Shown: in pieces, positions 1 to 59,858 of the stretch | Numbering within the stretch: the first letter of the stretch is position 1 | Layout of the letters: each line of letters opens with the position of its first letter | Source of the DNA: an uncultured Lachnospiraceae bacterium | Lineage (GTDB): Bacteria; Bacillota; Clostridia; Lachnospirales; Lachnospiraceae | Direction: 5' to 3' | Length of the DNA stretch: 59,858 nucleotides | Assembly: GCA_947564735.1 (NCBI GenBank) | Contig: CANOEC010000023.1 | Coordinates: forward strand, 1-59,858 | Position numbers and translations under genes: made by a program | The notes under the pieces: generated by a model | What the model was told of the DNA's origin: nothing | Database searches by the model: none | Seen by the model: the letters and a program-made list of their open reading frames with translations, nothing else

Positions 1-70
1 AGACATTTTGCAATCGAAGGCAGGCAATAAGAATATTTTACCTTTCAAGACTGCGGATGCGGCTGCCACA

Positions 71-100
71 TTGACAAACAGCAACCGTTTATGATATTGT
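71..100 (+). promoter_or_regulatory. possible promoter for the erm leader transcript
   Basis: TTGACA at 71-76 is followed after 18 bases by TATTGT at 95-100. A better -10 match, TATAAT, sits at 105-110 but lacks a good -35 at the right distance. Either would start transcription just before the leader peptide at 145. Bases 1-70 hold only short open frames in two phases and no recognisable gene. Confidence 0.35.
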
Positions 101-144
101 TTATTATAATTGATACAGGAAAATAGCAGAAAGGTGTTTGGCGT

Positions 145-192
145 ATGTGTACATTTATTCGCATTGCTCGCTTCCGTACAGAGGGGCGGTAA
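145..192 (+). CDS. erm leader peptide, 15 residues
   Basis: A short frame reads MCTFIRIARFRTEGR and stops at TAA. A GAAAGG stretch 11 bases upstream could serve as ribosome binding site. Known macrolide-arrest leader peptides upstream of erm genes are of this size, and one class depends on an Arg/Lys-X-Arg/Lys motif; RFR here fits that class. Its coding sequence at 153-163 is exactly complementary to 235-245, so a ribosome stalled on it would break that stem. The arrest function is inferred from position and motif. Confidence 0.5.
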   Translation: MCTFIRIARFRTEGR

Positions 193-434
193 GAAAGTAG
201 TTGAATAGTCTCATGGGAATGGGATTTTTTTGCGTGCGAATAAATAGTAGAGATGAATGCGCCTGCCGGCAGGATTGTCAGGGCGTATTTAGGCTGTCTG
301 CCTTATTTATAGTTGTGGATTTTTAGCAGAGAATTTCTATTCAGATGGATGTTCCCTGCTTTTTTTGTCGCCTTTTTAAACAAACTATGCGGAACTCATG
401 GGAGCCGCGAAGGACAGAATAGGAAGGAGACAAA
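153..434 (+). promoter_or_regulatory. erm attenuator region with competing hairpins
   Basis: Several stems are visible. An 11-bp perfect stem pairs 153-163 with 235-245. A second pairs 256-263 with 282-289 and contains the 12-base palindrome CCTGCCGGCAGG. A third pairs 364-377 with 421-434, with one mismatch and two G-U pairs, and would bury the AGGAAGGAG ribosome binding site of erm. A terminator-like hairpin (325-366) lies between. Leader peptide, terminator and a masked ribosome site together are the usual layout of antibiotic-induced erm control by transcriptional or translational attenuation. The refolding path is inferred. Confidence 0.5.
325..366 (+). terminator. intrinsic terminator in the erm leader
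   Basis: AGCAGAGAA (325-333) pairs with TTCCCTGCT (352-360) with one internal mismatch, followed by a run of seven T (360-366). It lies after the leader peptide and before erm, so it may be a conditional terminator. Confidence 0.45.
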
Positions 435-436
435 TC

Positions 437-1228
437 ATGAATAAAGGCAGGAGACAGGCAGACACTGATTATAGAAAGCATGTGTCTGATTCACAGAATT
501 TTATCACAAGCAAAAAACTGCTTCACAGGATAGTGAATCTGAGCAATATTGACAAAAACGACACAGTTGTTGAAATCGGAACCGGAAAGGGACATTTGAC
601 GGAGGAGTTGTGTAAGAAGGCGGGAGAGGTGTATTCGCTGGAGATTGACCGCAGGATGTATGAGAATGCCAAGCTGCGATTGGCGAAGTACACGAATTTG
701 CAGTTAATCTGCGGGGATTTCCTCAAATATAAATTACCCGTAAAAGGAGACTACAAGGTATTCGCCAACATCCCTTATTTTATCACGACGCAGATTGTCG
801 GAAAGCTGACAAGCGGGACGGCAATGCCTACGGATATCTGGCTGATTATGGAGAAGGGAGCGGCAAAAAGATTTCTGGGTATGCCAAAGGAGACGGAGAA
901 ATCTCTGCTTCTCAAGGTAAACTGGGAAATGAAAATCAGGTATCATTTCCGCAGGGAGGATTTTCACCCTGCGCCGTCGGTGGATTCCGTTTTGGTGCAT
1001 TTTCAGAAAAAAGAAGTGCCGGATTTGAATCGAAATGAGTATGACGCTTTTCGTAAGTTCATTGAGCATTCGATGAAATACGGCATCTGCGGGAAAAGAG
1101 GAGTGCTGACTAAAAGGCAGGTGGAGGTGGCGCTTAAGCAGGCGGGATTGCCCCATGCCCATGAGGACGGACTTACGCTGTATGTGCAATGGCTCTGCTT
1201 ATTCCGATGGTATCAAAAAATAAGTTGA
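437..1228 (+). CDS. erm: 23S rRNA adenine-N6 methyltransferase, Erm family
   Basis: Predicted to dimethylate the macrolide-contact adenine (A2058) of 23S rRNA, giving macrolide-lincosamide-streptogramin B resistance. The 263-residue protein has the Rossmann SAM-binding motif VVEIGTGKGHLTEEL, an acidic LEIDRR loop, GDFLKY, and the catalytic NIPYF motif, followed by a C-terminal RNA-binding region ending in YVQWLCLFRWYQ, which favours Erm over the related KsgA/RsmA enzymes. The ATG at 437 is chosen because AGGAAGGAG lies just upstream; an in-frame ATG at 398 has no such site. The stop overlaps the -35 of the next operon. The exact Erm class cannot be told by eye. Confidence 0.88.
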   Translation: MNKGRRQADTDYRKHVSDSQNFITSKKLLHRIVNLSNIDKNDTVVEIGTGKGHLTEELCKKAGEVYSLEIDRRMYENAKLRLAKYTNLQLICGDFLKYKLPVKGDYKVFANIPYFITTQIVGKLTSGTAMPTDIWLIMEKGAAKRFLGMPKETEKSLLLKVNWEMKIRYHFRREDFHPAPSVDSVLVHFQKKEVPDLNRNEYDAFRKFIEHSMKYGICGKRGVLTKRQVEVALKQAGLPHAHEDGLTLYVQWLCLFRWYQKIS

Positions 1229-1253
1229 ATGATATCCTCACATGATATATAAT
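1225..1253 (+). promoter_or_regulatory. promoter of the tetR-CPBP operon
   Basis: TTGAAT at 1225-1230 and TATAAT at 1248-1253 are separated by 17 bases. The -35 overlaps the erm stop codon. This is a close match to the housekeeping promoter pattern. Confidence 0.75.
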
Positions 1254-1257
1254 TTAT

Positions 1258-1280
1258 GTTATATAACAATAATTATATAA
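1258..1280. promoter_or_regulatory. palindromic operator candidate for the TetR protein
   Basis: GTTATATAAC (1258-1267) and TTATATAA (1273-1280) are perfect palindromes lying between the -10 box and the tetR start. The site suits autorepression by the TetR product, but AT-rich palindromes also occur by chance. Confidence 0.35.
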
Positions 1281-1292
1281 AGGGTGATAGGT

Positions 1293-1865
1293 ATGCCGCC
1301 GAAAGCGAAAATTACAAGGGAAATGATTGTGGAAGCAGCTTTTGAAATTGTACGAGTAAAAGGCGCGGAGAATGTCAACGCGCGGACAGTCGCACAGAAG
1401 CTGGGATGTTCTACGCAGCCTGTTATGTATCATTTTGCAAAGATTGACGATATGAAAAGAGCCGTATACGAAAAAGCGGGCAGGTTCCATACGGAATATC
1501 TGATGAAGGTTGAAGAGCCGCAGAATGGAATGATGCTGGGTATTGGATTGAATTATATCCGCTTTGCAATTAAGGAGCCGTATCTATTCCGTTTCCTCTT
1601 TCAGTCGGGATATGTGGCTGAGAACAGTCTGCCGGAGATGATAGAGTTCGGGGAAGTTACACCGTTTCTGTCTGTGATGTGCAAGACAACGGAAATGAAC
1701 TTGGAGCAGGCGAAGGAAGTTTTCTTGACAATTGCCATGTTTGTGCATGGCTATGCGAGCATCATTGCAAACAATTCTTTGGAGTACGATGAAAAGGTTG
1801 TGGCTTTGCATCTGCAGCGGGTATATCGGGGCGCCATCTTATCGGCACAGGAGGAAAAGAAATGA
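1293..1865 (+). CDS. TetR/AcrR family transcriptional regulator
   Basis: A 190-residue protein with an N-terminal helix-turn-helix (about residues 8-50, with TVAQKLGCSTQPVMYHF as turn and recognition helix) and a helical ligand-binding C-terminal part. The ATG at 1293 is preferred over an in-frame GTG at 1284 because AAAGGG lies 6 bases upstream. It begins an operon: its stop overlaps the next start as ATGA. The product likely represses its own operon through the palindromes at 1258-1280. The ligand is unknown. Confidence 0.85.
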   Translation: MPPKAKITREMIVEAAFEIVRVKGAENVNARTVAQKLGCSTQPVMYHFAKIDDMKRAVYEKAGRFHTEYLMKVEEPQNGMMLGIGLNYIRFAIKEPYLFRFLFQSGYVAENSLPEMIEFGEVTPFLSVMCKTTEMNLEQAKEVFLTIAMFVHGYASIIANNSLEYDEKVVALHLQRVYRGAILSAQEEKK

Positions 1866-2578
1866 AGCGGTTGTATGAGAAGAATGAGCTTATGTTTTCA
1901 TTGGCATGGATTATTGCCTATGTGGTTTTGTTCAGTGTGGCGGACAGCGTTTCGATTGCTTTGGGAACAGCTAAGATCGTTACGGTACCGTTGTGCGCGA
2001 TAATGACAGCGGTTCTTACAAGCTGGATTGTAAAAAACGGTTTGCGCGGGAAATACGGTTTGTGTAAAATAGAAGGTGCGTACAGAAAATATTTTTATTT
2101 TCTGCCGTTAATTGTGATTGCGTCAACAAATCTCTGGGGCGGTGTTTTTCTGCGCATGTCTGTGGTGGAGACAATATTATATATCATCAGTATGATATGC
2201 GTAGGGTTTATTGAGGAGATTATTTTCAGAGGTTTTTTGTTTCAGGCATTGTGCAAGGAAAATAAAAAGCGGGCGTTTATCGTTTCGAGTATTACATTTG
2301 GAATCGGGCATATCGTAAATCTATTGAACGGTGCGGAAGTGGTATCGACTTTTTTACAGATATGCTATGCGACGGCGATTGGTTTTTTGTTCACGGTCAT
2401 CTTCTACCAGTCAAAGAGTCTGGTTCCCTGTATCATTACCCATAGTCTGGTCAATTCATTGAGCGCTGTTGCTGGTGAAAGTACGAAGACGCTCGCTATT
2501 GTGACAGCCATTGTGTTGACAGTGCTTTCCGTGGCTTATGCGGTGTGGCTGTTGAGGAAAGGTGACATGAATGAATAG
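1862..2578 (+). CDS. CPBP family intramembrane metalloprotease
   Basis: A 238-residue, multi-spanning membrane protein with the CPBP (CAAX protease/bacteriocin-processing, Abi) motifs: EEIIFRG (EExxxR), FGIGH and THSLVNS carrying the metal-binding histidines. Members cleave prenylated or peptide substrates in the membrane; many protect against bacteriocins. It overlaps tetR by 4 bases and the next CPBP gene by 8, so the three are co-transcribed. The substrate is unknown. Confidence 0.8.
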   Translation: MKRLYEKNELMFSLAWIIAYVVLFSVADSVSIALGTAKIVTVPLCAIMTAVLTSWIVKNGLRGKYGLCKIEGAYRKYFYFLPLIVIASTNLWGGVFLRMSVVETILYIISMICVGFIEEIIFRGFLFQALCKENKKRAFIVSSITFGIGHIVNLLNGAEVVSTFLQICYATAIGFLFTVIFYQSKSLVPCIITHSLVNSLSAVAGESTKTLAIVTAIVLTVLSVAYAVWLLRKGDMNE

Positions 2579-3314
2579 AAAAAATGCGCTGGCTCTCTAT
2601 TTAACAGGGACTTTAGGGCAGATATGGGTGGTTTGCATTATCACTTTTATATTGCGAAATAGCGGAATAGAGGTGGATGGTACAACACCGGCTGGAATCC
2701 TTGCGATTGGAATCGGCGGAACATCCTCTGCCTTATGGGGAATGATTGTTTCAGTGAAATACAAGAAGTACCGTGTAAAGAATATCGGGAAGGATTTTGT
2801 GAATATAAAGCAAGGATACGCCAATTACTTATGGGTACTTTTGTTTTTGGGTTTCGATTTTTGCTGTGTTTTGTTTGGGGGCAAATTACAGATAAATGCG
2901 TGGTATGTTCCTGCGTTGTTATTTCTGAAAGCGATTTTGTTTGGAGGGATAGAGGAACTGGGGTGGAGATATACGTTTCAGCCCATTTTAGAAGAAAAGT
3001 CCGGCTATGTTGTGTCAACGCTTCTGACCTTTCTGGCATGGGGAATATGGCATTTTTCCTATTTTTATATTGAGGGAACGATACGACAAGTACAAGGAAT
3101 TGACTTTTCGGTGGGATTGTTGATTAATTGCTTTATTTTATCAGCATTATATGTCAAGACAAAAAGTTTATGGATATGCGTAATGACCCATGCTCTCATC
3201 AATGTTTTTTCGCAATTGGCAATAGGCGGTAATCAGTATGTACTGCTTGCTTGCAGAATCGTGATTGTGGTAATGGCGGTTGTTGTTTCGACGAAGGAAC
3301 GGCGGAAAGTTTAA
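2571..3314 (+). CDS. CPBP family intramembrane metalloprotease
   Basis: A second CPBP protein (247 residues) with GIEELGWRY (EExxxR), WGIWHFSYF and MTHALINV motifs and about seven hydrophobic segments. The start overlaps the end of the previous gene, with AGGAAAGGTGAC as ribosome site. Tandem non-identical CPBP genes behind a TetR gene suggest a paired membrane function such as peptide processing or self-immunity; this is inference. Confidence 0.8.
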   Translation: MNRKNALALYLTGTLGQIWVVCIITFILRNSGIEVDGTTPAGILAIGIGGTSSALWGMIVSVKYKKYRVKNIGKDFVNIKQGYANYLWVLLFLGFDFCCVLFGGKLQINAWYVPALLFLKAILFGGIEELGWRYTFQPILEEKSGYVVSTLLTFLAWGIWHFSYFYIEGTIRQVQGIDFSVGLLINCFILSALYVKTKSLWICVMTHALINVFSQLAIGGNQYVLLACRIVIVVMAVVVSTKERRKV

Positions 3315-3340
3315 GGCTGTGTAATGATTTCTAGTATAGG

Positions 3341-3499
3341 ACAAATATTAAAGAGTTCCCGGAGCAATTAGGAAACTTTTTGAGGCTAAACATCCCTCAA
3401 TATGATATGATAGATTTGCAGTTGGACGTTTATAAAAATTGTAGTGAGATTATTCATGAAAACTTTGATATTAAATGGCTCTCCAAGAATAAATGGTGA
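3341..3499 (+). pseudogene. unrecognised coding-like remnant
   Basis: An open frame with protein-like composition (NIKEFPEQLGNFLRLN..., then IPQYDMIDLQLDVYKNC) runs without a start codon or ribosome site and ends inside the next gene in another phase. It may be the tail of a gene cut by a rearrangement. No family was recognised. Confidence 0.25.
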
Positions 3500-4004
3500 C
3501 ACGAACAGCCTTATTAGGCATATCACATCAAAAAAATTAGATGAGTATAAGATTGTTAATGCATACAGATGTGACATTTCGCCTTGTGTTGATTGCAGAT
3601 ATTGCTGGAAAAATAAGGGCTGTTCAATAAATGATGAAATGCAGGCTGTATATCAATACATACAGAAATGCGATAACATTTTGATTGCTTCACCGCTTTA
3701 TTTTTCGGAGTTGACCGGGAAATTATTAGATGTTGGTAGCAGACTCCAAACATATTTTTGCGCCAGATTTTTTAGAAATGAAGAACCTATTGCAAAATCC
3801 AAGAAAGGGGCAGTCATCTTGGTTGGCGGCGGAGATGGTCATATAGACAAAGCATATGACACAGCATGTACGCTTTTGCATCATATGAACTGCCACAACA
3901 TTCATGAGGCTGTATATAGCCATAGCACGAATATCATACCTGCAATCAATGATGAACACACACTTATGGGATTAAATAGTATATATGATTTTTTTATAAA
4001 TTAG
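3456..4004 (+). CDS. flavodoxin family NAD(P)H-dependent oxidoreductase
   Basis: A 182-residue protein starting MKTLILNGSPRINGDTN, the FMN-phosphate loop of the flavodoxin-like reductases. Cysteines follow in CDISPCVDCRYCWKNKGC, typical of a subgroup with a Cys-rich segment, then ASPLYFSELTG, a flavin-contact loop. It probably reduces quinones or other small electrophiles with FMN. ATG 3456 gives the family's normal N-terminus; a GTG at 3444 is also in frame, and no strong ribosome site is seen. The gene lies in an AT-rich, partly decayed block. Confidence 0.75.
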   Translation: MKTLILNGSPRINGDTNSLIRHITSKKLDEYKIVNAYRCDISPCVDCRYCWKNKGCSINDEMQAVYQYIQKCDNILIASPLYFSELTGKLLDVGSRLQTYFCARFFRNEEPIAKSKKGAVILVGGGDGHIDKAYDTACTLLHHMNCHNIHEAVYSHSTNIIPAINDEHTLMGLNSIYDFFIN

Positions 4005-4010
4005 GAATAA

Positions 4011-4271
4011 GTCAGGGTTTATTTTATAGAAAGATGTAATTTCCGCAAACCAAATAAAAGGATATTCGATTTGGCTTTGGAAAAAGCGCAGTTACAGCCG
4101 GAGGATGTCTGGTATATCGGTGCTCAGTATGAATGCGATGTGAAAGGTTCCTTAAATGCCGGACTGTTGCCGGTATGGTACATAGGGGCGATTGATTTGC
4201 CATATACAGAAGATAGAAATATTATGACAATGAGCATTCGGAGTGAAATGGAGCGGTATATGGAGGTATAG
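4011..4271 (+). pseudogene. HAD-family hydrolase, C-terminal fragment
   Basis: Only the last third of a HAD phosphatase remains: FRKPNKRIFDLAL carries the motif III lysine and VWYIGAQYECDVKGSLNAG is the motif IV region. The nucleophile motif (DxD) and motif II are missing, the frame has no start with a ribosome site, and the usual motif IV Asp after YIG is Ala. The piece cannot be a working hydrolase. It ends just before the Nudix gene. Confidence 0.7.
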
Positions 4272-4274
4272 CGT

Positions 4275-4724
4275 ATGCAGAGAACAGAAAATGTCGAATT
4301 AACAGTTTTATGTCTGATTCATCAAAAAGATAAATATCTTTTACAAAACAGATTAAAAGATGATTGGAAAGGCTTAACTTTGCCCGGAGGACATATTGAA
4401 AAAAATGAATCTATTATAGATGCTGTTATTCGGGAAATGAAAGAGGAAACGGGGCTTACTATTCAAAATCCAAGATTATGCGGAATCAAGCAATTTCCCA
4501 TAGAGAATGGACGATACATTGTATTTTTATTCCATACAGATGAATTTTTTGGAGAAGTAACATCGTCAGAGGAGGGGGAGATGGTTTGGGTAAAAAAGTC
4601 AGAATTACCAAAAATGAATACCGTAGATGACTTATCACCACTTCTTCGAGTAATGGAAGATGACAATTTGACGGAATTTCAATATGTAATTGAGAATAGT
4701 AAATGGAATATGATTATAAAATGA
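4275..4724 (+). CDS. Nudix hydrolase, MutT/8-oxo-dGTP diphosphatase type
   Basis: A 149-residue protein with a complete Nudix box starting GGHIEKNESIIDAVIREM and continuing KEETGL, which binds the metal and cleaves nucleoside-diphosphate-X bonds. The layout (beta strand LTVLCLI, LPGG, Nudix box, then FHTDEFFGE and EGEMVWV) resembles 8-oxo-dGTP diphosphatases, but the substrate cannot be fixed by eye. GGAGG lies 8 bases before the ATG, inside the end of the HAD remnant. Confidence 0.8.
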   Translation: MQRTENVELTVLCLIHQKDKYLLQNRLKDDWKGLTLPGGHIEKNESIIDAVIREMKEETGLTIQNPRLCGIKQFPIENGRYIVFLFHTDEFFGEVTSSEEGEMVWVKKSELPKMNTVDDLSPLLRVMEDDNLTEFQYVIENSKWNMIIK

Positions 4725-4929
4725 AAAGACCCGGATATCACGGTGTCACAAGAGCGTGGTGAATTTGCCGGAGGTAGTGTATAATGGGAATGATTAGCAT
4801 GGCGGAAAGATTAAACAACAGTTAATAAAATTTCTGATTTTATAATTCCTATTCAATTGTGGACAGTCCTCTTCTTTGTTATGCTTGAAAAAAATAAATA
4901 TAGGACAGGCGGAAAGGGGACAAATTACG

Positions 4930-6057
4930 ATGCAGATAGGACAGGTTATCAGACAATACCGCAAAGAAAAAGAGATGACGCAGGAGGAGATGGCAAACCG
5001 ACTTGGCGTGACGGCGCCGGCGGTCAATAAGTGGGAGAACGGCGGCTCCATGCCGGATATTATGCTGCTTGCGCCGATTGCCAGACTGCTGGGGATTTCT
5101 CTGGATACGTTGTTGTCTTTTCGGGAGGAGCTGACGCAGGAAGAGATACAGGATATCATCTATACGCTAAATTCCAAGCTGCGTGAGCAGTCATTCGAGG
5201 AAGCGTTTGCGTATGCGAAGGAGAAAATGGAACAGTATCCGAACTGCGAGGCGTTATTATTGGAAGCAGCGGTGCTGTTAAACGCTGGGCGGGCGAAGCG
5301 TGAAGACGGTGGAGAAAATGAGCGGCAGGCAGAAGAAAAGTGTGGCATGAGCGACGACATAGAACAGGGTAGTCCGGAAGAAGAGTATGATGCTGTCATC
5401 AATGGATGGCTTAAAGGGGCGCTTCGGAGCAAGCAGGAACAGATTCGCATCATGGCGGCGGACGCGTTGTTTAGTTTTCATTTAAGAAACGAGGAATATG
5501 AGAAGGCGGAGGAGTGTCTGGCGTATTACTCTGAGCAGAATCCTGAACGAAAACGGCGGCAGGCGCTTATCTACAGCAGGACGAACAGAAGACAGGAGGC
5601 GTACAAAACCTATGAGGAACTTCTGTTTTCCACGTATCAGATGGCGAATCTGCTATTTGGAAGTATTTTGATGCTGGCAGAGCAGGATGGCAACAGGGAA
5701 AAAGTGCGGAAGATGGTTGACAAGCAGAGCGCGCTGGCGGAGATTTTTGAGATGGGCGAATACCATAAAATTTCCAACAGGCTGGAGCTGGCGATGATGG
5801 AGAAGGATGGGGACGCGGCAGTCACAATCATGAAGCAGCTTCTTGCCAGCATAGACGATATCAATCACTTTACGAAGTCGTCACTTTATGAGCATATGAC
5901 TTTTCGGGAAATCAGACCGGAATTTGTGGCGCAGATACGGGAAGACTTACTGAAAAGCTTCCGTAAAAGCTTCCATGATGAAGCATGCGGGTTTCTAAAT
6001 GGGGATGCCGGGTGGGAGGAATTTCAGTCATATGAAATACAGGATACTGATTGTTGA
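4930..6057 (+). CDS. XRE-family regulator with TPR-like C-terminal domain
   Basis: A 375-residue protein. Residues 1-65 form an XRE/Cro helix-turn-helix (IGQVIRQYRKEKEMTQEEMA, then VTAPAVNKWENG), followed by long amphipathic helices with repeat-like spacing (RNEEYEKAEECLAYY, TNRRQEAYKTYEELL) that look like tetratricopeptide-type repeats. The ATG at 4930 follows AAAGGGG and removes an improbable 18-residue extension. It overlaps the response regulator by 26 bases, so it is probably an extra layer of control over the Bce-like module downstream. Confidence 0.8.
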   Translation: MQIGQVIRQYRKEKEMTQEEMANRLGVTAPAVNKWENGGSMPDIMLLAPIARLLGISLDTLLSFREELTQEEIQDIIYTLNSKLREQSFEEAFAYAKEKMEQYPNCEALLLEAAVLLNAGRAKREDGGENERQAEEKCGMSDDIEQGSPEEEYDAVINGWLKGALRSKQEQIRIMAADALFSFHLRNEEYEKAEECLAYYSEQNPERKRRQALIYSRTNRRQEAYKTYEELLFSTYQMANLLFGSILMLAEQDGNREKVRKMVDKQSALAEIFEMGEYHKISNRLELAMMEKDGDAAVTIMKQLLASIDDINHFTKSSLYEHMTFREIRPEFVAQIREDLLKSFRKSFHDEACGFLNGDAGWEEFQSYEIQDTDC

Positions 6058-6703
6058 GGATGATAAAACGATACAGCAGCAATTAAAAACTCTTTTAACT
6101 GGAAGCGGATATGAGGCGGAGGGTGTGACGGATTTTACGGCAGTAGTCGAACAGGTGAAAACATATGCTCCCCATCTGGTTTTATTGGATATTAAGCTGC
6201 CGGGCGACGACGGGTTTGCAATCTGCTCCCAGATTCGTGCCTTTTCTGATATGCCGATTATCTTTGTGACGAGCAGTAATACGGATATGGATGAGTTGAA
6301 CAGTATCATGCTGGGCGGCGACGCTTTTATCACAAAACCTTATAACACGGCGATTTTGCTGGCGAAGATGTCTGCGCTTCTTAGGCGGGCGTATGCGTCT
6401 GGCAGGCAGGAGGTTTTGACGTGGAACAATGTCTCCCTGCATCTGGAAGGAAGCTTTATTGAGTACAACGGTCAGAAAGCGGAGCTGACAAAAAATGAGG
6501 TGAAAATTCTTTATTATCTTTTCAGAAATGTGGGAAAAATCTGTCCCAGAAATGATATCATTGATTTTTTGTGGGACAGCCGGCTCTATGTGGACGACAA
6601 TGCCTTAAGCGTGAATATGACGCGTATTCGTGAGAAGTTAGCGTCTATCGGGCTGAAAGAGTTCATTCAGACGAAGCACAGACAGGGATATGTGATTGTG
6701 TGA
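6032..6703 (+). CDS. OmpR-family response regulator of the first Bce-like module
   Basis: A 223-residue protein: receiver domain with the acidic pair VEDD, phospho-acceptor Asp53 in LLDIKLPGDDG and the conserved Lys in ITKPY, then a winged-helix DNA-binding domain (ELTKNEVKILYYLF, SVNMTRIREKL, TKHRQGYVI). It pairs with the kinase just downstream and probably activates the ABC transporter genes at 8354-11453 in response to a cell-envelope antibiotic. The start ATG at 6032 lies inside the xre gene, behind GGGAGG. Confidence 0.88.
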   Translation: MKYRILIVEDDKTIQQQLKTLLTGSGYEAEGVTDFTAVVEQVKTYAPHLVLLDIKLPGDDGFAICSQIRAFSDMPIIFVTSSNTDMDELNSIMLGGDAFITKPYNTAILLAKMSALLRRAYASGRQEVLTWNNVSLHLEGSFIEYNGQKAELTKNEVKILYYLFRNVGKICPRNDIIDFLWDSRLYVDDNALSVNMTRIREKLASIGLKEFIQTKHRQGYVIV

Positions 6704-6782
6704 TAGTAAGGGGTGTGGATTCCGGTTTAGGCTGGGAAGCAGTCATGGGAGTAAATGTGGGAACATACAGATATGGGGATGC

Positions 6783-7889
6783 ATGATGGATAGCAGGAAA
6801 TATTTGGCGGATAAGCTGCCGGCAATTTTAATGAATCTAACCGGAATGATTTTCCTTGCAGCGTTTTTGGCGGTGAGCGGGACGGACGGATACAGCATTC
6901 TTTTCATCCTGTTTGTCTGGACGGTGGCGCTGTGTTGTTATGTGGCGACGGCATGTTTTTTGCGAAAAAAATATCTGGATAAGCTGCTTGCGATGACACA
7001 AGAGCTGGAAGAACGGTATCTGATTGCGGAGGTTGCGGCAAAGCCTGAGCGGGCGGACGATGCGGTTTTTATAGAGATTATGAAAATGGCTGAAAAGTCC
7101 ATGCTGGAAAAAATCGCAAGGATAGAGAAAGAGCGAAGGGAATACAAGGAGTATATCGAACAGTGGGTGCATGAGGTGAAAACGCCGATTGCCGCCATGA
7201 AGCTGCTTGGTGAGAACAACCGCAGCGATTTTACGAGGGAACTGCTCGCAGAGCTGGAGCATGTGAACCATTACACGGAGCAGGCGCTTTATTATGCACG
7301 CAGCGAGCATACGGAGAAGGATTATATCATTCGGGAGATTGATTTGGAAAGCGTGGTGCATGGTGCGGTTGCCGACAGCAAATATCTGCTGCGCCAGAAT
7401 GGCGTGGCGATTCTGATAGACGAGATGGATGCATGTGTTTATACCGATGATAAGTGGCTGCGGTTCATTTTGAATCAGTTGATTGGCAATGCGGTGAAAT
7501 ACCGTGGAGAGCAGCCGGCGCTACATTTTTATGTAACAGGAAATTCTACCAAATGTGGAAGAACGTTTTATTCCTGCACGAGTTCGCGAAGCGAATCTCG
7601 CAATCGAGCTTGCTCGATTTTTTCTTGTAGGAAGGCGGATACGGTTTCGCTTACGGTGGAAGACAATGGGATCGGTATTGCCAAAAGCGACCTGCCGCGC
7701 ATTTTCGAGAAGGGATTTACCGGGGACAACGGGCGGAGGGTTCCTAGTTCCACTGGAATAGGGCTTTATCTTTGTAAGAAGCTTTGTGATAAGCTGGGAA
7801 TCGGCTTGGCGGTTTATTCTGAGGGGCAAGGCACGAAGGTGGTGCTTTCTTTTCATATCAATGATTTTGTGACAGAAGTGCAGGGATGA
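6783..7889 (+). CDS. BceS-like sensor histidine kinase carrying a repeat-encoded insertion
   Basis: A 368-residue intramembrane-sensing kinase: two membrane segments (about 13-32 and 37-60) with almost no extracellular loop, phospho-acceptor His130 in QWVHEVKTPIA, N box NQLIGNAVKY, G1 box VEDNGIGI and G2 box STGIGLYL. Such kinases sense flux through a partner BceAB transporter rather than ligand directly. Residues about 252-282, between the N and G1 boxes, are unlike any kinase: Cys/Ser/Arg-rich and encoded by the hairpin repeat at 7536-7629. All later motifs stay in frame, so the enzyme may still work. Paired ATG codons occur at 6783 and 6786. Confidence 0.82.
   Translation: MMDSRKYLADKLPAILMNLTGMIFLAAFLAVSGTDGYSILFILFVWTVALCCYVATACFLRKKYLDKLLAMTQELEERYLIAEVAAKPERADDAVFIEIMKMAEKSMLEKIARIEKERREYKEYIEQWVHEVKTPIAAMKLLGENNRSDFTRELLAELEHVNHYTEQALYYARSEHTEKDYIIREIDLESVVHGAVADSKYLLRQNGVAILIDEMDACVYTDDKWLRFILNQLIGNAVKYRGEQPALHFYVTGNSTKCGRTFYSCTSSRSESRNRACSIFSCRKADTVSLTVEDNGIGIAKSDLPRIFEKGFTGDNGRRVPSSTGIGLYLCKKLCDKLGIGLAVYSEGQGTKVVLSFHINDFVTEVQG
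7536..7629 (+). repeat. GAA-triloop hairpin repeat inserted in a kinase gene
   Basis: Starts ACAGGAAATTCTACCAAA and ends TTTTCTTGTA, like the other family members at 35429, 38257 and 59568. It contains GAGTTCGC-GAA-GCGAATCTC and ATCGAGC-TT-GCTCGAT hairpins. The first hairpin and its flank are almost identical to the copy at 59645-59669. The insert is 93-94 bases, near a multiple of three, and leaves the kinase frame open. Confidence 0.8.
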
Positions 7890-8018
7890 CAGCCCTGCAC
7901 TTCTTACATTTTTGTAAGAACTTTGTAAGAAAAGTTGATACAAATGAGGGAAGCGGATTTGGTATCATACAAAAGAGCATCGAAGATGTGAGGCGCAGGA
8001 TTTGACGCTTATATGCAG

Positions 8019-8330
8019 ATGATGTTGGGGTCAAAATGAACTTTTGGTAAATTGAGATGGCAGATTGCACAAATTGCTCTCTTGTGTTGGTTTCGTCGAT
8101 TGGATTTTCTAACATATTCCGGCAAGACATTGACTGACAGACGCATCCGCCCTCAATGAGCCATCCGGGCTCGTTTCGGGCTTTTGCGGACATCCGTGTC
8201 CGCAAAATGCTGGATACTGAGCGGAATATGAAGAAAATCACAATCTCCTTCACAAAACAACTGCGTGAGCAATTTGTACAATATGCCGGTAGTATTTTGC
8301 AAAAGCTCATTTTGACTTCAACATCATGAT
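8019..8330. mobile_element. MITE-like palindromic element, about 310 bp
   Basis: The ends are long imperfect inverted repeats: TCAAAATGAACTTTTG (8031-8046) against 8300-8315, ACAAATTGCTC (8069-8079) against 8267-8277, and GATTTTCTAACATATTCCG (8103-8121) against 8222-8239. The centre is a perfect 11-bp hairpin (8182-8207). The whole could fold into one giant hairpin. Its first 62 bases (8019-8080) recur exactly at 59797-59858. There is no coding capacity, so it is a non-autonomous element or a large structured RNA. It fills the gap between kinase and transporter genes of the Bce-like module. Confidence 0.78.
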
Positions 8331-8353
8331 GTCGGTATGGAGGGTGAACAGGT

Positions 8354-9196
8354 ATGGGTACGATTTTGGAACTGGAACAGATTCAGAAATATTACGGAAC
8401 GAAGGGTAATATCGTAAAGGCAATCGACGATATCAGTTTTACGGTGGAGGAGGGGGAATTTCTTGGAATCATGGGTGCTTCCGGTTCCGGGAAAACAACC
8501 CTTTTAAATTGTATCTCCACGATTGATACGGTAAGTGCGGGGCATATTTATCTGTACGGGCAGCAGTCGGGAGAAAAGACGGGCAGGAAGGCAGACGGGC
8601 AGACAAATGACAGCACACGAAGAATTGATATCACGCAGATGAAAGCTAAGATGCTGGCGCGGTTTCGCAGAGAAAATCTGGGGTTTGTATTTCAGGATTA
8701 TAATCTGTTAGATACCTTGACGATTGCCGAGAATATTGCGCTGGCGCTGGCAATCAATAAAGTTCCGGCAGGCGAGGTGGAGGGACGCGTTGACGAGATG
8801 TGCAAAAAACTGAACATTGATGATATTCTGCAAAAATATCCGTATCAGGTTTCGGGTGGGCAGAAGCAGCGGTGCGCCTGCGCCAGAGCCCTAATCAATC
8901 ACCCGAAGCTTCTTCTGGCGGATGAGCCGACCGGCGCACTGGATAGTCATTCGGCGCAGATGCTCCTTGCTACCATGCAGAGTATCAACGGACAGCTTGG
9001 CGCGACCATCCTCATGGTAACCCATGACGCGTTTAGCGCCAGCTATGCCAGCCGGATTTTGTTTTTGAAGGATGGGGCGGTTTTTACTGAACTTCATAAG
9101 GGCGATGATGACAGGGGCGTTTTTTTCCATAAAATATTAAATGTGCTGGCAATGATTGGAGGTGGAGAGAGCCATGTATGCGAAGCTGGTGTTTAA
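8354..9196 (+). CDS. BceA-like ABC transporter ATP-binding protein
   Basis: A 280-residue ATPase with Walker A GASGSGKTT (41-49), Q-loop VFQDYNLL, signature VSGGQKQR, Walker B LLLADEPTGAL and H-loop VTHD. The family tail VFFHKILNVLAMIGG is typical of BceA-type peptide-antibiotic transporters. It works with the permease that overlaps its 3' end by 23 bases. A linker at residues 72-95 (GEKTGRKADGQTNDSTRRID) is longer than usual. GGAGGGTG precedes the start. Confidence 0.88.
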   Translation: MGTILELEQIQKYYGTKGNIVKAIDDISFTVEEGEFLGIMGASGSGKTTLLNCISTIDTVSAGHIYLYGQQSGEKTGRKADGQTNDSTRRIDITQMKAKMLARFRRENLGFVFQDYNLLDTLTIAENIALALAINKVPAGEVEGRVDEMCKKLNIDDILQKYPYQVSGGQKQRCACARALINHPKLLLADEPTGALDSHSAQMLLATMQSINGQLGATILMVTHDAFSASYASRILFLKDGAVFTELHKGDDDRGVFFHKILNVLAMIGGGESHVCEAGV

Positions 9197-11453
9197 GAAT
9201 GCAAGGCGGTCTGTAAAGGAATATCTGGTCTATCTTGTGACGATGACGATTTGCGTTACGTTATTTTATTCTTTTGTGTCCATTTCCAGCAAGTATTATC
9301 AGCCGGATATCGGGACAGAGTATCATTTCCGGATATTGGGAGACGGCATGAAATATGCGATTTGTGCCGTCACGCTGATTTTGCTGTTTTTAATAAGTTA
9401 TGTCAACCGGTATATGCTGCAAAGCAGGAAGAAGGAGTTTGCCCTGCAGGCAATTATGGGAATGGAACAGACGACAATCGGCAGACTTTTTCTGGCGGAG
9501 ACTTTTGTGATGGGAATGATAGCAATTGTGCTGGGGGTTATTCTGGGGATGTTCGGTTCACAATTTATCACGGCGATGGTTCTTTCCACCTATGACAGGA
9601 ACTATCGCCTTATGTGGATGCTGTTTCCGGACACCCTGCTTCTGACGGTCGGTTTTTTTGTGCTGTGCTTTATCGTGGTCGGACTCTGGAACCTGCGTAT
9701 CATCAGAAAAATAAAAATCATCGACATGCTGTCTGCGGACCGGGAAAATGAGCCGCCACTGAAAAAAAGCCGGCAGATACCGATGACAATCATTTTGTTT
9801 GAAATACTGACGGTATGGATGCTGGTGTCGGGGATTGAGAAAAAGTATTTCTATTTTGACCCTCGTCTGCCTTTTCCGGTCCATATCATGTTCTGGAGCA
9901 ATATTCTGTTTCCGGCGGTCACCTTGCTGTGGTCTGTGATATGGATACTCAAGAACAAACGGAAGCAGACAGCAGGCAAATCTGCAAATACACAAAAAGA
10001 GGATGGTGTGTGTCGCAGTGGCAAAACAACACGGGAAACGTTGCTGTTTGGGCTACTGCTGTGCGCATTGCTGCACACCTTGTCGGCGGCAGTCGTGCCT
10101 CCTATGCAGAACAAATATTATCTTTCCATGGGAACCGGCACCGTCAATCAATATATGGTGTTTGTTCTGGGAAATCTGCTTTTTGTCATCTGCGCGGTCA
10201 TATATCTGGCAAATACCGTGCTTGTGGCGTGGAAGGAGCGTTCGCCGGAACACAGATACCGTAACCAGAACCTGTTTTTTTACGGGCAGATTACAACGAA
10301 GCTGGCAACGACAAACAAGACGATGACATTAATCTGCGCAACGCTTGTCATGGCGATTTTCCTGCTGATGGCGGCGCCGGTTCTGATTGGATGGGCGAAT
10401 GGTTTTCTGGAAGTGCGTTCTAAGTATGATGTGCAGATTTCGACCATGTATAATAATGTTTATGAGGAAAAAGACCTTCCAAACGGCAATTATGAATTTG
10501 TCACGGATTATCTGGAGCAAAACGGGATTGAGACGGCATATGACCTCACATTCAGCTTATATCTGCCAAAAAGAGAGGATTTTCGTAGGCGTGTCAAATA
10601 TGAATTTCCGGCAGTGGCGATATCCTTGCACGATTATAACAGCATCCGGGAAATGCTCGGATATGAGGCGATATCTTTAGAGGAAAATGAGTTCACGACA
10701 CAGTGGCAGGCGATTGCCACGGCGGACGAGCGGGAGGAATTTTTAAAAACACATGGAGAAATCCAGACGGATATGGGCAGTCTGACACTTGCCGAGAACA
10801 GCTGCTATACGGAAGCAGTGGGGGAGACGCTTTATAATCGTTACACGGACGTCCTGCTGGTGCTTCCCGACAGTGTCTGCGAAGGGCTGCTTGCGGTCAT
10901 GCGGGACAGGTACATTATGACGGCAGACAGGATTTCTTATGAGCAGGCGCTTTTACTGGAAGAACTTTTCACATCCGTTTATCCGGAAAATGCGGACAGC
11001 GGAGCAGGCTATTATATCAGGATGAGAACGCTGCAGGTGAACGGTACGAAGGCAGAGATGTTTGTTTTGCAGGCAGTCATGTTATACGGGGCGGTGGTGC
11101 TGATGGTAATCTGCTTTACGGTGTTATCCTTACAGCAGCTTCTGGATTCCGCTCATTACCGCTACCGCTTCGCGGTGCTGCGCAAATTGGGGGTGGAAGA
11201 AAAGGATATCAGACGCCTTGTGTTTAAGCAGCTCGGCGTGTGGTTCGGGCTGCCGGTAATCGTTGCCGTCTGTGTCGCGGCAATCATCATTGTGTATTTT
11301 ACGCAGTCGGTGTCAGTGCAGATTACGGCTTATATCGGATTTGACACGCTTTTTTCACAGATGCTTCTGACGGGCGTGATTCTTGTATTGTTGTTAGTCA
11401 GTTATTTTGTCAGTACGTGGATACTTTTTAAGGGGGCTGTGGGGGAAGGATAA
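9174..11453 (+). CDS. BceB-like ABC transporter permease (FtsX family)
   Basis: A 759-residue membrane protein with about ten hydrophobic segments, FtsX-type blocks near both ends and a large extracellular domain (roughly residues 415-620) before the last membrane group, the architecture of BceB-type bacitracin/lantibiotic resistance and sensing permeases. GGAGGTGGAGAG precedes the ATG at 9174, which lies inside the ATPase gene. With the kinase and regulator upstream it likely forms a detoxification and signalling complex for a cell-wall antimicrobial peptide. Confidence 0.86.
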   Translation: MYAKLVFKNARRSVKEYLVYLVTMTICVTLFYSFVSISSKYYQPDIGTEYHFRILGDGMKYAICAVTLILLFLISYVNRYMLQSRKKEFALQAIMGMEQTTIGRLFLAETFVMGMIAIVLGVILGMFGSQFITAMVLSTYDRNYRLMWMLFPDTLLLTVGFFVLCFIVVGLWNLRIIRKIKIIDMLSADRENEPPLKKSRQIPMTIILFEILTVWMLVSGIEKKYFYFDPRLPFPVHIMFWSNILFPAVTLLWSVIWILKNKRKQTAGKSANTQKEDGVCRSGKTTRETLLFGLLLCALLHTLSAAVVPPMQNKYYLSMGTGTVNQYMVFVLGNLLFVICAVIYLANTVLVAWKERSPEHRYRNQNLFFYGQITTKLATTNKTMTLICATLVMAIFLLMAAPVLIGWANGFLEVRSKYDVQISTMYNNVYEEKDLPNGNYEFVTDYLEQNGIETAYDLTFSLYLPKREDFRRRVKYEFPAVAISLHDYNSIREMLGYEAISLEENEFTTQWQAIATADEREEFLKTHGEIQTDMGSLTLAENSCYTEAVGETLYNRYTDVLLVLPDSVCEGLLAVMRDRYIMTADRISYEQALLLEELFTSVYPENADSGAGYYIRMRTLQVNGTKAEMFVLQAVMLYGAVVLMVICFTVLSLQQLLDSAHYRYRFAVLRKLGVEEKDIRRLVFKQLGVWFGLPVIVAVCVAAIIIVYFTQSVSVQITAYIGFDTLFSQMLLTGVILVLLLVSYFVSTWILFKGAVGEG

Positions 11454-11606
11454 ATACGGAACAGTCCAGCCTTCTAGGAAAGAAACTCTACATAGGAGGT
11501 CTGTATTGATAAAGCAATGATAACGTCATATAATATTTAAAAGGATATAGAAAAGCTGGGACTTAATGTATCCGACCAACAAATTAAGGGGAGAAAGGAG
11601 CCTGCC

Positions 11607-12101
11607 GTGATACAACATCCGATTGCGCCCGTCTACGACGCAGAATCCAAAATCTTAATATTAGGCAGTTTCCCTTCCGTCAAGTCGCGGGAACAGCAGT
11701 TTTTTTACGGACACAAGCAGAACCGCTTCTGGAAGGTCTGTGCGCAGGTGCTTGGCTGTGCCGTGCCGGAGAGTATTGAGGAGAAACGCGCGATGCTGTC
11801 GGCACATCATATAGCGGTCTGGGACGTGATAGCGAGCTGTGAGATTACGGGGTCTTCCGATGCGAGTATACGCGACGTGGTTCCCAATGATTTGTCCTGT
11901 ATTTTGTCTCACGCAGACATTCGGGCGATCTATACGAACGGTGCCAAAGCGCATCAACTGTATCAGAAATATATTTTTCCGATGAACGGGAGAGAAGCCC
12001 ATCTGCTCCCTTCCACAAGCCCGGCGAATGCCGGATATTCACTGGAGAGGCTGGTGGAGGCTTGGAGGGTAATAGGTGAGGTGCTTCGGAATGGAGATTA
12101 A
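11607..12101 (+). CDS. DNA-deoxyinosine glycosylase, uracil-DNA glycosylase superfamily
   Basis: A 164-residue protein with ILGSFPSVKS and FYGHKQNRFWK near the N-terminus and LPSTSPANAG near the C-terminus, the active-site pattern of the hypoxanthine-DNA glycosylase branch (UDG family 6). It would remove deaminated adenine from DNA. The GTG start at 11607 follows AAGGAG; the frame continues upstream without a start. The next gene begins two bases after its stop. Confidence 0.8.
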   Translation: MIQHPIAPVYDAESKILILGSFPSVKSREQQFFYGHKQNRFWKVCAQVLGCAVPESIEEKRAMLSAHHIAVWDVIASCEITGSSDASIRDVVPNDLSCILSHADIRAIYTNGAKAHQLYQKYIFPMNGREAHLLPSTSPANAGYSLERLVEAWRVIGEVLRNGD

Positions 12102-12102
12102 A

Positions 12103-12789
12103 ATGAACATAGTTATCATTCACGGACAGAGTCATAAAGGCTCCACATATCACATTGCGGAAATGCTTGCGAAAAAGTTACGGGGAAATGTGAGCGAGTT
12201 TTTCCTGCCAAGGGATTTTGATTCCTTTTGCGTAGGGTGTACATCCTGCTTCGAGAAGTCAGAGACGTTGTGTCCGCATTACGAAAAACTGAAACCAATC
12301 ACCAAAGCCTTAGATGACGCGGATGTCATAATTTTGGCAAGTCCCGTATATGTGTATCATGCAACGGGCGCCATGAAAGCATTTCTGGATCATTACGGGT
12401 ATCGGTGGATGGTGCATCGTCCGGAGGAAAAGATGTTCCACAAACAGGCGGTATGTATCTCTACGGCGGCGGGTGCAGGCGTGAAAAGCACAAATAAAGA
12501 TATGGCGGACAGCATGTTTTTCTGGGGTGTCGGGAAGATATACCAATATGGCACAGCCGTGCGTGAAGTGGCGTGGGCGCGGGTCAACAATAAAATAAAA
12601 AGCCGCGTGGACAGAAAAACCACGGCATTGGCGCGCAGGATTAGGAAAAATTACGGGAGGGTGACCCCGTCTTTCAAGACGAAGGGATTCTTTTTTATCA
12701 TGCGTCTGATGCAGAAAGCCGGATGGAACGAGGCTGACAGGAAGTATTGGGAACAGAAGGGCTGGACGGGGAAGAGAAGACCGTGGTAG
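12103..12789 (+). CDS. flavodoxin family NAD(P)H-dependent FMN oxidoreductase
   Basis: A 228-residue protein starting MNIVIIHGQSHKGSTYHIAE, the FMN phosphate-binding loop, followed by CVGCTSCFEKSETLCPH and LASPVYVYHATGAMKAFLDH, which form the Cys-rich and flavin-contact segments. The C-terminal 60 residues are basic and rich in aromatics. It is translationally coupled to the glycosylase gene (start two bases after the stop). The electron acceptor is unknown. Confidence 0.78.
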   Translation: MNIVIIHGQSHKGSTYHIAEMLAKKLRGNVSEFFLPRDFDSFCVGCTSCFEKSETLCPHYEKLKPITKALDDADVIILASPVYVYHATGAMKAFLDHYGYRWMVHRPEEKMFHKQAVCISTAAGAGVKSTNKDMADSMFFWGVGKIYQYGTAVREVAWARVNNKIKSRVDRKTTALARRIRKNYGRVTPSFKTKGFFFIMRLMQKAGWNEADRKYWEQKGWTGKRRPW

Positions 12790-12806
12790 AGGAGGGTACA
12801 GATAAT

Positions 12807-13319
12807 ATGTTATGCAATGATATCAGATATTTAACAGAGCGGGCATTATGGGAGACGGAAAACCTTATGAAATGTATTCCGGATGAACTTTGGACAAAGC
12901 GTTATGATGGGATTCCTATGTGGAAATTTCTGTACCATACGCTATATTCCATGGACAGATGGTACATAAATCCTTACGATGAAACATATCAGAATCCGCC
13001 TTTTCACACAGACACTCTGGCAGACTTGAACGTGATACCAAAAGAAGAATGTTTGAGCCGTGAACAGTTAGAGGGCTATTACTATCAAATCCGTGATAAG
13101 ATACAAAAATATATTGCCGGGCTTTCGGATGATGAACTGTCTGAAAAACCGGAAAATTGTGATATGAGCAGATTTCGTCTGATATTGGGGCAGTTCAGGC
13201 ATTGGCATCGCCATATGGGTGTAATTTATGGATTTGTGATAGAAGATGCCGGGAAGTGGCCTTATGTGCTGAATATGCTGGGCAAATATCCGGACGAGCC
13301 GATGCCGAATTATTATTAA
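12807..13319 (+). CDS. DinB-superfamily protein
   Basis: A 170-residue four-helix-bundle type protein. His44 (FLYHTLYSMDRW) and the pair His132/His136 (FRHWHRHMG) match the metal-binding triad of DinB/YfiT-like proteins, which include thiol S-transferases. The chosen ATG follows GAGGAGG; an in-frame extension upstream overlaps the previous gene. The biochemical role here is unknown. Confidence 0.7.
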   Translation: MLCNDIRYLTERALWETENLMKCIPDELWTKRYDGIPMWKFLYHTLYSMDRWYINPYDETYQNPPFHTDTLADLNVIPKEECLSREQLEGYYYQIRDKIQKYIAGLSDDELSEKPENCDMSRFRLILGQFRHWHRHMGVIYGFVIEDAGKWPYVLNMLGKYPDEPMPNYY

Positions 13320-13345
13320 CATACAGAAGGGGACAAGCATCCGCC

Positions 13346-14017
13346 ATGACCGAAATCTACTATATTGAGGACGACGCATCTATTGCACGGTCCGTCAAAG
13401 AATATCTGGAGCAGTATGACTTTCGCGTAACCGTTTACGGGACGGTTGCCGAGGCGAGAGAGGCGATAAAACAGATGTGTCCGCAGCTTGTGTTATTGGA
13501 CTGGAATATGCCGGACGGGCAGGGAAACAGGCTGTGCCGCTTCATTCGTTCCGGGTGGCGGGAACTGCCGATTATTTTTCTTACGGTCAAGGGTGATGCC
13601 AAGGATATTGTGGCAGGATTCGGGGACGGCGCGGACGACTATGTCGTGAAACCGTTTGAACTGTCGGTGCTGCATTCGCGTATTCTTGCATTGCTTAGGC
13701 GGGCAGGACAGAGCGGGCAGTCGAGGTTATACTGCGATGAGATTATGCTGGATCGGGAAAAAATGTCCGTGTATCTTGGCAAAGAGGAGCTGGGGTTAAG
13801 TATGCCGGAATATCAGCTTTTGCTGCTGTTGATGGAAAATAAAGGGAAAACGATTCTGCGCGGACGTATTTTGGAGCATATCTGGGACAACAGCGGAAAC
13901 TATGTGAACGACAATACGCTGACGGTTACGATGAAGCGGCTTAGAGAGAAATTACATCATCCGGCGTGTATCAAAACAATACGCAGTTTCGGATACCGAA
14001 TGGAGGATACGGTATGA
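13346..14017 (+). CDS. OmpR-family response regulator of the second two-component/ABC module
   Basis: A 223-residue receiver plus winged-helix regulator: IEDD acidic pair, phospho-acceptor Asp52 (LLDWNMPDGQG), KPFELS, and a DNA-binding domain (SMPEYQLLLLLMEN, TVTMKRLREKL, RSFGYRME). It ends in ATGA overlap with the kinase gene. It probably regulates the ABC transporter genes at 15273-18375. Confidence 0.87.
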   Translation: MTEIYYIEDDASIARSVKEYLEQYDFRVTVYGTVAEAREAIKQMCPQLVLLDWNMPDGQGNRLCRFIRSGWRELPIIFLTVKGDAKDIVAGFGDGADDYVVKPFELSVLHSRILALLRRAGQSGQSRLYCDEIMLDREKMSVYLGKEELGLSMPEYQLLLLLMENKGKTILRGRILEHIWDNSGNYVNDNTLTVTMKRLREKLHHPACIKTIRSFGYRMEDTV

Positions 14018-15195
14018 AGGCAGAGAAAAAGTCTGTTTGGAGAGGGCTGGTTTTGTGTAAGGGGATAAGATGGACGGGCATCTCGATGGCGGCTGTTATC
14101 ATGGCATGTCTGGGGACAGATATGTATGCGCTGCTGTTTTTTATACAGGAATACCGAAGAAGTAATGCATACTGGGGTGCGATACCAACGCAGATGATTT
14201 TATTATCCGCAGCTGTACTCATTGTAACGGCTGGCGGATTTCTTTTTGTGTGGTGGGTTCCGCGCCGGCGTGAGCGGATGCGTATTGCCGAGCTGACCGA
14301 TTATCTGGAACAGATTAATGTTGGCGCTGCGGGCGCGCTTCTTATGAAAAAGGAGGATGAATTTTCACATCTTCAGGACGAGATGTACAAGACGGTTACG
14401 GAATTATATCATACGCGGGAGCAGGCGGTTGCGGCGAAGGAAAATTATGCGGATAATCTGGCGAATATTGCACATCAGCTGAAGACGCCGGTTACGGCGG
14501 CATCGTTATCTTTGCAGCTTCTGAAAAATCAAGTCAGCAAAGGCATGGGAGCTATGGAGCGTGAGCGTGTGCATGGAGAGACAGACATCCATGCAGGAGA
14601 TGCCCTCAAGGATAGAATGCTAATTCATATCAGACAGATTAAAAAGCAGCTAGGACGACTGGAGCATCTTGAGGAAGCGCTTCTGACACTCTCGCAGATT
14701 GATGCGGGAACATTAAGATTAGAGTGTGCGCAAGTGGATATTTACACAGTTTTGAACCTTGCAGCGGATAATCTTGACAGCCTTCTTTCACAAAAGAACA
14801 TTTCGGTTGACATTCCTGATAAGGGCAGCGTTACTTTCCTTGGAGACATGGAGTGGACCATGGAGGCTGTTATGAATCTGATGAAAAACTGCATGGAACA
14901 CGCGCCAACAGGCAGCACGATTCATTGTGATTATTCCGCCAATCCGCTCTATCGGGAGATTTGTATCTGGGATGAAGGCGCAGGCTTTGCCAAGGAAGAT
15001 ATGCTGCACTTGTTTGAGCGGTTTTATCGTGGGGAAAATCCTACGGTAGCTGTAGAGAATCAAGGAAATGACACGGGTGTCGGAATTGGCTTATCTTTGG
15101 CGCGCGACATACTTAAGCTGCAGAACGGGACGATCACGGCGCGCAATCTGCCGCAGGGCGGAGGATGTTTTGAAATAAAAATTTACAGTCACTAA
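14014..15195 (+). CDS. sensor histidine kinase of the second module
   Basis: A 393-residue kinase with two membrane segments (about 22-45 and 60-82), a short extracytoplasmic loop, phospho-acceptor His154 in NIAHQLKTPV, N box MNLMKNCMEHAP, G1 WDEGAGF and G2 TGVGIGLSLA. The 30 residues after the phospho-acceptor helix (around GAMERERVHGETDIHAGDAL) look like an unusual hydrophilic insertion. It is coupled to the regulator by a 4-base overlap. Confidence 0.87.
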   Translation: MKAEKKSVWRGLVLCKGIRWTGISMAAVIMACLGTDMYALLFFIQEYRRSNAYWGAIPTQMILLSAAVLIVTAGGFLFVWWVPRRRERMRIAELTDYLEQINVGAAGALLMKKEDEFSHLQDEMYKTVTELYHTREQAVAAKENYADNLANIAHQLKTPVTAASLSLQLLKNQVSKGMGAMERERVHGETDIHAGDALKDRMLIHIRQIKKQLGRLEHLEEALLTLSQIDAGTLRLECAQVDIYTVLNLAADNLDSLLSQKNISVDIPDKGSVTFLGDMEWTMEAVMNLMKNCMEHAPTGSTIHCDYSANPLYREICIWDEGAGFAKEDMLHLFERFYRGENPTVAVENQGNDTGVGIGLSLARDILKLQNGTITARNLPQGGGCFEIKIYSH

Positions 15196-15272
15196 GTTGT
15201 CACTTTCTGTTAGTATTATGTGATTAGACAATAGGATTCGGCGTCAGAATCACAAACAGGAGGAGTTGACCA

Positions 15273-15974
15273 ATGGAAATCTTAAAATGTGATAACATCA
15301 AGAAAGTGTACGGTTCCGGCGACAATCAGGTGAAAGCCTTAGACGGAATTAATCTGTCTGTAGAGAAGGGGGAGTTTGTGGCGATTGTGGGCGCTTCGGG
15401 TTCGGGTAAATCTACGCTGCTGCATATCCTTGGCGGCGTGGATGCGCCGACAGAAGGGCAGGTCATGGTGGACGGAACAGACATTTCGACAATGAACCGG
15501 ACGCAGGCGGCGATTTTCAGACGCAGAAAGGTGGGATTTGTGTATCAGTTCTACAATCTGATTCCGACACTGACTGTTCGCAGAAATATTCAGATGCCGC
15601 TCCTGCTTGATAAGAAAAAAGTGAATGAGGAGTATTTTATGCAGGTGGTAACGTCACTTGGCATAGAAGAGAAGCTTGATTTTTTACCCAGTCAGCTTTC
15701 GGGCGGACAGCAGCAGCGCACGGCAATCGCCCGTTCCTTGCTCTATCGTCCGGCGCTTTTGCTGGCGGACGAGCCGACCGGAAATCTGGACCGAAAAAAC
15801 GGAGAAGAAATAGTGGACTTATTGAAGTTGTCTAACCGGAATCTGAAGCAGACGATTATACTAATCACGCACGATGAGAAGGTTGCATTGGAGGCGGACC
15901 GTATTATCACAATAGAAGACGGGCACATCATTGCAGACAGAAAGAGGGGTGATTCGTATGAGAAAAAGAGATAA
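15273..15974 (+). CDS. ABC transporter ATP-binding protein, MacB/LolD type
   Basis: A 233-residue ATPase with Walker A GASGSGKST, Q-loop VYQFYNLIP, signature LSGGQQQR, Walker B LLLADEPTGNL and ITHD. Such ATPases drive FtsX-like permeases that move or sense peptides and lipids without passing them through a channel. GGAGG precedes the ATG; the permease gene overlaps its 3' end by 17 bases. Confidence 0.88.
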   Translation: MEILKCDNIKKVYGSGDNQVKALDGINLSVEKGEFVAIVGASGSGKSTLLHILGGVDAPTEGQVMVDGTDISTMNRTQAAIFRRRKVGFVYQFYNLIPTLTVRRNIQMPLLLDKKKVNEEYFMQVVTSLGIEEKLDFLPSQLSGGQQQRTAIARSLLYRPALLLADEPTGNLDRKNGEEIVDLLKLSNRNLKQTIILITHDEKVALEADRIITIEDGHIIADRKRGDSYEKKR

Positions 15975-18375
15975 CGGGTTTGTTTGGTCTTTTATCAGCA
16001 AAAATCGTGCATCGAGCGTATCCGTGATGTCGGCGGCACTGATTGCTTCCTTGCTTTTGTCGCTGCTTTGCAGTTTCTTATATAATATATGGGTATATGA
16101 TGTGGAGTCTGTCGTACTGGAAGAGGGAGACTGGCAGGCGCGCATTATCGGGGAGGTCAGCGAGGAAGAATGGAATCAGATTTGCAGCTTTGGCAATATC
16201 GAGCGGGCAGTGGCAGGTGAGGAAGCGGTGGAAAAATTACCGCAGACGGTAAAAGTACCGGATGAAGCGGGAGAGAAAGTACCGGTAATCAACTTGTATT
16301 TTCGCCATCTCCACACAATATACCAAGATATGATGCTTGTGTCACAAAAACTTGGACTGGAAAGCGGGAGAATCACATTCCATTATCAGCTTCTTTCCAT
16401 GTATTTCATCCGGATTCCGGGGGATGACAAGCCAAGGATGATTTTGCCGCTGTATGCGCTGGTTATGTTGATTGTCAGTTTTTCACTGGTTATTGTGATA
16501 CACAATTCCTTTGCGGTGTCCATGAATGCGAAGGTCCATCAGTTAGGGATACTGGCAAGCATCGGCGCCACGCCGCGGCAGATACGCATCAGTCTCATAG
16601 AGGAAGCGGCAGCTTTGTGTATGTTTCCGATGCTTGCAGGGAGCCTTCTTGGGATAGGCGGAGGCTGGGGACTGATTCGTATGATGAGCGCTTTGGCGGG
16701 GCAGACGACGGGACGCCATGACGTGGTATTTCGGTATCATCTGCTTATATTTGTGCTGACCGTTTTGGTTTCGATGCTGACGGTACTCATATCTGCATGG
16801 ATTCCGGCAAAAAAGCTGGCGAAGATGACTCCCCTTGAAGCGATTCGCGGGGCGGAGGAGATGCAGCTTAAAAAGAAAAAACATTCTCCGGTTTTATTCC
16901 GGCTGTTCGGCATAGAGGGTGAGCTTGCAGGAAATGCGCTTAGGGCGCAGAAAAAGGCGCTCAGAACTTCAACCATATCGCTGACGCTTGCCTTTTTAGG
17001 CTTTGCGGTCATGTTGTCTTTCTTTAAGCTTTCGGATATCAGCACAAGCTATACTTATTTTGCCAGATATCAGGATGTATGGGACGTGATGACAACGGTG
17101 AAAAATGTACGGATAGAGGATATGGGATTTGCTGCAGCTTTGCAGGAGGCGGTAAAGGAAGAAGGTGCGTCAAGCTGTGTGGTCTATCAGAAGGCGGAGG
17201 CTGTAGCGCAGATTCCGGCAGAGCGGATAAGCGCAGAAGTAACCGGACTTGGAGGCGTTGAGAGGCTGGCAGGAGCACAGAGGATACAGGACAAGGGATA
17301 TCTGATACAGGCACAGCTTGTCATTCTGGACGATGCAGGGTTTATGGAATATTGTGAAGAAATCGGTATCGTTCCCCGATTGGACGGCGCTGTTGTGATC
17401 AATCATATCTGGGACAGCGTGAACAGCAATTTCCGCTATCCGGCGTATGTTCCCTATGTGAAGGAGGATGGCGGCAGTACTATCCTGCAGGGAGAGGATG
17501 TTCTGCAAGAAGGGGATGTCCTGCAAGAAGGCGAAGTAAATCCTGCATATGGAGAACAGGATGAAACAGTGTGCGCAGAAGAAAAGGCGGCGCTTGAGAT
17601 TCCGGTAATCGGTTATACAGACAGGGAACCGGCTCTGCGGGAAGAATATGAGGATTATGCGCTGGTGCATGTCATGCCGGTATCCTTATGGAAGACATTA
17701 TCTGGCTCGACAGGGCATGGCATACGCGTGGAACAGAATGCCTATATACGTGTTTTGATGAACAGGGATGCGCAGGTTTTGGCAGCAGGTGAAAGTGGAA
17801 ATCAGGTAAACACAAAGGTGGAAGGAGCGATAACGGAGCAGACGGATGCAAAGATGCGTCTGGAACGGATAGAAGAAATTATCATGCGAAAACTTACGCC
17901 AGAATACGATATCGTGACAGAGAACCGGGTGCAGGAAAAGGAGTCAAACGACAAGATGATAGGAGGATATCAGTGGATAATTGGTGTGTTCTGTTCCCTG
18001 CTTGCAATGATTGGCATTGCCAATGTTTTTTCTTATACAATGGGATTTATGCGCGTAAGAAGGCGTGAATGTGCGAGATATCTTTCGGTGGGGATGACGC
18101 CCGCAAGTCTGAAGAAGATGTTCCGGATTGAGATGTTTGTGATTGCGGGACGACCGGTATTGATTACTTTGCCGTTAACCGTGGCGGTTATCATGTTTAT
18201 GATTCGGGCAAGTTATCTGAATCCGGCAGAGTTCTGGCAGCAGGCTCCTTATGCGCCCATTGCAGCTTTTATTGCGGCAGTTTTCGGATTTGTTGCCATA
18301 GCTTATGGGATAGGAGGCAGGAAAATACTGCGCGATAGTCTCGTGGAAGCGCTGCGCAATGAGGCGGTAATGTGA
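15958..18375 (+). CDS. FtsX-like ABC transporter permease
   Basis: An 805-residue permease: N-terminal membrane segment, two FtsX blocks (around residues 165-300 and 680-795) each with three membrane segments, and a large extracellular region between. The extracellular part has a short repeat with alternating LQEGDVLQEG. ATG 15958 follows AAAGAGGGGTG inside the ATPase gene. With that ATPase and the upstream two-component pair it probably forms an envelope-stress or peptide-resistance module. Confidence 0.84.
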   Translation: MRKRDNGFVWSFISKNRASSVSVMSAALIASLLLSLLCSFLYNIWVYDVESVVLEEGDWQARIIGEVSEEEWNQICSFGNIERAVAGEEAVEKLPQTVKVPDEAGEKVPVINLYFRHLHTIYQDMMLVSQKLGLESGRITFHYQLLSMYFIRIPGDDKPRMILPLYALVMLIVSFSLVIVIHNSFAVSMNAKVHQLGILASIGATPRQIRISLIEEAAALCMFPMLAGSLLGIGGGWGLIRMMSALAGQTTGRHDVVFRYHLLIFVLTVLVSMLTVLISAWIPAKKLAKMTPLEAIRGAEEMQLKKKKHSPVLFRLFGIEGELAGNALRAQKKALRTSTISLTLAFLGFAVMLSFFKLSDISTSYTYFARYQDVWDVMTTVKNVRIEDMGFAAALQEAVKEEGASSCVVYQKAEAVAQIPAERISAEVTGLGGVERLAGAQRIQDKGYLIQAQLVILDDAGFMEYCEEIGIVPRLDGAVVINHIWDSVNSNFRYPAYVPYVKEDGGSTILQGEDVLQEGDVLQEGEVNPAYGEQDETVCAEEKAALEIPVIGYTDREPALREEYEDYALVHVMPVSLWKTLSGSTGHGIRVEQNAYIRVLMNRDAQVLAAGESGNQVNTKVEGAITEQTDAKMRLERIEEIIMRKLTPEYDIVTENRVQEKESNDKMIGGYQWIIGVFCSLLAMIGIANVFSYTMGFMRVRRRECARYLSVGMTPASLKKMFRIEMFVIAGRPVLITLPLTVAVIMFMIRASYLNPAEFWQQAPYAPIAAFIAAVFGFVAIAYGIGGRKILRDSLVEALRNEAVM

Positions 18376-18384
18376 TGGTTATCC

Positions 18385-18416
18385 GGTGGGAAGAAGGATT
18401 ATCCCTTTTTCCCGCC
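18385..18416. terminator. hairpin between convergent permease and trkH genes
   Basis: GGTGGGAAGAAGG pairs with CCTTTTTCCCGCC with two G-U pairs (13 bp), overlapping the trkH stop. On the plus strand a T run (18426-18432) follows about ten bases later. It probably terminates the plus-strand operon, though the distance is not ideal. Confidence 0.45.
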
Positions 18417-19898
18417 GCGTAAGATTTTTTTGTGATTGCGGATACTTTTTTTGTAGGCAAACAAATCCTTCCAGATGCTCGGATGGAATAGGAGTAACAG
18501 AGGGAACAGCTCCAGCCTTCCGGCGAGCATGTCAAACATCAGAACATACTTGGCGAAATGCGAGAAAAATCCAAAGTTAGCTGCAGGTCCTACCAGTTCG
18601 AGACCGGGTCCGATATTGTTGATGGTAGCGGCTACTGCCGTAAATCCGGTAATGAGGTCTGTATCATCAAATGAAATGAGAAATACAGACAGTACAAAGA
18701 GTACTATAAATGTAATGATGTACACATTTACTGTCCGTATGGTCTCATGGTCAATTGGTTTTTCGTCCATTTGGATTTTCTTGACGCTCTTTGGATGGAT
18801 ATAGGAAGTAAATTCCTTTTTTACCGTTTTAAAGAGAATGACAAAACGTGACACCTTAATGCCGCCGCCTGTACTTCCGGCACATGCACCCACGAACATT
18901 AAGAGGACGAGGATGATTTTACAGGAACTTGACCACGTATTAAAATCCGTCGTAGAGAATCCGGTGGTGGTGATGATTGACGCAACCTGAAAGGCAGATT
19001 GTGTCAATGCGTCGAAAGCGCTGGCACAAGTATGAAGAATACCAAAAAAAATCATGGCAATCGAGACCGCAATTGTCAGAAGATAGTAGCGGATTTCTTC
19101 CATTTTCAGTGCTTTGGCAATACTGCCGAAGATCACTAAATAGTAGGCGTTAAAATTGATGCCGAACAAAATCATAAAGATTGTGACAACCCACTGTAAA
19201 TAAGGGGAGTAGCCTGCAAAGCTGTCATTTTTGATGCCGAAACCTCCGGTGCCGGCGGTGCCGAAGCTGGTACAAATGGCGTCGAATAAAGGCATTTTGC
19301 CGAGAAGAAGCAGAATGGTTTCTATCACGGTCATGCCAAAGTAAATCAGATAGAGAATCCGTGCGGTATATTTTACTTTGGGCACCAGCTTTCCTACGGA
19401 GGGACCGGGGCTTTCCGCGCGCATCAGATTAATATTGGAGCCGCCGCTTAAGGGGAGGATGGCGAGCAGGAAAACCAATACGCCCATACCGCCAATCCAG
19501 TGCGTAAAACTGCGCCAGAACAAAGAGCAGTGGGAAAGCGCTTCCACATCGCTCAAAATGCTGGCACCGGTTGTTGTGAAACCGGAAATCGTCTCAAACA
19601 AAGCGTCTGTAAAGGAGGGAATCTCTCCTGTCAGACAGAACGGGAGACAGCCGAAGAAACTTAAGAAAATCCAGCTTAAGGAGGTAGTGATACAGCCTTC
19701 TTTCAGATAAAATACACTGTCCTTCGGTTTCCGTCTTGTCATCAAAAGACCGAGAAGCATACTGGCGGCAGCCACAGGCAGATACCACAATCCTTCCTGC
19801 TCCGTGTAGATAAGCGCAACGATGCAGGGAAGCAGTAACAGTACGGCTTCTATTTTTAAAACACATCCTAACACATAACGAATGATTGAACTGTTCAT
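18399..19898 (-). CDS. trkH: TrkH/KtrB family potassium channel subunit
   Basis: A 499-residue polytopic protein with the four pore loops of the TrkH/KtrB superfamily: TISGFTTTGASIL, SFGTAGTGGFGIKN, STTGFSTTDFNTW and ATINNIGPGLELVG, each with the filter glycine. It transports K+ with the cytoplasmic gating subunit encoded just upstream (17-base gap). It likely serves potassium homeostasis and osmotic balance. Confidence 0.9.
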   Translation of the reverse strand: MNSSIIRYVLGCVLKIEAVLLLLPCIVALIYTEQEGLWYLPVAAASMLLGLLMTRRKPKDSVFYLKEGCITTSLSWIFLSFFGCLPFCLTGEIPSFTDALFETISGFTTTGASILSDVEALSHCSLFWRSFTHWIGGMGVLVFLLAILPLSGGSNINLMRAESPGPSVGKLVPKVKYTARILYLIYFGMTVIETILLLLGKMPLFDAICTSFGTAGTGGFGIKNDSFAGYSPYLQWVVTIFMILFGINFNAYYLVIFGSIAKALKMEEIRYYLLTIAVSIAMIFFGILHTCASAFDALTQSAFQVASIITTTGFSTTDFNTWSSSCKIILVLLMFVGACAGSTGGGIKVSRFVILFKTVKKEFTSYIHPKSVKKIQMDEKPIDHETIRTVNVYIITFIVLFVLSVFLISFDDTDLITGFTAVAATINNIGPGLELVGPAANFGFFSHFAKYVLMFDMLAGRLELFPLLLLFHPSIWKDLFAYKKSIRNHKKILRGGKKG

Positions 19899-19915
19899 TT
19901 CTTTGGTAACCTCTG

Positions 19916-21316
19916 TTAGTTTAAAATATCCTGAATGGAATTAAAGCCGGTGTGCGTGGTGACAATCATGACCGTGTCACCGACCCGGATGGAATCCTGA
20001 CCGCTGGGGATAATGATGGAGCCGTTCCGGTTGATAAAGGAAATCAGCAGCCCTTTCTTAAGGGATAACTCGGCAAGCGGCGTATTTGTGACCTTGGATT
20101 CATTTTCCACACGAAATTCGATTGCTTCCACGCGGGAGTCAAACATATGGTAAAGGGTTTCGATGTTGCTGTTCATGGAATCTTTTTTTGCACGCACATA
20201 GGCAATGATTGCCTCCGAAGTAATGAATTTCGGGTAAATAACACTGCCGAGGTCTAAATTGTTGACCACGTCATCAAAAGTAATACGGTTAATCTTTGTG
20301 ATGACCTTCGCCTGTGAGACCATTTTGGCATGGAGCGTGAGCATAATATTCTCTTCGTCAATGCCGGTCAGCGGCACAAAAGATTCGGCGTATTCAATGC
20401 CTTCTTCTTTGAGCAGTCCCTCGTTTGTTCCGTCGCCGTTGATAATGATTGCCTTTGGCAGAAGAATGCTCAGCTCTTCGCATCGCTTCGGGTCGCTCTC
20501 GATGATTTTGACGGAGATCCCCATATGGATGAGCTGTGAGGCAAGGTAATAAGCGGATTTGCCGCCGCCGATAATCATGGTATTCTTTACCGCATGGGTT
20601 TTGAAACCAATCTTTTTAAGGAATGCTTTGGCGCTCGCTCTGGACGAGACAAAGGAAAGCAGGTCGCCTTTCTGTATCCGAAAATTACCGGAAGGAATAT
20701 GAATGTCACGGTCGCGTTCCACGGCGCAGATTAAGATATTGTCGGCAATGTTTTTGCCGAGCGCCCTGCCCAAATCGACGATGGTCATGCCGTCTAACTG
20801 GTTTCCGTCCGGCACTTTAAATTTAATCATTTCCGCCTGTCCGTGCGCAAAAGTGCTTACTTCTAAGGCGGTAGGCAGAAAAAGAATGCGCGCCGCCTCG
20901 CGTGCCGCTTCCAGTTCGGGGTTGATGATCATGGCAAGACCGAGCTGCTCGCGCAGATAATTGGCTTCTTTGCTGTAGTCGGGGGTTCGTACTCTGGCGA
21001 TGGCAGAGCAGTTTCCCACACGTTTTGCCACAGTACAGCACAGCAGGTTTAATTCATCGGAATCGGTCACGGCGATGATCAAATCCGCCTCTGCAATGCC
21101 GGCTTCCATCTGGACGCCGAAGCTTGCGCCGTTTCCTACAATTCCCATCACATCATACAGTCCTGTCAATTCTTGGATTTTCTGCGGGTTATGGTCGATC
21201 AGAGTAATATCGTGCCCTTCTTTTGTCAATTGGGCGAGCAGCGTCCTGCCAACCTTGCCGCAGCCGACAATGATAATTTTCAGTCCCTGTTCATCAGAAT
21301 TCTTTTGTCTAAACAT
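19916..21316 (-). CDS. trkA: TrkA, NAD-binding potassium uptake regulator
   Basis: A 466-residue protein made of two RCK units: Rossmann domains starting KIIIVGCGKVGRTLL and NTMIIGGGKSAYYLA, each followed by a C-terminal RCK_C domain. It binds nucleotides and gates TrkH. GGAGAGG precedes the start at 21316. It is the first gene of the trkA-trkH operon. Confidence 0.92.
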   Translation of the reverse strand: MFRQKNSDEQGLKIIIVGCGKVGRTLLAQLTKEGHDITLIDHNPQKIQELTGLYDVMGIVGNGASFGVQMEAGIAEADLIIAVTDSDELNLLCCTVAKRVGNCSAIARVRTPDYSKEANYLREQLGLAMIINPELEAAREAARILFLPTALEVSTFAHGQAEMIKFKVPDGNQLDGMTIVDLGRALGKNIADNILICAVERDRDIHIPSGNFRIQKGDLLSFVSSRASAKAFLKKIGFKTHAVKNTMIIGGGKSAYYLASQLIHMGISVKIIESDPKRCEELSILLPKAIIINGDGTNEGLLKEEGIEYAESFVPLTGIDEENIMLTLHAKMVSQAKVITKINRITFDDVVNNLDLGSVIYPKFITSEAIIAYVRAKKDSMNSNIETLYHMFDSRVEAIEFRVENESKVTNTPLAELSLKKGLLISFINRNGSIIIPSGQDSIRVGDTVMIVTTHTGFNSIQDILN

Positions 21317-21510
21317 GTCCTCTCCATTCCACCCTTGATGCTTCTGTTGCTATATGCTGCATACGCAAGTATAATATAGCACTTTACAATAGAAAAAGCA
21401 TTATTTTTTTTCTTAATACATTCTTAAATACATTTGGATGCTTAGGCAGTGCGGTGAAGGGCAGAGGGCGCAGCATATGTGGTTGAAATTGCAGCTCGTG
21501 CAGGAGGTGC

Positions 21511-21538
21511 TTGCGTTTTGCATGTAACGCGATAGAAT
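21511..21538 (+). promoter_or_regulatory. promoter of the LytTR operon
   Basis: TTGCGT (21511-21516), 16-base spacer, TAGAAT (21533-21538). Its -10 covers the in-frame ATG at 21537, which supports 21564 as the real start of the LytTR gene. Confidence 0.5.
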
Positions 21539-21563
21539 GGAACAAGAAACGGGAGGTGACGCG

Positions 21564-22028
21564 ATGCGTGTAAGTTATTTAAAAGACGCTTCTTTGCCGG
21601 AGGACAAGGTGGAAATACAGTATCGGGAGGAAACGGAACGGATTGAGGTAATCCGCAATTTCTTTTCTTCGATGCAGAGTATTATGGGAAGAAAAGAGGA
21701 TGAAATCTGCGTACTGCATCCGGGAAGCATTTACTATCTAGAAACAGTGGAGAGGCGGCTTTTTGCTTATCGTGCCGAAGATGTCTGCCAGCTGGATTAC
21801 AGCATGAAAAGCTTTTTGGATTGCTTCCGCCAAGAAGGATTTGTGCAAATAAGCAAGAATACCATTGTCAATCTGTATCGGGTAAAGCAGGTAAAGACGG
21901 ATTTCAATATGAGGCTGAAACTGCTTATGGATAATGGTGAAGTAATTGTCTTAAACAGGACGTACAAGAAAAATTTTCTTGACGCCTTGTATCATCTACA
22001 GGAGGTGAGCCATGAAAATGATTCATAA
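21564..22028 (+). CDS. LytTR-domain DNA-binding regulator
   Basis: A 154-residue protein with no receiver domain; the C-terminal 95 residues form a LytTR domain (IYYLETVERRLFAY, GFVQISKNTIVNL, MRLKLLMDNGEVIVLNR). GGGAGGTG precedes the ATG at 21564. Stand-alone LytTR proteins are often encoded with a DUF3021 membrane partner, as here, and usually control their own operon. It overlaps the DUF3021 gene by 17 bases. Confidence 0.87.
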   Translation: MRVSYLKDASLPEDKVEIQYREETERIEVIRNFFSSMQSIMGRKEDEICVLHPGSIYYLETVERRLFAYRAEDVCQLDYSMKSFLDCFRQEGFVQISKNTIVNLYRVKQVKTDFNMRLKLLMDNGEVIVLNRTYKKNFLDALYHLQEVSHENDS

Positions 22029-22461
22029 ACACAATTTTTTTTCTACGGTATGTGAAATTTACACCCTGCTTGTGCTGGGGAAACTTCTGCTTGAATATAT
22101 TGCGCAGGGGATATGGGAGAATTATCAGGGAAATCTGCTTATCATGTTTGTGCTGTCATTGGCATCGACATTTGTGCTGTCGCAGTACTATCGGTTTCAG
22201 AAATACCCCCTGTCTGTGGTGATCGTGGTGCAGTATCTGGTGTTAGTCGGCGCCGTAATGCTGTTTACATGGGTATCGGGATTCTATGAACCGCTGCATG
22301 AAAACGGCTACCGGGATATGTTCCTTTCTTTTAGCATTCCCTATGCCATAGGAGTGGCTGTCTATTATGTGGCGATGTTTCATGAGATAAAAAAGGTTAA
22401 CCGGGCGCTGCAGGAGATGAAGGACAAAAAGCCGGCGAGGCAGAAAGGGGATAAAATATGA
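22012..22461 (+). CDS. DUF3021 family membrane protein
   Basis: A 149-residue protein with four membrane segments and a basic tail (KDKKPARQKGDKI). Size, topology and position right after a LytTR gene match DUF3021 proteins, thought to act as membrane partners or inhibitors of the LytTR regulator. GGAGGTGAGCC precedes the start; the stop overlaps the next ATG. Confidence 0.75.
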   Translation: MKMIHKHNFFSTVCEIYTLLVLGKLLLEYIAQGIWENYQGNLLIMFVLSLASTFVLSQYYRFQKYPLSVVIVVQYLVLVGAVMLFTWVSGFYEPLHENGYRDMFLSFSIPYAIGVAVYYVAMFHEIKKVNRALQEMKDKKPARQKGDKI

Positions 22462-23162
22462 TGGTAAAAAATAGGATGGTAAAAGGAATGGGAAGTGCAG
22501 GAGCAGAAGCTTCAAAGAAAAGAACGGGAATGGACTATCTGGGGCTTGGAATATGGGCATTCGGAGGACTTGGCATGGAAGCGGTATATGCATATCTGCT
22601 GGAGCCGGCGCTGTACGGCGGTCCAATGCAGGAGTGGTCATCCATACAGATTATCATGCACTGGATTCTGACGTGTGTCACATGGGGGATTTTCGCGGCA
22701 GTTCTGATAAAAAAATCTGCTGTAAAATACAACTTTCCCCTGACAGAGAAAGGGGCAAAGATGACCCTCGCGCGGGTGGGCGTGTGTATTGCTTTTATCA
22801 TTGCGGCATGTTTGCTCGACTCGATATCTTGGGGCGGCTTTAAGGTATATTTGGAATTTCGGGGAAAAGGACCATTGCTTTTTAGTTTCCAATATCTTTA
22901 TTATGCCTTTGAGACCATGCTGTTTTTGCTGATTATCGTATTCGGACAAAAGGCGTGCGAGGTCTGGTTTCATCGGGAGGGCTTTCCCTTTGGCGGAATC
23001 ATCTGTGGGCTGACATGGGGGCTTGCGCACATGTTTACCAAAGACGTGCTCACCGGTATTCTCGGACTGCTTCTCGGTGTGGCGCTTGGCAGTGTCTACT
23101 TATTGGTCAACCGGGATTTGCGTAAGGCATATGTGGTGATGTTTTTTATGTTTGTTTTGTGA
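22458..23162 (+). CDS. CPBP-like polytopic membrane protein
   Basis: A 234-residue protein with about seven hydrophobic segments. YYAFETMLFLLIIVFGQKACE and GLTWGLAHMFTKD recall the second and third CPBP motifs, but the canonical EExxxR is not intact, so it may be a catalytically dead member. It is the third gene of the LytTR operon (4-base overlap) and may be its regulated output. Confidence 0.55.
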   Translation: MMVKNRMVKGMGSAGAEASKKRTGMDYLGLGIWAFGGLGMEAVYAYLLEPALYGGPMQEWSSIQIIMHWILTCVTWGIFAAVLIKKSAVKYNFPLTEKGAKMTLARVGVCIAFIIAACLLDSISWGGFKVYLEFRGKGPLLFSFQYLYYAFETMLFLLIIVFGQKACEVWFHREGFPFGGIICGLTWGLAHMFTKDVLTGILGLLLGVALGSVYLLVNRDLRKAYVVMFFMFVL

Positions 23163-23247
23163 TACAACGTTTTGTTGTGTAAATGGCAGAGGATTTTTTG
23201 CAGGAGTCAAAGGACATGAATGACAGATGTGGCGATACAGAAGAAAT

Positions 23248-23283
23248 AGGGAAAAAAGCAGTTGCGCAACTGATATTTTCCCT
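23248..23283. terminator. long hairpin after the LytTR operon
   Basis: GGGAAAA pairs with TTTTCCC around the perfect palindrome CAGTTGCGCAACTG, giving a long stem with few unpaired bases. There is no clear T tract afterwards. It lies between the LytTR operon and the MFS gene and may end transcription or stabilise the 3' end. Confidence 0.4.
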
Positions 23284-23422
23284 TCTGGCATCTGAAATGT
23301 GTCGTGCAACCTAGGATGCGCTTTTATGATGATGGCAACAGAAAACCGATGGGGTATTCCGGTAGAGAGCAAAAGAACAATGTAAAACGGAATGCCCTAA
23401 GGGAACAAAGGAGGCTATTATC

Positions 23423-24661
23423 ATGGAACACAAGTTATTTACAAAGGATTTTACCTTGGTGGTAATCGGACAGATTATCTCACTATTCGGCAATGCGGCG
23501 ATTCGGTTTGCATTGCCGCTATATTTATTGAATCAGACAGGGTCATCCGCACTGTACGGGACGGTGATGGCGCTGTCGTTTATTCCGGCAGTGCTCTTGT
23601 CGCCGGCGGGTGGGCTGATTGCCGACCGCGTCAACAAAAGAAACATCATGGTCATACTGGATTTTTCTACGGCAGGAGTGATTGTGCTGTTTATGCTTCT
23701 GATGAATCGTGTCAGTCTGGTATTGCTGCTTACGGTTACGCTGATGATTTTATATGGGATTGCAGGCGCTTACCAGCCTGCCGTACAGGCAAGCGTCCCG
23801 GCGTTGGTCAGGCAGGATAAATTCATGAGCGCCAACGCGGTAATCAATGTCATAAGCTCCTTTGCCTCCCTGCTGGGACCGGTGCTTGGCGGTATTTTGT
23901 ACAGCGCATATGGACTGGTTCCGGTGCTGGCAGTCAGTATTGTCAGCTTCGGCGTATCCGCCGTAATGGAAATGTTTATCAACATACCGTTTCGGAAACA
24001 GAAGACGGAAGGCAGTATTGTACGGGTGGTACTCGGAGATTTGAGGGAAAGCATTCATTTTATATGCAGGGAAAAGCCGGTGATCGGACAGGGATTGCTT
24101 GTGGTTTGTGCAATCAATCTGTTTTTGTCCGCCATGATTGTTGTGGGTCTCCCCTATCTGATTACGGAGGTGCTTCCCTTTGAGCCGGCGTTTGCGAACA
24201 GATTGTACGGGTATGCACAGGGGGCATTGGCAGCGGGCGGCATTGCGGGCGGCATCGGCGCCGGCGTCTGGGCGGACAGGCTTCGGATAAACAGCGCCGG
24301 AAATCTGTTGATGATGGGCGCGGCATGTGCGTTTCCGATGGGATTTGCACTTTTATGGCTGGATTCCGGCATGGCTGTCTATCTGACAATTACAATATGC
24401 TGCTTTGTGGTCATGTCAGTTTCTACAATTTTTACGGTGCAGATGATGTCCTTTATGCAGGCGGAGACACCCACAAACCTTGTGGGAAAGGTAATCGCGG
24501 TGGCAATGACCGGCTCGATGTGTGCGCAGCCCTTCGGCAATGCAATGTATGGGTTTATGTTTGAGGCGCTGGCAGGCTATGAGGCGGCGGTGGTGCTGTT
24601 TGCGGGTGTGGTTTCGCTTGCCATTGCGGCCGTGGCGAGGCGGCTGTTTAGGAGATTGTAG
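23423..24661 (+). CDS. MFS transporter, drug/antibiotic exporter type
   Basis: A 412-residue protein with 12 hydrophobic segments. The motif A region reads PAGGLIADRVNKRNIM, and the start FTLVVIGQIISLFGNAAIRFALPLYLL is typical of the macrolide-efflux-like (MFS_3) exporters of Gram-positive bacteria. AAAGGAGG precedes the ATG. The substrate is not determinable; with erm in the same window a macrolide is one possibility. Confidence 0.83.
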   Translation: MEHKLFTKDFTLVVIGQIISLFGNAAIRFALPLYLLNQTGSSALYGTVMALSFIPAVLLSPAGGLIADRVNKRNIMVILDFSTAGVIVLFMLLMNRVSLVLLLTVTLMILYGIAGAYQPAVQASVPALVRQDKFMSANAVINVISSFASLLGPVLGGILYSAYGLVPVLAVSIVSFGVSAVMEMFINIPFRKQKTEGSIVRVVLGDLRESIHFICREKPVIGQGLLVVCAINLFLSAMIVVGLPYLITEVLPFEPAFANRLYGYAQGALAAGGIAGGIGAGVWADRLRINSAGNLLMMGAACAFPMGFALLWLDSGMAVYLTITICCFVVMSVSTIFTVQMMSFMQAETPTNLVGKVIAVAMTGSMCAQPFGNAMYGFMFEALAGYEAAVVLFAGVVSLAIAAVARRLFRRL

Positions 24662-24727
24662 TGTTCCGGTGGAATTTATGGTACAATCAACATAAGCCCG
24701 GCGGCGACGAGGAGGGAGTGATAAACT

Positions 24728-25297
24728 ATGCTGCATTTTTTATCAAGTCTGGACGACAATATTTTGCTTTTTATTCAGGAGGTCATCAGAAATCCGGTTC
24801 TGACGCCTGTGTTGAAGGTGATTACGACGCTTGGAAACGGCGGCGCAATCTGGATTGCATTGACGATTCTCATGTTAGTGCTTCCCAAGACGCGGAAAGT
24901 GGGATTTATGACGAGCTTGTCACTTATAGGAACGCTTCTGGTGAACAACGTGTTTCTTAAGAATGTGGTGAACCGAACGCGTCCTTATGAGGTGATTGAA
25001 GGGCTGACCTATCTTGTGCGGACACCGGTGGATTCCTCTTTTCCGTCGGGGCACTCGGCATGTTCATTTGCAGCAGCGTGCATTATGTTTCGCAGGCTTC
25101 CGAAGAAATATGGCGTACCTGCGCTGGTTCTTGCGATATTGATTGCAGTTTCGCGGTTGTATGTGGGCGTGCATTATCCGAGTGATGTGCTGTTTGGAAC
25201 GATTAGCGGAATTGCCATCAGTTATGCGGCGGAGGCGCTGGCAGATTGGATGATGAAGCGGAAGAACCGTTCGGGAGAAGTGGACGGACAGGGATAA
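24728..25297 (+). CDS. PAP2 family phosphatase, undecaprenyl-diphosphatase-like
   Basis: A 189-residue membrane phosphatase with the three active-site motifs KNVVNRTRP, PSGHS and SRLYVGVHYPSD, and five to six membrane segments. Members recycle undecaprenyl diphosphate or other lipid phosphates for cell-wall synthesis. GAGGAGGGAG precedes the ATG. The oxidoreductase gene follows after 47 bases. Confidence 0.86.
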   Translation: MLHFLSSLDDNILLFIQEVIRNPVLTPVLKVITTLGNGGAIWIALTILMLVLPKTRKVGFMTSLSLIGTLLVNNVFLKNVVNRTRPYEVIEGLTYLVRTPVDSSFPSGHSACSFAAACIMFRRLPKKYGVPALVLAILIAVSRLYVGVHYPSDVLFGTISGIAISYAAEALADWMMKRKNRSGEVDGQG

Positions 25298-25344
25298 AGA
25301 AGAATGTGACACAAGTGTCATGCGTAAAGAAAGGAAGGGAGCTT

Positions 25345-26322
25345 ATGGAGAAAATAAAATTTGCGATTCTTGCGACCGGTAACATTGCCAATAGTATGGC
25401 GTATGCGGTGAGCCGTCTTGAAATGTTTGAGTGCTATGCGGCGGCATCCAGAAGCTATGAGAGGGCAAAGCGCTTTGCAGACAAATGGGGATTTGAGAAA
25501 GCGTACGGCTCCTATGAAGAGATGGTGGAGGATTCAGCAGTGGAGCTGGTCTATGTGGCGTCCCCGCATTCCCATCATTACCAACATGCGAAGATGTGTC
25601 TGGAACATGGGAAACATGTGCTTTTGGAAAAAGCGTTTACAGTCAATGCGTCGCAGGCGGAAGAACTGATTGCGCTTGCGAGAAAGAAGGGGCTTCTTTT
25701 GGCGGAAGCATTTTGGCCAAGGTATATGCCGAGCAGGAAAATGATAGCAGATTTGATTGCGCAGGGAACAATCGGAGAAGTAAAGTCTGTTATGGCGGAT
25801 TTTGGTGCGCTTCTTATGCATGTGGAGCGGATGTATAAGCCGGAGCTTGCCGGTGGCGCCTTGTTGGATTTGGGTGTGTATCCGTTAAACTTTGCATTGA
25901 CCATATTTACCGGCAAAGTGCTGGATATCCAGTCGAATGCGGTTATGTCGCCGGAGGGCGTGGACTGGATGAACGGCATGACACTTACCTTTGAGGATAA
26001 CAAGATAGCCATTCTGCACAGTAATATGCTTGCCTGCATGGATAACCGCGGCGTGATATACGGTGAGAAGGGGTATATCGAGATGGGTGATTTGAATAAT
26101 TGTTCGGAAGTACGCGTTTATGACATGAACAAGAAATTGATTGGACGGTATCCGGTGCCAGAGCAGATTAACGGATATGAATATGAGGCGGTTGCCTGCG
26201 CGGAGGCGATTAAAAATGGGCAGGTGGAGTGTGCGCAGATGCCTCATAGCGAGACGATGCGTCTGATGAGAATTTTGGATGCTGTCAGAGGGCAGTGGGG
26301 ATTTAAGTTGCCTTGTGAGTGA
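25345..26322 (+). CDS. Gfo/Idh/MocA family oxidoreductase
   Basis: A 325-residue NAD(P)-dependent dehydrogenase: Rossmann start KFAILATGNIANSMAYAV, VYVASPHSHHY, HVLLEKAFTVNASQA (EKP-like motif with Ala for Pro) and a C-terminal alpha/beta domain with GGALLDLGVYPLNF. The spacing resembles the dihydrodiol dehydrogenase branch. It likely oxidises a sugar or cyclic alcohol. AAGGAAGGGAG precedes the ATG at 25345. Confidence 0.85.
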   Translation: MEKIKFAILATGNIANSMAYAVSRLEMFECYAAASRSYERAKRFADKWGFEKAYGSYEEMVEDSAVELVYVASPHSHHYQHAKMCLEHGKHVLLEKAFTVNASQAEELIALARKKGLLLAEAFWPRYMPSRKMIADLIAQGTIGEVKSVMADFGALLMHVERMYKPELAGGALLDLGVYPLNFALTIFTGKVLDIQSNAVMSPEGVDWMNGMTLTFEDNKIAILHSNMLACMDNRGVIYGEKGYIEMGDLNNCSEVRVYDMNKKLIGRYPVPEQINGYEYEAVACAEAIKNGQVECAQMPHSETMRLMRILDAVRGQWGFKLPCE

Positions 26323-26437
26323 TGTGTGATTAATAGGTATGAAACGTGAGTCAGAAAAGATTTCAGTAATATGACATCATGTTGTCAGGTTTTTGGGTGT
26401 ATGATTTAGGCATGAGAAAGGAAGGAGAACCGGCATC

Positions 26438-27307
26438 ATGCATTTTGTAGACGCCAAGGGAATCTTGTCACCCCATAACGGCATGAATCTGTACCGCGGA
26501 TGTACGCACGGCTGTATCTATTGCGACAGCCGCAGCGAATGTTATCAGATGAAACATGATTTTGAAGATATTGAAGTAAAACAGAATGCGCCGGAACTAC
26601 TGGAACGGGCGCTTCGTTCCAAACGCAAAAAATGTATGATTGGGACGGGCGCAATGTGTGACCCTTATATGCATTGTGAAGAACAACTTAAGCTTACGAG
26701 GAAGTGTCTGGAGCTGATTGACGCGTATGGTTTCGGAGTTACGGTACAGACGAAATCAGATCGGATTCTGCGGGATTTGGATTTGCTGACAAGCATCAAC
26801 CGCAAGTCAAAATGTGTGGTGCAGATGACGCTCACTACCTATGACGAAGAGTTGTGCCGTATTGTGGAGCCGAAGGTGTGTACCACGAAGCGGCGTTATG
26901 AGGTACTGCAGATTATGAAGGAAAACGGTATTCCTACGGTCGTGTGGCTGTCTCCCATTCTGCCCTATCTTAACGATACGAGAAAGAACATTGAAGGGAT
27001 TCTTACGTATTGCCGGGAAGCGGGGGTGCGCGGAATCATTTGTTTCGGCATGGGCGTGACGCTGCGAAAAGGAGACCGGGAATATTTTTATGCAGCGCTG
27101 GATGAGCATTTTCCGGGGCTGCATGAAAAATATCAGCGCAGGTTCGGGTATGATTATGAAATTCCCAGTGAGCGTTCGGGGGAGCTGATGCGGTACTTCC
27201 ATAGTTTTTGCAAAGAGAATCAGATTATGAGCAATGTTGAGCAGATTTTTGCCTATCTGCGGGAATTTCCGGAGAATAAGGGGTATGAGCAGATGTCGTT
27301 GTTTTGA
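26438..27307 (+). CDS. radical SAM protein, SPL/Rv2578c-like
   Basis: A 289-residue protein with the [4Fe-4S]-binding motif CTHGCIYC (CxxxCxxC) at about residues 23-30, followed by MIGTGAMCDPYM and a TIM-barrel-like remainder. The N-terminal layout matches spore photoproduct lyase-like radical SAM proteins of unknown reaction. GGAAGGAG precedes the ATG. Confidence 0.8.
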   Translation: MHFVDAKGILSPHNGMNLYRGCTHGCIYCDSRSECYQMKHDFEDIEVKQNAPELLERALRSKRKKCMIGTGAMCDPYMHCEEQLKLTRKCLELIDAYGFGVTVQTKSDRILRDLDLLTSINRKSKCVVQMTLTTYDEELCRIVEPKVCTTKRRYEVLQIMKENGIPTVVWLSPILPYLNDTRKNIEGILTYCREAGVRGIICFGMGVTLRKGDREYFYAALDEHFPGLHEKYQRRFGYDYEIPSERSGELMRYFHSFCKENQIMSNVEQIFAYLREFPENKGYEQMSLF

Positions 27308-27424
27308 GTGGGGAAAGGGAGGGAGCATATTTTGTTGAACGAATATCATTGTCATTGCGCCAACAGTACGTTATAATAATATAAAACAGACTTTTTATCA
27401 AAGAATCGTGCGGAGGCGATAGCG

Positions 27425-27637
27425 ATGAGCATCTTTGAGTATGATGAAGAAAAACATATGAAGAATGAACGGGAGGAAGGACGAGAAGAAGGACGAGAAG
27501 AAGGGCGGGAAGAAGGAGAAGACAGAGTTGTAAAATTGATGCAGAAGCTGATGGAAGACGGAAGAGAAGAGGATTTCAAACGTGTTATTTCCGAAAGGGA
27601 GTATCGTGAGCAGATGTATCGGGAATATGGACTTTAG
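27425..27637 (+). pseudogene. C-terminal remnant of an Rpn-type PD-(D/E)XK nuclease/transposase
   Basis: A 70-residue frame starts MSIFEYDEEKHMKNEREEG and holds four REEG units encoded by a 12-base repeat, then a helical tail. This is the usual C-terminus of Rpn-like recombination-promoting nucleases in Clostridia; the nuclease domain is missing upstream. A ribosome site (GGAGGCGATAGCG) is present, so the peptide could still be made. Confidence 0.6.
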
Positions 27638-27667
27638 AGAAACTAAGGGATACCGTGTGCCCAAGGT

Positions 27668-27706
27668 AAAAAGCCGCTCATTCGATGATTGAATGAGCGG
27701 CTTTTT
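27668..27706. terminator. strong bidirectional intrinsic terminator
   Basis: A 16-bp perfect stem (27668-27683 with 27691-27706) around a 7-base loop, with A5 before and T5 after. It ends the minus-strand SPFH/RHH operon and any plus-strand transcript from the Rpn remnant. Confidence 0.92.
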
Positions 27707-27713
27707 CAGTAGC

Positions 27714-27917
27714 TTACCGAATATCCAGCTTGGGCGGCACATCCATTTCGTCGGATACATATTTCCCATTCTTTTTGCGCTGTCTGACGCACTCTGTCAA
27801 AAGGTATTCAATCTGCCCGTTCACGGAGCGGAAGTCGTCTTCCGCCCATGAAGCGATGGCATCATATAGTTTTGCAGATAATCTGAGGGGTACTTGTTTT
27901 TTGCCTGTATCTCCCAT
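27714..27917 (-). CDS. ribbon-helix-helix (Arc/CopG-like) DNA-binding protein
   Basis: A 67-residue protein: [20 protein letters not shown] is the strand plus first helix and [15 protein letters not shown] the second helix of an Arc/MetJ fold. It lies 100 bases after the SPFH gene in the same direction. Its likely target is the perfect palindrome over the operon promoter at 29123-29142, which would make it an autorepressor; this is inference. Confidence 0.75.
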
Positions 27918-28017
27918 AGTGTCCGCCCTTTCTTGGTATCATTACCGATTTTATGCAATATATATGGAATCATGTTGTTGTGCTGCGACGTAAACGTCCG
28001 CCGAAGCAGCCGGCATA

Positions 28018-29070
28018 TTAGTAGAGACTTCCGGAGTTGACGACCGGCTGGGCGTCGTGGTTGCCGCACAGAACAACTAACAGATTGGAAACCATGGCTG
28101 CCTTGCGCTCTTCATCCAGTTCTACGGTATGGTTTTCGTTCAGACGTTCCAACGCCATCTCCACCATACCAACGGCGCCGTCTACAATCATCTTTCTTGC
28201 ATCTATGATAGCAGACGCCTGCTGTCTCTGCAACATTACCGCCGCAATCTCAGGGGCGTATGCAAGATAGGTGATTCGTGCCTCTATAATTTCAATGCCT
28301 GCTTCTTCCACCCGCTTCTGAATCTCGTCCCGGATTTTTCCGGCTACAATTTCGCTGGAACCCCGAAGGCTTCCTTCATCGGCAATGCCGTCTCCGGTAG
28401 TGTCCACGTTGGGCGCTACGTCGTAAGGATAAATGCGTACAATATTCCGAAGCGCGCTGTCACACTGCAAAGACAGAAACTCTTTATAGTTGTCTATGTT
28501 AAAAACCGCTTTGGCGGTATCTACGATACGCCATGTCACCGCGATACCGATTTCCACTGGATTGCCGAGGCAGTCATTGATTTTCTGGCGGCTGTTGTTT
28601 AGTGTCATGATTTTCAAAGAAAGTTTCTTGGTGGGCATTTCTTGGTTGGTATTGACAGAGGCATCGCCTATGACCAGCGCTCCGTTTGCACCGCCCAGTC
28701 CTTTCACATCACCACTCTGGCTTAACTTCGTGTGGGAAGCGGGGTTGACGGCGGAACAGAAGGGATTGACGTAATAGAAGCCGTCACCCTTGAGCGTACC
28801 GACATATTTACCGAACAGAGTCAGTACCAGTGCTTCCTGCGGCTTCAGAACTTTCAGCCCACAGAAAAGAATCCATCCGAGACAGATAAAAACCAAGCAT
28901 ATTACAAAAAGCGCTACAGTAAGCGGTGTGGTTGTCTTGGAGTCCAAATAGACAATGCCAATGACCAGTCCGGTAATCGCTAGGATATACAGCAGGAGGG
29001 TAATAAGCAGCATAAGCAGTCCGTTCTTTTTGCCTTGTAGCAGTTTCTCTTCTAAAATTTTATCTTCCAT
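28018..29070 (-). CDS. SPFH-domain (band 7/flotillin-like) membrane protein
   Basis: A 350-residue protein with two membrane segments (about 17-41 and 50-70), then an SPFH domain beginning LKPQEALVLTLFGKYVGTL and a helical C-terminus (IIEARITYLAYAPEIAAVML). Family members form large membrane-attached ring assemblies. The start at 29070 is chosen because GGAGG, four bases into an upstream in-frame ATG, is its ribosome site. The RHH gene follows. The SPFH/RHH pairing recurs in Firmicutes but its role is not established. Confidence 0.85.
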   Translation of the reverse strand: MEDKILEEKLLQGKKNGLLMLLITLLLYILAITGLVIGIVYLDSKTTTPLTVALFVICLVFICLGWILFCGLKVLKPQEALVLTLFGKYVGTLKGDGFYYVNPFCSAVNPASHTKLSQSGDVKGLGGANGALVIGDASVNTNQEMPTKKLSLKIMTLNNSRQKINDCLGNPVEIGIAVTWRIVDTAKAVFNIDNYKEFLSLQCDSALRNIVRIYPYDVAPNVDTTGDGIADEGSLRGSSEIVAGKIRDEIQKRVEEAGIEIIEARITYLAYAPEIAAVMLQRQQASAIIDARKMIVDGAVGMVEMALERLNENHTVELDEERKAAMVSNLLVVLCGNHDAQPVVNSGSLY

Positions 29071-29122
29071 GAATTCCTCCATTCTGAAGCGGCATGTGCT
29101 TCAATTAAATATTTATTTGATA

Positions 29123-29155
29123 TCAATATGATATCATATTGAATTGGAATGTCAA
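29123..29155 (-). promoter_or_regulatory. SPFH-RHH operon promoter with overlapping palindrome
   Basis: On the minus strand TTGACA (29150-29155) and TATCAT (29128-29133) are 16 bases apart, with an extended -10 TG. The -10 lies within a perfect 20-bp palindrome at 29123-29142 (TCAATATGAT and its complement). A partial copy of the half-site, CAATATGA, recurs at 29153-29160. This is a good operator for a dimeric RHH repressor. Confidence 0.7.
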
Positions 29156-29322
29156 TATGATTTTCACAGATAAAGAACATATTTAAAATAAAGAACGAAT
29201 ATAACGTAAGCAAAAAGGTAACAAACGAAAGGAAACTTATTGCTAATTTGCATCGCAAAGAATATAGTAATATTACAAATAGGTGTTGAAAAGTGAATGA
29301 TTACGGCAAAAAAGGAGGCTGG

Positions 29323-30234
29323 ATGTCAGTTATGAAGAACGTACTTGTTACAGGTGGGACAGTCTTTGTCAGCCGGTATGTGGCGGAGTATTATGCCGGG
29401 AAAGGATGTCATGTGTATGTCTTAAACCGGAACAGCAGACCGCAGCCGGACAAGGTTACATTAATTGAAGCTGACAGGCGCCAGCTTGGCAGCCAGTTGA
29501 AGGGATATCATTTCGACGTGATTTTGGATATGACGGCTTACGGTGCAGACGACGTTGCGTTGCTGCTTGATGCCGTGGATGACTTCGGGGAATATATTCT
29601 GCTCAGTTCCAGCGCCGTATATCCGGAGTATGGCAGTCAGCCGTTTGCCGAGAGTACGCCGCTTGGCAAAAATAAATTCTGGGGCGCATACGGAATCGGT
29701 AAAATTGACGCGGAATGCGCACTGTTACAACGAAAGCCGGATGCTTATATCCTGCGTCCGCCGTATCTGTATGGTCCGATGAACAATGTATATCGGGAAG
29801 CCTTTGTGTTTGAGTGTGCATTAAATGACAGGAAATTTTATCTGCCGAAGGGTGGAGAAATGAAGCTTCAATTTTTCTATATAGATGATTTATGCAGGTT
29901 TATGGATATGATTCTGGAACGGAAACCGGACGAGCATATCTGGAATGTCGGAAATCGTGAGACGGTATCCGTTCGGGAATGGGTCAGTCTGTGTTATGAG
30001 GCGGCTGGAAAAAAGCCGGAGTTTGTCAGTGTCGGCGAAGAGATAGAGCAGCGGAATTATTTCAGCTTTTATGATTATGAATATTGTCTGGATGTGAGCG
30101 CGCAGGAGACCTATATGCCGGTGGTGAAGCCGCTAAAAGACGGGCTGGGAGAATCGTTTGCGTGGTATTTGAACCATGCAGATATGGTGAAGAGAAAGCC
30201 GTACATTGAATATATTGATGCGGGTTTTAAGTAA
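29323..30234 (+). CDS. NAD-dependent epimerase/dehydratase family protein
   Basis: A 303-residue extended SDR-type protein with an N-terminal Rossmann motif (VLVTGGTVFVSRYVAEYY; TGGTxFVS rather than TGGxGFIG), ILLSSSAVY and YGIGKIDAE, the YxxxK-like active site. It resembles atypical epimerases such as the CSP41-like group. AAGGAGG lies four bases before the ATG at 29323. It precedes the DUF4422 gene and probably acts on nucleotide sugars. Confidence 0.75.
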   Translation: MSVMKNVLVTGGTVFVSRYVAEYYAGKGCHVYVLNRNSRPQPDKVTLIEADRRQLGSQLKGYHFDVILDMTAYGADDVALLLDAVDDFGEYILLSSSAVYPEYGSQPFAESTPLGKNKFWGAYGIGKIDAECALLQRKPDAYILRPPYLYGPMNNVYREAFVFECALNDRKFYLPKGGEMKLQFFYIDDLCRFMDMILERKPDEHIWNVGNRETVSVREWVSLCYEAAGKKPEFVSVGEEIEQRNYFSFYDYEYCLDVSAQETYMPVVKPLKDGLGESFAWYLNHADMVKRKPYIEYIDAGFK

Positions 30235-30321
30235 GATATCGGAGCGTAAACATAGAATGATTTCCGTCTGATTTTGTAGAACGGTCGCATAATTTTATAG
30301 AAGGAAAGGGATTACGAAGAC

Positions 30322-31467
30322 ATGTCGGTCACAATTTTTACAATGACGCATAAGAAATTTCAAACGCCGGAGGATTCTGTCTATCTGCCGTTACATGTGG
30401 GGCGCGCAGGAGCGGAGGATTACGGTTATGCCGGTGACAATACGGGAGATAACATTTCGGAGAAAAATTGTTATTACGGGGAGTTGACAGGGGTGTACTG
30501 GGTGTGGAAGAATATCCGCACGACAGATTATGTCGGAATCTGCCATTACAGAAGATATTTCTGTACGGAGGAGGGCAGGATTTTCAATGAGAAGGACTAT
30601 CTTTCCATCCTAAAAGATTATGATATCATTACTTCCAAGAAATTGAAACTGAATTTCTCTTATTTTGACGGCTATGCAAGCGATTACAATATTTTTGATT
30701 TGGTGACTACAGGGGAAGTCATCAGGCAGAACTATCCGGATTATTACGATGCCTTTGAGCGGCTGGTACATGGTAACGGCACATATTTTGGCAATATGAT
30801 GGTGGCATCCAAGGAATTGTATGATGAGTATGCCGGGTGGCTTTTTGCTATTTTCGCAGAAGTGGAGAAGCGGATAGACCCTAGTGGATATGATGACTAT
30901 CACAAGCGAGTATATGGCTTTATTTCGGAGTTCCTGCTGCTTGTCTGGGTAGAAGTCAGGGGACTGAAGGTCTATGAGTGTAAGGTCGGCATGACTACCG
31001 AAAAATATGAAACGAAACTGATGAAAGAGAGACTGGCGGATTATTTTGCACAGGGGAATCTTGGGGAGGCGAAAGAATATTTCCTAAGTGTTTTGGAAAA
31101 AAGACCGGACGTGCTCATGGAGGCTTCGGACATTACGGGGGAATTGAAGCTGTCCATGCAGGTGATTGCCGTATGTGAACTGGAAAAAGATGCGTATGGG
31201 GAGAGTGTACTCGACAGAATCAGAGAAAAGTATATCAATGGAGAGGCTGTACAGGAAAAAATATTCGCAGAATTGATGCACTATTTTGCCAGACTCAATG
31301 AGATTGTGAGCGATTGCAGAGTAAAACGGCTGGCTGAGGAGGATATCCAGTTTCTGCAGAAGGAAAAAGTGAGCGATATCGCCATAGAGGCTTCCGCAAG
31401 ACTCTTTCTCACAGATGGGAAAGAGCTTGCGGAAGTGATAGCCTGTATCAAAAAGTATCTTATATAG
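30322..31467 (+). CDS. DUF4422 domain protein, glycosyltransferase-like
   Basis: A 381-residue protein. Residues 1-230 match DUF4422: SVTIFTMTHKKFQ, then YYGELTGVYWVWKN, YVGICHYRRYF and NMMVASKELYDEY. Members occur in polysaccharide clusters and are presumed glycosyltransferases. The C-terminal 150 residues are helical and not recognised. It ends one base before the stop of a converging lipoprotein gene. Confidence 0.78.
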   Translation: MSVTIFTMTHKKFQTPEDSVYLPLHVGRAGAEDYGYAGDNTGDNISEKNCYYGELTGVYWVWKNIRTTDYVGICHYRRYFCTEEGRIFNEKDYLSILKDYDIITSKKLKLNFSYFDGYASDYNIFDLVTTGEVIRQNYPDYYDAFERLVHGNGTYFGNMMVASKELYDEYAGWLFAIFAEVEKRIDPSGYDDYHKRVYGFISEFLLLVWVEVRGLKVYECKVGMTTEKYETKLMKERLADYFAQGNLGEAKEYFLSVLEKRPDVLMEASDITGELKLSMQVIAVCELEKDAYGESVLDRIREKYINGEAVQEKIFAELMHYFARLNEIVSDCRVKRLAEEDIQFLQKEKVSDIAIEASARLFLTDGKELAEVIACIKKYLI

Positions 31468-31468
31468 G

Positions 31469-32893
31469 TTACTCGTTGCTGACTGTGAGCGTGGAAGTAT
31501 CTACCGTCGGGTCGTTGGCGTCGCCTTTCGCCTTGCCAAGATAAGCAAGCGTGCCGTCCTCCTGATAGCGGTAGAAGTAGCTGTAGTTGACATATCCGCT
31601 GTCTTCCTCCTCTCCGGATACAAGCATGAGTTCCACGTAGTTGTCATCGGGAACGAGGTCGTACAGGTATAAAGGTGTTTCCGGCCATGTGGTAAATGAC
31701 TGCGCAAGCTGCGCCTGCACTGCCGTATCCTGCGTCTGGGCAAAGTCGATATCATTGATGAACAGATGCGGCAGGCTTTGGAAAGAACCGTCGTCCGAGA
31801 CGGAATCTTCCGTATAGACAAGGATGGAATCTTCGCTGCCGTCATGGTTTAAATCATAATAGTAAGTCTCTTTGCTGGGCAGTTTCATAACAAATCGGTC
31901 TGTATAGGTATAGGCATTCTGGAAGCCCATGTCGGCCAAATCCTCATAAGGAATGATAAACTCGATGATGCCGGCGGCAAAAGGACCGAGTGCATAAGGA
32001 CCGCTCATGAAGACCAGACCGGAAGTGGACAGATACCATGCATCGTCTGCATACAGCACGGATTCCAGAGTGCCGTCGGTGATGCTGTCCTCTGAAAACA
32101 TCCGTTCTTTATAGTACTCTGTCTTGGCAAGCTTCTGGTTATAGGCGAGCGTGTCTTCGTGAAATGTGTCCGGCTCACTGCTTAAATCAGAAAAAGCAAT
32201 CAAATCACCGGTTTTGGCATTGTAATTGATACCGATGGTGTCATAATTTCCATGGGCGCCGCCCGTGTAAGCATAGTAAGTCATGGTAAAAGAAATGACA
32301 TTACTGTCAGCTCTTCTGGTCTCAAATGACAATTCTTCACTGTAGCCGACAAAGGTGATGCCTTCTTTTTCAAAATTTTCCGGTTCCGATTCAAACATCT
32401 CGAAATATTCTTTGCCCCAAATTTCAACTTCGGGGTTGTCGTTGAAGGAATCCACTCTGGAGCGGATATCTGCGTTGATTTTGTCAGCGGAAGCTTCGTT
32501 TCCCTCTATGGAAACAGAAGGGTAAGAACTGCTCTTGTATAGATATACCGTACCGTCCTCAGCGGATTTATCGTTTTGTTCCTCTGTCATTGTAATTGTA
32601 ATGTGGGACGGCTCGTTACTGACATGGGTGTCAGATTTATCCCCGCTATTTTCGGAAGGGTTGTCTTCCGGAGTCATTTCCGCAGTCTGTCCGTCATTTT
32701 CATTGACGGTGCTATCCGTGGATTGCTGTGTATTATTTTCGGAAAAATCCGACGTGATATCTGAATCGGGTGTCGTCCCGGCATCCGAACCGCACGCAGT
32801 GCAGGTGATGGTTATGCCAAGAAGCAGCGCGCAGGATAAAGCGTAGGATAATGCTTGATTCATTGAGTGTCTGATTAGATCGTTTTTTTTCAT
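31469..32893 (-). CDS. exported DUF3298/RsiV-like lipoprotein
   Basis: A 474-residue protein with an N-terminal signal segment (LSYALSCALLLGITITCTAC) and a possible lipidation Cys, then an acidic Ser/Thr/Asp-rich linker of about 75 residues. The folded part has TYYAYTGGAHGNYDTIGINY and YADDAWYLSTSGLVF, the DUF3298 pattern also found in RsiV. No anti-sigma domain is present. The start at 32893 follows GGAGGACATT. The ligand is unknown. Confidence 0.7.
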   Translation of the reverse strand: MKKNDLIRHSMNQALSYALSCALLLGITITCTACGSDAGTTPDSDITSDFSENNTQQSTDSTVNENDGQTAEMTPEDNPSENSGDKSDTHVSNEPSHITITMTEEQNDKSAEDGTVYLYKSSSYPSVSIEGNEASADKINADIRSRVDSFNDNPEVEIWGKEYFEMFESEPENFEKEGITFVGYSEELSFETRRADSNVISFTMTYYAYTGGAHGNYDTIGINYNAKTGDLIAFSDLSSEPDTFHEDTLAYNQKLAKTEYYKERMFSEDSITDGTLESVLYADDAWYLSTSGLVFMSGPYALGPFAAGIIEFIIPYEDLADMGFQNAYTYTDRFVMKLPSKETYYYDLNHDGSEDSILVYTEDSVSDDGSFQSLPHLFINDIDFAQTQDTAVQAQLAQSFTTWPETPLYLYDLVPDDNYVELMLVSGEEEDSGYVNYSYFYRYQEDGTLAYLGKAKGDANDPTVDTSTLTVSNE

Positions 32894-33062
32894 AATGTCC
32901 TCCATAATTCCTGTTGCCTGTCGATGGAAAATGCATTTGCTATTGATTATAGTATATATTCAATCCGGCTAAATTATTATTAAGGTATGGATTAGTATGA
33001 CAGTTTGGGAATAAAATAGCAAGGCTATTTCATGAAATGATGCAAAAAAGATGCAAACGAAT

Positions 33063-33087
33063 AACCGCACCCGGAACCGGATGCGGT
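33063..33087 (-). terminator. flagellin transcript terminator
   Basis: ACCGCACCCGG pairs with CCGGATGCGGT around AA, with one mismatch. It lies about 80 bases after the flagellin stop on the minus strand, followed by a T-rich stretch. Confidence 0.6.
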
Positions 33088-33166
33088 CATTCTTACACAA
33101 CATATGAACTCTTATTATGATATTCCGAATACTTACGCCGAAAACGCTTGTATTGGAGGATATCCA

Positions 33167-34054
33167 TTAACCGAGTAAGGACAGTGCCAGCTGGTTGGAC
33201 TGGTTCGCCTGTGACAGCATGGATGTACCGGCCTGCTGTAAGATGTTGTTGTTCGCGTACTTAACCATCTCTGTAGCGATGTCGGTATCACGGATTGCTG
33301 CTTCAGCGCTCTGTGTATTTTCTACTACGTTGTCAAGGTTGTTTACTGTGTGCTCCAGTCTGTTCTGTACCGCACCGAGCTCGGAACGCTGTCTGGATAC
33401 TTCTTTAATCATTCCTTTGACAACTTTATTCAAACTATTAAAGTCTGTCTCTTTCAATTCCTGAGTACCATCGAAGGGCGTTGCAATTTTAAAGTCCTTA
33501 AACTTTGAGATATCTGCGCCACCTCCCGAAGCCTGTGCCGCAGCAGAGCCTTCCAAAGATGCAAAGTTCATATTCTGGATAGTAATACCGATGTGCTGAC
33601 CTGCCTCTGCACCTACCTGAAGATCCTTTTTGATAAATGAGCCATCTAACAGATTCTGTTCATTGAATGTGGTGGTATCACGTACACGGTCGATTTCGTC
33701 AATTAACTGCTTAACTTCCATAGCAATATAAGCGCGGTCTGTACTGGTCTGCGTAGCGTTCTCGCCCTTAACTGCCAGCTCGTTGATACGCTGTAACATA
33801 TCATGAACTTCTGTCAGTGCGCCTTCTGCTGTCTGCACTGCGCTGATACCATCCTGTGCGTTGGCGGACGCCTGTGTAAGACCTCTTACCTGACGTCTCA
33901 TCTTTTCGGAAATCGCAAGACCTGCCGCGTCGTCTGCCGCACGGTTAATCTTGTAACCGGAAGATAACTTCTCTGTGGACTTTGCCTGTGCGCTTGTTGT
34001 AAGACCAAGCATTCTGTTGGAATTCATTGCTGTAATGTTGTGTTTTACTATCAT
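33167..34054 (-). CDS. fliC: flagellin
   Basis: A 295-residue flagellin with the conserved N-terminal D0/D1 region (VKHNITAMNSNRMLG, EKLSSGYKINRAADDAAGLA, ISAVQTAEGAL) and C-terminal region ending SQANQSNQLALSLLG. The variable middle is very short, as in many Clostridia. AAGGAGG lies 7 bases before the ATG. No sigma-28 promoter was found between csrA and this gene. The nearest one lies inside the invertible segment at 34591-35420, in the wrong orientation, so the gene may be off in this sequence. Confidence 0.94.
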   Translation of the reverse strand: MIVKHNITAMNSNRMLGLTTSAQAKSTEKLSSGYKINRAADDAAGLAISEKMRRQVRGLTQASANAQDGISAVQTAEGALTEVHDMLQRINELAVKGENATQTSTDRAYIAMEVKQLIDEIDRVRDTTTFNEQNLLDGSFIKKDLQVGAEAGQHIGITIQNMNFASLEGSAAAQASGGGADISKFKDFKIATPFDGTQELKETDFNSLNKVVKGMIKEVSRQRSELGAVQNRLEHTVNNLDNVVENTQSAEAAIRDTDIATEMVKYANNNILQQAGTSMLSQANQSNQLALSLLG

Positions 34055-34061
34055 AAAATAA

Positions 34062-34097
34062 CCTCCTTGTGTGTGCCTGCCGCGAATCCTTTCGCGG
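34062..34097 (-). promoter_or_regulatory. CsrA-binding sites in the flagellin mRNA leader
   Basis: On the minus strand, CCGCGAA-AGGA-TTCGCGG (34097-34080) is a perfect 7-bp hairpin presenting AGGA in the loop. The Shine-Dalgarno CAAGGAGG (34068-34062) offers a second AGGA 12 bases downstream. In Bacillus subtilis CsrA binds two such sites in the hag leader and blocks the ribosome site. Assignment here rests on motif and on csrA being next door. Confidence 0.7.
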
Positions 34098-34140
34098 TAT
34101 TGCTTACTATATTTAGTTGTTGATTTGGCGGAACCCCGCC

Positions 34141-34271
34141 GGATTGCGTCACCAAATTCGCGGAGCGAATCTCAAAAATGAGAAGGTGGTGTATTTCACC
34201 GAGTTCGCGGAGCGTAGCTCGTTTTTGTATAATAATCCCGACGCCCCTAGGATAGCGTCAGGTTATTACCC
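34141..34271. repeat. hairpin-rich repeat between csrA and flagellin
   Basis: Plus-strand hairpins ATTCGC-GGA-GCGAAT and CGAG-TTCGC-GGA-GCG-TAGCTCG resemble the GAA-triloop family but with GGA loops. A further long stem joins GTATAATAATCCCGACGC (34227-34244) to GCGTCAGGTTATTAC with a bulge. The segment fills the csrA-flagellin gap and would lie in a csrA-flagellin transcript. It has no T tract. Confidence 0.5.
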
Positions 34272-34274
34272 TGC

Positions 34275-34520
34275 TTAATTGTGGTTTCTTTTGTGGCGGT
34301 ACTTTTCCGGAAGCTCCGGCACCGCGTGATAATGTACAAGTTTTTTCTTTTCTTCCGGGTCAGTTATCCGCTCTTCGATAACTTTGCTGCGGACGACGTT
34401 TACTTCCTTCGGTATATCTAGCATGATGCGGGTGTGATTTTTGCTGCCGCCTAAGAAAACAATTTTGATGTCGTCGCCAATCATCAAATATTCTTCTGTC
34501 TTTACCGTTAGTCTTAACAT
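34275..34520 (-). CDS. csrA: CsrA-like carbon storage/flagellin translation regulator
   Basis: An 81-residue protein matching CsrA over 50 residues: MLRLTVKTEEYLMIGDDIKI, then RIMLDIPKEVNVVRSK. Arg44, the main RNA-contact residue, is kept, but position 6 is Val where CsrA normally has Arg. The C-terminal 30 residues are basic. GGGAGG precedes the start. CsrA binds GGA motifs in mRNA leaders and in Firmicutes represses flagellin translation. The partner FliW is not in this window. It lies directly upstream of, and in line with, flagellin. Confidence 0.75.
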   Translation of the reverse strand: MLRLTVKTEEYLMIGDDIKIVFLGGSKNHTRIMLDIPKEVNVVRSKVIEERITDPEEKKKLVHYHAVPELPEKYRHKRNHN

Positions 34521-34529
34521 GTTTATACC

Positions 34530-34569
34530 TCCCTGCATCTCTTTATTTTGATAAAGCTGCATCCCTGCA
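34530..34569 (-). promoter_or_regulatory. possible CsrA autoregulation sites
   Basis: The csrA leader (minus strand) has two copies of TGCAGGGA. The upstream one can form TGCA-GGGA-TGCA (34569-34558) with GGA in the loop; the other (34537-34530) overlaps the ribosome site GGGAGG. This mirrors the two-site layout before flagellin. Confidence 0.45.
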
Positions 34570-34590
34570 CTTTCTGGTTTGTAGAACCAA

Positions 34591-34619
34591 ATGCAACAGT
34601 TGTATAAGAAGTGTTGCAT
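34591..34619 (+). repeat. left inverted recombination site (IRL)
   Basis: Arms ATGCAACAGTT (34591-34601) and AAGTGTTGCAT (34609-34619) flank the 7-base spacer GTATAAG. Two inverted 11-bp arms around a 7-bp crossover region is the usual core-site layout for tyrosine recombinases. The outer arm has one change (G for C) from the perfect palindrome. Confidence 0.82.
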
Positions 34620-34704
34620 TCAAAGCCAAGAGCAGAACGTTACTTTTACAACGAATAGTTGTATAGTGATGTGGAATTAAAAATGGACGCAAAGGAGAAT
34701 TGAC

Positions 34705-35286
34705 ATGAGTACAACATATCCAATTAAAAGTGAAGAAAAACTGGAAAAAATAAAAGAATATTATTTTACGGTAAAGCCAGAGAGCCGGAATTACGCAATG
34801 ATTATTCTTGGTCTGAATACTGCATTCAGAATCAGCGATTTACTAATGCTTCGGTGGCGGGACGTATATAATAAGAAGAAAGGATGCTTCCGGGAACATA
34901 TCTGTGTGATAGAACATAAGACAGGCAAGGAGCGAAGCGTTGCAGTGAATGCGAATGTTCATAAAGCGCTCAGTATCCTGCGTGAAGAAAATGCAGAGAT
35001 AGAGGAGGAGCGTTATCTTTTTTCTAACGGAAGGAAGGCAGAGACGCATCTGTCCCGTTCACAGGCATTCCGTATCATCAAGGAAGCAGCGGAATATGCC
35101 GGTCTGGATGAACATGTCAGTTGCCATTCGCTCCGTAAAACGTTTGGATATCATGCTTGGAAGCAGGGAGTACAGCCGGCATTGTTGATGGAGTTGTACA
35201 ATCACTCTTCCTATCGTGTTACGAAGAAATATCTGTGTATCGAGCAGGAGGATAAGGACAGAGTATATTTGAACGTCCAGCTATAG
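34705..35286 (+). CDS. tyrosine recombinase (phage-integrase family) of the invertible segment
   Basis: A compact 193-residue recombinase, essentially the catalytic domain alone, like FimB/FimE-type inversion enzymes. The catalytic set is complete: Arg42, Lys72, His141-x-x-Arg144, His167 and nucleophile Tyr176. It lies between the inverted sites and is probably the enzyme that flips them. AAAGGAGAATTGAC precedes the ATG. A weak promoter (TTACTT 34640-34645, TATAGT 34662-34667) lies just inside the left site, so the gene would be expressed in both orientations. Confidence 0.87.
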   Translation: MSTTYPIKSEEKLEKIKEYYFTVKPESRNYAMIILGLNTAFRISDLLMLRWRDVYNKKKGCFREHICVIEHKTGKERSVAVNANVHKALSILREENAEIEEERYLFSNGRKAETHLSRSQAFRIIKEAAEYAGLDEHVSCHSLRKTFGYHAWKQGVQPALLMELYNHSSYRVTKKYLCIEQEDKDRVYLNVQL

Positions 35287-35346
35287 CGGTTTGTTCGCGG
35301 ATTTTTAAGGATTACACTTATTATAAAAAAAATTTCAATTTACCCC

Positions 35347-35373
35347 TAAAGTATTTTACAACGGCACCGATAT
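35347..35373 (+). promoter_or_regulatory. sigma-28 (flagellar) promoter inside the invertible segment
   Basis: TAAA (35347-35350), exactly 15 bases, then ACCGATAT (35366-35373). The extended -35 reads TAAAGTAT against the consensus TAAAGTTT, and the -10 ACCGATAT against GCCGATAA. In this orientation it reads right, away from flagellin, into the terminator at the right site. After inversion it would start a transcript a few bases before the left site, entering csrA and then flagellin. Confidence 0.72.
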
Positions 35374-35391
35374 ATAAAGTGTAAGGCAAAA

Positions 35392-35420
35392 ATGCAACAC
35401 TTCTTATACAAGTGTTGCAT
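35392..35420 (-). repeat. right inverted recombination site (IRR), also a terminator
   Basis: Arms ATGCAACACTT (35392-35402) and AAGTGTTGCAT (35410-35420) are perfect complements around CTTATAC, the reverse complement of the left spacer. A run of A precedes and six T (35420-35425) follow, so the site also reads as an intrinsic terminator for the recombinase and sigma-28 transcripts in this orientation. Confidence 0.82.
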
Positions 35421-35428
35421 TTTTTGGT

Positions 35429-35578
35429 TATAGGAAATTTCTCCAAAGCCTGGAAGAATGCGAAGCATTCTTCCGAACATAATGCCGAAGGCATTTTGTT
35501 CTTATATAGGAAATTCCTTCAAAGAGTGGAAGAACCGAAGGTTCTTCCCAAGATAATTGCGAAGCAATTTTCTTGTCT
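35429..35578 (+). repeat. tandem pair of GAA-triloop hairpin repeats
   Basis: Unit 1 (35429-35506) holds GAAGAATGC-GAA-GCATTCTTC and AATGCC-GAA-GGCATT. Unit 2 (35505-35578) holds GGAAGAACC-GAA-GGTTCTTCC and AATTGC-GAA-GCAATT. Both begin TATAGGAAAT and end in a TTTTCTT- or TTGTTCTTATA-like tail. The pair starts nine bases after the right recombination site. The rest of 35287-35817 has no gene apart from the sigma-28 promoter and the site. Confidence 0.8.
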
Positions 35579-35817
35579 GTACCACAATAAAACAGGGTAA
35601 CAATATTATATCCTTATGGTGTGGTGATTAGTCTTTACAGAGGTTTTTTATCATCAAAAAAGAGTTGACAACTTTACTTTTGCATGAAATATTTAGTCCG
35701 TTTAATACATCTTTTTGTCATAAGGGTTCTGAGGTTCTTTCTTTTTATTCAAATGCATTTCCCTTATACTTATTAAATTACATCTATTCCCTCGCTGATA
35801 AAAACCCGTCCGGCAAC

Positions 35818-36656
35818 ATGTTTATTGATAACGCATGGCTTTCTGCTACCGGACCCGTCCCAATCCGCATGACCAATGATTATCTCTTCCGGGCTCTCTT
35901 ACAACGCAGTAACAATACTTTAAAGGGCTTAATTTGCTCTCTGCTGCATCTTTGCGCTGACGAGATTGTGTCTGTAATCATTATGAATCCGATTGAATTA
36001 GGAAAAAACTTTGGTTCTAAGGATTTTTCCTTGATATCAAAGTATCACTTAATAATCGGATGGTCGTCCATCTGGAAATGCAGGTCATTAACCAGTACAA
36101 CTGGACGGAGCGCTCCCTAAGCTATTTGTGCAGAACTTTTGATGAATTGGAGACGGGAGAGGGATACCGGCAGGCAAGACCGGTTATCCAGATTGGGCTG
36201 TTGGACTACACTCTGTTTCCCGAATATCCCGAATTTTATGCGACCTACGAATTCAGAAATACGAAAAATCATCATCTGTATAGTGACAAGCTTCGCCTCT
36301 GTGTGTTAGACTTAAACCGTATCGACCTTGCAACCGAAGAGGACAGGTTCTACAAAATTGATTACTGGGCTTCTCTCTTTAAAGCCACTACATGGGAGGA
36401 AATTAAAATGCTTGCTAAGGACAATGTTTATATCAATGATGCTGCATCCACTGTTTACCGTTTCAGTCAAGAGGAGACGATACGCCTGCAATGTGAAGCG
36501 CGCGAAGATTATTACCGTACCCAGCATGATATTCAGTATGAGATGGAGCAACGCGATGCGAAGCTTGCGGAGAAAGAAGCCGCCCTCAAAGCTCTTGCCG
36601 CAGACAACGAAAAACTTCTCGCATGGGCGTTAGAGCACGGATATCAGCCGGAGTAA
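35818..36656 (+). pseudogene. Rpn-type PD-(D/E)XK nuclease/transposase with frameshift
   Basis: The first frame (35818 to about 36030) encodes the usual N-terminal region, PIRMTNDYLFRALLQRSNN. A second frame then takes over with LDIKVSLNNRMVVHLEMQ (Asp, and Glu-x-Gln active-site region) and continues to 36656 with a helical tail. The switch happens at the T run near 36027, consistent with loss of one base just before the catalytic Asp. Members promote RecA-independent recombination or act as transposases. No good ribosome site is seen. A mobile-gene relic is most likely. Confidence 0.75.
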
Positions 36657-36670
36657 TTAATAATTATGCT

Positions 36671-36698
36671 TTTCAACCCAAACTCTTTGTGTTATAAT
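36671..36698 (+). promoter_or_regulatory. promoter of the first amino acid ABC operon
   Basis: TATAAT (36693-36698) with an extended -10 TG just upstream; the -35 (TTTCAA, 36671-36676) is weak. Confidence 0.55.
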
Positions 36699-36718
36699 GC
36701 GAGTCGGGAATTGTGTAA

Positions 36719-36755
36719 TGCATATATATGCAGAGTATGCATAATCTGCATATAT
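36719..36755. promoter_or_regulatory. ArgR-like palindromes in the leader
   Basis: TGCATATATATGCA (36719-36732) is a perfect palindrome fitting the ARG-box form TGNAT-N4-ATNCA. It overlaps an 11-bp inverted repeat (36724-36734 with 36745-36755) that could form an RNA hairpin. The site lies just after the promoter and may be a repressor site for amino acid control. The identity of the regulator is a guess. Confidence 0.35.
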
Positions 36756-36819
36756 AAATAGGAAATAAACCGGAATATGCAGGCAGAGGCAGTCCGGGTG
36801 AGTGAAAGGATAGAGACAA

Positions 36820-37518
36820 ATGACAGGGATTCAAGCGTGGTTTTCTGATTTCTGCAATTCATTTGAGAAATGTTTTATCAGAGAAGACCGTTATATGTTG
36901 TTGCTAAACGGAATCGGCATCACGATTAAGATTTCGATTCTGGCGGTTTTTATTGGCATCCTGATTGGTATGCTGATTGCGATGTGCAATCTTTCTAAAA
37001 GAAAACTGCCGAAGATATTTGGAGGCATTTATACGGATGTGATTCGGGGAACGCCTTCCGTTACCCAGTTGATGATTATCTATTTTGTCATTTTTGCGAC
37101 GGTGAATCTGGATAAGTGGATTATTGCAGCGATTGCCTTTGGCGTCAACTCCGGCGCGTATGTGTCGGAAATCATAAGGGGCGGAATCCTCTCGGTAGAC
37201 CATGGACAGACCGAGGCAGGCAGGTCGCTTGGGCTTAATGCTTTTCAGACGATGACGAGAATCGTGATTCCTCAGGCGGTCAAGAATATTTTCCCGGCGT
37301 TATGTAATGAGTTTATTGTATTGATTAAGGAAACGGCTATCGTCGGTTATGTGGGGCTGATGGACATCCAGAAAGCGGGTGATTTTATCAAGAGCGCCAC
37401 CTTTGAAGCATTTATGCCGTTGGTAGGAACAGCCGTAATATACTATGTGCTGATTAAGATATTGACGCTGATACTCCGTCAGATTGAAAAGCAGCTGCGA
37501 AAATCTGATGTCAGGTAG
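36820..37518 (+). CDS. amino acid ABC transporter permease (HisM/GlnP type)
   Basis: A 232-residue permease with about five membrane segments and the EAA loop [20 protein letters not shown] that contacts the ATPase. The N-terminal [16 protein letters not shown] segment is typical of polar amino acid permeases. A single permease implies a homodimer. The ATPase gene follows 20 bases later and the binding protein at 38467. Confidence 0.9.
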
Positions 37519-37538
37519 AAAGGGGAAGGGTTATTTCT

Positions 37539-38261
37539 ATGATTCAAGTAAAGAATTTACATAAAAAATTCGGAGACCTGACAGTTTTAGACGGAATTGA
37601 CGAGCATATTTCCCAAGGAGAAGTGGTCGTCGTCATCGGACCATCCGGTTCGGGCAAAAGTACGTTTCTCAGATGCTTAAATCTGCTGGAAAATGCAACT
37701 GACGGTGAGATTTATGTGGACGACCAGCTGATTAACGCGCCGAAGGTGAACGTGAATCACGTCAGACAGAAAATGGGAATGGTATTCCAGCAATTTAATT
37801 TGTTCCCGCATCTTACGATTATGGACAATATTACGCTGGCGCCGGTGCTTCTTAAGAAAATGACGAAGGAGGAGGCTGTCAGAAGAGGGCGGGAGCTTTT
37901 GGAACGGGTGAATCTGTCCGAGAAGGCGAATGCTTATCCTGCGCAGTTATCCGGCGGTCAGAAACAGCGTGTTGCGATTGCGAGGGCACTCGCGATGAAT
38001 CCGGAAATTATGCTTTTTGACGAGCCGACTTCAGCGCTTGACCCTGAGATGGTAGGCGAGGTGTTAGACGTTATGAAGGATTTGGCAAAATCCGGCATGA
38101 CGATGGTCATTGTTACTCACGAGATGGGATTTGCCAGAGAGGTTGCTTCCAGAGTGCTTTTTATTGACCAAGGGAAAGTGATGGAGAGCGGTACGCCGGA
38201 GGAAGTGTTCACCAATCCGAAGAATGAAAGAACAAAGCTGTTCTTAAGTAAAGTTTTATAG
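37539..38261 (+). CDS. amino acid ABC transporter ATP-binding protein (GlnQ/HisP type)
   Basis: A 240-residue ATPase: Walker [11 protein letters not shown]-loop [10 protein letters not shown], signature LSGGQKQR, Walker [15 protein letters not shown] and VTHEMGFA. Strongly typical of polar amino acid importers. Its TAG stop lies within the first bases (TATAGG) of a hairpin repeat, so the repeat abuts or has replaced the original 3' end. Confidence 0.92.
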
Positions 38262-38330
38262 GAAAATTTTTCAAAGCGTGGAAGAACCGAAGGTTCTTCC
38301 CAAGATAATCTGCGAAGCAGATTTTCTTAT
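38257..38330 (+). repeat. GAA-triloop hairpin repeat at the end of the ATPase gene
   Basis: Starts TATAGGAAAATTTTTCAAAG, contains GGAAGAACC-GAA-GGTTCTTCC and AATCTGC-GAA-GCAGATT, and ends ATTTTCTTAT. The first hairpin and flanks match unit 2 at 35505. It lies between the ATPase and binding-protein genes and could set mRNA stability across the operon. Confidence 0.8.
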
Positions 38331-38466
38331 GGTATCAAGACCATTCCCCAGCCGCATCAGTTTTTTCCGGGACGGCAGGAGAGCCGGTTTCAGATACAGG
38401 TAACAGGTTATTGATTAGATAAACGGTTACCGATACATTATTATTTATTTATAGGAGGAGATTGTT

Positions 38467-39381
38467 ATGAAAAAAGTGACAAAAGCAGCAGCGCTTGTAC
38501 TTACCGTGGCTATGATGGCATCTACGCTTGTAGCGTGCGGAGACAAGGCGGATGCGACAACAGATGCAGCGAACACAGAAACAGCAGCTTCCAATGAAGC
38601 GGCAGATACAGCGGGTGCAGAAACAGCAGCTTCCGATGAGGCGGCAGATACAGCCGATGCAGAAACAGAAGCAGGCACAGCAATCTCAACGAAGACGGAG
38701 GGCGTTATCACATTTGGAACAAATGCAGAGTTCCCGCCTTTTGAGTATGTTGCAAGCAACGGTGTGATTGACCAGTATGACGGTATTGATATGGCGATTG
38801 CGAAACAGATTGCTGAGGAGAACGGCATGACGGCAGCAGTCGAGAATATGGAATTTGACTCTTTGCTTATCGCTCTGCAGAACGGTCAGATTGACGCAGC
38901 CATTGCAGGTATGACAGTGACAGAGGAAAGATTGGAAACTGTTGATTTCTCTACACCATATTATACGGCAACACAGGTTATGATCGTGAAAGAGGATTCC
39001 GACATTGCGGCGGCAGCAGATATGGCGGATAAGAAGATTTGCGTGGTACAGGGGTATACCGGTGAAATCTGTGTGAAAGATATGGGATATCCTTACGAGG
39101 CATTCAAAAAGGGTACGGAAGCAGTTATGGAACTGGTAAACGGTAAGTGTGACGTAGTTGTTATCGACTCTGCAACAGCACAGAAGTATGTCAGTGATAA
39201 CGAGGGACTGAAGATTGTGGAGGATGCCGCAGCATTTGAGTCCGAGGAATACGCGATTGCTGTAAAGAAGGGCAATACAGCGCTGCTCGACATTATCAAC
39301 AAGGCAATTGAGACAAAGCTTGCAGATGGAACGATTTCCGAACTGGGTGTAAAGTATACCGAGGAAGCTACGGCTGAATAA
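38467..39381 (+). CDS. amino acid ABC transporter substrate-binding lipoprotein
   Basis: A 304-residue lipoprotein: signal peptide with lipobox LVAC (Cys24), a low-complexity Ala/Glu/Asp/Thr linker (residues 27-78) and a type II periplasmic-binding fold (ITFGTNAEFPPFEY, IAGMTVTEERLETVDFS, VVIDSATAQKYV). The linker is encoded partly by two tandem 42-bp repeats (38578-38619, 38620-38661). It delivers an amino acid to the permease encoded upstream; the family pattern suits polar or basic amino acids. Confidence 0.9.
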   Translation: MKKVTKAAALVLTVAMMASTLVACGDKADATTDAANTETAASNEAADTAGAETAASDEAADTADAETEAGTAISTKTEGVITFGTNAEFPPFEYVASNGVIDQYDGIDMAIAKQIAEENGMTAAVENMEFDSLLIALQNGQIDAAIAGMTVTEERLETVDFSTPYYTATQVMIVKEDSDIAAAADMADKKICVVQGYTGEICVKDMGYPYEAFKKGTEAVMELVNGKCDVVVIDSATAQKYVSDNEGLKIVEDAAAFESEEYAIAVKKGNTALLDIINKAIETKLADGTISELGVKYTEEATAE

Positions 39382-39390
39382 GATGGGAAA

Positions 39391-39420
39391 GGGCTGGCTG
39401 ATATCAGACAGCCCTTTTTA
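39391..39420 (+). terminator. terminator of the first amino acid ABC operon
   Basis: GGGCTG pairs with CAGCCC around an inner CTGATATCAG palindrome, followed by TTTTTA. It lies 10 bases after the binding-protein stop. Confidence 0.85.
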
Positions 39421-39452
39421 AAACTGTCCTTTCATAAATCAGACAGTCTTGA

Positions 39453-39983
39453 TTAGTGTTCAATGGAAATTCCATAATCTAGTATTACATTTCCTTTTTC
39501 ATCGGGTATTGTAAATCTTGGGCAGTTACATCGTTCAAAGCACCAGTCATCTTCTTTTCGTTTCAGATGCTGTGTTTTCAATGCTTCTAGGCACATATTA
39601 TGTGTATCCATTGCATAAAATTCATCACTTTTTTCTTTGCCATACAAATAACATACCGCATAATCCATCGACTCTATGTCAATATACTCAAATCCCTCGG
39701 GAACCTCTGTGCTTACTGGGAAAAACATGCCAATCCAATGCTCGGGCATACCGTTGACGATATGTACGGCGCCGATGTAGGCGTCTCCGTTAAACGCAAG
39801 ACATTGATGCTGCTCTAAGGTGGCAAACCAGTTATTTTCCCACCATTCATTCCAGTTGGGACCATGGTCATATTTTTTGCCGATAAGCCGTGCGGCTGGA
39901 CAGCTTTCCTTTTTTATTTCTAAAATTTTAATAGCCATACCTAAGCCTTCGGTCTTGTTACTTTCTGTTGCTGTCGTTTCCAT
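39453..39983 (-). CDS. stand-alone GyrI-like/AraC effector-binding domain protein
   Basis: A 176-residue protein with the GyrI-like small-molecule-binding fold: ILEIKKESCPAARLIGKKY at the start, then AYIGAVHIVNGMPEHWIGMFF and FEYIDIESMDYAVCYLYG. No DNA-binding domain is present. GGAGG lies 9 bases before the ATG. The diverging neighbour is an AraC regulator with a domain of the same fold, so the two may share a ligand. Confidence 0.75.
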   Translation of the reverse strand: METTATESNKTEGLGMAIKILEIKKESCPAARLIGKKYDHGPNWNEWWENNWFATLEQHQCLAFNGDAYIGAVHIVNGMPEHWIGMFFPVSTEVPEGFEYIDIESMDYAVCYLYGKEKSDEFYAMDTHNMCLEALKTQHLKRKEDDWCFERCNCPRFTIPDEKGNVILDYGISIEH

Positions 39984-40251
39984 TTCGTAATCCTCCTGCT
40001 TGACTCTGAACCGCTTGCGGCGGGTTGTTGACTTTTTCGCGGACGATGAGGTAAATATTGCGCTCCGGTCCTGTGATGTACTACAATAACACTATAACAG
40101 AGATAATATGACATCAGTATGTCCTATTTTATATTATCGGAGGATATTTCTTTTTTATGCACGAGCTGCACGACAAAAGAAGCCAAATAATGTCGGGACG
40201 CAGAAAAATCACCATAGTATACTGTAATCACAGCGAAGGAGGGTTATAACC

Positions 40252-41112
40252 GTGGAATGGACAGAAGTAATCAGTGAAGCAGTCAGCTATATTGAGGAGC
40301 ATATCATGGAAGATGTTACAATGTATGATATTGCTTCCCATGTTCATGTTTCACCCTTTTATTTTCATAAGGGATTCAGTATTTTATGTGGGTATACTGT
40401 CATGGAATATATCCGAAACCGCCGGCTGGCGCTTGCCGCGCAGGAGCTGCTTGCGAATGATAGTACCGTTATGGAGCTTGCAATGAAGTACGGTTATGAT
40501 TCACCCGACAGTTTTACGAAGGCTTTTACCCGTTTCCATGGGAATTCACCCTCCGTTGTGCGCAAAGACAAAACAATGATTAAGGACTTCGCACCGCTGA
40601 AACTGACAATATCATTGAAAGGTGGATATACTATGGATTACAGAATTGCAAAAAAAGAAGCGTTTACGGTTCTTGGCGTATCAAAAGAATTTAGTTATAA
40701 GGATGCAAAACAGGATATTCCCCTATTCTGGGAGAAATATTTTGCGTCGGGAAATAGGAGGGATATCTGTGGGATGTATGGAATCAATATCGACCCTCAG
40801 ATGGGGAACGATAGTTTTTCATATTTGATTGCAGACATTTACAATCCGGCAACAGACATTCCAAACGGGCTGGAAGTAAAAATGATTCCTGCGTTTACGT
40901 GGGCGGTTTTCCCCTGTAAAGGCGCGCTTTCAAAGTCTATGCAGGCGGTAAACATCAAGATATTTTCGGAATGGCTTCCTTCCCAGCGGGATTATGAGCT
41001 TGCGGCGGGATACTGCGTCGAGATGTATGACGACCCGGGAAAATATCCTGACGGAACAGAGGATGAGAATTACTACGCGGAGTTATGGATTCCGGTTAAA
41101 AAGAAAAATTGA
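40252..41112 (+). CDS. AraC-family regulator with GyrI-like effector domain
   Basis: A 286-residue protein: two helix-turn-helix motifs in residues 1-105 (VTMYDIASHVHVSPFYFHK and ATMELAMKYGYDSPDSFTKAF-like segment) followed by a C-terminal GyrI-like effector-binding domain (MDYRIAKKEAFTVLGVSKEF to YYAELWIPV), as in Rob/SoxS-related multidrug sensors. The start is GTG at 40252 behind GGAGG. It probably controls nearby efflux genes or its divergent neighbour. Confidence 0.85.
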   Translation: MEWTEVISEAVSYIEEHIMEDVTMYDIASHVHVSPFYFHKGFSILCGYTVMEYIRNRRLALAAQELLANDSTVMELAMKYGYDSPDSFTKAFTRFHGNSPSVVRKDKTMIKDFAPLKLTISLKGGYTMDYRIAKKEAFTVLGVSKEFSYKDAKQDIPLFWEKYFASGNRRDICGMYGINIDPQMGNDSFSYLIADIYNPATDIPNGLEVKMIPAFTWAVFPCKGALSKSMQAVNIKIFSEWLPSQRDYELAAGYCVEMYDDPGKYPDGTEDENYYAELWIPVKKKN

Positions 41113-41235
41113 TACCCGCAGATTAAGTGAAGGTGAAACAGGAACATGGAATATGTCGGGCGGAAATCGTGAATCCCGATGATGATGATGTGGACAAAGC
41201 TTTGTATCTGTTAAGAAAAATGAGATGATGGTCCC

Positions 41236-42198
41236 TCATTCATACAGCCTTCCCATTTCTCGGATTCTCCTTTGGACTTCCCTTCTCACGTATTCCGGCT
41301 CTAACACACGGGCGGAGGGACCAAAGGACAGAATCAGACCGTATACCCAGTCGTCTAATGCGCAGCGGTAGTGTATCTCAAAGTCACCGTCAGGCAGCAC
41401 GGTAATCTCTTCTTCGTCGAAACGGTCATAAATGCGGTAAGCCTCGCATTTGTCAATCCATAGGATGATTTCGGGTTCCGGGCGATTGGAGAGAAGACAG
41501 TCGCTTGAAACAGTTGTACATGCATTGCACACTGCTGGGTCTGCGTCTGACGGAGAGTGGCTTTCCAATGGCAGTTCTGCACTCATCATTTCTTTTATAT
41601 CAAAAGTTTCCGCAAGCGTTTCCACACGTTTCATGCGCAGTACCTTAAACAGCCGCATGGCATGCCGCTTTCTGCAGAATGCGCGCACGTACCATGTATA
41701 TTCTTTAAAGAGGAGCTGTACGGGTTCCACACATCTGCTGCTCATTTCCCCATGCTGTCCGTAATAGTCGAATTGCAAAACGCGGCGGTTTAGAATGGCG
41801 TCTTTAATCTGCTGGAATAATTCCTGCCTGCGTCCGCTCCAGTCAGAAAAGTCTATGGCAACCCAGTTTTCCGGTTTTTCCATGAAAAAGTCGCCAAGCT
41901 TTTCCAAAATTGCTTCTTCTTCATGGACACCCGTCTCCCGAAGGCTGGTCAGAGCGGCAAGAATCTGTTTTTGCTCCTGCTTGGAGACCAGCAGCTTGTT
42001 GAGGACAAACTGTTCCGTGAGTCTGATGCCGCCGCCTCTTCCCTTGGTGGTGTAGATAGGGATTCCCGCCATGCTAAGCGTTTCGACATCGCGGTAAATC
42101 GTGCGCACGGACACTTCAAACCGTTCTGCCAGTTCTGCGGCGGTTACTGTTCCTTTATTCATTAAAATATAGATGATGCTGAGCATTCGGTTAATCAT
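41236..42198 (-). CDS. YafY/WYL-domain transcriptional regulator
   Basis: A 320-residue protein with an N-terminal winged HTH (TVTAAELAERFEVSVRTIYRD) and a WYL domain in the middle (KEYTWYVRAFCRKRHAMRLF), then a C-terminal extension that senses ligand. WYL proteins bind nucleic acids or nucleotides and often act as repressors. It ends a minus-strand cluster with the MATE exporter, 60 bases downstream of that gene's stop. Confidence 0.87.
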   Translation of the reverse strand: MINRMLSIIYILMNKGTVTAAELAERFEVSVRTIYRDVETLSMAGIPIYTTKGRGGGIRLTEQFVLNKLLVSKQEQKQILAALTSLRETGVHEEEAILEKLGDFFMEKPENWVAIDFSDWSGRRQELFQQIKDAILNRRVLQFDYYGQHGEMSSRCVEPVQLLFKEYTWYVRAFCRKRHAMRLFKVLRMKRVETLAETFDIKEMMSAELPLESHSPSDADPAVCNACTTVSSDCLLSNRPEPEIILWIDKCEAYRIYDRFDEEEITVLPDGDFEIHYRCALDDWVYGLILSFGPSARVLEPEYVRREVQRRIREMGRLYE

Positions 42199-42258
42199 GG
42201 CTGGATTCCTTTTTCAAATTGACGTTTTTGGCATTCGTTAAGTGCGGTGAGTTCTGCG

Positions 42259-43659
42259 TCATATTTTAATCTGCGTCCATGCTCCTTTTTTAAACCGCGT
42301 TGAGGCAAACAGGAACCGCGAAATCTGATCGGCAAGCACACCCAGCCATATCCCGACAATACCCAGTCCGAACACGTATCCGCCCAGATAAGAGCCGGCA
42401 GTCCGGATAAAAGTCACGCTGATTGTGGAAGCAACCGCAGTATAGAACGTATCTCCCGCGCCGCGCAGACAGCCCATGTATACGACCTGACTAATCTGGA
42501 AGGCAACAACGAAGATGATAACGCGCATGATACTTACGCCGATTGTGACAATGTGCGCTTCCTCAAAGAAGAGACGCATAAGCGGCGCGGCGCCGACAAA
42601 GTAGAGTACCGCGAGGCATACGGAAATGACGCCGCCGAACATTCGGCAGATACTTCCGTATTCTTTGGCAAGCTTTTCGTCTCCTGCACCGAGGCTTCGA
42701 CCAATTAATGCTACGGCGGCGGCCTGCAGACCGTCCCCGAAGGAGAAGGATAATCCCATGATATTCATACCGACCTGATGTGCCGCCATGGCGTCCGTCC
42801 CCTGTTTTGCCGCCATGATTGCCGTCATCATGAAACCAATTCGCATCAGAAGCTGTTCAAAGAAAACGCTGTAACCGACTTTGACCAGATTTACGAAGCT
42901 TCCTGCAGCCGGAAAAACACGATTTTTCATGATATATGGCAGGCTGATGAAGCCGTCCGGTTTCAAGATGGAAAAAATGCTCATGATACATGCGACGACA
43001 GTACCTAAGACAGTCGCTAAGGCAGCGCCGTGAATGCCAAGCGCGGGAAATCCGAAATGTCCTCCAATCAGCAGATAGTTAAAAATGATATTGACCGTAT
43101 TGGAGGTCACGTTGGTGCGCATGGTAATCTTTGTGTTGCCGGCGCCTCTTTGCGCGGAATTGATTCCCATCTGAATACAGTTGAAAATCATGCCGCCCAT
43201 GATAATTTTAAAATAGGCGACTGCGCTGTCGTGCGTTTCGGGTGTGGAGCCGCATAGATGAATAATCGGGCTGGCAAGCATAACGAATAAAATGCTTAAT
43301 ACAACTGCGGCAGCAATGATGAAAACAATGGCAGTGCTCAGAATCCGATTGGCTTCCTCTGGGCGTTCCTCGCCGCGCCTTCTGGCAACGAGTGCGGAAA
43401 TTGCTACATTTAACGCAAAGAATAGAGACAGCCCGATGAATTTGGGCTGTGTCGTAAGACCAACGGCGGCGACCGCATAGGAGCCTAGGGAACTGACCAT
43501 CAGTGAATCGACCAGTCCGGCAAAGGCAACGAAGAAAGATTCCACGATGGAAGGCCATGCCATATTAAAAGTAATACGGATATTTTCCCGGCTGTGCCGG
43601 GGTTTATTCCTTTGCTTTGACAGTTTGTTTTGCTCTGTTGGCAACGTTGTCATAATCAT
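42259..43659 (-). CDS. MATE family efflux transporter
   Basis: A 466-residue protein with 12 membrane segments in two similar halves (NMAWPSIVESFFVAFAGLVD near the start; LVKVGYSVFFEQLLMRIG in the second half). It exports cationic drugs or metabolites by Na+ or H+ exchange. The substrate is unknown. The WYL regulator downstream may control it. Confidence 0.88.
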   Translation of the reverse strand: MIMTTLPTEQNKLSKQRNKPRHSRENIRITFNMAWPSIVESFFVAFAGLVDSLMVSSLGSYAVAAVGLTTQPKFIGLSLFFALNVAISALVARRRGEERPEEANRILSTAIVFIIAAAVVLSILFVMLASPIIHLCGSTPETHDSAVAYFKIIMGGMIFNCIQMGINSAQRGAGNTKITMRTNVTSNTVNIIFNYLLIGGHFGFPALGIHGAALATVLGTVVACIMSIFSILKPDGFISLPYIMKNRVFPAAGSFVNLVKVGYSVFFEQLLMRIGFMMTAIMAAKQGTDAMAAHQVGMNIMGLSFSFGDGLQAAAVALIGRSLGAGDEKLAKEYGSICRMFGGVISVCLAVLYFVGAAPLMRLFFEEAHIVTIGVSIMRVIIFVVAFQISQVVYMGCLRGAGDTFYTAVASTISVTFIRTAGSYLGGYVFGLGIVGIWLGVLADQISRFLFASTRFKKGAWTQIKI

Positions 43660-43701
43660 ATTCCTCTGTTTTATGTAATCATGATAGAGAGAATTTTGGC
43701 T

Positions 43702-44694
43702 TTACGGTTCCGTTTCAGCTCCACTAAAGTCAATATTTTTCTCTATGAATGCAAATATTTTTGTAAAATATGTGCGCGGGTCAAAGTCCATCGCATTCGC
43801 ATGACCGGCGTCTTTGGCGATGTAGAGTTCCTTTTTTCCGGGAAAGGCTTTGTATACTTCATAGCCCATGTCCGTGGGAACGAAATCATCTTTCTCCCCG
43901 TGGATAAAAAGCATCGGTTTGTTACAGTGCGCAAGCTGTGTAAGAGCGGATGCTTCCACATAATCATAGCCTAATCTGTGCCGGCTGATGGCGCGGCAGG
44001 TATGGAGAATCGGAAAAGCAGGCAGATGATAATCTCTTTTCATGACGCAGGCAAAGATATCCCAGACGCTGGTGTAGCCGCAGTCCTCTATGTAGCCAAC
44101 CACATGGTCAAGATTCTTGCCGGCGGTCATCATGACGGTGGCGCCGCCCATGGATACGCCGTGCAGAATGATTTTTGCCTTAGGGTCGCGGCGGATAATC
44201 CATGCAATCCACTCGGCAATATCTTCTTTATCCAGCCATCCCATACCGATGTATTTGCCTTCGCTGATGCCGTGTGCGCGGTTATCGGGCAGCAGTACAT
44301 GGTATCCTTTATGATAGAAGACTGCGCCGTATGGCAGCATAAAGTGATGGCTGTCCTTATAGCCGTGGATTGAAATAATCCAGCGATGGGTATCGGCGTC
44401 ATGCATGCGGTATTTTGCCCGTAAGATTAAGTTGTCGCGGTTGGTGATGGATGCGTTCTTCATGGTCTTTTCAAATCTGGCGCCCATCGACTGGAGCTTT
44501 CGCTTGTTTTCCATGTACAGTTTCTTAGCGGGAGTATCCGCAATGCTCTCTGCGTTTGCAGGAGACTCCCGCGGCGTTTCGTTTCTATTTGGAACCGCCC
44601 TCAAAATATTTTTGATAAAAATAAGGCTGACTCTGCGAAGAACCAGAAGCAGGGCGGCGAGTAAGAATACGATTTTGCGGATTGTTTTTTTCAT
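43702..44694 (-). CDS. membrane-anchored alpha/beta hydrolase
   Basis: A 330-residue protein with an N-terminal membrane anchor (IRKIVFLLAALLLVLRRV) and an alpha/beta hydrolase fold: HGYKDS oxyanion region, nucleophile elbow GVSMGGA, acid in HGEKDDFVP and catalytic His in DAGHANA. It resembles the extracellular esterase/peptidase group of Firmicutes. GGAGG lies 7 bases before the ATG at 44694. The substrate is unknown. Confidence 0.82.
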   Translation of the reverse strand: MKKTIRKIVFLLAALLLVLRRVSLIFIKNILRAVPNRNETPRESPANAESIADTPAKKLYMENKRKLQSMGARFEKTMKNASITNRDNLILRAKYRMHDADTHRWIISIHGYKDSHHFMLPYGAVFYHKGYHVLLPDNRAHGISEGKYIGMGWLDKEDIAEWIAWIIRRDPKAKIILHGVSMGGATVMMTAGKNLDHVVGYIEDCGYTSVWDIFACVMKRDYHLPAFPILHTCRAISRHRLGYDYVEASALTQLAHCNKPMLFIHGEKDDFVPTDMGYEVYKAFPGKKELYIAKDAGHANAMDFDPRTYFTKIFAFIEKNIDFSGAETEP

Positions 44695-44842
44695 GATAGT
44701 ACCTCCTAAAGTATTCACTTTTCAATGTCATACTTATAGTATATCACTTTAAAATGAGATTCTGTAGGGGAATGGATATCTTTTTTAAAGCGGATTTTTA
44801 AAATGGACCGTAAAGATTTCGCTAGGAATGCCGTCTTGTATG

Positions 44843-44851
44843 TGATATACT
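44843..44851 (+). promoter_or_regulatory. possible sstT promoter (extended -10)
   Basis: TGATATACT has an extended -10 form but no clear -35. The 150-base leader that follows contains a 7-bp stem (44927-44933 with 44951-44957) and no recognised riboswitch. The rest of 44695-45000 shows nothing else. Confidence 0.35.
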
Positions 44852-45000
44852 GTTAATCGTAGATTTGTTGAATCGTAGTCCGTGGAGTGAGAGGGGAAAG
44901 CGCCGCGCATGATGATAAGTAATGCTGAAAGCTGACGCGCAGTTTCACAGAGCTTTCGTAAGTTGTTGCACGGATGACACAAAAGAAAGGATATGTGAGA

Positions 45001-46227
45001 ATGAAGAAAATGTGGGAGAAGTGGACGGGCATCAGTCTCGTCAAACGTATTATCGTAGGATTGGCAATCGGTGTGGTACTTGCACTGGTACTTCCTAAGG
45101 CTTCCGGCATCGGGATTCTGGGAGACGTGTTTGTGGGAGCGCTTAAGGCAATCGCGCCGCTTTTGGTTTTTTTCCTTGTTATGAGCTCTTTGTCAAATGC
45201 GGGAAAATCACACGGCGGTGTGATTCGTACCGTTATTATTCTGTATATGTTCAGCACCGTGCTGGCGGCTGTCATCGCGGTCTTTGCAAGTATGATTTTC
45301 CCGGTGGAGATGGTGCTTCGCGAGGCAGCGGACACGGCGGCTTCGGCGCCGCAGGGAATTGTGGAGGTGCTTAGCACACTCCTTATGAATGTTGTTGCAA
45401 ATCCTGTGTCTGCACTGGTGAATGCCAACTATATCGGTATTCTTTCATGGGCGGTGCTCCTTGGCGTAGCATTCCGTGGCGCCAAGGATACGACCAAGGC
45501 GGCTCTTGCCGATATTTCGGAGAGTATTTCCAAGGTAGTTACAACCATCATCAATCTGGCGCCGTTCGGGATTCTGGGTCTGGTATATACGAGCGTCACA
45601 ACAAGCGGTCTGGAAACTTTTACGGTATACGGCAAGCTGCTTGTTCTGCTGGTGGGCTGTATGCTGGGCATCTATTTTATTACCAACCCGATTCTTGTAT
45701 ATTGGTGCATCAGAAAGAATCCCTATCCGCTCATCTTTAAATGTCTGAAGCAGAGTGCGATTACGGCATTCTTTACAAGGAGTTCGGCGGCGAACATTCC
45801 GGTCAACATGAAGATTTGTGAAGAGATGGGCTTGGATAAAGATACCTACTCCGTGACGATTCCGCTCGGTGCGACCATCAATATGGACGGTGCGGCAATC
45901 ACGATTACGGTGATGACCATGGCGACTGTACATACCCTTGGCATTCCGGTAGATATCCCGACAGCGATTATCTTAAGTCTGCTGGCTGCTCTGGCGGCGT
46001 GCGGCGCATCCGGTGTGGCGGGTGGTTCTCTGCTGCTCATTCCGATGGCATGTTCTTTGTTTGGAATATCTGATGCAGTGTCCATGCAGGTGGTGGCAGT
46101 TGGATTTATTATCGGCGTGATTCAGGATTCCGTGGAGACGGCGCTCAACTCATCTTCTGACTTACTCCTGTCGGCATCGGCGGAGTTTAGGCAGTGGCGT
46201 CTGCAGGGAAAAGAAATCAAGTTTTAA
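45001..46227 (+). CDS. sstT: serine/threonine:Na+ symporter SstT
   Basis: A 408-residue transporter of the dicarboxylate/amino acid:cation symporter family with the helical hairpin motif TAFFTRSSAANIPVN, the substrate segment GATINMDGAAI and a second hairpin AACGASGVAGGSLLLIP. Start residues MWEKWTGISLVKRIIVGL are typical of SstT. It imports serine and threonine with Na+. The alpha-galactosidase gene follows after 24 bases. Confidence 0.9.
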   Translation: MKKMWEKWTGISLVKRIIVGLAIGVVLALVLPKASGIGILGDVFVGALKAIAPLLVFFLVMSSLSNAGKSHGGVIRTVIILYMFSTVLAAVIAVFASMIFPVEMVLREAADTAASAPQGIVEVLSTLLMNVVANPVSALVNANYIGILSWAVLLGVAFRGAKDTTKAALADISESISKVVTTIINLAPFGILGLVYTSVTTSGLETFTVYGKLLVLLVGCMLGIYFITNPILVYWCIRKNPYPLIFKCLKQSAITAFFTRSSAANIPVNMKICEEMGLDKDTYSVTIPLGATINMDGAAITITVMTMATVHTLGIPVDIPTAIILSLLAALAACGASGVAGGSLLLIPMACSLFGISDAVSMQVVAVGFIIGVIQDSVETALNSSSDLLLSASAEFRQWRLQGKEIKF

Positions 46228-46251
46228 GATTATATATAGATGGAGGGGCAT

Positions 46252-48393
46252 ATGGCTAAAATCGTAAAGCAGATTAAAATAGAAGAGGATGGAATGTATC
46301 TGGTGTTTGGTGTGACAGATGAGGAGCAGCTAAAGCTTCTCCATTTTGCCGCCATTCCCTTTTGTGGCATAGAAGACAACGAGCAGTATATACAGGAAGG
46401 TTTCCAGCTTGTTCAGGTGAATTTTTCGGGATATAACAGACCCTATGAGAAACATGGCAATAAGCATATTGTGACGGCGCCGGGATATCTGCTCACCTAC
46501 GTCGGCATGGAAGATGGGCGCAATGAAATCGGCAGACGGCTTGTGATTACCCAGAAGGACAGCCTTACGGGGGCAAAAGTGATATCTTACCTGCAATTTT
46601 ATACCGGCACGTCTACTGTGCGCATGTATCATGAGGTGGTGAATGAGGGAGAGGAGGAGCAGACGTTAGAATATATTTCTTCTTTTTATTATCTTGGTAT
46701 TGAGAAGGAAGGGAAGACGAGCTCTGATGAAAAAATGAAACTTACCTTTGCCTGCCACGGCTGGCAGAAGGAGATGAATTTCCGCACCGTGACATTCCCC
46801 CAGATGGGACTCGGACAGACGCAGCCTACGGTGAACCAGCGGACATCGTGTACCTTTGAGCTGACCAATACGGGGAACTGGTCTACGAAGAAATACCTGC
46901 CGATGGGATATCTGGAAAATACGGAGGCTGACTGCGGATTGTATTGGCAGATTGAGCATAACGGCTCTTGGCATACGGAAATCAGCGATGTGAACGGGCA
47001 TTTCTATCTGGCGCTCAGTGGACCGACGGAGGTGCAGTCACATTGGTTTAAGATTCTAAAACCCGGAGAGCGTTTTATGACGGTTCCGGTGGCAGTGGGT
47101 GTTTCAGCGGCGGACTTTAATCAGGCGATGGGACAGCTTACAAGGTATCGCAGGATGATTCGGCGCCCCAACAGGGATAATGAGAATCTGCCGGTTATTT
47201 TTAATGATTATATGAATTGTCTTTTTGGCGACCCGACCACGGAAAAGGAGATTCCGCTGATTGATGCGGCGGCTGAAATCGGCTGTGAGTATTTCGTCAT
47301 CGATGCGGGCTGGTATGCGCCCGGAGAGTGGTGGGACAGTGTCGGTGAATGGCAGCAGTGCAGGGAACGTTTTCCCGGCGGAATAGAGGAAGTGACTGCA
47401 TACATCAAGGATAAGGGCATGGTTCCCGGAGTGTGGCTGGAACTGGAGGTCATGGGAATCAATTGCGAGAAGGCGAAAAGTGTGCCGGACGACTGGTTTT
47501 TTGTAAGACACGGCAAGAGGGTCTTTGACAGGAGCCGCTATCAGTTGGATTTCCGCAATCCAGCGGTGATAGAGCATGTCGATGAGGTCATTGACCGTGT
47601 TGTGAATCAGTACGGTGTGGGTTATATCAAGATGGATTATAATATAGAGCCGGGCATTGGTACGGAGCTTTATGCGGACAGCGTGGGACAGGGGATGCTG
47701 GAACATGAGAGGGCTTATCTTGCATGGCTGGATGGCGTGTTCGAGCGCTATCCGAATCTGGTAATCGAGAACTGTTCCAGTGGAGGGCTGCGGACAGATT
47801 ATGCCATGCTGTCACGCTACAGTATACAGTCCACATCCGATCAGGAGGATTACCGTAATTACGCAACAATTGCCGCGAATGCGTGCGCGGGACTGACGCC
47901 GGAGCAGGCGGCAGTGTGGTCTTATCCGTTAAGAGACGGGGACGAGGAAGAGACGATCTATAATATGGTCAACGCCCTTCTTCTGCGTATTCATCAGAGC
48001 GGTCATATTCCGCAGTTATCGGAGGGGCGCAAGGCATTGGTGAAAGAGGGCATCGCCTATTATAAAAAAATCCGGGCAGATATCCGCGTAGCGGAGCCGG
48101 TCTGGCCTCTTGGACTGGCGGACAGTCTGGATTACTGGCTTACTTCTGCATTGAAGACGAAAGAGAAGGTTTATCTTGCAGTCTGGCGCAGGGGTGGAGC
48201 GGAGGACACCTGCCAGATTCCTTTGGACAAAATCATTCCGGCAGGGCATAAGGCGGTGGTGCGGCTGGCATATCCGGAAAGTACGCTGGCAGAGAACGTG
48301 GAGTATGCCGTAACAGGACAGACACTTTGCGTCACCTTTAAGATGCCGGTTATGGCGAGGATTTTTGAAGTGGTTTTGAAATCTGTCCGCTGA
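46252..48393 (+). CDS. GH36 alpha-galactosidase
   Basis: A 713-residue cytoplasmic enzyme with an N-terminal beta-sandwich domain, a catalytic barrel and a C-terminal domain. Barrel motifs: FVIDAGWYAPGEWWDSVGEW, nucleophile Asp in YIKMDYN, ENCSSGGLRTD and acid/base Asp in STSDQED. It cleaves alpha-1,6-galactosides such as melibiose and raffinose. The ATG at 46252 is chosen because GGAGGGG lies just upstream, inside an alternative start at 46240. No signal peptide. Confidence 0.9.
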   Translation: MAKIVKQIKIEEDGMYLVFGVTDEEQLKLLHFAAIPFCGIEDNEQYIQEGFQLVQVNFSGYNRPYEKHGNKHIVTAPGYLLTYVGMEDGRNEIGRRLVITQKDSLTGAKVISYLQFYTGTSTVRMYHEVVNEGEEEQTLEYISSFYYLGIEKEGKTSSDEKMKLTFACHGWQKEMNFRTVTFPQMGLGQTQPTVNQRTSCTFELTNTGNWSTKKYLPMGYLENTEADCGLYWQIEHNGSWHTEISDVNGHFYLALSGPTEVQSHWFKILKPGERFMTVPVAVGVSAADFNQAMGQLTRYRRMIRRPNRDNENLPVIFNDYMNCLFGDPTTEKEIPLIDAAAEIGCEYFVIDAGWYAPGEWWDSVGEWQQCRERFPGGIEEVTAYIKDKGMVPGVWLELEVMGINCEKAKSVPDDWFFVRHGKRVFDRSRYQLDFRNPAVIEHVDEVIDRVVNQYGVGYIKMDYNIEPGIGTELYADSVGQGMLEHERAYLAWLDGVFERYPNLVIENCSSGGLRTDYAMLSRYSIQSTSDQEDYRNYATIAANACAGLTPEQAAVWSYPLRDGDEEETIYNMVNALLLRIHQSGHIPQLSEGRKALVKEGIAYYKKIRADIRVAEPVWPLGLADSLDYWLTSALKTKEKVYLAVWRRGGAEDTCQIPLDKIIPAGHKAVVRLAYPESTLAENVEYAVTGQTLCVTFKMPVMARIFEVVLKSVR

Positions 48394-48450
48394 GGAATCC
48401 AAAATTATCGTAATAGTTCAGTCATCAATGTCAGCTATACCATTGCACAG

Positions 48451-48596
48451 CGTCTGGCAGGATGTAGTTGTACGAAGGACCGTTGGAAAACGCCGGTACT
48501 TAGCAAATGAGTTGTGTAGCAGCTCATGCGCTTAGTACCGTTGCGTTTGGAACCGAGCGCAAGCGTGTCCTTCGGATAACTACATCCTGTCGGACG
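48451..48596. repeat. long-hairpin element, about 150 bp
   Basis: Thirty-base arms (48451-48480 and 48567-48596) pair with few mismatches and share GGATGTAGTT and CGAAGGAC. The inside also folds (GGTACT with AGTACC, AAACGC with GCGTTT). No coding capacity. It lies between the alpha-galactosidase and a binding-protein gene. A short relative sits at 55589-55637 (arms TGACAGGATAT). It could be a MITE or structured repeat. The remainder of 48394-48768 holds only a promoter. Confidence 0.65.
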
Positions 48597-48674
48597 CGTC
48601 CCAAGGAATGAATCGGCATGGAAGACTGAACTTTTACAAATTACAAATTATCAAACGAAAGTAAAGAGTTGCCA

Positions 48675-48703
48675 TTTACTTTAGCCTACTACTGTGATAA
48701 AAT
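48675..48703 (+). promoter_or_regulatory. promoter of the second amino acid ABC operon
   Basis: TTTACT (48675-48680), 17-base spacer, TAAAAT (48698-48703), 65 bases before the start codon. Confidence 0.55.
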
Positions 48704-48768
48704 ACAACAGTATTTTGATTTTAAGTGAAGCGTGGAAGTAAATGTGCGCTTCAGAATGGAGGAGAATT

Positions 48769-49590
48769 ATGAAAAAGAAACTTGCACTTATGTTGACACT
48801 TGCTTTGACAGTGGGAACAGTACTTACAGGATGCGGTAAGGCATCTGATGGCGCGGCGCCGGCGGCTGCTGACAGCGCTCAGACGTCGGAGGAGAGTGAT
48901 GTTGCTTACATTCAGGAGAAAGGAACGCTGATTGTGGGAATTACGGAGTTTGCCCCGATGGACTATAAGGATGATTCCGGCGAATGGATTGGTTTTGATG
49001 CGGATATGGCTCGCGTTGTGGCAAAGAAGCTTGGCGTGGAAGCACAGTTTGTAGTAATTGACTGGGATAACAAGATTATGGAGCTGGAAGCCAAAAGCAT
49101 CGATGTTGTATGGAATGGTATGACGCTTACTTCTGAAACAACATCTGCTATGGAGTGCACAAGACCCTACTGTAATAACGCACAGGTTATCGTAGTACCC
49201 GATACTGCAACGGATACAGCAGATTTCGTATATGCGGTGGAAGCTGGTTCTGCAGGTGAAGCGGCAGCGCAAGAGAAAGGCTTTCAGATGAATGTGGTAG
49301 CTTCTCAGGCGGATGCGTTGATGGAAGTTGCTTCCGGTACATCTGATGCGGCAATCATTGATTTACTTATGGCAGGTGCGATGATTGGTGAGGGTACAAG
49401 CTATCCGAATATGAAACACACAGATGAACTGACTACGGAAGAGTACGGCGTAGGCTGCCGTAAGGGTTCAGATTTGGCGGCATATATCAATAACGTATTT
49501 TCAGAAACCTATGCGGACGGTTCCATGAAAGAAACGGCTACCACTTACGGCGTGCAGGAAGCGCTGGTAGAACAGCCGAAGGCTGAGTAG
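48769..49590 (+). CDS. amino acid ABC transporter substrate-binding lipoprotein
   Basis: A 273-residue lipoprotein with signal peptide and lipobox LTGC, a short linker and a type II binding fold (LIVGITEFAPMDYKDDSGEW, VWNGMTLTSET, SDAAIIDLLMAG). GGAGGAG precedes the ATG at 48769. It is the first gene of a binding protein-permease-ATPase operon and would set the specificity for a polar amino acid such as glutamine, cystine or histidine. Confidence 0.9.
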   Translation: MKKKLALMLTLALTVGTVLTGCGKASDGAAPAAADSAQTSEESDVAYIQEKGTLIVGITEFAPMDYKDDSGEWIGFDADMARVVAKKLGVEAQFVVIDWDNKIMELEAKSIDVVWNGMTLTSETTSAMECTRPYCNNAQVIVVPDTATDTADFVYAVEAGSAGEAAAQEKGFQMNVVASQADALMEVASGTSDAAIIDLLMAGAMIGEGTSYPNMKHTDELTTEEYGVGCRKGSDLAAYINNVFSETYADGSMKETATTYGVQEALVEQPKAE

Positions 49591-49640
49591 CAGTGTTCCA
49601 AGTTACCCGTTTTACGGGTGGCGGCTAAGACAGAAGACTT

Positions 49641-49678
49641 CTGTTGTTTCGGTTTAGGGATACAGACCGAAGCAACAG
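49641..49678 (+). promoter_or_regulatory. intercistronic hairpin
   Basis: CTGTTGTTTCGGTTT (49641-49655) pairs with AGACCGAAGCAACAG (49664-49678), 15 bp with two G-U pairs, followed by a weak T-rich stretch. It probably causes partial termination or protects the upstream mRNA, giving more binding protein than permease. Confidence 0.6.
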
Positions 49679-49704
49679 GAGATTTTGATTAAGGAGAAGT
49701 ATTT

Positions 49705-50361
49705 ATGTTTTGGAGTGTTACACAATCACTGCTGGGCGGTCTGCTTACAACGTTTCAGATTTTTATCTTTACTTTGTTGTTTGCATTGCCGCTCGGTTTG
49801 ATTCTTGCATTCGGCTCTATCAGTAAATTCAAACCGCTGCGTTATCTGTTACAGGTGTTGGTGTGGATTATCCGTGGCACGCCGCTTATGCTGCAGCTTA
49901 TTATTATATTTTATGGTCCCGGTTTGTGGCTTGGGCATAACATATGGAGCGGTAACGAAGCAGGGCGTATTACGGCTACCGTTGTGGCGTTCAGCATCAA
50001 TTATGCCTGCTATTTTTCGGTCATCTTCCGCGGAGGAATCGAGGGTGTGCCGGCAGGACAGCGTGAAGCGGGGCAGGTGCTTGGGATGACCAAGACACAG
50101 ATTTTCTTTCAGGTAACACTTTTACAGATGGTGAAGCGTGTAGTGCCTCCGATGTCCAACGAAATCATTACGCTGGTCAAAGATACTTCACTGGCGCGTA
50201 TGATTGCAGCGTATGAATTGACTTTTGCGGGATATTCTTTTATGAAGAGTAATGGTCTGACATGGCCGCTGTTCTATACGGGTGTATTTTATCTGATTTT
50301 TGTCGGTGTCCTTACATTGTTGTTTAATTACATAGAACGAAGACTGGACTACTTTAGGTGA
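49705..50361 (+). CDS. amino acid ABC transporter permease
   Basis: A 218-residue permease with about five membrane segments; EAGQVLGMTKTQIFFQVTLLQ is the EAA loop, and IIRGTPLMLQLIIIFYGPG is the family signature near the N-terminus. It works with the ATPase encoded nine bases downstream and the upstream binding protein. Confidence 0.9.
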   Translation: MFWSVTQSLLGGLLTTFQIFIFTLLFALPLGLILAFGSISKFKPLRYLLQVLVWIIRGTPLMLQLIIIFYGPGLWLGHNIWSGNEAGRITATVVAFSINYACYFSVIFRGGIEGVPAGQREAGQVLGMTKTQIFFQVTLLQMVKRVVPPMSNEIITLVKDTSLARMIAAYELTFAGYSFMKSNGLTWPLFYTGVFYLIFVGVLTLLFNYIERRLDYFR

Positions 50362-50370
50362 GGTATAGAA

Positions 50371-51156
50371 ATGGCAATTCTTGAAGTGAAAAATATAGGA
50401 AAACAATTTGACTCCACCAAGGTGCTCGATGATGTCAGCTTTTCGTTGGAGGAAGGCAATGCGCTGGCGATTATCGGCTCCTCCGGTTCTGGTAAAACGA
50501 CGCTTTTGCGCTGCCTGAATTTCTTGGAGACGCCCGATCAGGGTTCCATTATTGTCAAAGGTGAAACGCTCTTTGACGCGTCTATGTCTTTGAAGGAGCA
50601 GGGAAAAAATCTGCGCACGAAACGTCTGCATTTTGGGATGGTATTTCAGTCATTTAATCTGTTCCCGCAGTATACTGCGCTTGAAAATGTTACGTTATCC
50701 GAGAAGCTGCTGGCAAAAGAAAGAGCAGATTTTAAGCAGAATAAGAAGGAGATTTATGCCCAGATAGAACGGCATGGTGTAGAACTTCTTGACCAGATGG
50801 GGCTTGCGGATCGCATGACCCACTATCCTCATCAGTTGTCCGGCGGACAGCAGCAGCGTGTGGCGATTGCGAGGGCGCTTGCACTCAAACCGGATATTCT
50901 CTGTTTTGACGAGCCGACTTCCGCCCTTGACCCGGAATTGACCGGGGAAGTGCTGAAAGTCATCAGAGGCTTGGCGGATCAGAAGACGACAATGATTATT
51001 GTTACACATGAGATGGCTTTTGCCAGAGATGTGTCGGACCAGCTTATTTTTATGGACGACGGGGTTATCGTGGAGCAGGGCGACCCCAAGCAGGTGATAG
51101 ACCATCCGCGGGAGGAGAGGACAAAGCAATTCCTGACCAGATATGCGCAGGGATAA
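50371..51156 (+). CDS. amino acid ABC transporter ATP-binding protein
   Basis: A 261-residue ATPase with Walker A GSSGSGKTT, Q-loop VFQSFNLFPQ, signature LSGGQQQR, Walker [15 protein letters not shown] and VTHEMAFA. Compared with the copy at 37539 it has an insertion of about 20 residues in the helical region (LAKERADFKQNKKEIYAQIE). It powers the importer encoded by this operon. Confidence 0.92.
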   Translation: MAILEVKNIGKQFDSTKVLDDVSFSLEEGNALAIIGSSGSGKTTLLRCLNFLETPDQGSIIVKGETLFDASMSLKEQGKNLRTKRLHFGMVFQSFNLFPQYTALENVTLSEKLLAKERADFKQNKKEIYAQIERHGVELLDQMGLADRMTHYPHQLSGGQQQRVAIARALALKPDILCFDEPTSALDPELTGEVLKVIRGLADQKTTMIIVTHEMAFARDVSDQLIFMDDGVIVEQGDPKQVIDHPREERTKQFLTRYAQG

Positions 51157-51190
51157 CAGAACGGAAAGAGTATCGTATAGAATTTTGATG

Positions 51191-51233
51191 AAGCCTTTTA
51201 TCTGACAGGAATCGTACAGGTAAAAGGCTTTTG
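51191..51233 (+). terminator. terminator of the second amino acid ABC operon
   Basis: AAGCCTTTTA (51191-51200) pairs perfectly with TAAAAGGCTT (51221-51230), followed by TTTG. Between here and 51509 only a small hairpin (GCAGGAG 51463-51469 with CTCCTGC 51482-51488) is visible; no gene. Confidence 0.75.
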
Positions 51234-51509
51234 ATGTTTATGGACGTATTAGAACAAGGTAAATGTTGACGAAAAAATATACTTATGATAAACTTTATCA
51301 AAAGCATATTTTCTATGTGCAGGGTAATAGAGTTATTGTTGTCCTGTATTCTTAATGGGATATTCCTATCATAAGAACAATTCTATGTGACTGGCAGAGT
51401 ATTATACTGACTGTAGTCATAAATTCAGAAAATTCGTGCTTTTATATTTCACATGATAAGAAGCAGGAGTTTTCGTGGATGCTCCTGCGTTACACGGGAG
51501 GAATTGCAT

Positions 51510-51596
51510 ATGGGACAGGATATGGAATGGAAAAGTTTCTTTTCAGACGACGAGCGGTATGTCTATTATATTTTATCATACCGTCTCATTGCATGA
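51510..51596 (+). pseudogene. N-terminal remnant of an Rpn-type nuclease/transposase
   Basis: A 28-residue frame behind GGGAGGAATTGCAT starts MGQDMEWKSFFSDDERYVYY. FFSDxERY is the N-terminal pattern of clostridial PD-(D/E)XK transposase-like proteins, whose usual C-terminus is like the piece at 27425. The frame then stops. It is a relic with an intact ribosome site. Confidence 0.5.
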
Positions 51597-51638
51597 CTAT
51601 AGAAATTAGTCTATGATGATTGCAGGGAGGTGGATGGA

Positions 51639-52118
51639 ATGGCAAATGAGGATAAGAAAGATTTCAATGCGATGCTGCATAAGGCTTCGGATATGCCGAA
51701 GATACAAATCTTAACGGATACAGCTTCCATTAAGAAGTATGGCGGGGAGAAAATGTTTTTTGCGCCACCGATTAGTTATGATATGCTCATGAAGAGGATT
51801 CCGCACGGTAAGGTGGTGACGGTCGGTATGCTTAGAGATTATCTGGCGAAAGAAAATAACGCGGACTTTACGGATCCTATTACGGCTGGAATTTTCGTTT
51901 CTATTGCGGCGTGGGCGAGTTATCAACGCTTGGAGGATGAAACACCGTATTGGAGAACGCTTAAGGCGAACGGAGAACTGAATCCGAAGTATCCCGGTGG
52001 AATCGAGGCACAGAGACAGAAGCTGGAGGCGGAAGGACATACGATTATCCGAAAGGGCAGGACAAATATCAGATATTATGTGGAAGATTATGAGGATGCG
52101 GTCTTTATATTGGAGTAG
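51639..52118 (+). CDS. MGMT-like (alkyltransferase-like) protein without the acceptor Cys
   Basis: A 159-residue protein. HGKVVTVGMLRDYLAKENN resembles the winged-helix of O6-alkylguanine-DNA alkyltransferases and PYWRTLKANGELN the active-site region, where PCHRV would be expected. The Cys is replaced (PYWR), as in alkyltransferase-like proteins that bind but do not repair alkylated bases. GGGAGG lies 8 bases before the ATG at 51639. DNA binding is inferred. Confidence 0.6.
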   Translation: MANEDKKDFNAMLHKASDMPKIQILTDTASIKKYGGEKMFFAPPISYDMLMKRIPHGKVVTVGMLRDYLAKENNADFTDPITAGIFVSIAAWASYQRLEDETPYWRTLKANGELNPKYPGGIEAQRQKLEAEGHTIIRKGRTNIRYYVEDYEDAVFILE

Positions 52119-52165
52119 TCGTTTTTTTTTATCATATTCCGAAGAGACAAGAGAGGAAAGTAAAT

Positions 52166-52909
52166 ATGGATGAGAAGATGGCTATAATAAGTGAATATAA
52201 AAAAGCAAAGAAGATGTCAATCATAGCAATTGTTTTGATTGTACTTGCTTTTTCCTGTCTGATTGTGCCGGCGTTGATACAGTATTATGACGATTCTGCT
52301 AAGCTGTTTTTACCGGTTATTCTGATTGGTTTTTTTGGTGGTAACACGATTGCGCTGATTCTGCTTGTGAAGGCGTATCCGGCGCTGCTTGCCGCAGACT
52401 GCAGGAAGATGGATGAACGGTATGAGAAACAGGAGCCGTCGCGGATTATGCTGTCGCCAGAATCGCTTGCACAGATATTTCAGGATAACAAATTTAAGTA
52501 TATGAAAGAAGGATATTATAGGAAGAAAACCTTTTCTTTTTTGAAAGATTCGGTCTGTTACTATGTCCGTATAACAGAAGACATGGATGTTGAGAATGCC
52601 ATGCGGCGGGAAATAGAACGTTTATATCAAGTGGGAAAAAAGGATAAAAATCTGTGTATGCTCTTATTTGTGTGTATGGACGAAGTTGGTGAGTATGCAA
52701 AAAAGCAGATTAAGGAACTGGGCAAGGGAACCATCGTCATAGAAAGCGTGATGAATTGTAATATTTCTCTGACGGTACTTGCGATTGCCGTAGACCGTAG
52801 AAGAAACACAGGATACTATATGGAGATAGGAAGGCATGGAATGTTAACATTATATTCTTACGGGTGTAAGATGCTGAGGAAACTGTTCGCAGATGCGGAG
52901 GAGCAATGA
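52166..52909 (+). CDS. hypothetical membrane protein with two N-terminal membrane segments
   Basis: A 247-residue protein not recognised. Two hydrophobic segments (about 18-38 and 48-70) are followed by a cytoplasmic or extracellular domain of about 175 residues with mixed alpha/beta character (SVCYYVRITEDMDVENAM, LCMLLFVCMDEVGEYAKK, GTIVIESVMN). GAGAGGAAAG precedes the ATG. It may be co-transcribed with the MGMT-like gene. No function is proposed. Confidence 0.65.
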   Translation: MDEKMAIISEYKKAKKMSIIAIVLIVLAFSCLIVPALIQYYDDSAKLFLPVILIGFFGGNTIALILLVKAYPALLAADCRKMDERYEKQEPSRIMLSPESLAQIFQDNKFKYMKEGYYRKKTFSFLKDSVCYYVRITEDMDVENAMRREIERLYQVGKKDKNLCMLLFVCMDEVGEYAKKQIKELGKGTIVIESVMNCNISLTVLAIAVDRRRNTGYYMEIGRHGMLTLYSYGCKMLRKLFADAEEQ

Positions 52910-52919
52910 AACTTCGGAA

Positions 52920-54005
52920 TCAGATAAGAATCTCCTGCTCCCGGAACAGTTCGTTCACAGCACATATGTAATCCGTGATTCGGTTAGCCTTGCGGATTCT
53001 TTTTAAATATTTTTCAGAGTTTGTAAAACTCTGACTCATATATGTCCAGAGTTCTTTCATTTTGAATAGGGTAGGAGAGTCTCCGGACATAATTTTTAGA
53101 TACCCGTCCAGAATCTCGTCGTGGAAGGCACGCCAATGTTCTTTAGAGACGATTTTACAAGCAGAGCAGGGCTGATTGTTTGATAAAAGCGCAGCAAGCG
53201 CCGGATTCTGAATGATACCCCGCCCGATCATCACACGTTCTGTATTTGCCGACAAGTCTGTTTCTGAACTAGTGGCATGTACGGAGGCATTGACAGTCGT
53301 CATAATATCTTCGAGATCTTTTGCAGATACGATATCTCCGTTATAGCACAGGGGTATTTGAGAGCTGTTTCCGACAGGGGAGCTCGTCCATAGGCGCTCG
53401 ATTGCTTTCACATAAGCTTCGGGGTGTGTATTTCCGGTATAAAATTCTTTCAACAAGCGAGTGTGAACGATTAGTTCATGAACCGGATACTTCGCATAAA
53501 TAGTAAGTAGATGCTCCCATTCCGACAAATCGGATACGCCGAGACGCGTCTTGATTGAGATTCTCAGAGGGCACTTATCATAAATTTCGTAGAGAAAGGC
53601 ATCCAGTTCATCGGGAACGCTTAAGAAACCGGCACCCCGTTTCTTGGCGGTGACAGTGCCGGACGGGCAGCCGAGATTCAGATTGAGGGTGTCATAACCA
53701 TAAGTGGAGAGTTCCTTTGCCACGGCAAGAAACCTTCCGGCATGGTTGGTGAGCACCTGCGGTACAAGCGGGATCCCGGCGTTATTTTCCGGTAAAATAT
53801 CGCGAAGCTCCCGTGTGTTTACCGATTTGCGGCAGTTTCTGTCAGAGCCGGAGCCTTGATTTAGAGCAAAATTTTTATCACTGATAAAATTTTTATCTGC
53901 AATAAAAGGGGTAAAATATTTGTCGATTCCGCCAAAATAGCGTGCATGGGCGTTGCGGTATATGTAGGTGGTAATGCCCTCTAAGGGCGCCAGATAATAT
54001 TGCAT
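52920..54005 (-). CDS. tRNA-dihydrouridine synthase family protein
   Basis: A 361-residue FMN-dependent barrel enzyme: YYLAPLEGITTYIYRNA at the start, catalytic Cys in LNLNLGCPSGTVTAKKRGAG, SIKTRLGV, ELIVHTRLLKEFY, YNGDI and MIGRGIIQNP. It reduces uridine in tRNA to dihydrouridine with NADPH. AAAGGAG precedes the ATG at 54005. The subfamily target site is unknown. Confidence 0.88.
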   Translation of the reverse strand: MQYYLAPLEGITTYIYRNAHARYFGGIDKYFTPFIADKNFISDKNFALNQGSGSDRNCRKSVNTRELRDILPENNAGIPLVPQVLTNHAGRFLAVAKELSTYGYDTLNLNLGCPSGTVTAKKRGAGFLSVPDELDAFLYEIYDKCPLRISIKTRLGVSDLSEWEHLLTIYAKYPVHELIVHTRLLKEFYTGNTHPEAYVKAIERLWTSSPVGNSSQIPLCYNGDIVSAKDLEDIMTTVNASVHATSSETDLSANTERVMIGRGIIQNPALAALLSNNQPCSACKIVSKEHWRAFHDEILDGYLKIMSGDSPTLFKMKELWTYMSQSFTNSEKYLKRIRKANRITDYICAVNELFREQEILI

Positions 54006-54050
54006 TGTCGTGGCTCCTTTCATAAAATGGCGGGATATAATCTGAACAAA

Positions 54051-55427
54051 CTAATTTTCCCATGGGGCTTCATTTGGCGTAAACAAATTTTCTCTTGTTA
54101 TATTTTGCAGCCATTTACCGCTGCGGTAGCGTTTGATGACCCACGGCCATTTTACAAATTCGTCGGTACACAGTAGGAAGTAGACCACTAATACCGGTAG
54201 TTTCAATGCAAATGCCGCGATAAATCCGAGTGGAACGGCGTAGCACCACATGTCCACAGTGTCGCAGATGAGTCCGAAGCGGGTATCGCCGCCGGCACGG
54301 AAAACGCCTGCAATCAAGGTTGTATTTACTGCGGCTCCCATCACATAGTAAGTGTTGATGAGAAGCATGTATTTCAGATAATGCATTGCGGTGTCTGACA
54401 GGGAGGCGAAGCGCAGTACGAAGGGGGTTGCGATAAGAATCAGCACACCGCCGATGGCGCCGGTAATGACTGTCAGTTTTAATAATTTAGAGGCATATTC
54501 CTTAGCACGTTCCATATCGCCTTCGCCCATTACATTTCCGAGCAGGATGCCGCCTGCGCTGGCAGTGCCGAAACAGAGCACGGTACCGAAGTTACGGACA
54601 ACGACTACAAGCGAGTTCGCTGCCACAGCATCGCTTCCCAGATGACCTAATATAACTGAATACATAGAGAAAGCGACGCTCCATGAGATATCGTTGCCGA
54701 GTGCGGGCAGGGACAATTTTACGAAATCCTTTAACAATAGTTTGTTGCGGATAAACATATAAGCAGGATTCAGCTTTAAATCTTTGCTGAATACAAAGGA
54801 AACGAAAATGCAGCCCAGTAATTCCACAATACGGGAAAGTGCGGTGGCAATCGCAACGCCTGTAGCCCCAAGCTGCGGCATTCCGAAAAGCCCGAAGATA
54901 AACACTGCATTTAGGAATATATTAAGTGAAAAGGCAATGATATTCAAAACCATGGAGATGGTTACCTTTCCGATGCTTCGCAGCACGGCGAGATAGATTT
55001 CTATGATACTCCAGCACAGATAAGTGACGGACATTACGCGCAGATATCCGGCGCCGATATGAATCAGTTCCGCGTCGTTGGTAAACAGTTTCATCATCAG
55101 CTCCGGTGCAAAGAGAGCAAATCCAGAGAAAAACACTGTGATAAGAAGAGAAAAACGCATGGCAATTCCTTCGACTACGCGGATTGGCTGCAATTCTTTT
55201 TTGCCCCAGTATTGTGCGCACAGTAAGGTTGCACCGGTTCCCAAACCGTAGTAGACCATGAAAAGTACACTGGCATAGTTGGACGCCAGCGACACAGCCG
55301 AAATAGAAGACTGACCAACATAATTGAGCATGACTACATCCGCCGAGTTGACGGCGGCGCTCAGCAGGTTCTGGATAACAATCGGTACTACGAGTTTGAT
55401 GATTTGGGAATAAAATCTGTCCTTCAT
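54051..55427 (-). CDS. MATE family efflux transporter
   Basis: A 458-residue, 12-segment transporter with two repeated halves (KLVVPIVIQNLLSAAVNSAD near the start; KLSLPALGNDISWSVAFSMY in the second half). The start at 55427 is preferred because GAGG six bases upstream is its ribosome site; an upstream ATG at 55439 overlaps that site. The substrate is unknown. It lies 45 bases upstream of the Dus gene in the same direction. Confidence 0.87.
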   Translation of the reverse strand: MKDRFYSQIIKLVVPIVIQNLLSAAVNSADVVMLNYVGQSSISAVSLASNYASVLFMVYYGLGTGATLLCAQYWGKKELQPIRVVEGIAMRFSLLITVFFSGFALFAPELMMKLFTNDAELIHIGAGYLRVMSVTYLCWSIIEIYLAVLRSIGKVTISMVLNIIAFSLNIFLNAVFIFGLFGMPQLGATGVAIATALSRIVELLGCIFVSFVFSKDLKLNPAYMFIRNKLLLKDFVKLSLPALGNDISWSVAFSMYSVILGHLGSDAVAANSLVVVVRNFGTVLCFGTASAGGILLGNVMGEGDMERAKEYASKLLKLTVITGAIGGVLILIATPFVLRFASLSDTAMHYLKYMLLINTYYVMGAAVNTTLIAGVFRAGGDTRFGLICDTVDMWCYAVPLGFIAAFALKLPVLVVYFLLCTDEFVKWPWVIKRYRSGKWLQNITRENLFTPNEAPWEN

Positions 55428-55588
55428 GTTTAACCTCATTTCTTCGTTGCATTTATCTTAAAGGCAATCTATTATGTACTGATAAACAGGATATGTTACT
55501 AAGAATACTCTCAAGTGGTTCTTCTTGTCAATACTGACATCGTATAACACTTCAGTCTGCTATGTCAGTGGAACCATTCGGACATATT

Positions 55589-55637
55589 TGACAGGATATC
55601 GTTATCCAGCGCTCCTTCGTATAACAATATCCTGTCA
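55589..55637. repeat. short hairpin related to the element at 48451
   Basis: TGACAGGATAT pairs with ATATCCTGTCA and GTTAT with ATAAC around a loop that contains CTCCTTCG. The arm sequence (ACAGGAT, three bases, GTTAT) and CGAAGG are shared with 48567-48596. It sits between the divergent MATE and MBOAT genes. Confidence 0.55.
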
Positions 55638-55713
55638 GATACTTGAGCTTGTTATCAGAATACTATGCGGAATCTTAAATTTATGATACAATATGTGCAA
55701 AGAGCAGAGTCAA

Positions 55714-55810
55714 GTGCCCGAAGGAGCACCTGCCGCGTTTACATGGACAGGGGATTATTCGGGGATTTGAAGAGCGAAGCGAACCCGGGAAACCGAAGGT
55801 TTTTCGGGTT
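55714..55810 (+). repeat. GAA-triloop hairpins before the MBOAT gene
   Basis: A 13-bp stem, AACCCGGGAAACC-GAA-GGTTTTTCGGGTT (55782-55810, two G-U pairs), and a smaller GTGCCC-GAA-GGAGCAC (55714-55729). They use the same GAA loop as the modular repeats but lack the TATAGGAAA ends. They would lie in the 5' leader of the MBOAT transcript. The rest of 55428-55840 has no gene. Confidence 0.6.
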
Positions 55811-55840
55811 TCTGCTCAGAGACATTGTGAGGAAAGCAGA

Positions 55841-57337
55841 ATGGCGTTTACTTCTTTTGAATTTTTAGTCTTTTTCCCGGTCGTTGCGCTGGCATATTAT
55901 ATCATTCCAAAAAAATTCCGTTCCTTATGGCTTTTGTTTGCCAGCTACTATTTTTATATGAGCTGGAATATTGCATATGGCTGCCTGCTTCTTGGCATGA
56001 CGGTCGTAACGTATTGCTGTGCAAGAGGGATCGCATGGGGCAGCGGTGGAAAAATGTCGGAAGAGCGGAGAATTTGGCTGAAAAGAGGCGGTATGGTACT
56101 GGCGGCGGCTTTGACATTCAGTGGACTGTTTTTCTTTAAGTACGCGAATTTTCTTGCCGGTAATATCAATGCGATATTTAGGAGGCTTCATTTTAATGGG
56201 CAGATTCCGATGACAGAGTGGATACTGCCATTAGGAATTTCTTTTTATACCTTTCAATCTTTCGGATATTTAATGGATGTATACCGGGGGAAAACGGAGG
56301 CGGAGAAGAATTTTTTCCGATATGCGTTGTTCCTTTCCTTTTTTCCGACACTGGTGTCAGGACCGATTGAACGTTCCGACAATCTGCTCCTACAGCTTAA
56401 GCAACCAGAGCGGACGGTATTTCGGGCGGATAATCTCAAAAGAGGCTTGTGTCTGATGCTGTGGGGATATTATCTGAAACTCGTTATGGCGGACCGCATG
56501 GCGATTATTGTCAATTCCGTATACAGCAGGGAAACGGATGGGATTTATGTTTTGATTGCAGTTCTGCTATATGGGATTCAGATTTACTGTGATTTTGCCG
56601 GATATTCTTATCTGGCGATAGGGGCGGCAAGGGTGATGGGATTTACCTTGGTCGAGAACTTCCGCGCCCCGTATTTGGCACTATCAGTCAGTGAGTTCTG
56701 GAGGAAATGGCATATGTCATTGACGGGATGGTTCCGGGATTATCTGTATATCCCTCTGGGCGGGAGCAGAAAGGGAAGAATCAAGAAATACCGGAATATC
56801 ATGATAGTTTTTCTGGTCAGTGGTTTGTGGCATGGCGCAGGATGGAAATATATAATCTGGGGCGGCTTGAACGGATTCTATCAAGTCATAGGGGAATTAT
56901 TAAAACCGCTTCGCGAGAAGGCAGATGCTGTATTGTGGCGGGGGAAGGGTAAAAAAATTCGAGGCATATTGTGCATGGCGGGTACGTTTTTACTGGTTGA
57001 TTTTGCATGGATATTCTTTCGGGCTGACAGCACAGGAAAGGCGCTTGGTATCTGTAAAAAAATATTGACGGGCGCCCATTTGTCAGCGCTGTTTGACGGG
57101 ACGATGTTTTCATTTGGTATCAATCAGGCAGAATTTATATTTTTGATGTTGACGATATTAGTGCTTTTGATAGTGGATGTGCAGCATTATCGTCAAAAAC
57201 ATATTTTGGATTTGATGCAGGGATGGCACTGGGCAGTGAACACCTGTCTGTGTGCGGGGCTGCTGATGGTAGTTCTTATCTTTGGGATTTATGGAGTAAG
57301 TTATGATGTGGGAACGTTCATTTATTTTGCCTTTTAA
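55841..57337 (+). CDS. MBOAT family O-acyltransferase (AlgI/DltB-like)
   Basis: A 498-residue protein with about ten to twelve membrane segments: start FTSFEFLVFFPVVALAYYI, the MBOAT core GYLMDVYRGK, PTLVSGPIER, FWRKWHMSLTGWFRDYLYIP and the catalytic His in VSGLWHGAGW. It carries acyl groups across the membrane onto a polysaccharide or teichoic acid. It overlaps the SGNH-type gene by 35 bases, the usual AlgI-AlgJ/DltD-like pair. Confidence 0.92.
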   Translation: MAFTSFEFLVFFPVVALAYYIIPKKFRSLWLLFASYYFYMSWNIAYGCLLLGMTVVTYCCARGIAWGSGGKMSEERRIWLKRGGMVLAAALTFSGLFFFKYANFLAGNINAIFRRLHFNGQIPMTEWILPLGISFYTFQSFGYLMDVYRGKTEAEKNFFRYALFLSFFPTLVSGPIERSDNLLLQLKQPERTVFRADNLKRGLCLMLWGYYLKLVMADRMAIIVNSVYSRETDGIYVLIAVLLYGIQIYCDFAGYSYLAIGAARVMGFTLVENFRAPYLALSVSEFWRKWHMSLTGWFRDYLYIPLGGSRKGRIKKYRNIMIVFLVSGLWHGAGWKYIIWGGLNGFYQVIGELLKPLREKADAVLWRGKGKKIRGILCMAGTFLLVDFAWIFFRADSTGKALGICKKILTGAHLSALFDGTMFSFGINQAEFIFLMLTILVLLIVDVQHYRQKHILDLMQGWHWAVNTCLCAGLLMVVLIFGIYGVSYDVGTFIYFAF

Positions 57338-58760
57338 AAAAATACTGCTTTTTGTAGGAATTGTGATTGTTGTCGTAATGGTCATGGATTATTTATATGT
57401 GGACGATACAACTGATTTTAGCAGAAATATGATGCATGAATTTTATGGGCAGGAGGAAAATATTGACCGGCTATACATTGGTTCATCTCATGTTTTTTGT
57501 GGTATCGATCCGACGATATTGGATGGGATTAACGGAGAAAATAATTTTAATCTTGCGTCGGATGGCCAGCCACTGATTGCATCTTATTATTTACTCAAAG
57601 AAGCAGATAAAAGGCATGACATTGAGCAGGTATATTTAGATATGTATTATAAGTGTACAACACCGGGGATTGGAAATCTGCATGACCCGGATGCTCTTCA
57701 ATATAGCTGGGGTGTCCTAAATCAGATGAAACCGTCTATCAATAAATTTTCTTATATGTTAAATCTGAGTGAACCAAGGTATTATTATCTTTCGTTTCTG
57801 CCCTTTATGCGTTACAGGGATGAATTGTTTCACAGAGATTACATTACAGGCATTGTGCAGGCTAAACAGACAGAAACATGGAAAAATTATGAGCATTACC
57901 GTATTAAAAAGATGGAAGACCAAGAGTATGTCATGCAAAATGCGGTGAAAGGCTTCTTGCGTAATGATGCCATACCGGAGACAGGAGGCTTTTACGAGCA
58001 GACGGAAAGCGGCTGGCCGATGCTGACTGAGAATCCCATTACAGAGGAATCGATGGAATACCTTCTGAAGATTATAGATTATTGTGAGGAGCATGAAATT
58101 AAGCTGACTTGGATGAATTGTCCGATTACGGATTACCAGTTAATCCAGAGCGGTTCCTATGACAATTATGTGGAACAGATGAAAGTGCTTTCAACAGAGT
58201 ACGGCATTGCCTATTATGATTTTAGTCTTTGTAAAAGAGAATATCTGGATTTGTCCCCAAACAAATTTTGGCTTGATAAGGGACATTTAAATACGGCTGG
58301 GGCAGAAGTGTTCACACAGTTTCTAGGCGCATTTTTTCAGGCGGAGGAAAATGGAGAAGATACCTACGCGGATTGCTTTTACGATAGTTATGCTGAAAAA
58401 GTGAGCGATTTGGAAGAGGATATTTTCGGGCTAGATATCATGATGTCCGATGAATATGAGAAGTATCTGCCAGATATTGCGCCTGAAATATGGGAAGAAT
58501 ACGTCATCTATAAGATTCGGCCAGTGACAAATGCAACGGCTGACGAGGTCGAAATCCACGTCTGCAAGTTTCCGGAGGAAAGGGACAAAGCGGATTACGG
58601 AAGGAAGGATTATACAACGGAGGAAGAGTTGGAGATAATCCGAGACGGAAATGACGGATATGTTATATTGCATACTGACGAGAAAGGCTATCTCTATATA
58701 GAGGCTAAGCTGGTAGATTCTGATGAAACAAAAAACTGGGTTGAAATTGAACTCAAATAG
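57303..58760 (+). CDS. membrane-anchored SGNH-like acylation partner (DltD/AlgJ-like)
   Basis: A 485-residue protein with one N-terminal membrane anchor (about 13-31) and an extracellular SGNH-like domain: LYIGSSHVFCGIDP carries the block I Ser and DKGHLNTAGAEVF the C-terminal Asp/His pair. The C-terminal 120 residues are acidic. Together with the MBOAT protein it probably O-acylates a cell-surface polymer. GGAG lies before the start. Confidence 0.8.
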   Translation: MMWERSFILPFKKILLFVGIVIVVVMVMDYLYVDDTTDFSRNMMHEFYGQEENIDRLYIGSSHVFCGIDPTILDGINGENNFNLASDGQPLIASYYLLKEADKRHDIEQVYLDMYYKCTTPGIGNLHDPDALQYSWGVLNQMKPSINKFSYMLNLSEPRYYYLSFLPFMRYRDELFHRDYITGIVQAKQTETWKNYEHYRIKKMEDQEYVMQNAVKGFLRNDAIPETGGFYEQTESGWPMLTENPITEESMEYLLKIIDYCEEHEIKLTWMNCPITDYQLIQSGSYDNYVEQMKVLSTEYGIAYYDFSLCKREYLDLSPNKFWLDKGHLNTAGAEVFTQFLGAFFQAEENGEDTYADCFYDSYAEKVSDLEEDIFGLDIMMSDEYEKYLPDIAPEIWEEYVIYKIRPVTNATADEVEIHVCKFPEERDKADYGRKDYTTEEELEIIRDGNDGYVILHTDEKGYLYIEAKLVDSDETKNWVEIELK

Positions 58761-59541
58761 TTTTTTCCTCCGCGTTTTTGTATTCCAGCGGCGTCATTCC
58801 GCATTCCTTCTTAAAATAGCGCGTAAAATGGGAAAGATTCGAGAAGCCTGCCTGTACGGCAGCCTGTCCGACCGGAATTTTCTCCACACGGAGCAGGTAT
58901 TTGGAACGTTCGATGCGTGCTTCTAACAGTTCGGACTTTGGCGAACGGTTGAAGAAGAGATTATAATAGTTGTAAAACTGGCTTGTCCCTAGATTTGTCA
59001 GAGCCGCCATGCTTTCCACGCTCCATTCCTTGTCAATATGCGTCAGAATTTCTATGCGCGCTTTTTTAAATTGCTCATAGAGGTCTGCGGGGAAATAGGA
59101 GTCCTTCGGATATGTATGTAATTGTCTGGAAAAAAGGATAAATAGAAGATGCATCAGTTTATCAAGCTGTTCTTCGTAGTGTTCCTGTTTTCCGACGCTT
59201 TCTACATAGATATATTGCAATAAAGTATTCAGGGAATCCGGGTCCGGCGGATAGACGATCCGGTTGACCGGCAGATCATAGGTTTTCAGAAAGTCGTTGT
59301 CATCGCAGGAAAAGTGTACAAAGCTGTTCTTGAACCGTTTCACGGCGCGGTAAGTCTGGGCGGTTCCGGGTGTGTATAGGATGCAGGCGCCTTCGCGGGT
59401 GATGCAGGTGTCGGCTTCCAGATGCATTTTCATAGGCGTCATAAAGTAAAGAAACAGATAATCTCCGCTTCCTTCGGGACGGTCAATTCTGTCATAATCG
59501 GGATTAAAACGGTTATGGTCGCAGTATCCGATATGAAACAT
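58753..59541 (-). CDS. AraC-family transcriptional regulator
   Basis: A 262-residue protein: N-terminal cupin-like sensing domain (about 1-130, with DRPEGSGDYLFLYF, ACILYTPGTAQTYRA) and two C-terminal helix-turn-helix motifs (SVESMAALTNLGTSQFYNYY, PVGQAAVQAGFSNLSHFTRY then FKKECGMTPLEY). The ATG at 59541 follows AAAGGAG; the frame extends upstream through hairpin repeats that are not part of the gene. Such regulators sense sugars and activate carbohydrate genes. It converges on the SGNH-like gene with an 8-base overlap. Confidence 0.87.
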   Translation of the reverse strand: MFHIGYCDHNRFNPDYDRIDRPEGSGDYLFLYFMTPMKMHLEADTCITREGACILYTPGTAQTYRAVKRFKNSFVHFSCDDNDFLKTYDLPVNRIVYPPDPDSLNTLLQYIYVESVGKQEHYEEQLDKLMHLLFILFSRQLHTYPKDSYFPADLYEQFKKARIEILTHIDKEWSVESMAALTNLGTSQFYNYYNLFFNRSPKSELLEARIERSKYLLRVEKIPVGQAAVQAGFSNLSHFTRYFKKECGMTPLEYKNAEEKTI

Positions 59542-59567
59542 GGGTACAATCTCCTTTTTGTTTATAT

Positions 59568-59700
59568 AATAGGAAACTCCGCCAAAGCATAAGATAATCT
59601 GCGTAGCAGATTTTCTTGTATAATAGGAAATTCCTACGTTTATGCACGAGTTCGCGAAGCGAATCTCGCAAACGAGTGAAGCTCGTTTTTTTCTAAGAAA
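59568..59700 (+). repeat. tandem GAA-triloop hairpin repeats before an AraC gene
   Basis: Unit A (59568-59621) starts TATAATAGGAAACTCC and holds AATCTGC-GTA-GCAGATT. Unit B (59622-59700) starts AATAGGAAATTCC and holds GAGTTCGC-GAA-GCGAATCTC and ACGAG-TGAAG-CTCGT, ending TTTTTTTCTAAGAAA. Unit B closely matches the copy in the kinase gene at 7536. Confidence 0.78.
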
Positions 59701-59796
59701 TCTAAAAATTATCATAAAGAAAATCGGAAAAAAAGTCAAATAGAACGGAAGAAAAGATATAGATATCATCCTCTTTTCTGATAGAATGAAACTATC

Positions 59797-59858
59797 ATGA
59801 TGTTGGGGTCAAAATGAACTTTTGGTAAATTGAGATGGCAGATTGCACAAATTGCTCT
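59797..59858 (+). mobile_element. left end of a second MITE-like element
   Basis: These 62 bases are identical to 8019-8080, the left inverted repeat of the element in the Bce-like module. The element continues past the window end. Confidence 0.85.

Follow-up and report, generated by a model that had tools for sequence, protein, structure and literature searches.

Described inversion switches and the csrA-flagellin locus

In Salmonella, the hin gene is located inside the invertible segment and fljBA is under sigma-28 control. Hin, hixL-hixR and fljBA are described as a system of flagellar phase variation (PMC9368917), and Hin as a serine recombinase (PMC11868660). In C. difficile, the flagellar switch lies upstream of the flgB operon. 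It comprises 154 bp, has 21-bp repeats, acts after transcription initiation and is served by RecV, as is the cwpV switch (PMC5386303). For cwpV, an intrinsic terminator has been proposed at the junction of repeat and segment in the OFF orientation, in a source that also mentions the E. coli fim switch with FimB and FimE (PMC2784873).

The locus considered here lies in a window of 59,858 nucleotides, the whole stretch of DNA analysed, from an uncultured Lachnospiraceae bacterium (all positions are those of the window). It had been predicted to turn a csrA-flagellin unit on and off by inversion. Judged from its sequence, it is very probably a self-contained phase-variation switch. Comparison of sequences supports this reading well, because the module is conserved, the host genome holds a second complete copy on C44, one relative carries the element flipped and the spacers of the two recombination sites match in most elements.

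The layout is that of Salmonella Hin-fljBA: recombinase gene and promoter share one invertible segment, an alternative flagellin is produced together with a linked regulator, and another flagellin is encoded elsewhere. However, the recombinase is of the tyrosine rather than the serine type, the sites are unrelated, and a CsrA-type regulator is placed before the flagellin, where Salmonella has FljA, acting on fliC. The original prediction spoke of a distinct design, which holds for the tyrosine recombinase but not for the arrangement with recombinase and promoter inside and flagellin plus regulator as output; since that arrangement is already Salmonella's, the locus is better described as a tyrosine-recombinase counterpart. 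It would be a plain example of a tyrosine recombinase arriving at the Hin layout; in addition it has a dedicated CsrA paralog, and one of its recombination sites is terminator-like in one orientation only. With the C. difficile flagellar switch it shares a clostridial tyrosine recombinase, DNA inversion and a flagellar output, but the segment there is a promoterless one in a 5' UTR, with the recombinase encoded elsewhere, whereas here promoter and recombinase are both inside and a single flagellin unit is controlled. As proposed for cwpV, a terminator-type element would lie at a site in the OFF orientation, although the cwpV promoter lies outside its segment, while here the promoter is internal and the distal recombination site is itself terminator-like. 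In fim, too, a recombinase flips a promoter-carrying segment, but the output is fimbriae and the FimB and FimE genes are outside it.

Recombinase, sites and promoter of the probable invertible segment

The recombinase (34705..35286, + strand, 193 aa) has a single Pfam match, to Phage_integrase (PF00589, E=1.2e-24), and thus belongs to the tyrosine recombinases and not to the serine recombinases of Hin type. The catalytic residues named in the original prediction (R42, K72, H141, R144, H167 and Y176) are all present, and are invariant in 12 of 12 aligned sequences (that of the window and 11 chosen relatives). A PDDEXK transposase-family frame lies close by (36060-36656).

As predicted, inverted sites enclose the recombinase and a sigma-28-type promoter. 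The left, csrA-side site (34589..34620) and the right, distal site (35391..35422), neither assigned to a strand, are inverted copies at 31 of 32 positions. The coordinates proposed for their 29-bp cores (34591-34619 and 35392-35420; 11-bp arm, 7-bp spacer, 11-bp arm) are correct, and the spacers (34602-34608 and 35403-35409) are exact reverse complements, GTATAAG and CTTATAC. The two arms of the left site (34591-34601 and 34609-34619) disagree at one position, its outer arm deviating from the palindrome as it does in many relatives. This is the sole inverted pair with at least 23/26 matches, 40-3000 nt apart, in the entire 59.9-kb window. Allowing at most three mismatches, the site pattern is confined in the 4.5-Mb genome to this locus and a second one, with no match in the backward-read control; a guessed dispersed-repeat pattern gave no matches. 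The segment-encoded recombinase would invert the segment by exchanging strands within the 7-bp spacers of the two palindromic sites, and presumably flips it actively in this strain.

The promoter, TAAAGTATTTTACAACGGCACCGATAT (35347..35373, + strand), presently directed away from csrA-flagellin, conforms to the predicted TAAA-N15-ACCGATAT and ends 18 bases ahead of the 29-bp right site. The consensus alone, TAAA-N14-16-NCCGATAT, cannot be called rare, as the genome contains 30 matches and the backward control 7. In a weight matrix built from 38 such promoters, the window's own among them, the promoter scores 33.1 bits, and no other site in the window exceeds 12 bits. Upstream of csrA no site scores above -8.5, and upstream of flagellin none above -2.8. 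FliA is encoded in the host genome, and sigma-28 control of the switched unit, with dependence on FliA, is likely.

The right site with its flanking A/T runs (35388-35424) forms a perfect 15-bp inverted repeat that is terminator-like toward the promoter as now oriented. It escaped a simple terminator scan, probably because the stem count absorbs the A/T run. In 56 of 56 loci, the OFF-side hairpin is stronger and more U-rich than the ON-side hairpin (means of -16.0 vs -8.2 kcal/mol, and 7.0 vs 1.5 U of 10). In the assembled, OFF orientation, the promoter would thus fire outward and its transcript would meet, and terminate at, the distal-site hairpin, leaving csrA-flagellin without a sigma-28-type promoter. 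After inversion (ON), the promoter would lie 119 nt upstream of csrA, and transcription would pass the csrA-side site, with its weaker hairpin and few U's, to yield a csrA-flagellin mRNA.

Conservation and orientation among relatives

In a sample of one genome per species, 41 of the genus's 78 genomes carry the recombinase, with 57 copies in all and up to three per genome. csrA and/or flagellin adjoin 51 of these copies (the six others are L101-L105 and L107). A scan of 50 adjoining copies for both sites found pairs matching at 20/26 or better in 48. The promoter is present in 47, with 44-52 nt between its end and the outer edge of the site 26-mer. That the locus is what is left of a mobile element carrying an integrase, and has no part in regulation, is hardly credible given this regular company, the paired sites and the constant place of the internal promoter, even though phage integrase is the only Pfam domain of the recombinase and a transposase-family frame is near. 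Beyond the known loci, none of 16 class-wide relatives of the recombinase has csrA or flagellin within the flanking sequence retrieved (up to 1.5 kb); the module is therefore limited, in that sample, to the window's family.

Among 69 csrA/flagellin loci, the promoter direction is OFF in 55, ON in one and undecided in 13; the search pattern finds no promoter at 13 of the 69, ten of these in other genera and L064 a further one. The ON locus, L087, has its recombinase-promoter element reversed relative to six relatives, with the csrA side unchanged in orientation. Its promoter faces csrA-flagellin from 114 nt. The csrA-side break falls at the site; the distal flank is matchless, so the break is visible on the csrA side only. 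Comparison of related genomes thus recovers both orientations, across species. Contig ends seem frequent near the elements when viewed by eye, and this was set aside as evidence, as flagellin paralogs break assemblies too.

Site pairs were found in 74 of 96 elements scanned; L106 and L189, both truncated where their contigs end, were left out. The left and right spacers are identical in 68 of the 74 (shuffled mean 4.0, maximum 13), a count biased toward identity by a site finder that takes the best-matching pair; L071, L105, L174, L186, L191 and L196 mismatch.

The rarity of ON, one of 56 oriented loci, is a point against a switch, as a static element would give the same bias. In such an element the recombinase would no longer flip, almost all species would have the locus fixed in the OFF state, and L087 would record one old rearrangement. 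Broken or partial copies do exist: L089 and L177 have a stop in the recombinase (L089 matches in two pieces, whose outer bounds were used solely to place the element), L064 has a shortened recombinase and no site pair, and L164, in a single-contig genome, has one site and no csrA. However, the catalytic residues are invariant in the 12 aligned sequences, the OFF state has not led to loss of promoter, csrA, flagellin or leader hairpins, and spacers that agree within elements yet vary between loci need continued exchange or selection. A static element is accordingly rated quite improbable, and the L087 reversal, the spacer matching and the conservation support the predicted invertible csrA-flagellin switch.

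The probable switched unit and flagellins outside it

Pfam supports both predicted gene identities in the switched unit. The first gene, csrA (34275..34520, - strand, 81 aa), stands as proposed except for its start, which CsrA homology and a Shine-Dalgarno sequence place at 34520 rather than in a longer open frame extending into the site. By its sequence it is a diverged paralog: it scores 60.7 bits for the CsrA domain (PF02599, cut-off 27) and falls below both NCBIfam equivalog cut-offs for carbon storage regulator CsrA (39.4 against 73 and 37 against 70.1 bits). The paralog is present in 39 of the 78 genus genomes, every one with a recombinase, and in none of the 37 recombinase-less genomes. 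The second gene encodes a flagellin (33167..34054, - strand, 295 aa). Between them lies a conserved structured RNA (34219..34278, - strand) with a 14-bp stem and a loop around UAUCCUAGGG, which a simple promoter/terminator scan called terminator-like; in one alignment behind it, the L097 row was shortened by 8 nt by hand. An Rfam scan of window positions 32000-37000 gave no match for this RNA, and rli22 (E=0.74) and STnc250 (E=0.97), below gathering score, were dismissed as chance.

The B. subtilis hag leader, under CsrA and FliW, contains a GGA hairpin and a GGA in the Shine-Dalgarno sequence. Inhibition of flagellin by CsrA is mentioned in PMC3720852. The same two elements recur here as candidate CsrA sites: a GGA-loop hairpin, CCGCGAA-AGGA-UUCGCGG (34080..34097, - strand), and the Shine-Dalgarno AAGGAGG (34062..34068, - strand). 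The hairpin is found in 59 of 67 switched-flagellin leaders (against a mean of 1.85 and a maximum of 6 in 60 shuffles) and the Shine-Dalgarno GGA in all 67, the window's included. Unlike in B. subtilis, the csrA here is a diverged paralog that has no fliW neighbour, a fliW-csrA pair sitting elsewhere in the genome, and is co-switched with its putative target. The co-made paralog probably binds both leader elements and so would set translation of the extra flagellin.

The host genome has nine Flagellin_N matches: the two switched flagellins, six elsewhere (three on contig C1 and one each on C10, C16 and C73) and one on C43, presumably FlgL. Because flagellin genes exist outside the switches, the on/off claim stands for one or two flagellins among several and not for flagellin as a whole. 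A switch that flips but governs motility as a whole, like that of C. difficile, would fit a flagellin output and likely sigma-28 control. Against it, besides the six host matches, stand Flagellin_N matches in 78 of 78 genus genomes, 37 of which lack the recombinase, and fixed sigma-28-type promoters, detected by the same weight matrix (score >10), at 18 of 21 flagellins outside the switch in switch genomes (one from each of 20, plus that on the window's C10). In the host itself, four flagellins outside the switches score only 10.5, 3.9, 3.0 and -5.6. Whole-motility control is thus considered very unlikely, and with further flagellins under fixed promoters in the relatives, it is probably flagellin type that switches. 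If the linked regulator repressed other flagellins as FljA does, CsrA-type hairpins before these might be confined to switch genomes. GGA hairpins precede 13 of the same 21 flagellins and 9 of 20 taken one each from genomes that lack the csrA module (two of these, G035 and G041, have a distant recombinase), with no difference between the groups.

In some related gut bacteria, inversion of a phase-variation switch of this kind is predicted to turn on and off an additional flagellin together with an RNA-binding regulator that accompanies it. More tentatively, it may be a convergent Salmonella-like switch of gut Lachnospiraceae, in which the sites double as orientation-specific terminators, the CsrA paralog acts on flagellins of both kinds, tuning its own and repressing the fixed ones, and inversion swaps the filament type. 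Antibody responses to gut-microbiota flagellins are among the subjects studied in human disease (PMC11285207, PMC9174456). If extra flagellins are switched, flagellin expression by commensals would be heterogeneous and orientation-dependent, and its state could be read directly from metagenomic reads. In all eight genomes for which at least two spacers were read, the switches of one genome have distinct spacers, which would, if the reading is true, keep several switches independent and allow combinatorial filament types.

The predicted switch locus and its second copy

The window (contig C23) belongs to a genome of 4.5 Mb in 102 contigs. A scan of its whole length found one inverted site pair of the required kind, at 34589-34620 and 35391-35422 (31/32 positions alike). 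Between the sites lie a tyrosine recombinase of 193 residues and a sigma-28-type promoter, TAAA-N15-ACCGATAT (35347-35373, plus strand); to the left of the element are csrA (34275-34520, minus strand) and flagellin (33167-34054, minus strand). The original prediction had described this locus as an invertible csrA-flagellin switch, and its coordinates, site arms, spacers and catalytic residues all hold on re-checking. The predicted recombinase structure (mean pLDDT 76.6, low beyond about residue 140) has its PDB matches among Xer-type recombinases, with XerA ranking first (E 7.4e-08), in agreement with a sequence search (XerA, E 5.3e-15). Contig C44 of the same genome holds a second module with recombinase (66% identical to the window's), sites (30/30 positions alike), promoter (TAAAGTATCTTACAACAGCACCGATAT), csrA and flagellin; the spacers of the two modules differ by one base.

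The module had been called a distinct design. Its layout is that of Hin-fljBA, as described in excerpts of PMC9368917, but its recombinase class and regulator are different. No description of the module was met among the open-access titles and abstract openings listed or in excerpts of related papers; such loci are possibly already recorded as anonymous invertons in subscription papers or in supplementary tables of inversion surveys.

Two further features lie to the right of the element. A PDDEXK_2 transposase-family frame (36060-36656), just beyond the right site, is preceded and overlapped by a frame without match (35665-36120), and the two are perhaps a single gene broken by a frameshift. 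An intergenic repeat with short palindromes occurs in three copies (35428-35458, 35504-35534 and 38256-38286).

Promoter type, orientation and predicted transcript ends

Judged by its sequence, the switch promoter is of the flagellin type. The TAAA/CGATA form fits the Butyrivibrio sigma-28 consensus applied to Roseburia and Eubacterium flagellins (excerpts of PMC3720852), and FliA is encoded in the window's genome. A weight matrix was built from 38 switch promoters; since flagellin promoters outside the switch did not enter it, they provide an independent check of promoter type. Sites above 10 bits occur upstream of non-switch flagellins in 18/21 switch genomes and in 15/20 genomes without the csrA module, and 29 of these 33 sit 155-168 nt before the start codon. 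However, the four tested non-switch flagellins of the window's genome score 10.5, 3.9, 3.0 and -5.6; upstream of the one on contig C10, TAAA and GTCGATAC are, by eye, spaced one base wider.

Promoter direction was read in 69 csrA/flagellin loci: 55 are OFF (pointing away from csrA-flagellin, as in the window), one is ON and 13 are undecided. The excess of OFF (55/56 oriented loci) may mean that this state prevailed in the samples, or that switching is biased. In three loci from other genera (L178, L183 and L184), recombinase and promoter are divergent and at opposite ends, the recombinase pointing toward csrA and the promoter away from it. These loci are therefore OFF too, with the parts arranged in a second way. 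If the element inverts as predicted, related genomes should hold both orientations, and the ON locus (L087) bears this out: against six relatives, its csrA side and its element align in opposite orientations. The csrA-side alignment ends within ~20 nt of the site in 5/6 relatives; the distal flank has no match in them, and the alignments place the csrA-side break only. Its promoter-csrA distance is 114 nt, and the window after inversion would have 119 nt.

The recombination sites may also act on transcription. In OFF, a transcript from the promoter would cross the distal site, forming a hairpin and then a U-rich tail, while in ON it would cross the csrA-side site. In 56/56 oriented loci, computation gives the OFF side both the stronger hairpin and the U-richer tail (means -16.0 vs -8.2 kcal/mol; 7.0 vs 1.5 U of 10). 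The window's values are -15.5 vs -9.7 kcal/mol and 6 vs 3 U of 10, and a simple terminator scan did not flag its right site. An OFF-specific terminator has been proposed for the cwpV switch, where the promoter lies outside the segment rather than inside, as here (excerpts of PMC2784873).

The csrA paralog, the flagellin leader and a conserved RNA

The switch csrA has diverged: although Pfam CsrA accepts it, its scores come to only about half of what the NCBIfam CsrA equivalog models require. CsrA matches in the window's genome number three, one at each switch and a 72-aa protein adjoining fliW. The paralog (E <= 1e-8) occurs in 39/78 genus genomes, all with the recombinase, and is absent from the 37 without it and from two with a distant recombinase only (G035 and G041), a co-occurrence inflated by the relatedness of the genomes.

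The leader of B. subtilis hag has a two-site form, a GGA-loop hairpin plus a GGA in the Shine-Dalgarno sequence, and the switched flagellin leader resembles it. GGA-loop hairpins are present in 59/67 leaders, against a mean of 1.85 and a maximum of 6 in 60 shuffles; most lie 30-35 nt upstream of the start codon. All 67 leaders have GGA within their last 20 nt. GGA hairpins also precede non-switch flagellins, in 13/21 switch genomes vs 9/20 others, so cross-repression of these flagellins by the csrA paralog is possible, though without specific support.

Between csrA and flagellin lies a conserved hairpin (34219-34278, minus strand), common to most modules, with a 14-bp stem and a loop around UAUCCURGGG. 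Over 50 sequences, paired cells make up 94.3%, and covariation, scored on the same sequences from which the structure was derived, is 0.375 vs 0.204 in shuffles (0/500 as high) and 0.064-0.149 when slid. The hairpin model recovers 12/21 further csrA/flagellin loci (E < 0.01) and, in the window's genome, the two switch loci only (150 of 1025 first-look candidates scored); Rfam returned no match for it. At a guess, it stabilises or processes the flagellin portion of the message.

Distribution and site spacers

The recombinase is found in 41/78 genomes of the genus, in 57 copies (E <= 1e-40), all inspected with flanks; 51 are adjoined by csrA and/or flagellin. Both sites were sought in 50 such copies: a site pair with at least 20/26 matches is present in 48 and the promoter in 47, ending at a constant place, 44-52 nt short of the site 26-mer's outer end. 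Two of the three copies without a promoter call (L077 and L100) have a similar motif by eye. In L076, L080 and L087, one switch is adjoined by two tandem csrA-flagellin units. A family-wide sample of 397 genomes includes 39 with a match (E <= 1e-35), spread over 37/334 genera; csrA and/or flagellin lie beside 19 of 40 further elements scanned, with the site pair in 17 of these 19 and the promoter pattern in nine. A class-wide sample of 391 genomes gave 12 genomes with a match (E <= 1e-45), and a search of fetched flanks found csrA/flagellin in 0/16 loci beyond those already known.

Site pairs were found in 74/96 scanned elements. Left and right central 7-mers are identical in 68/74 (shuffled mean 4.0, maximum 13), a count favoured by a site finder that takes the best-matching pair; right-hand 7-mers are of 40 different kinds. 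Weighing against this bias, outer arms often differ within the pairs of 48 genus loci, whereas spacers and inner arms hardly do (adjacent columns pooled by rounding). Wherever at least two spacers were read in a genome of the genus (8/8 genomes), the copies carry different ones, a difference that would separate neighbouring switches from each other.

Five cousin recombinases of the genus (L101-L105, 47-48% identical) have inverted sites of their own and may switch surface-glycan genes. Neighbours were scanned for L101-L104, which lie in surface-sugar loci: L101, L103 and L104 have between them matches to NeuB, SIS, nucleotidyl transferase and epimerase, and L102 adjoins a glycerophosphotransferase match.
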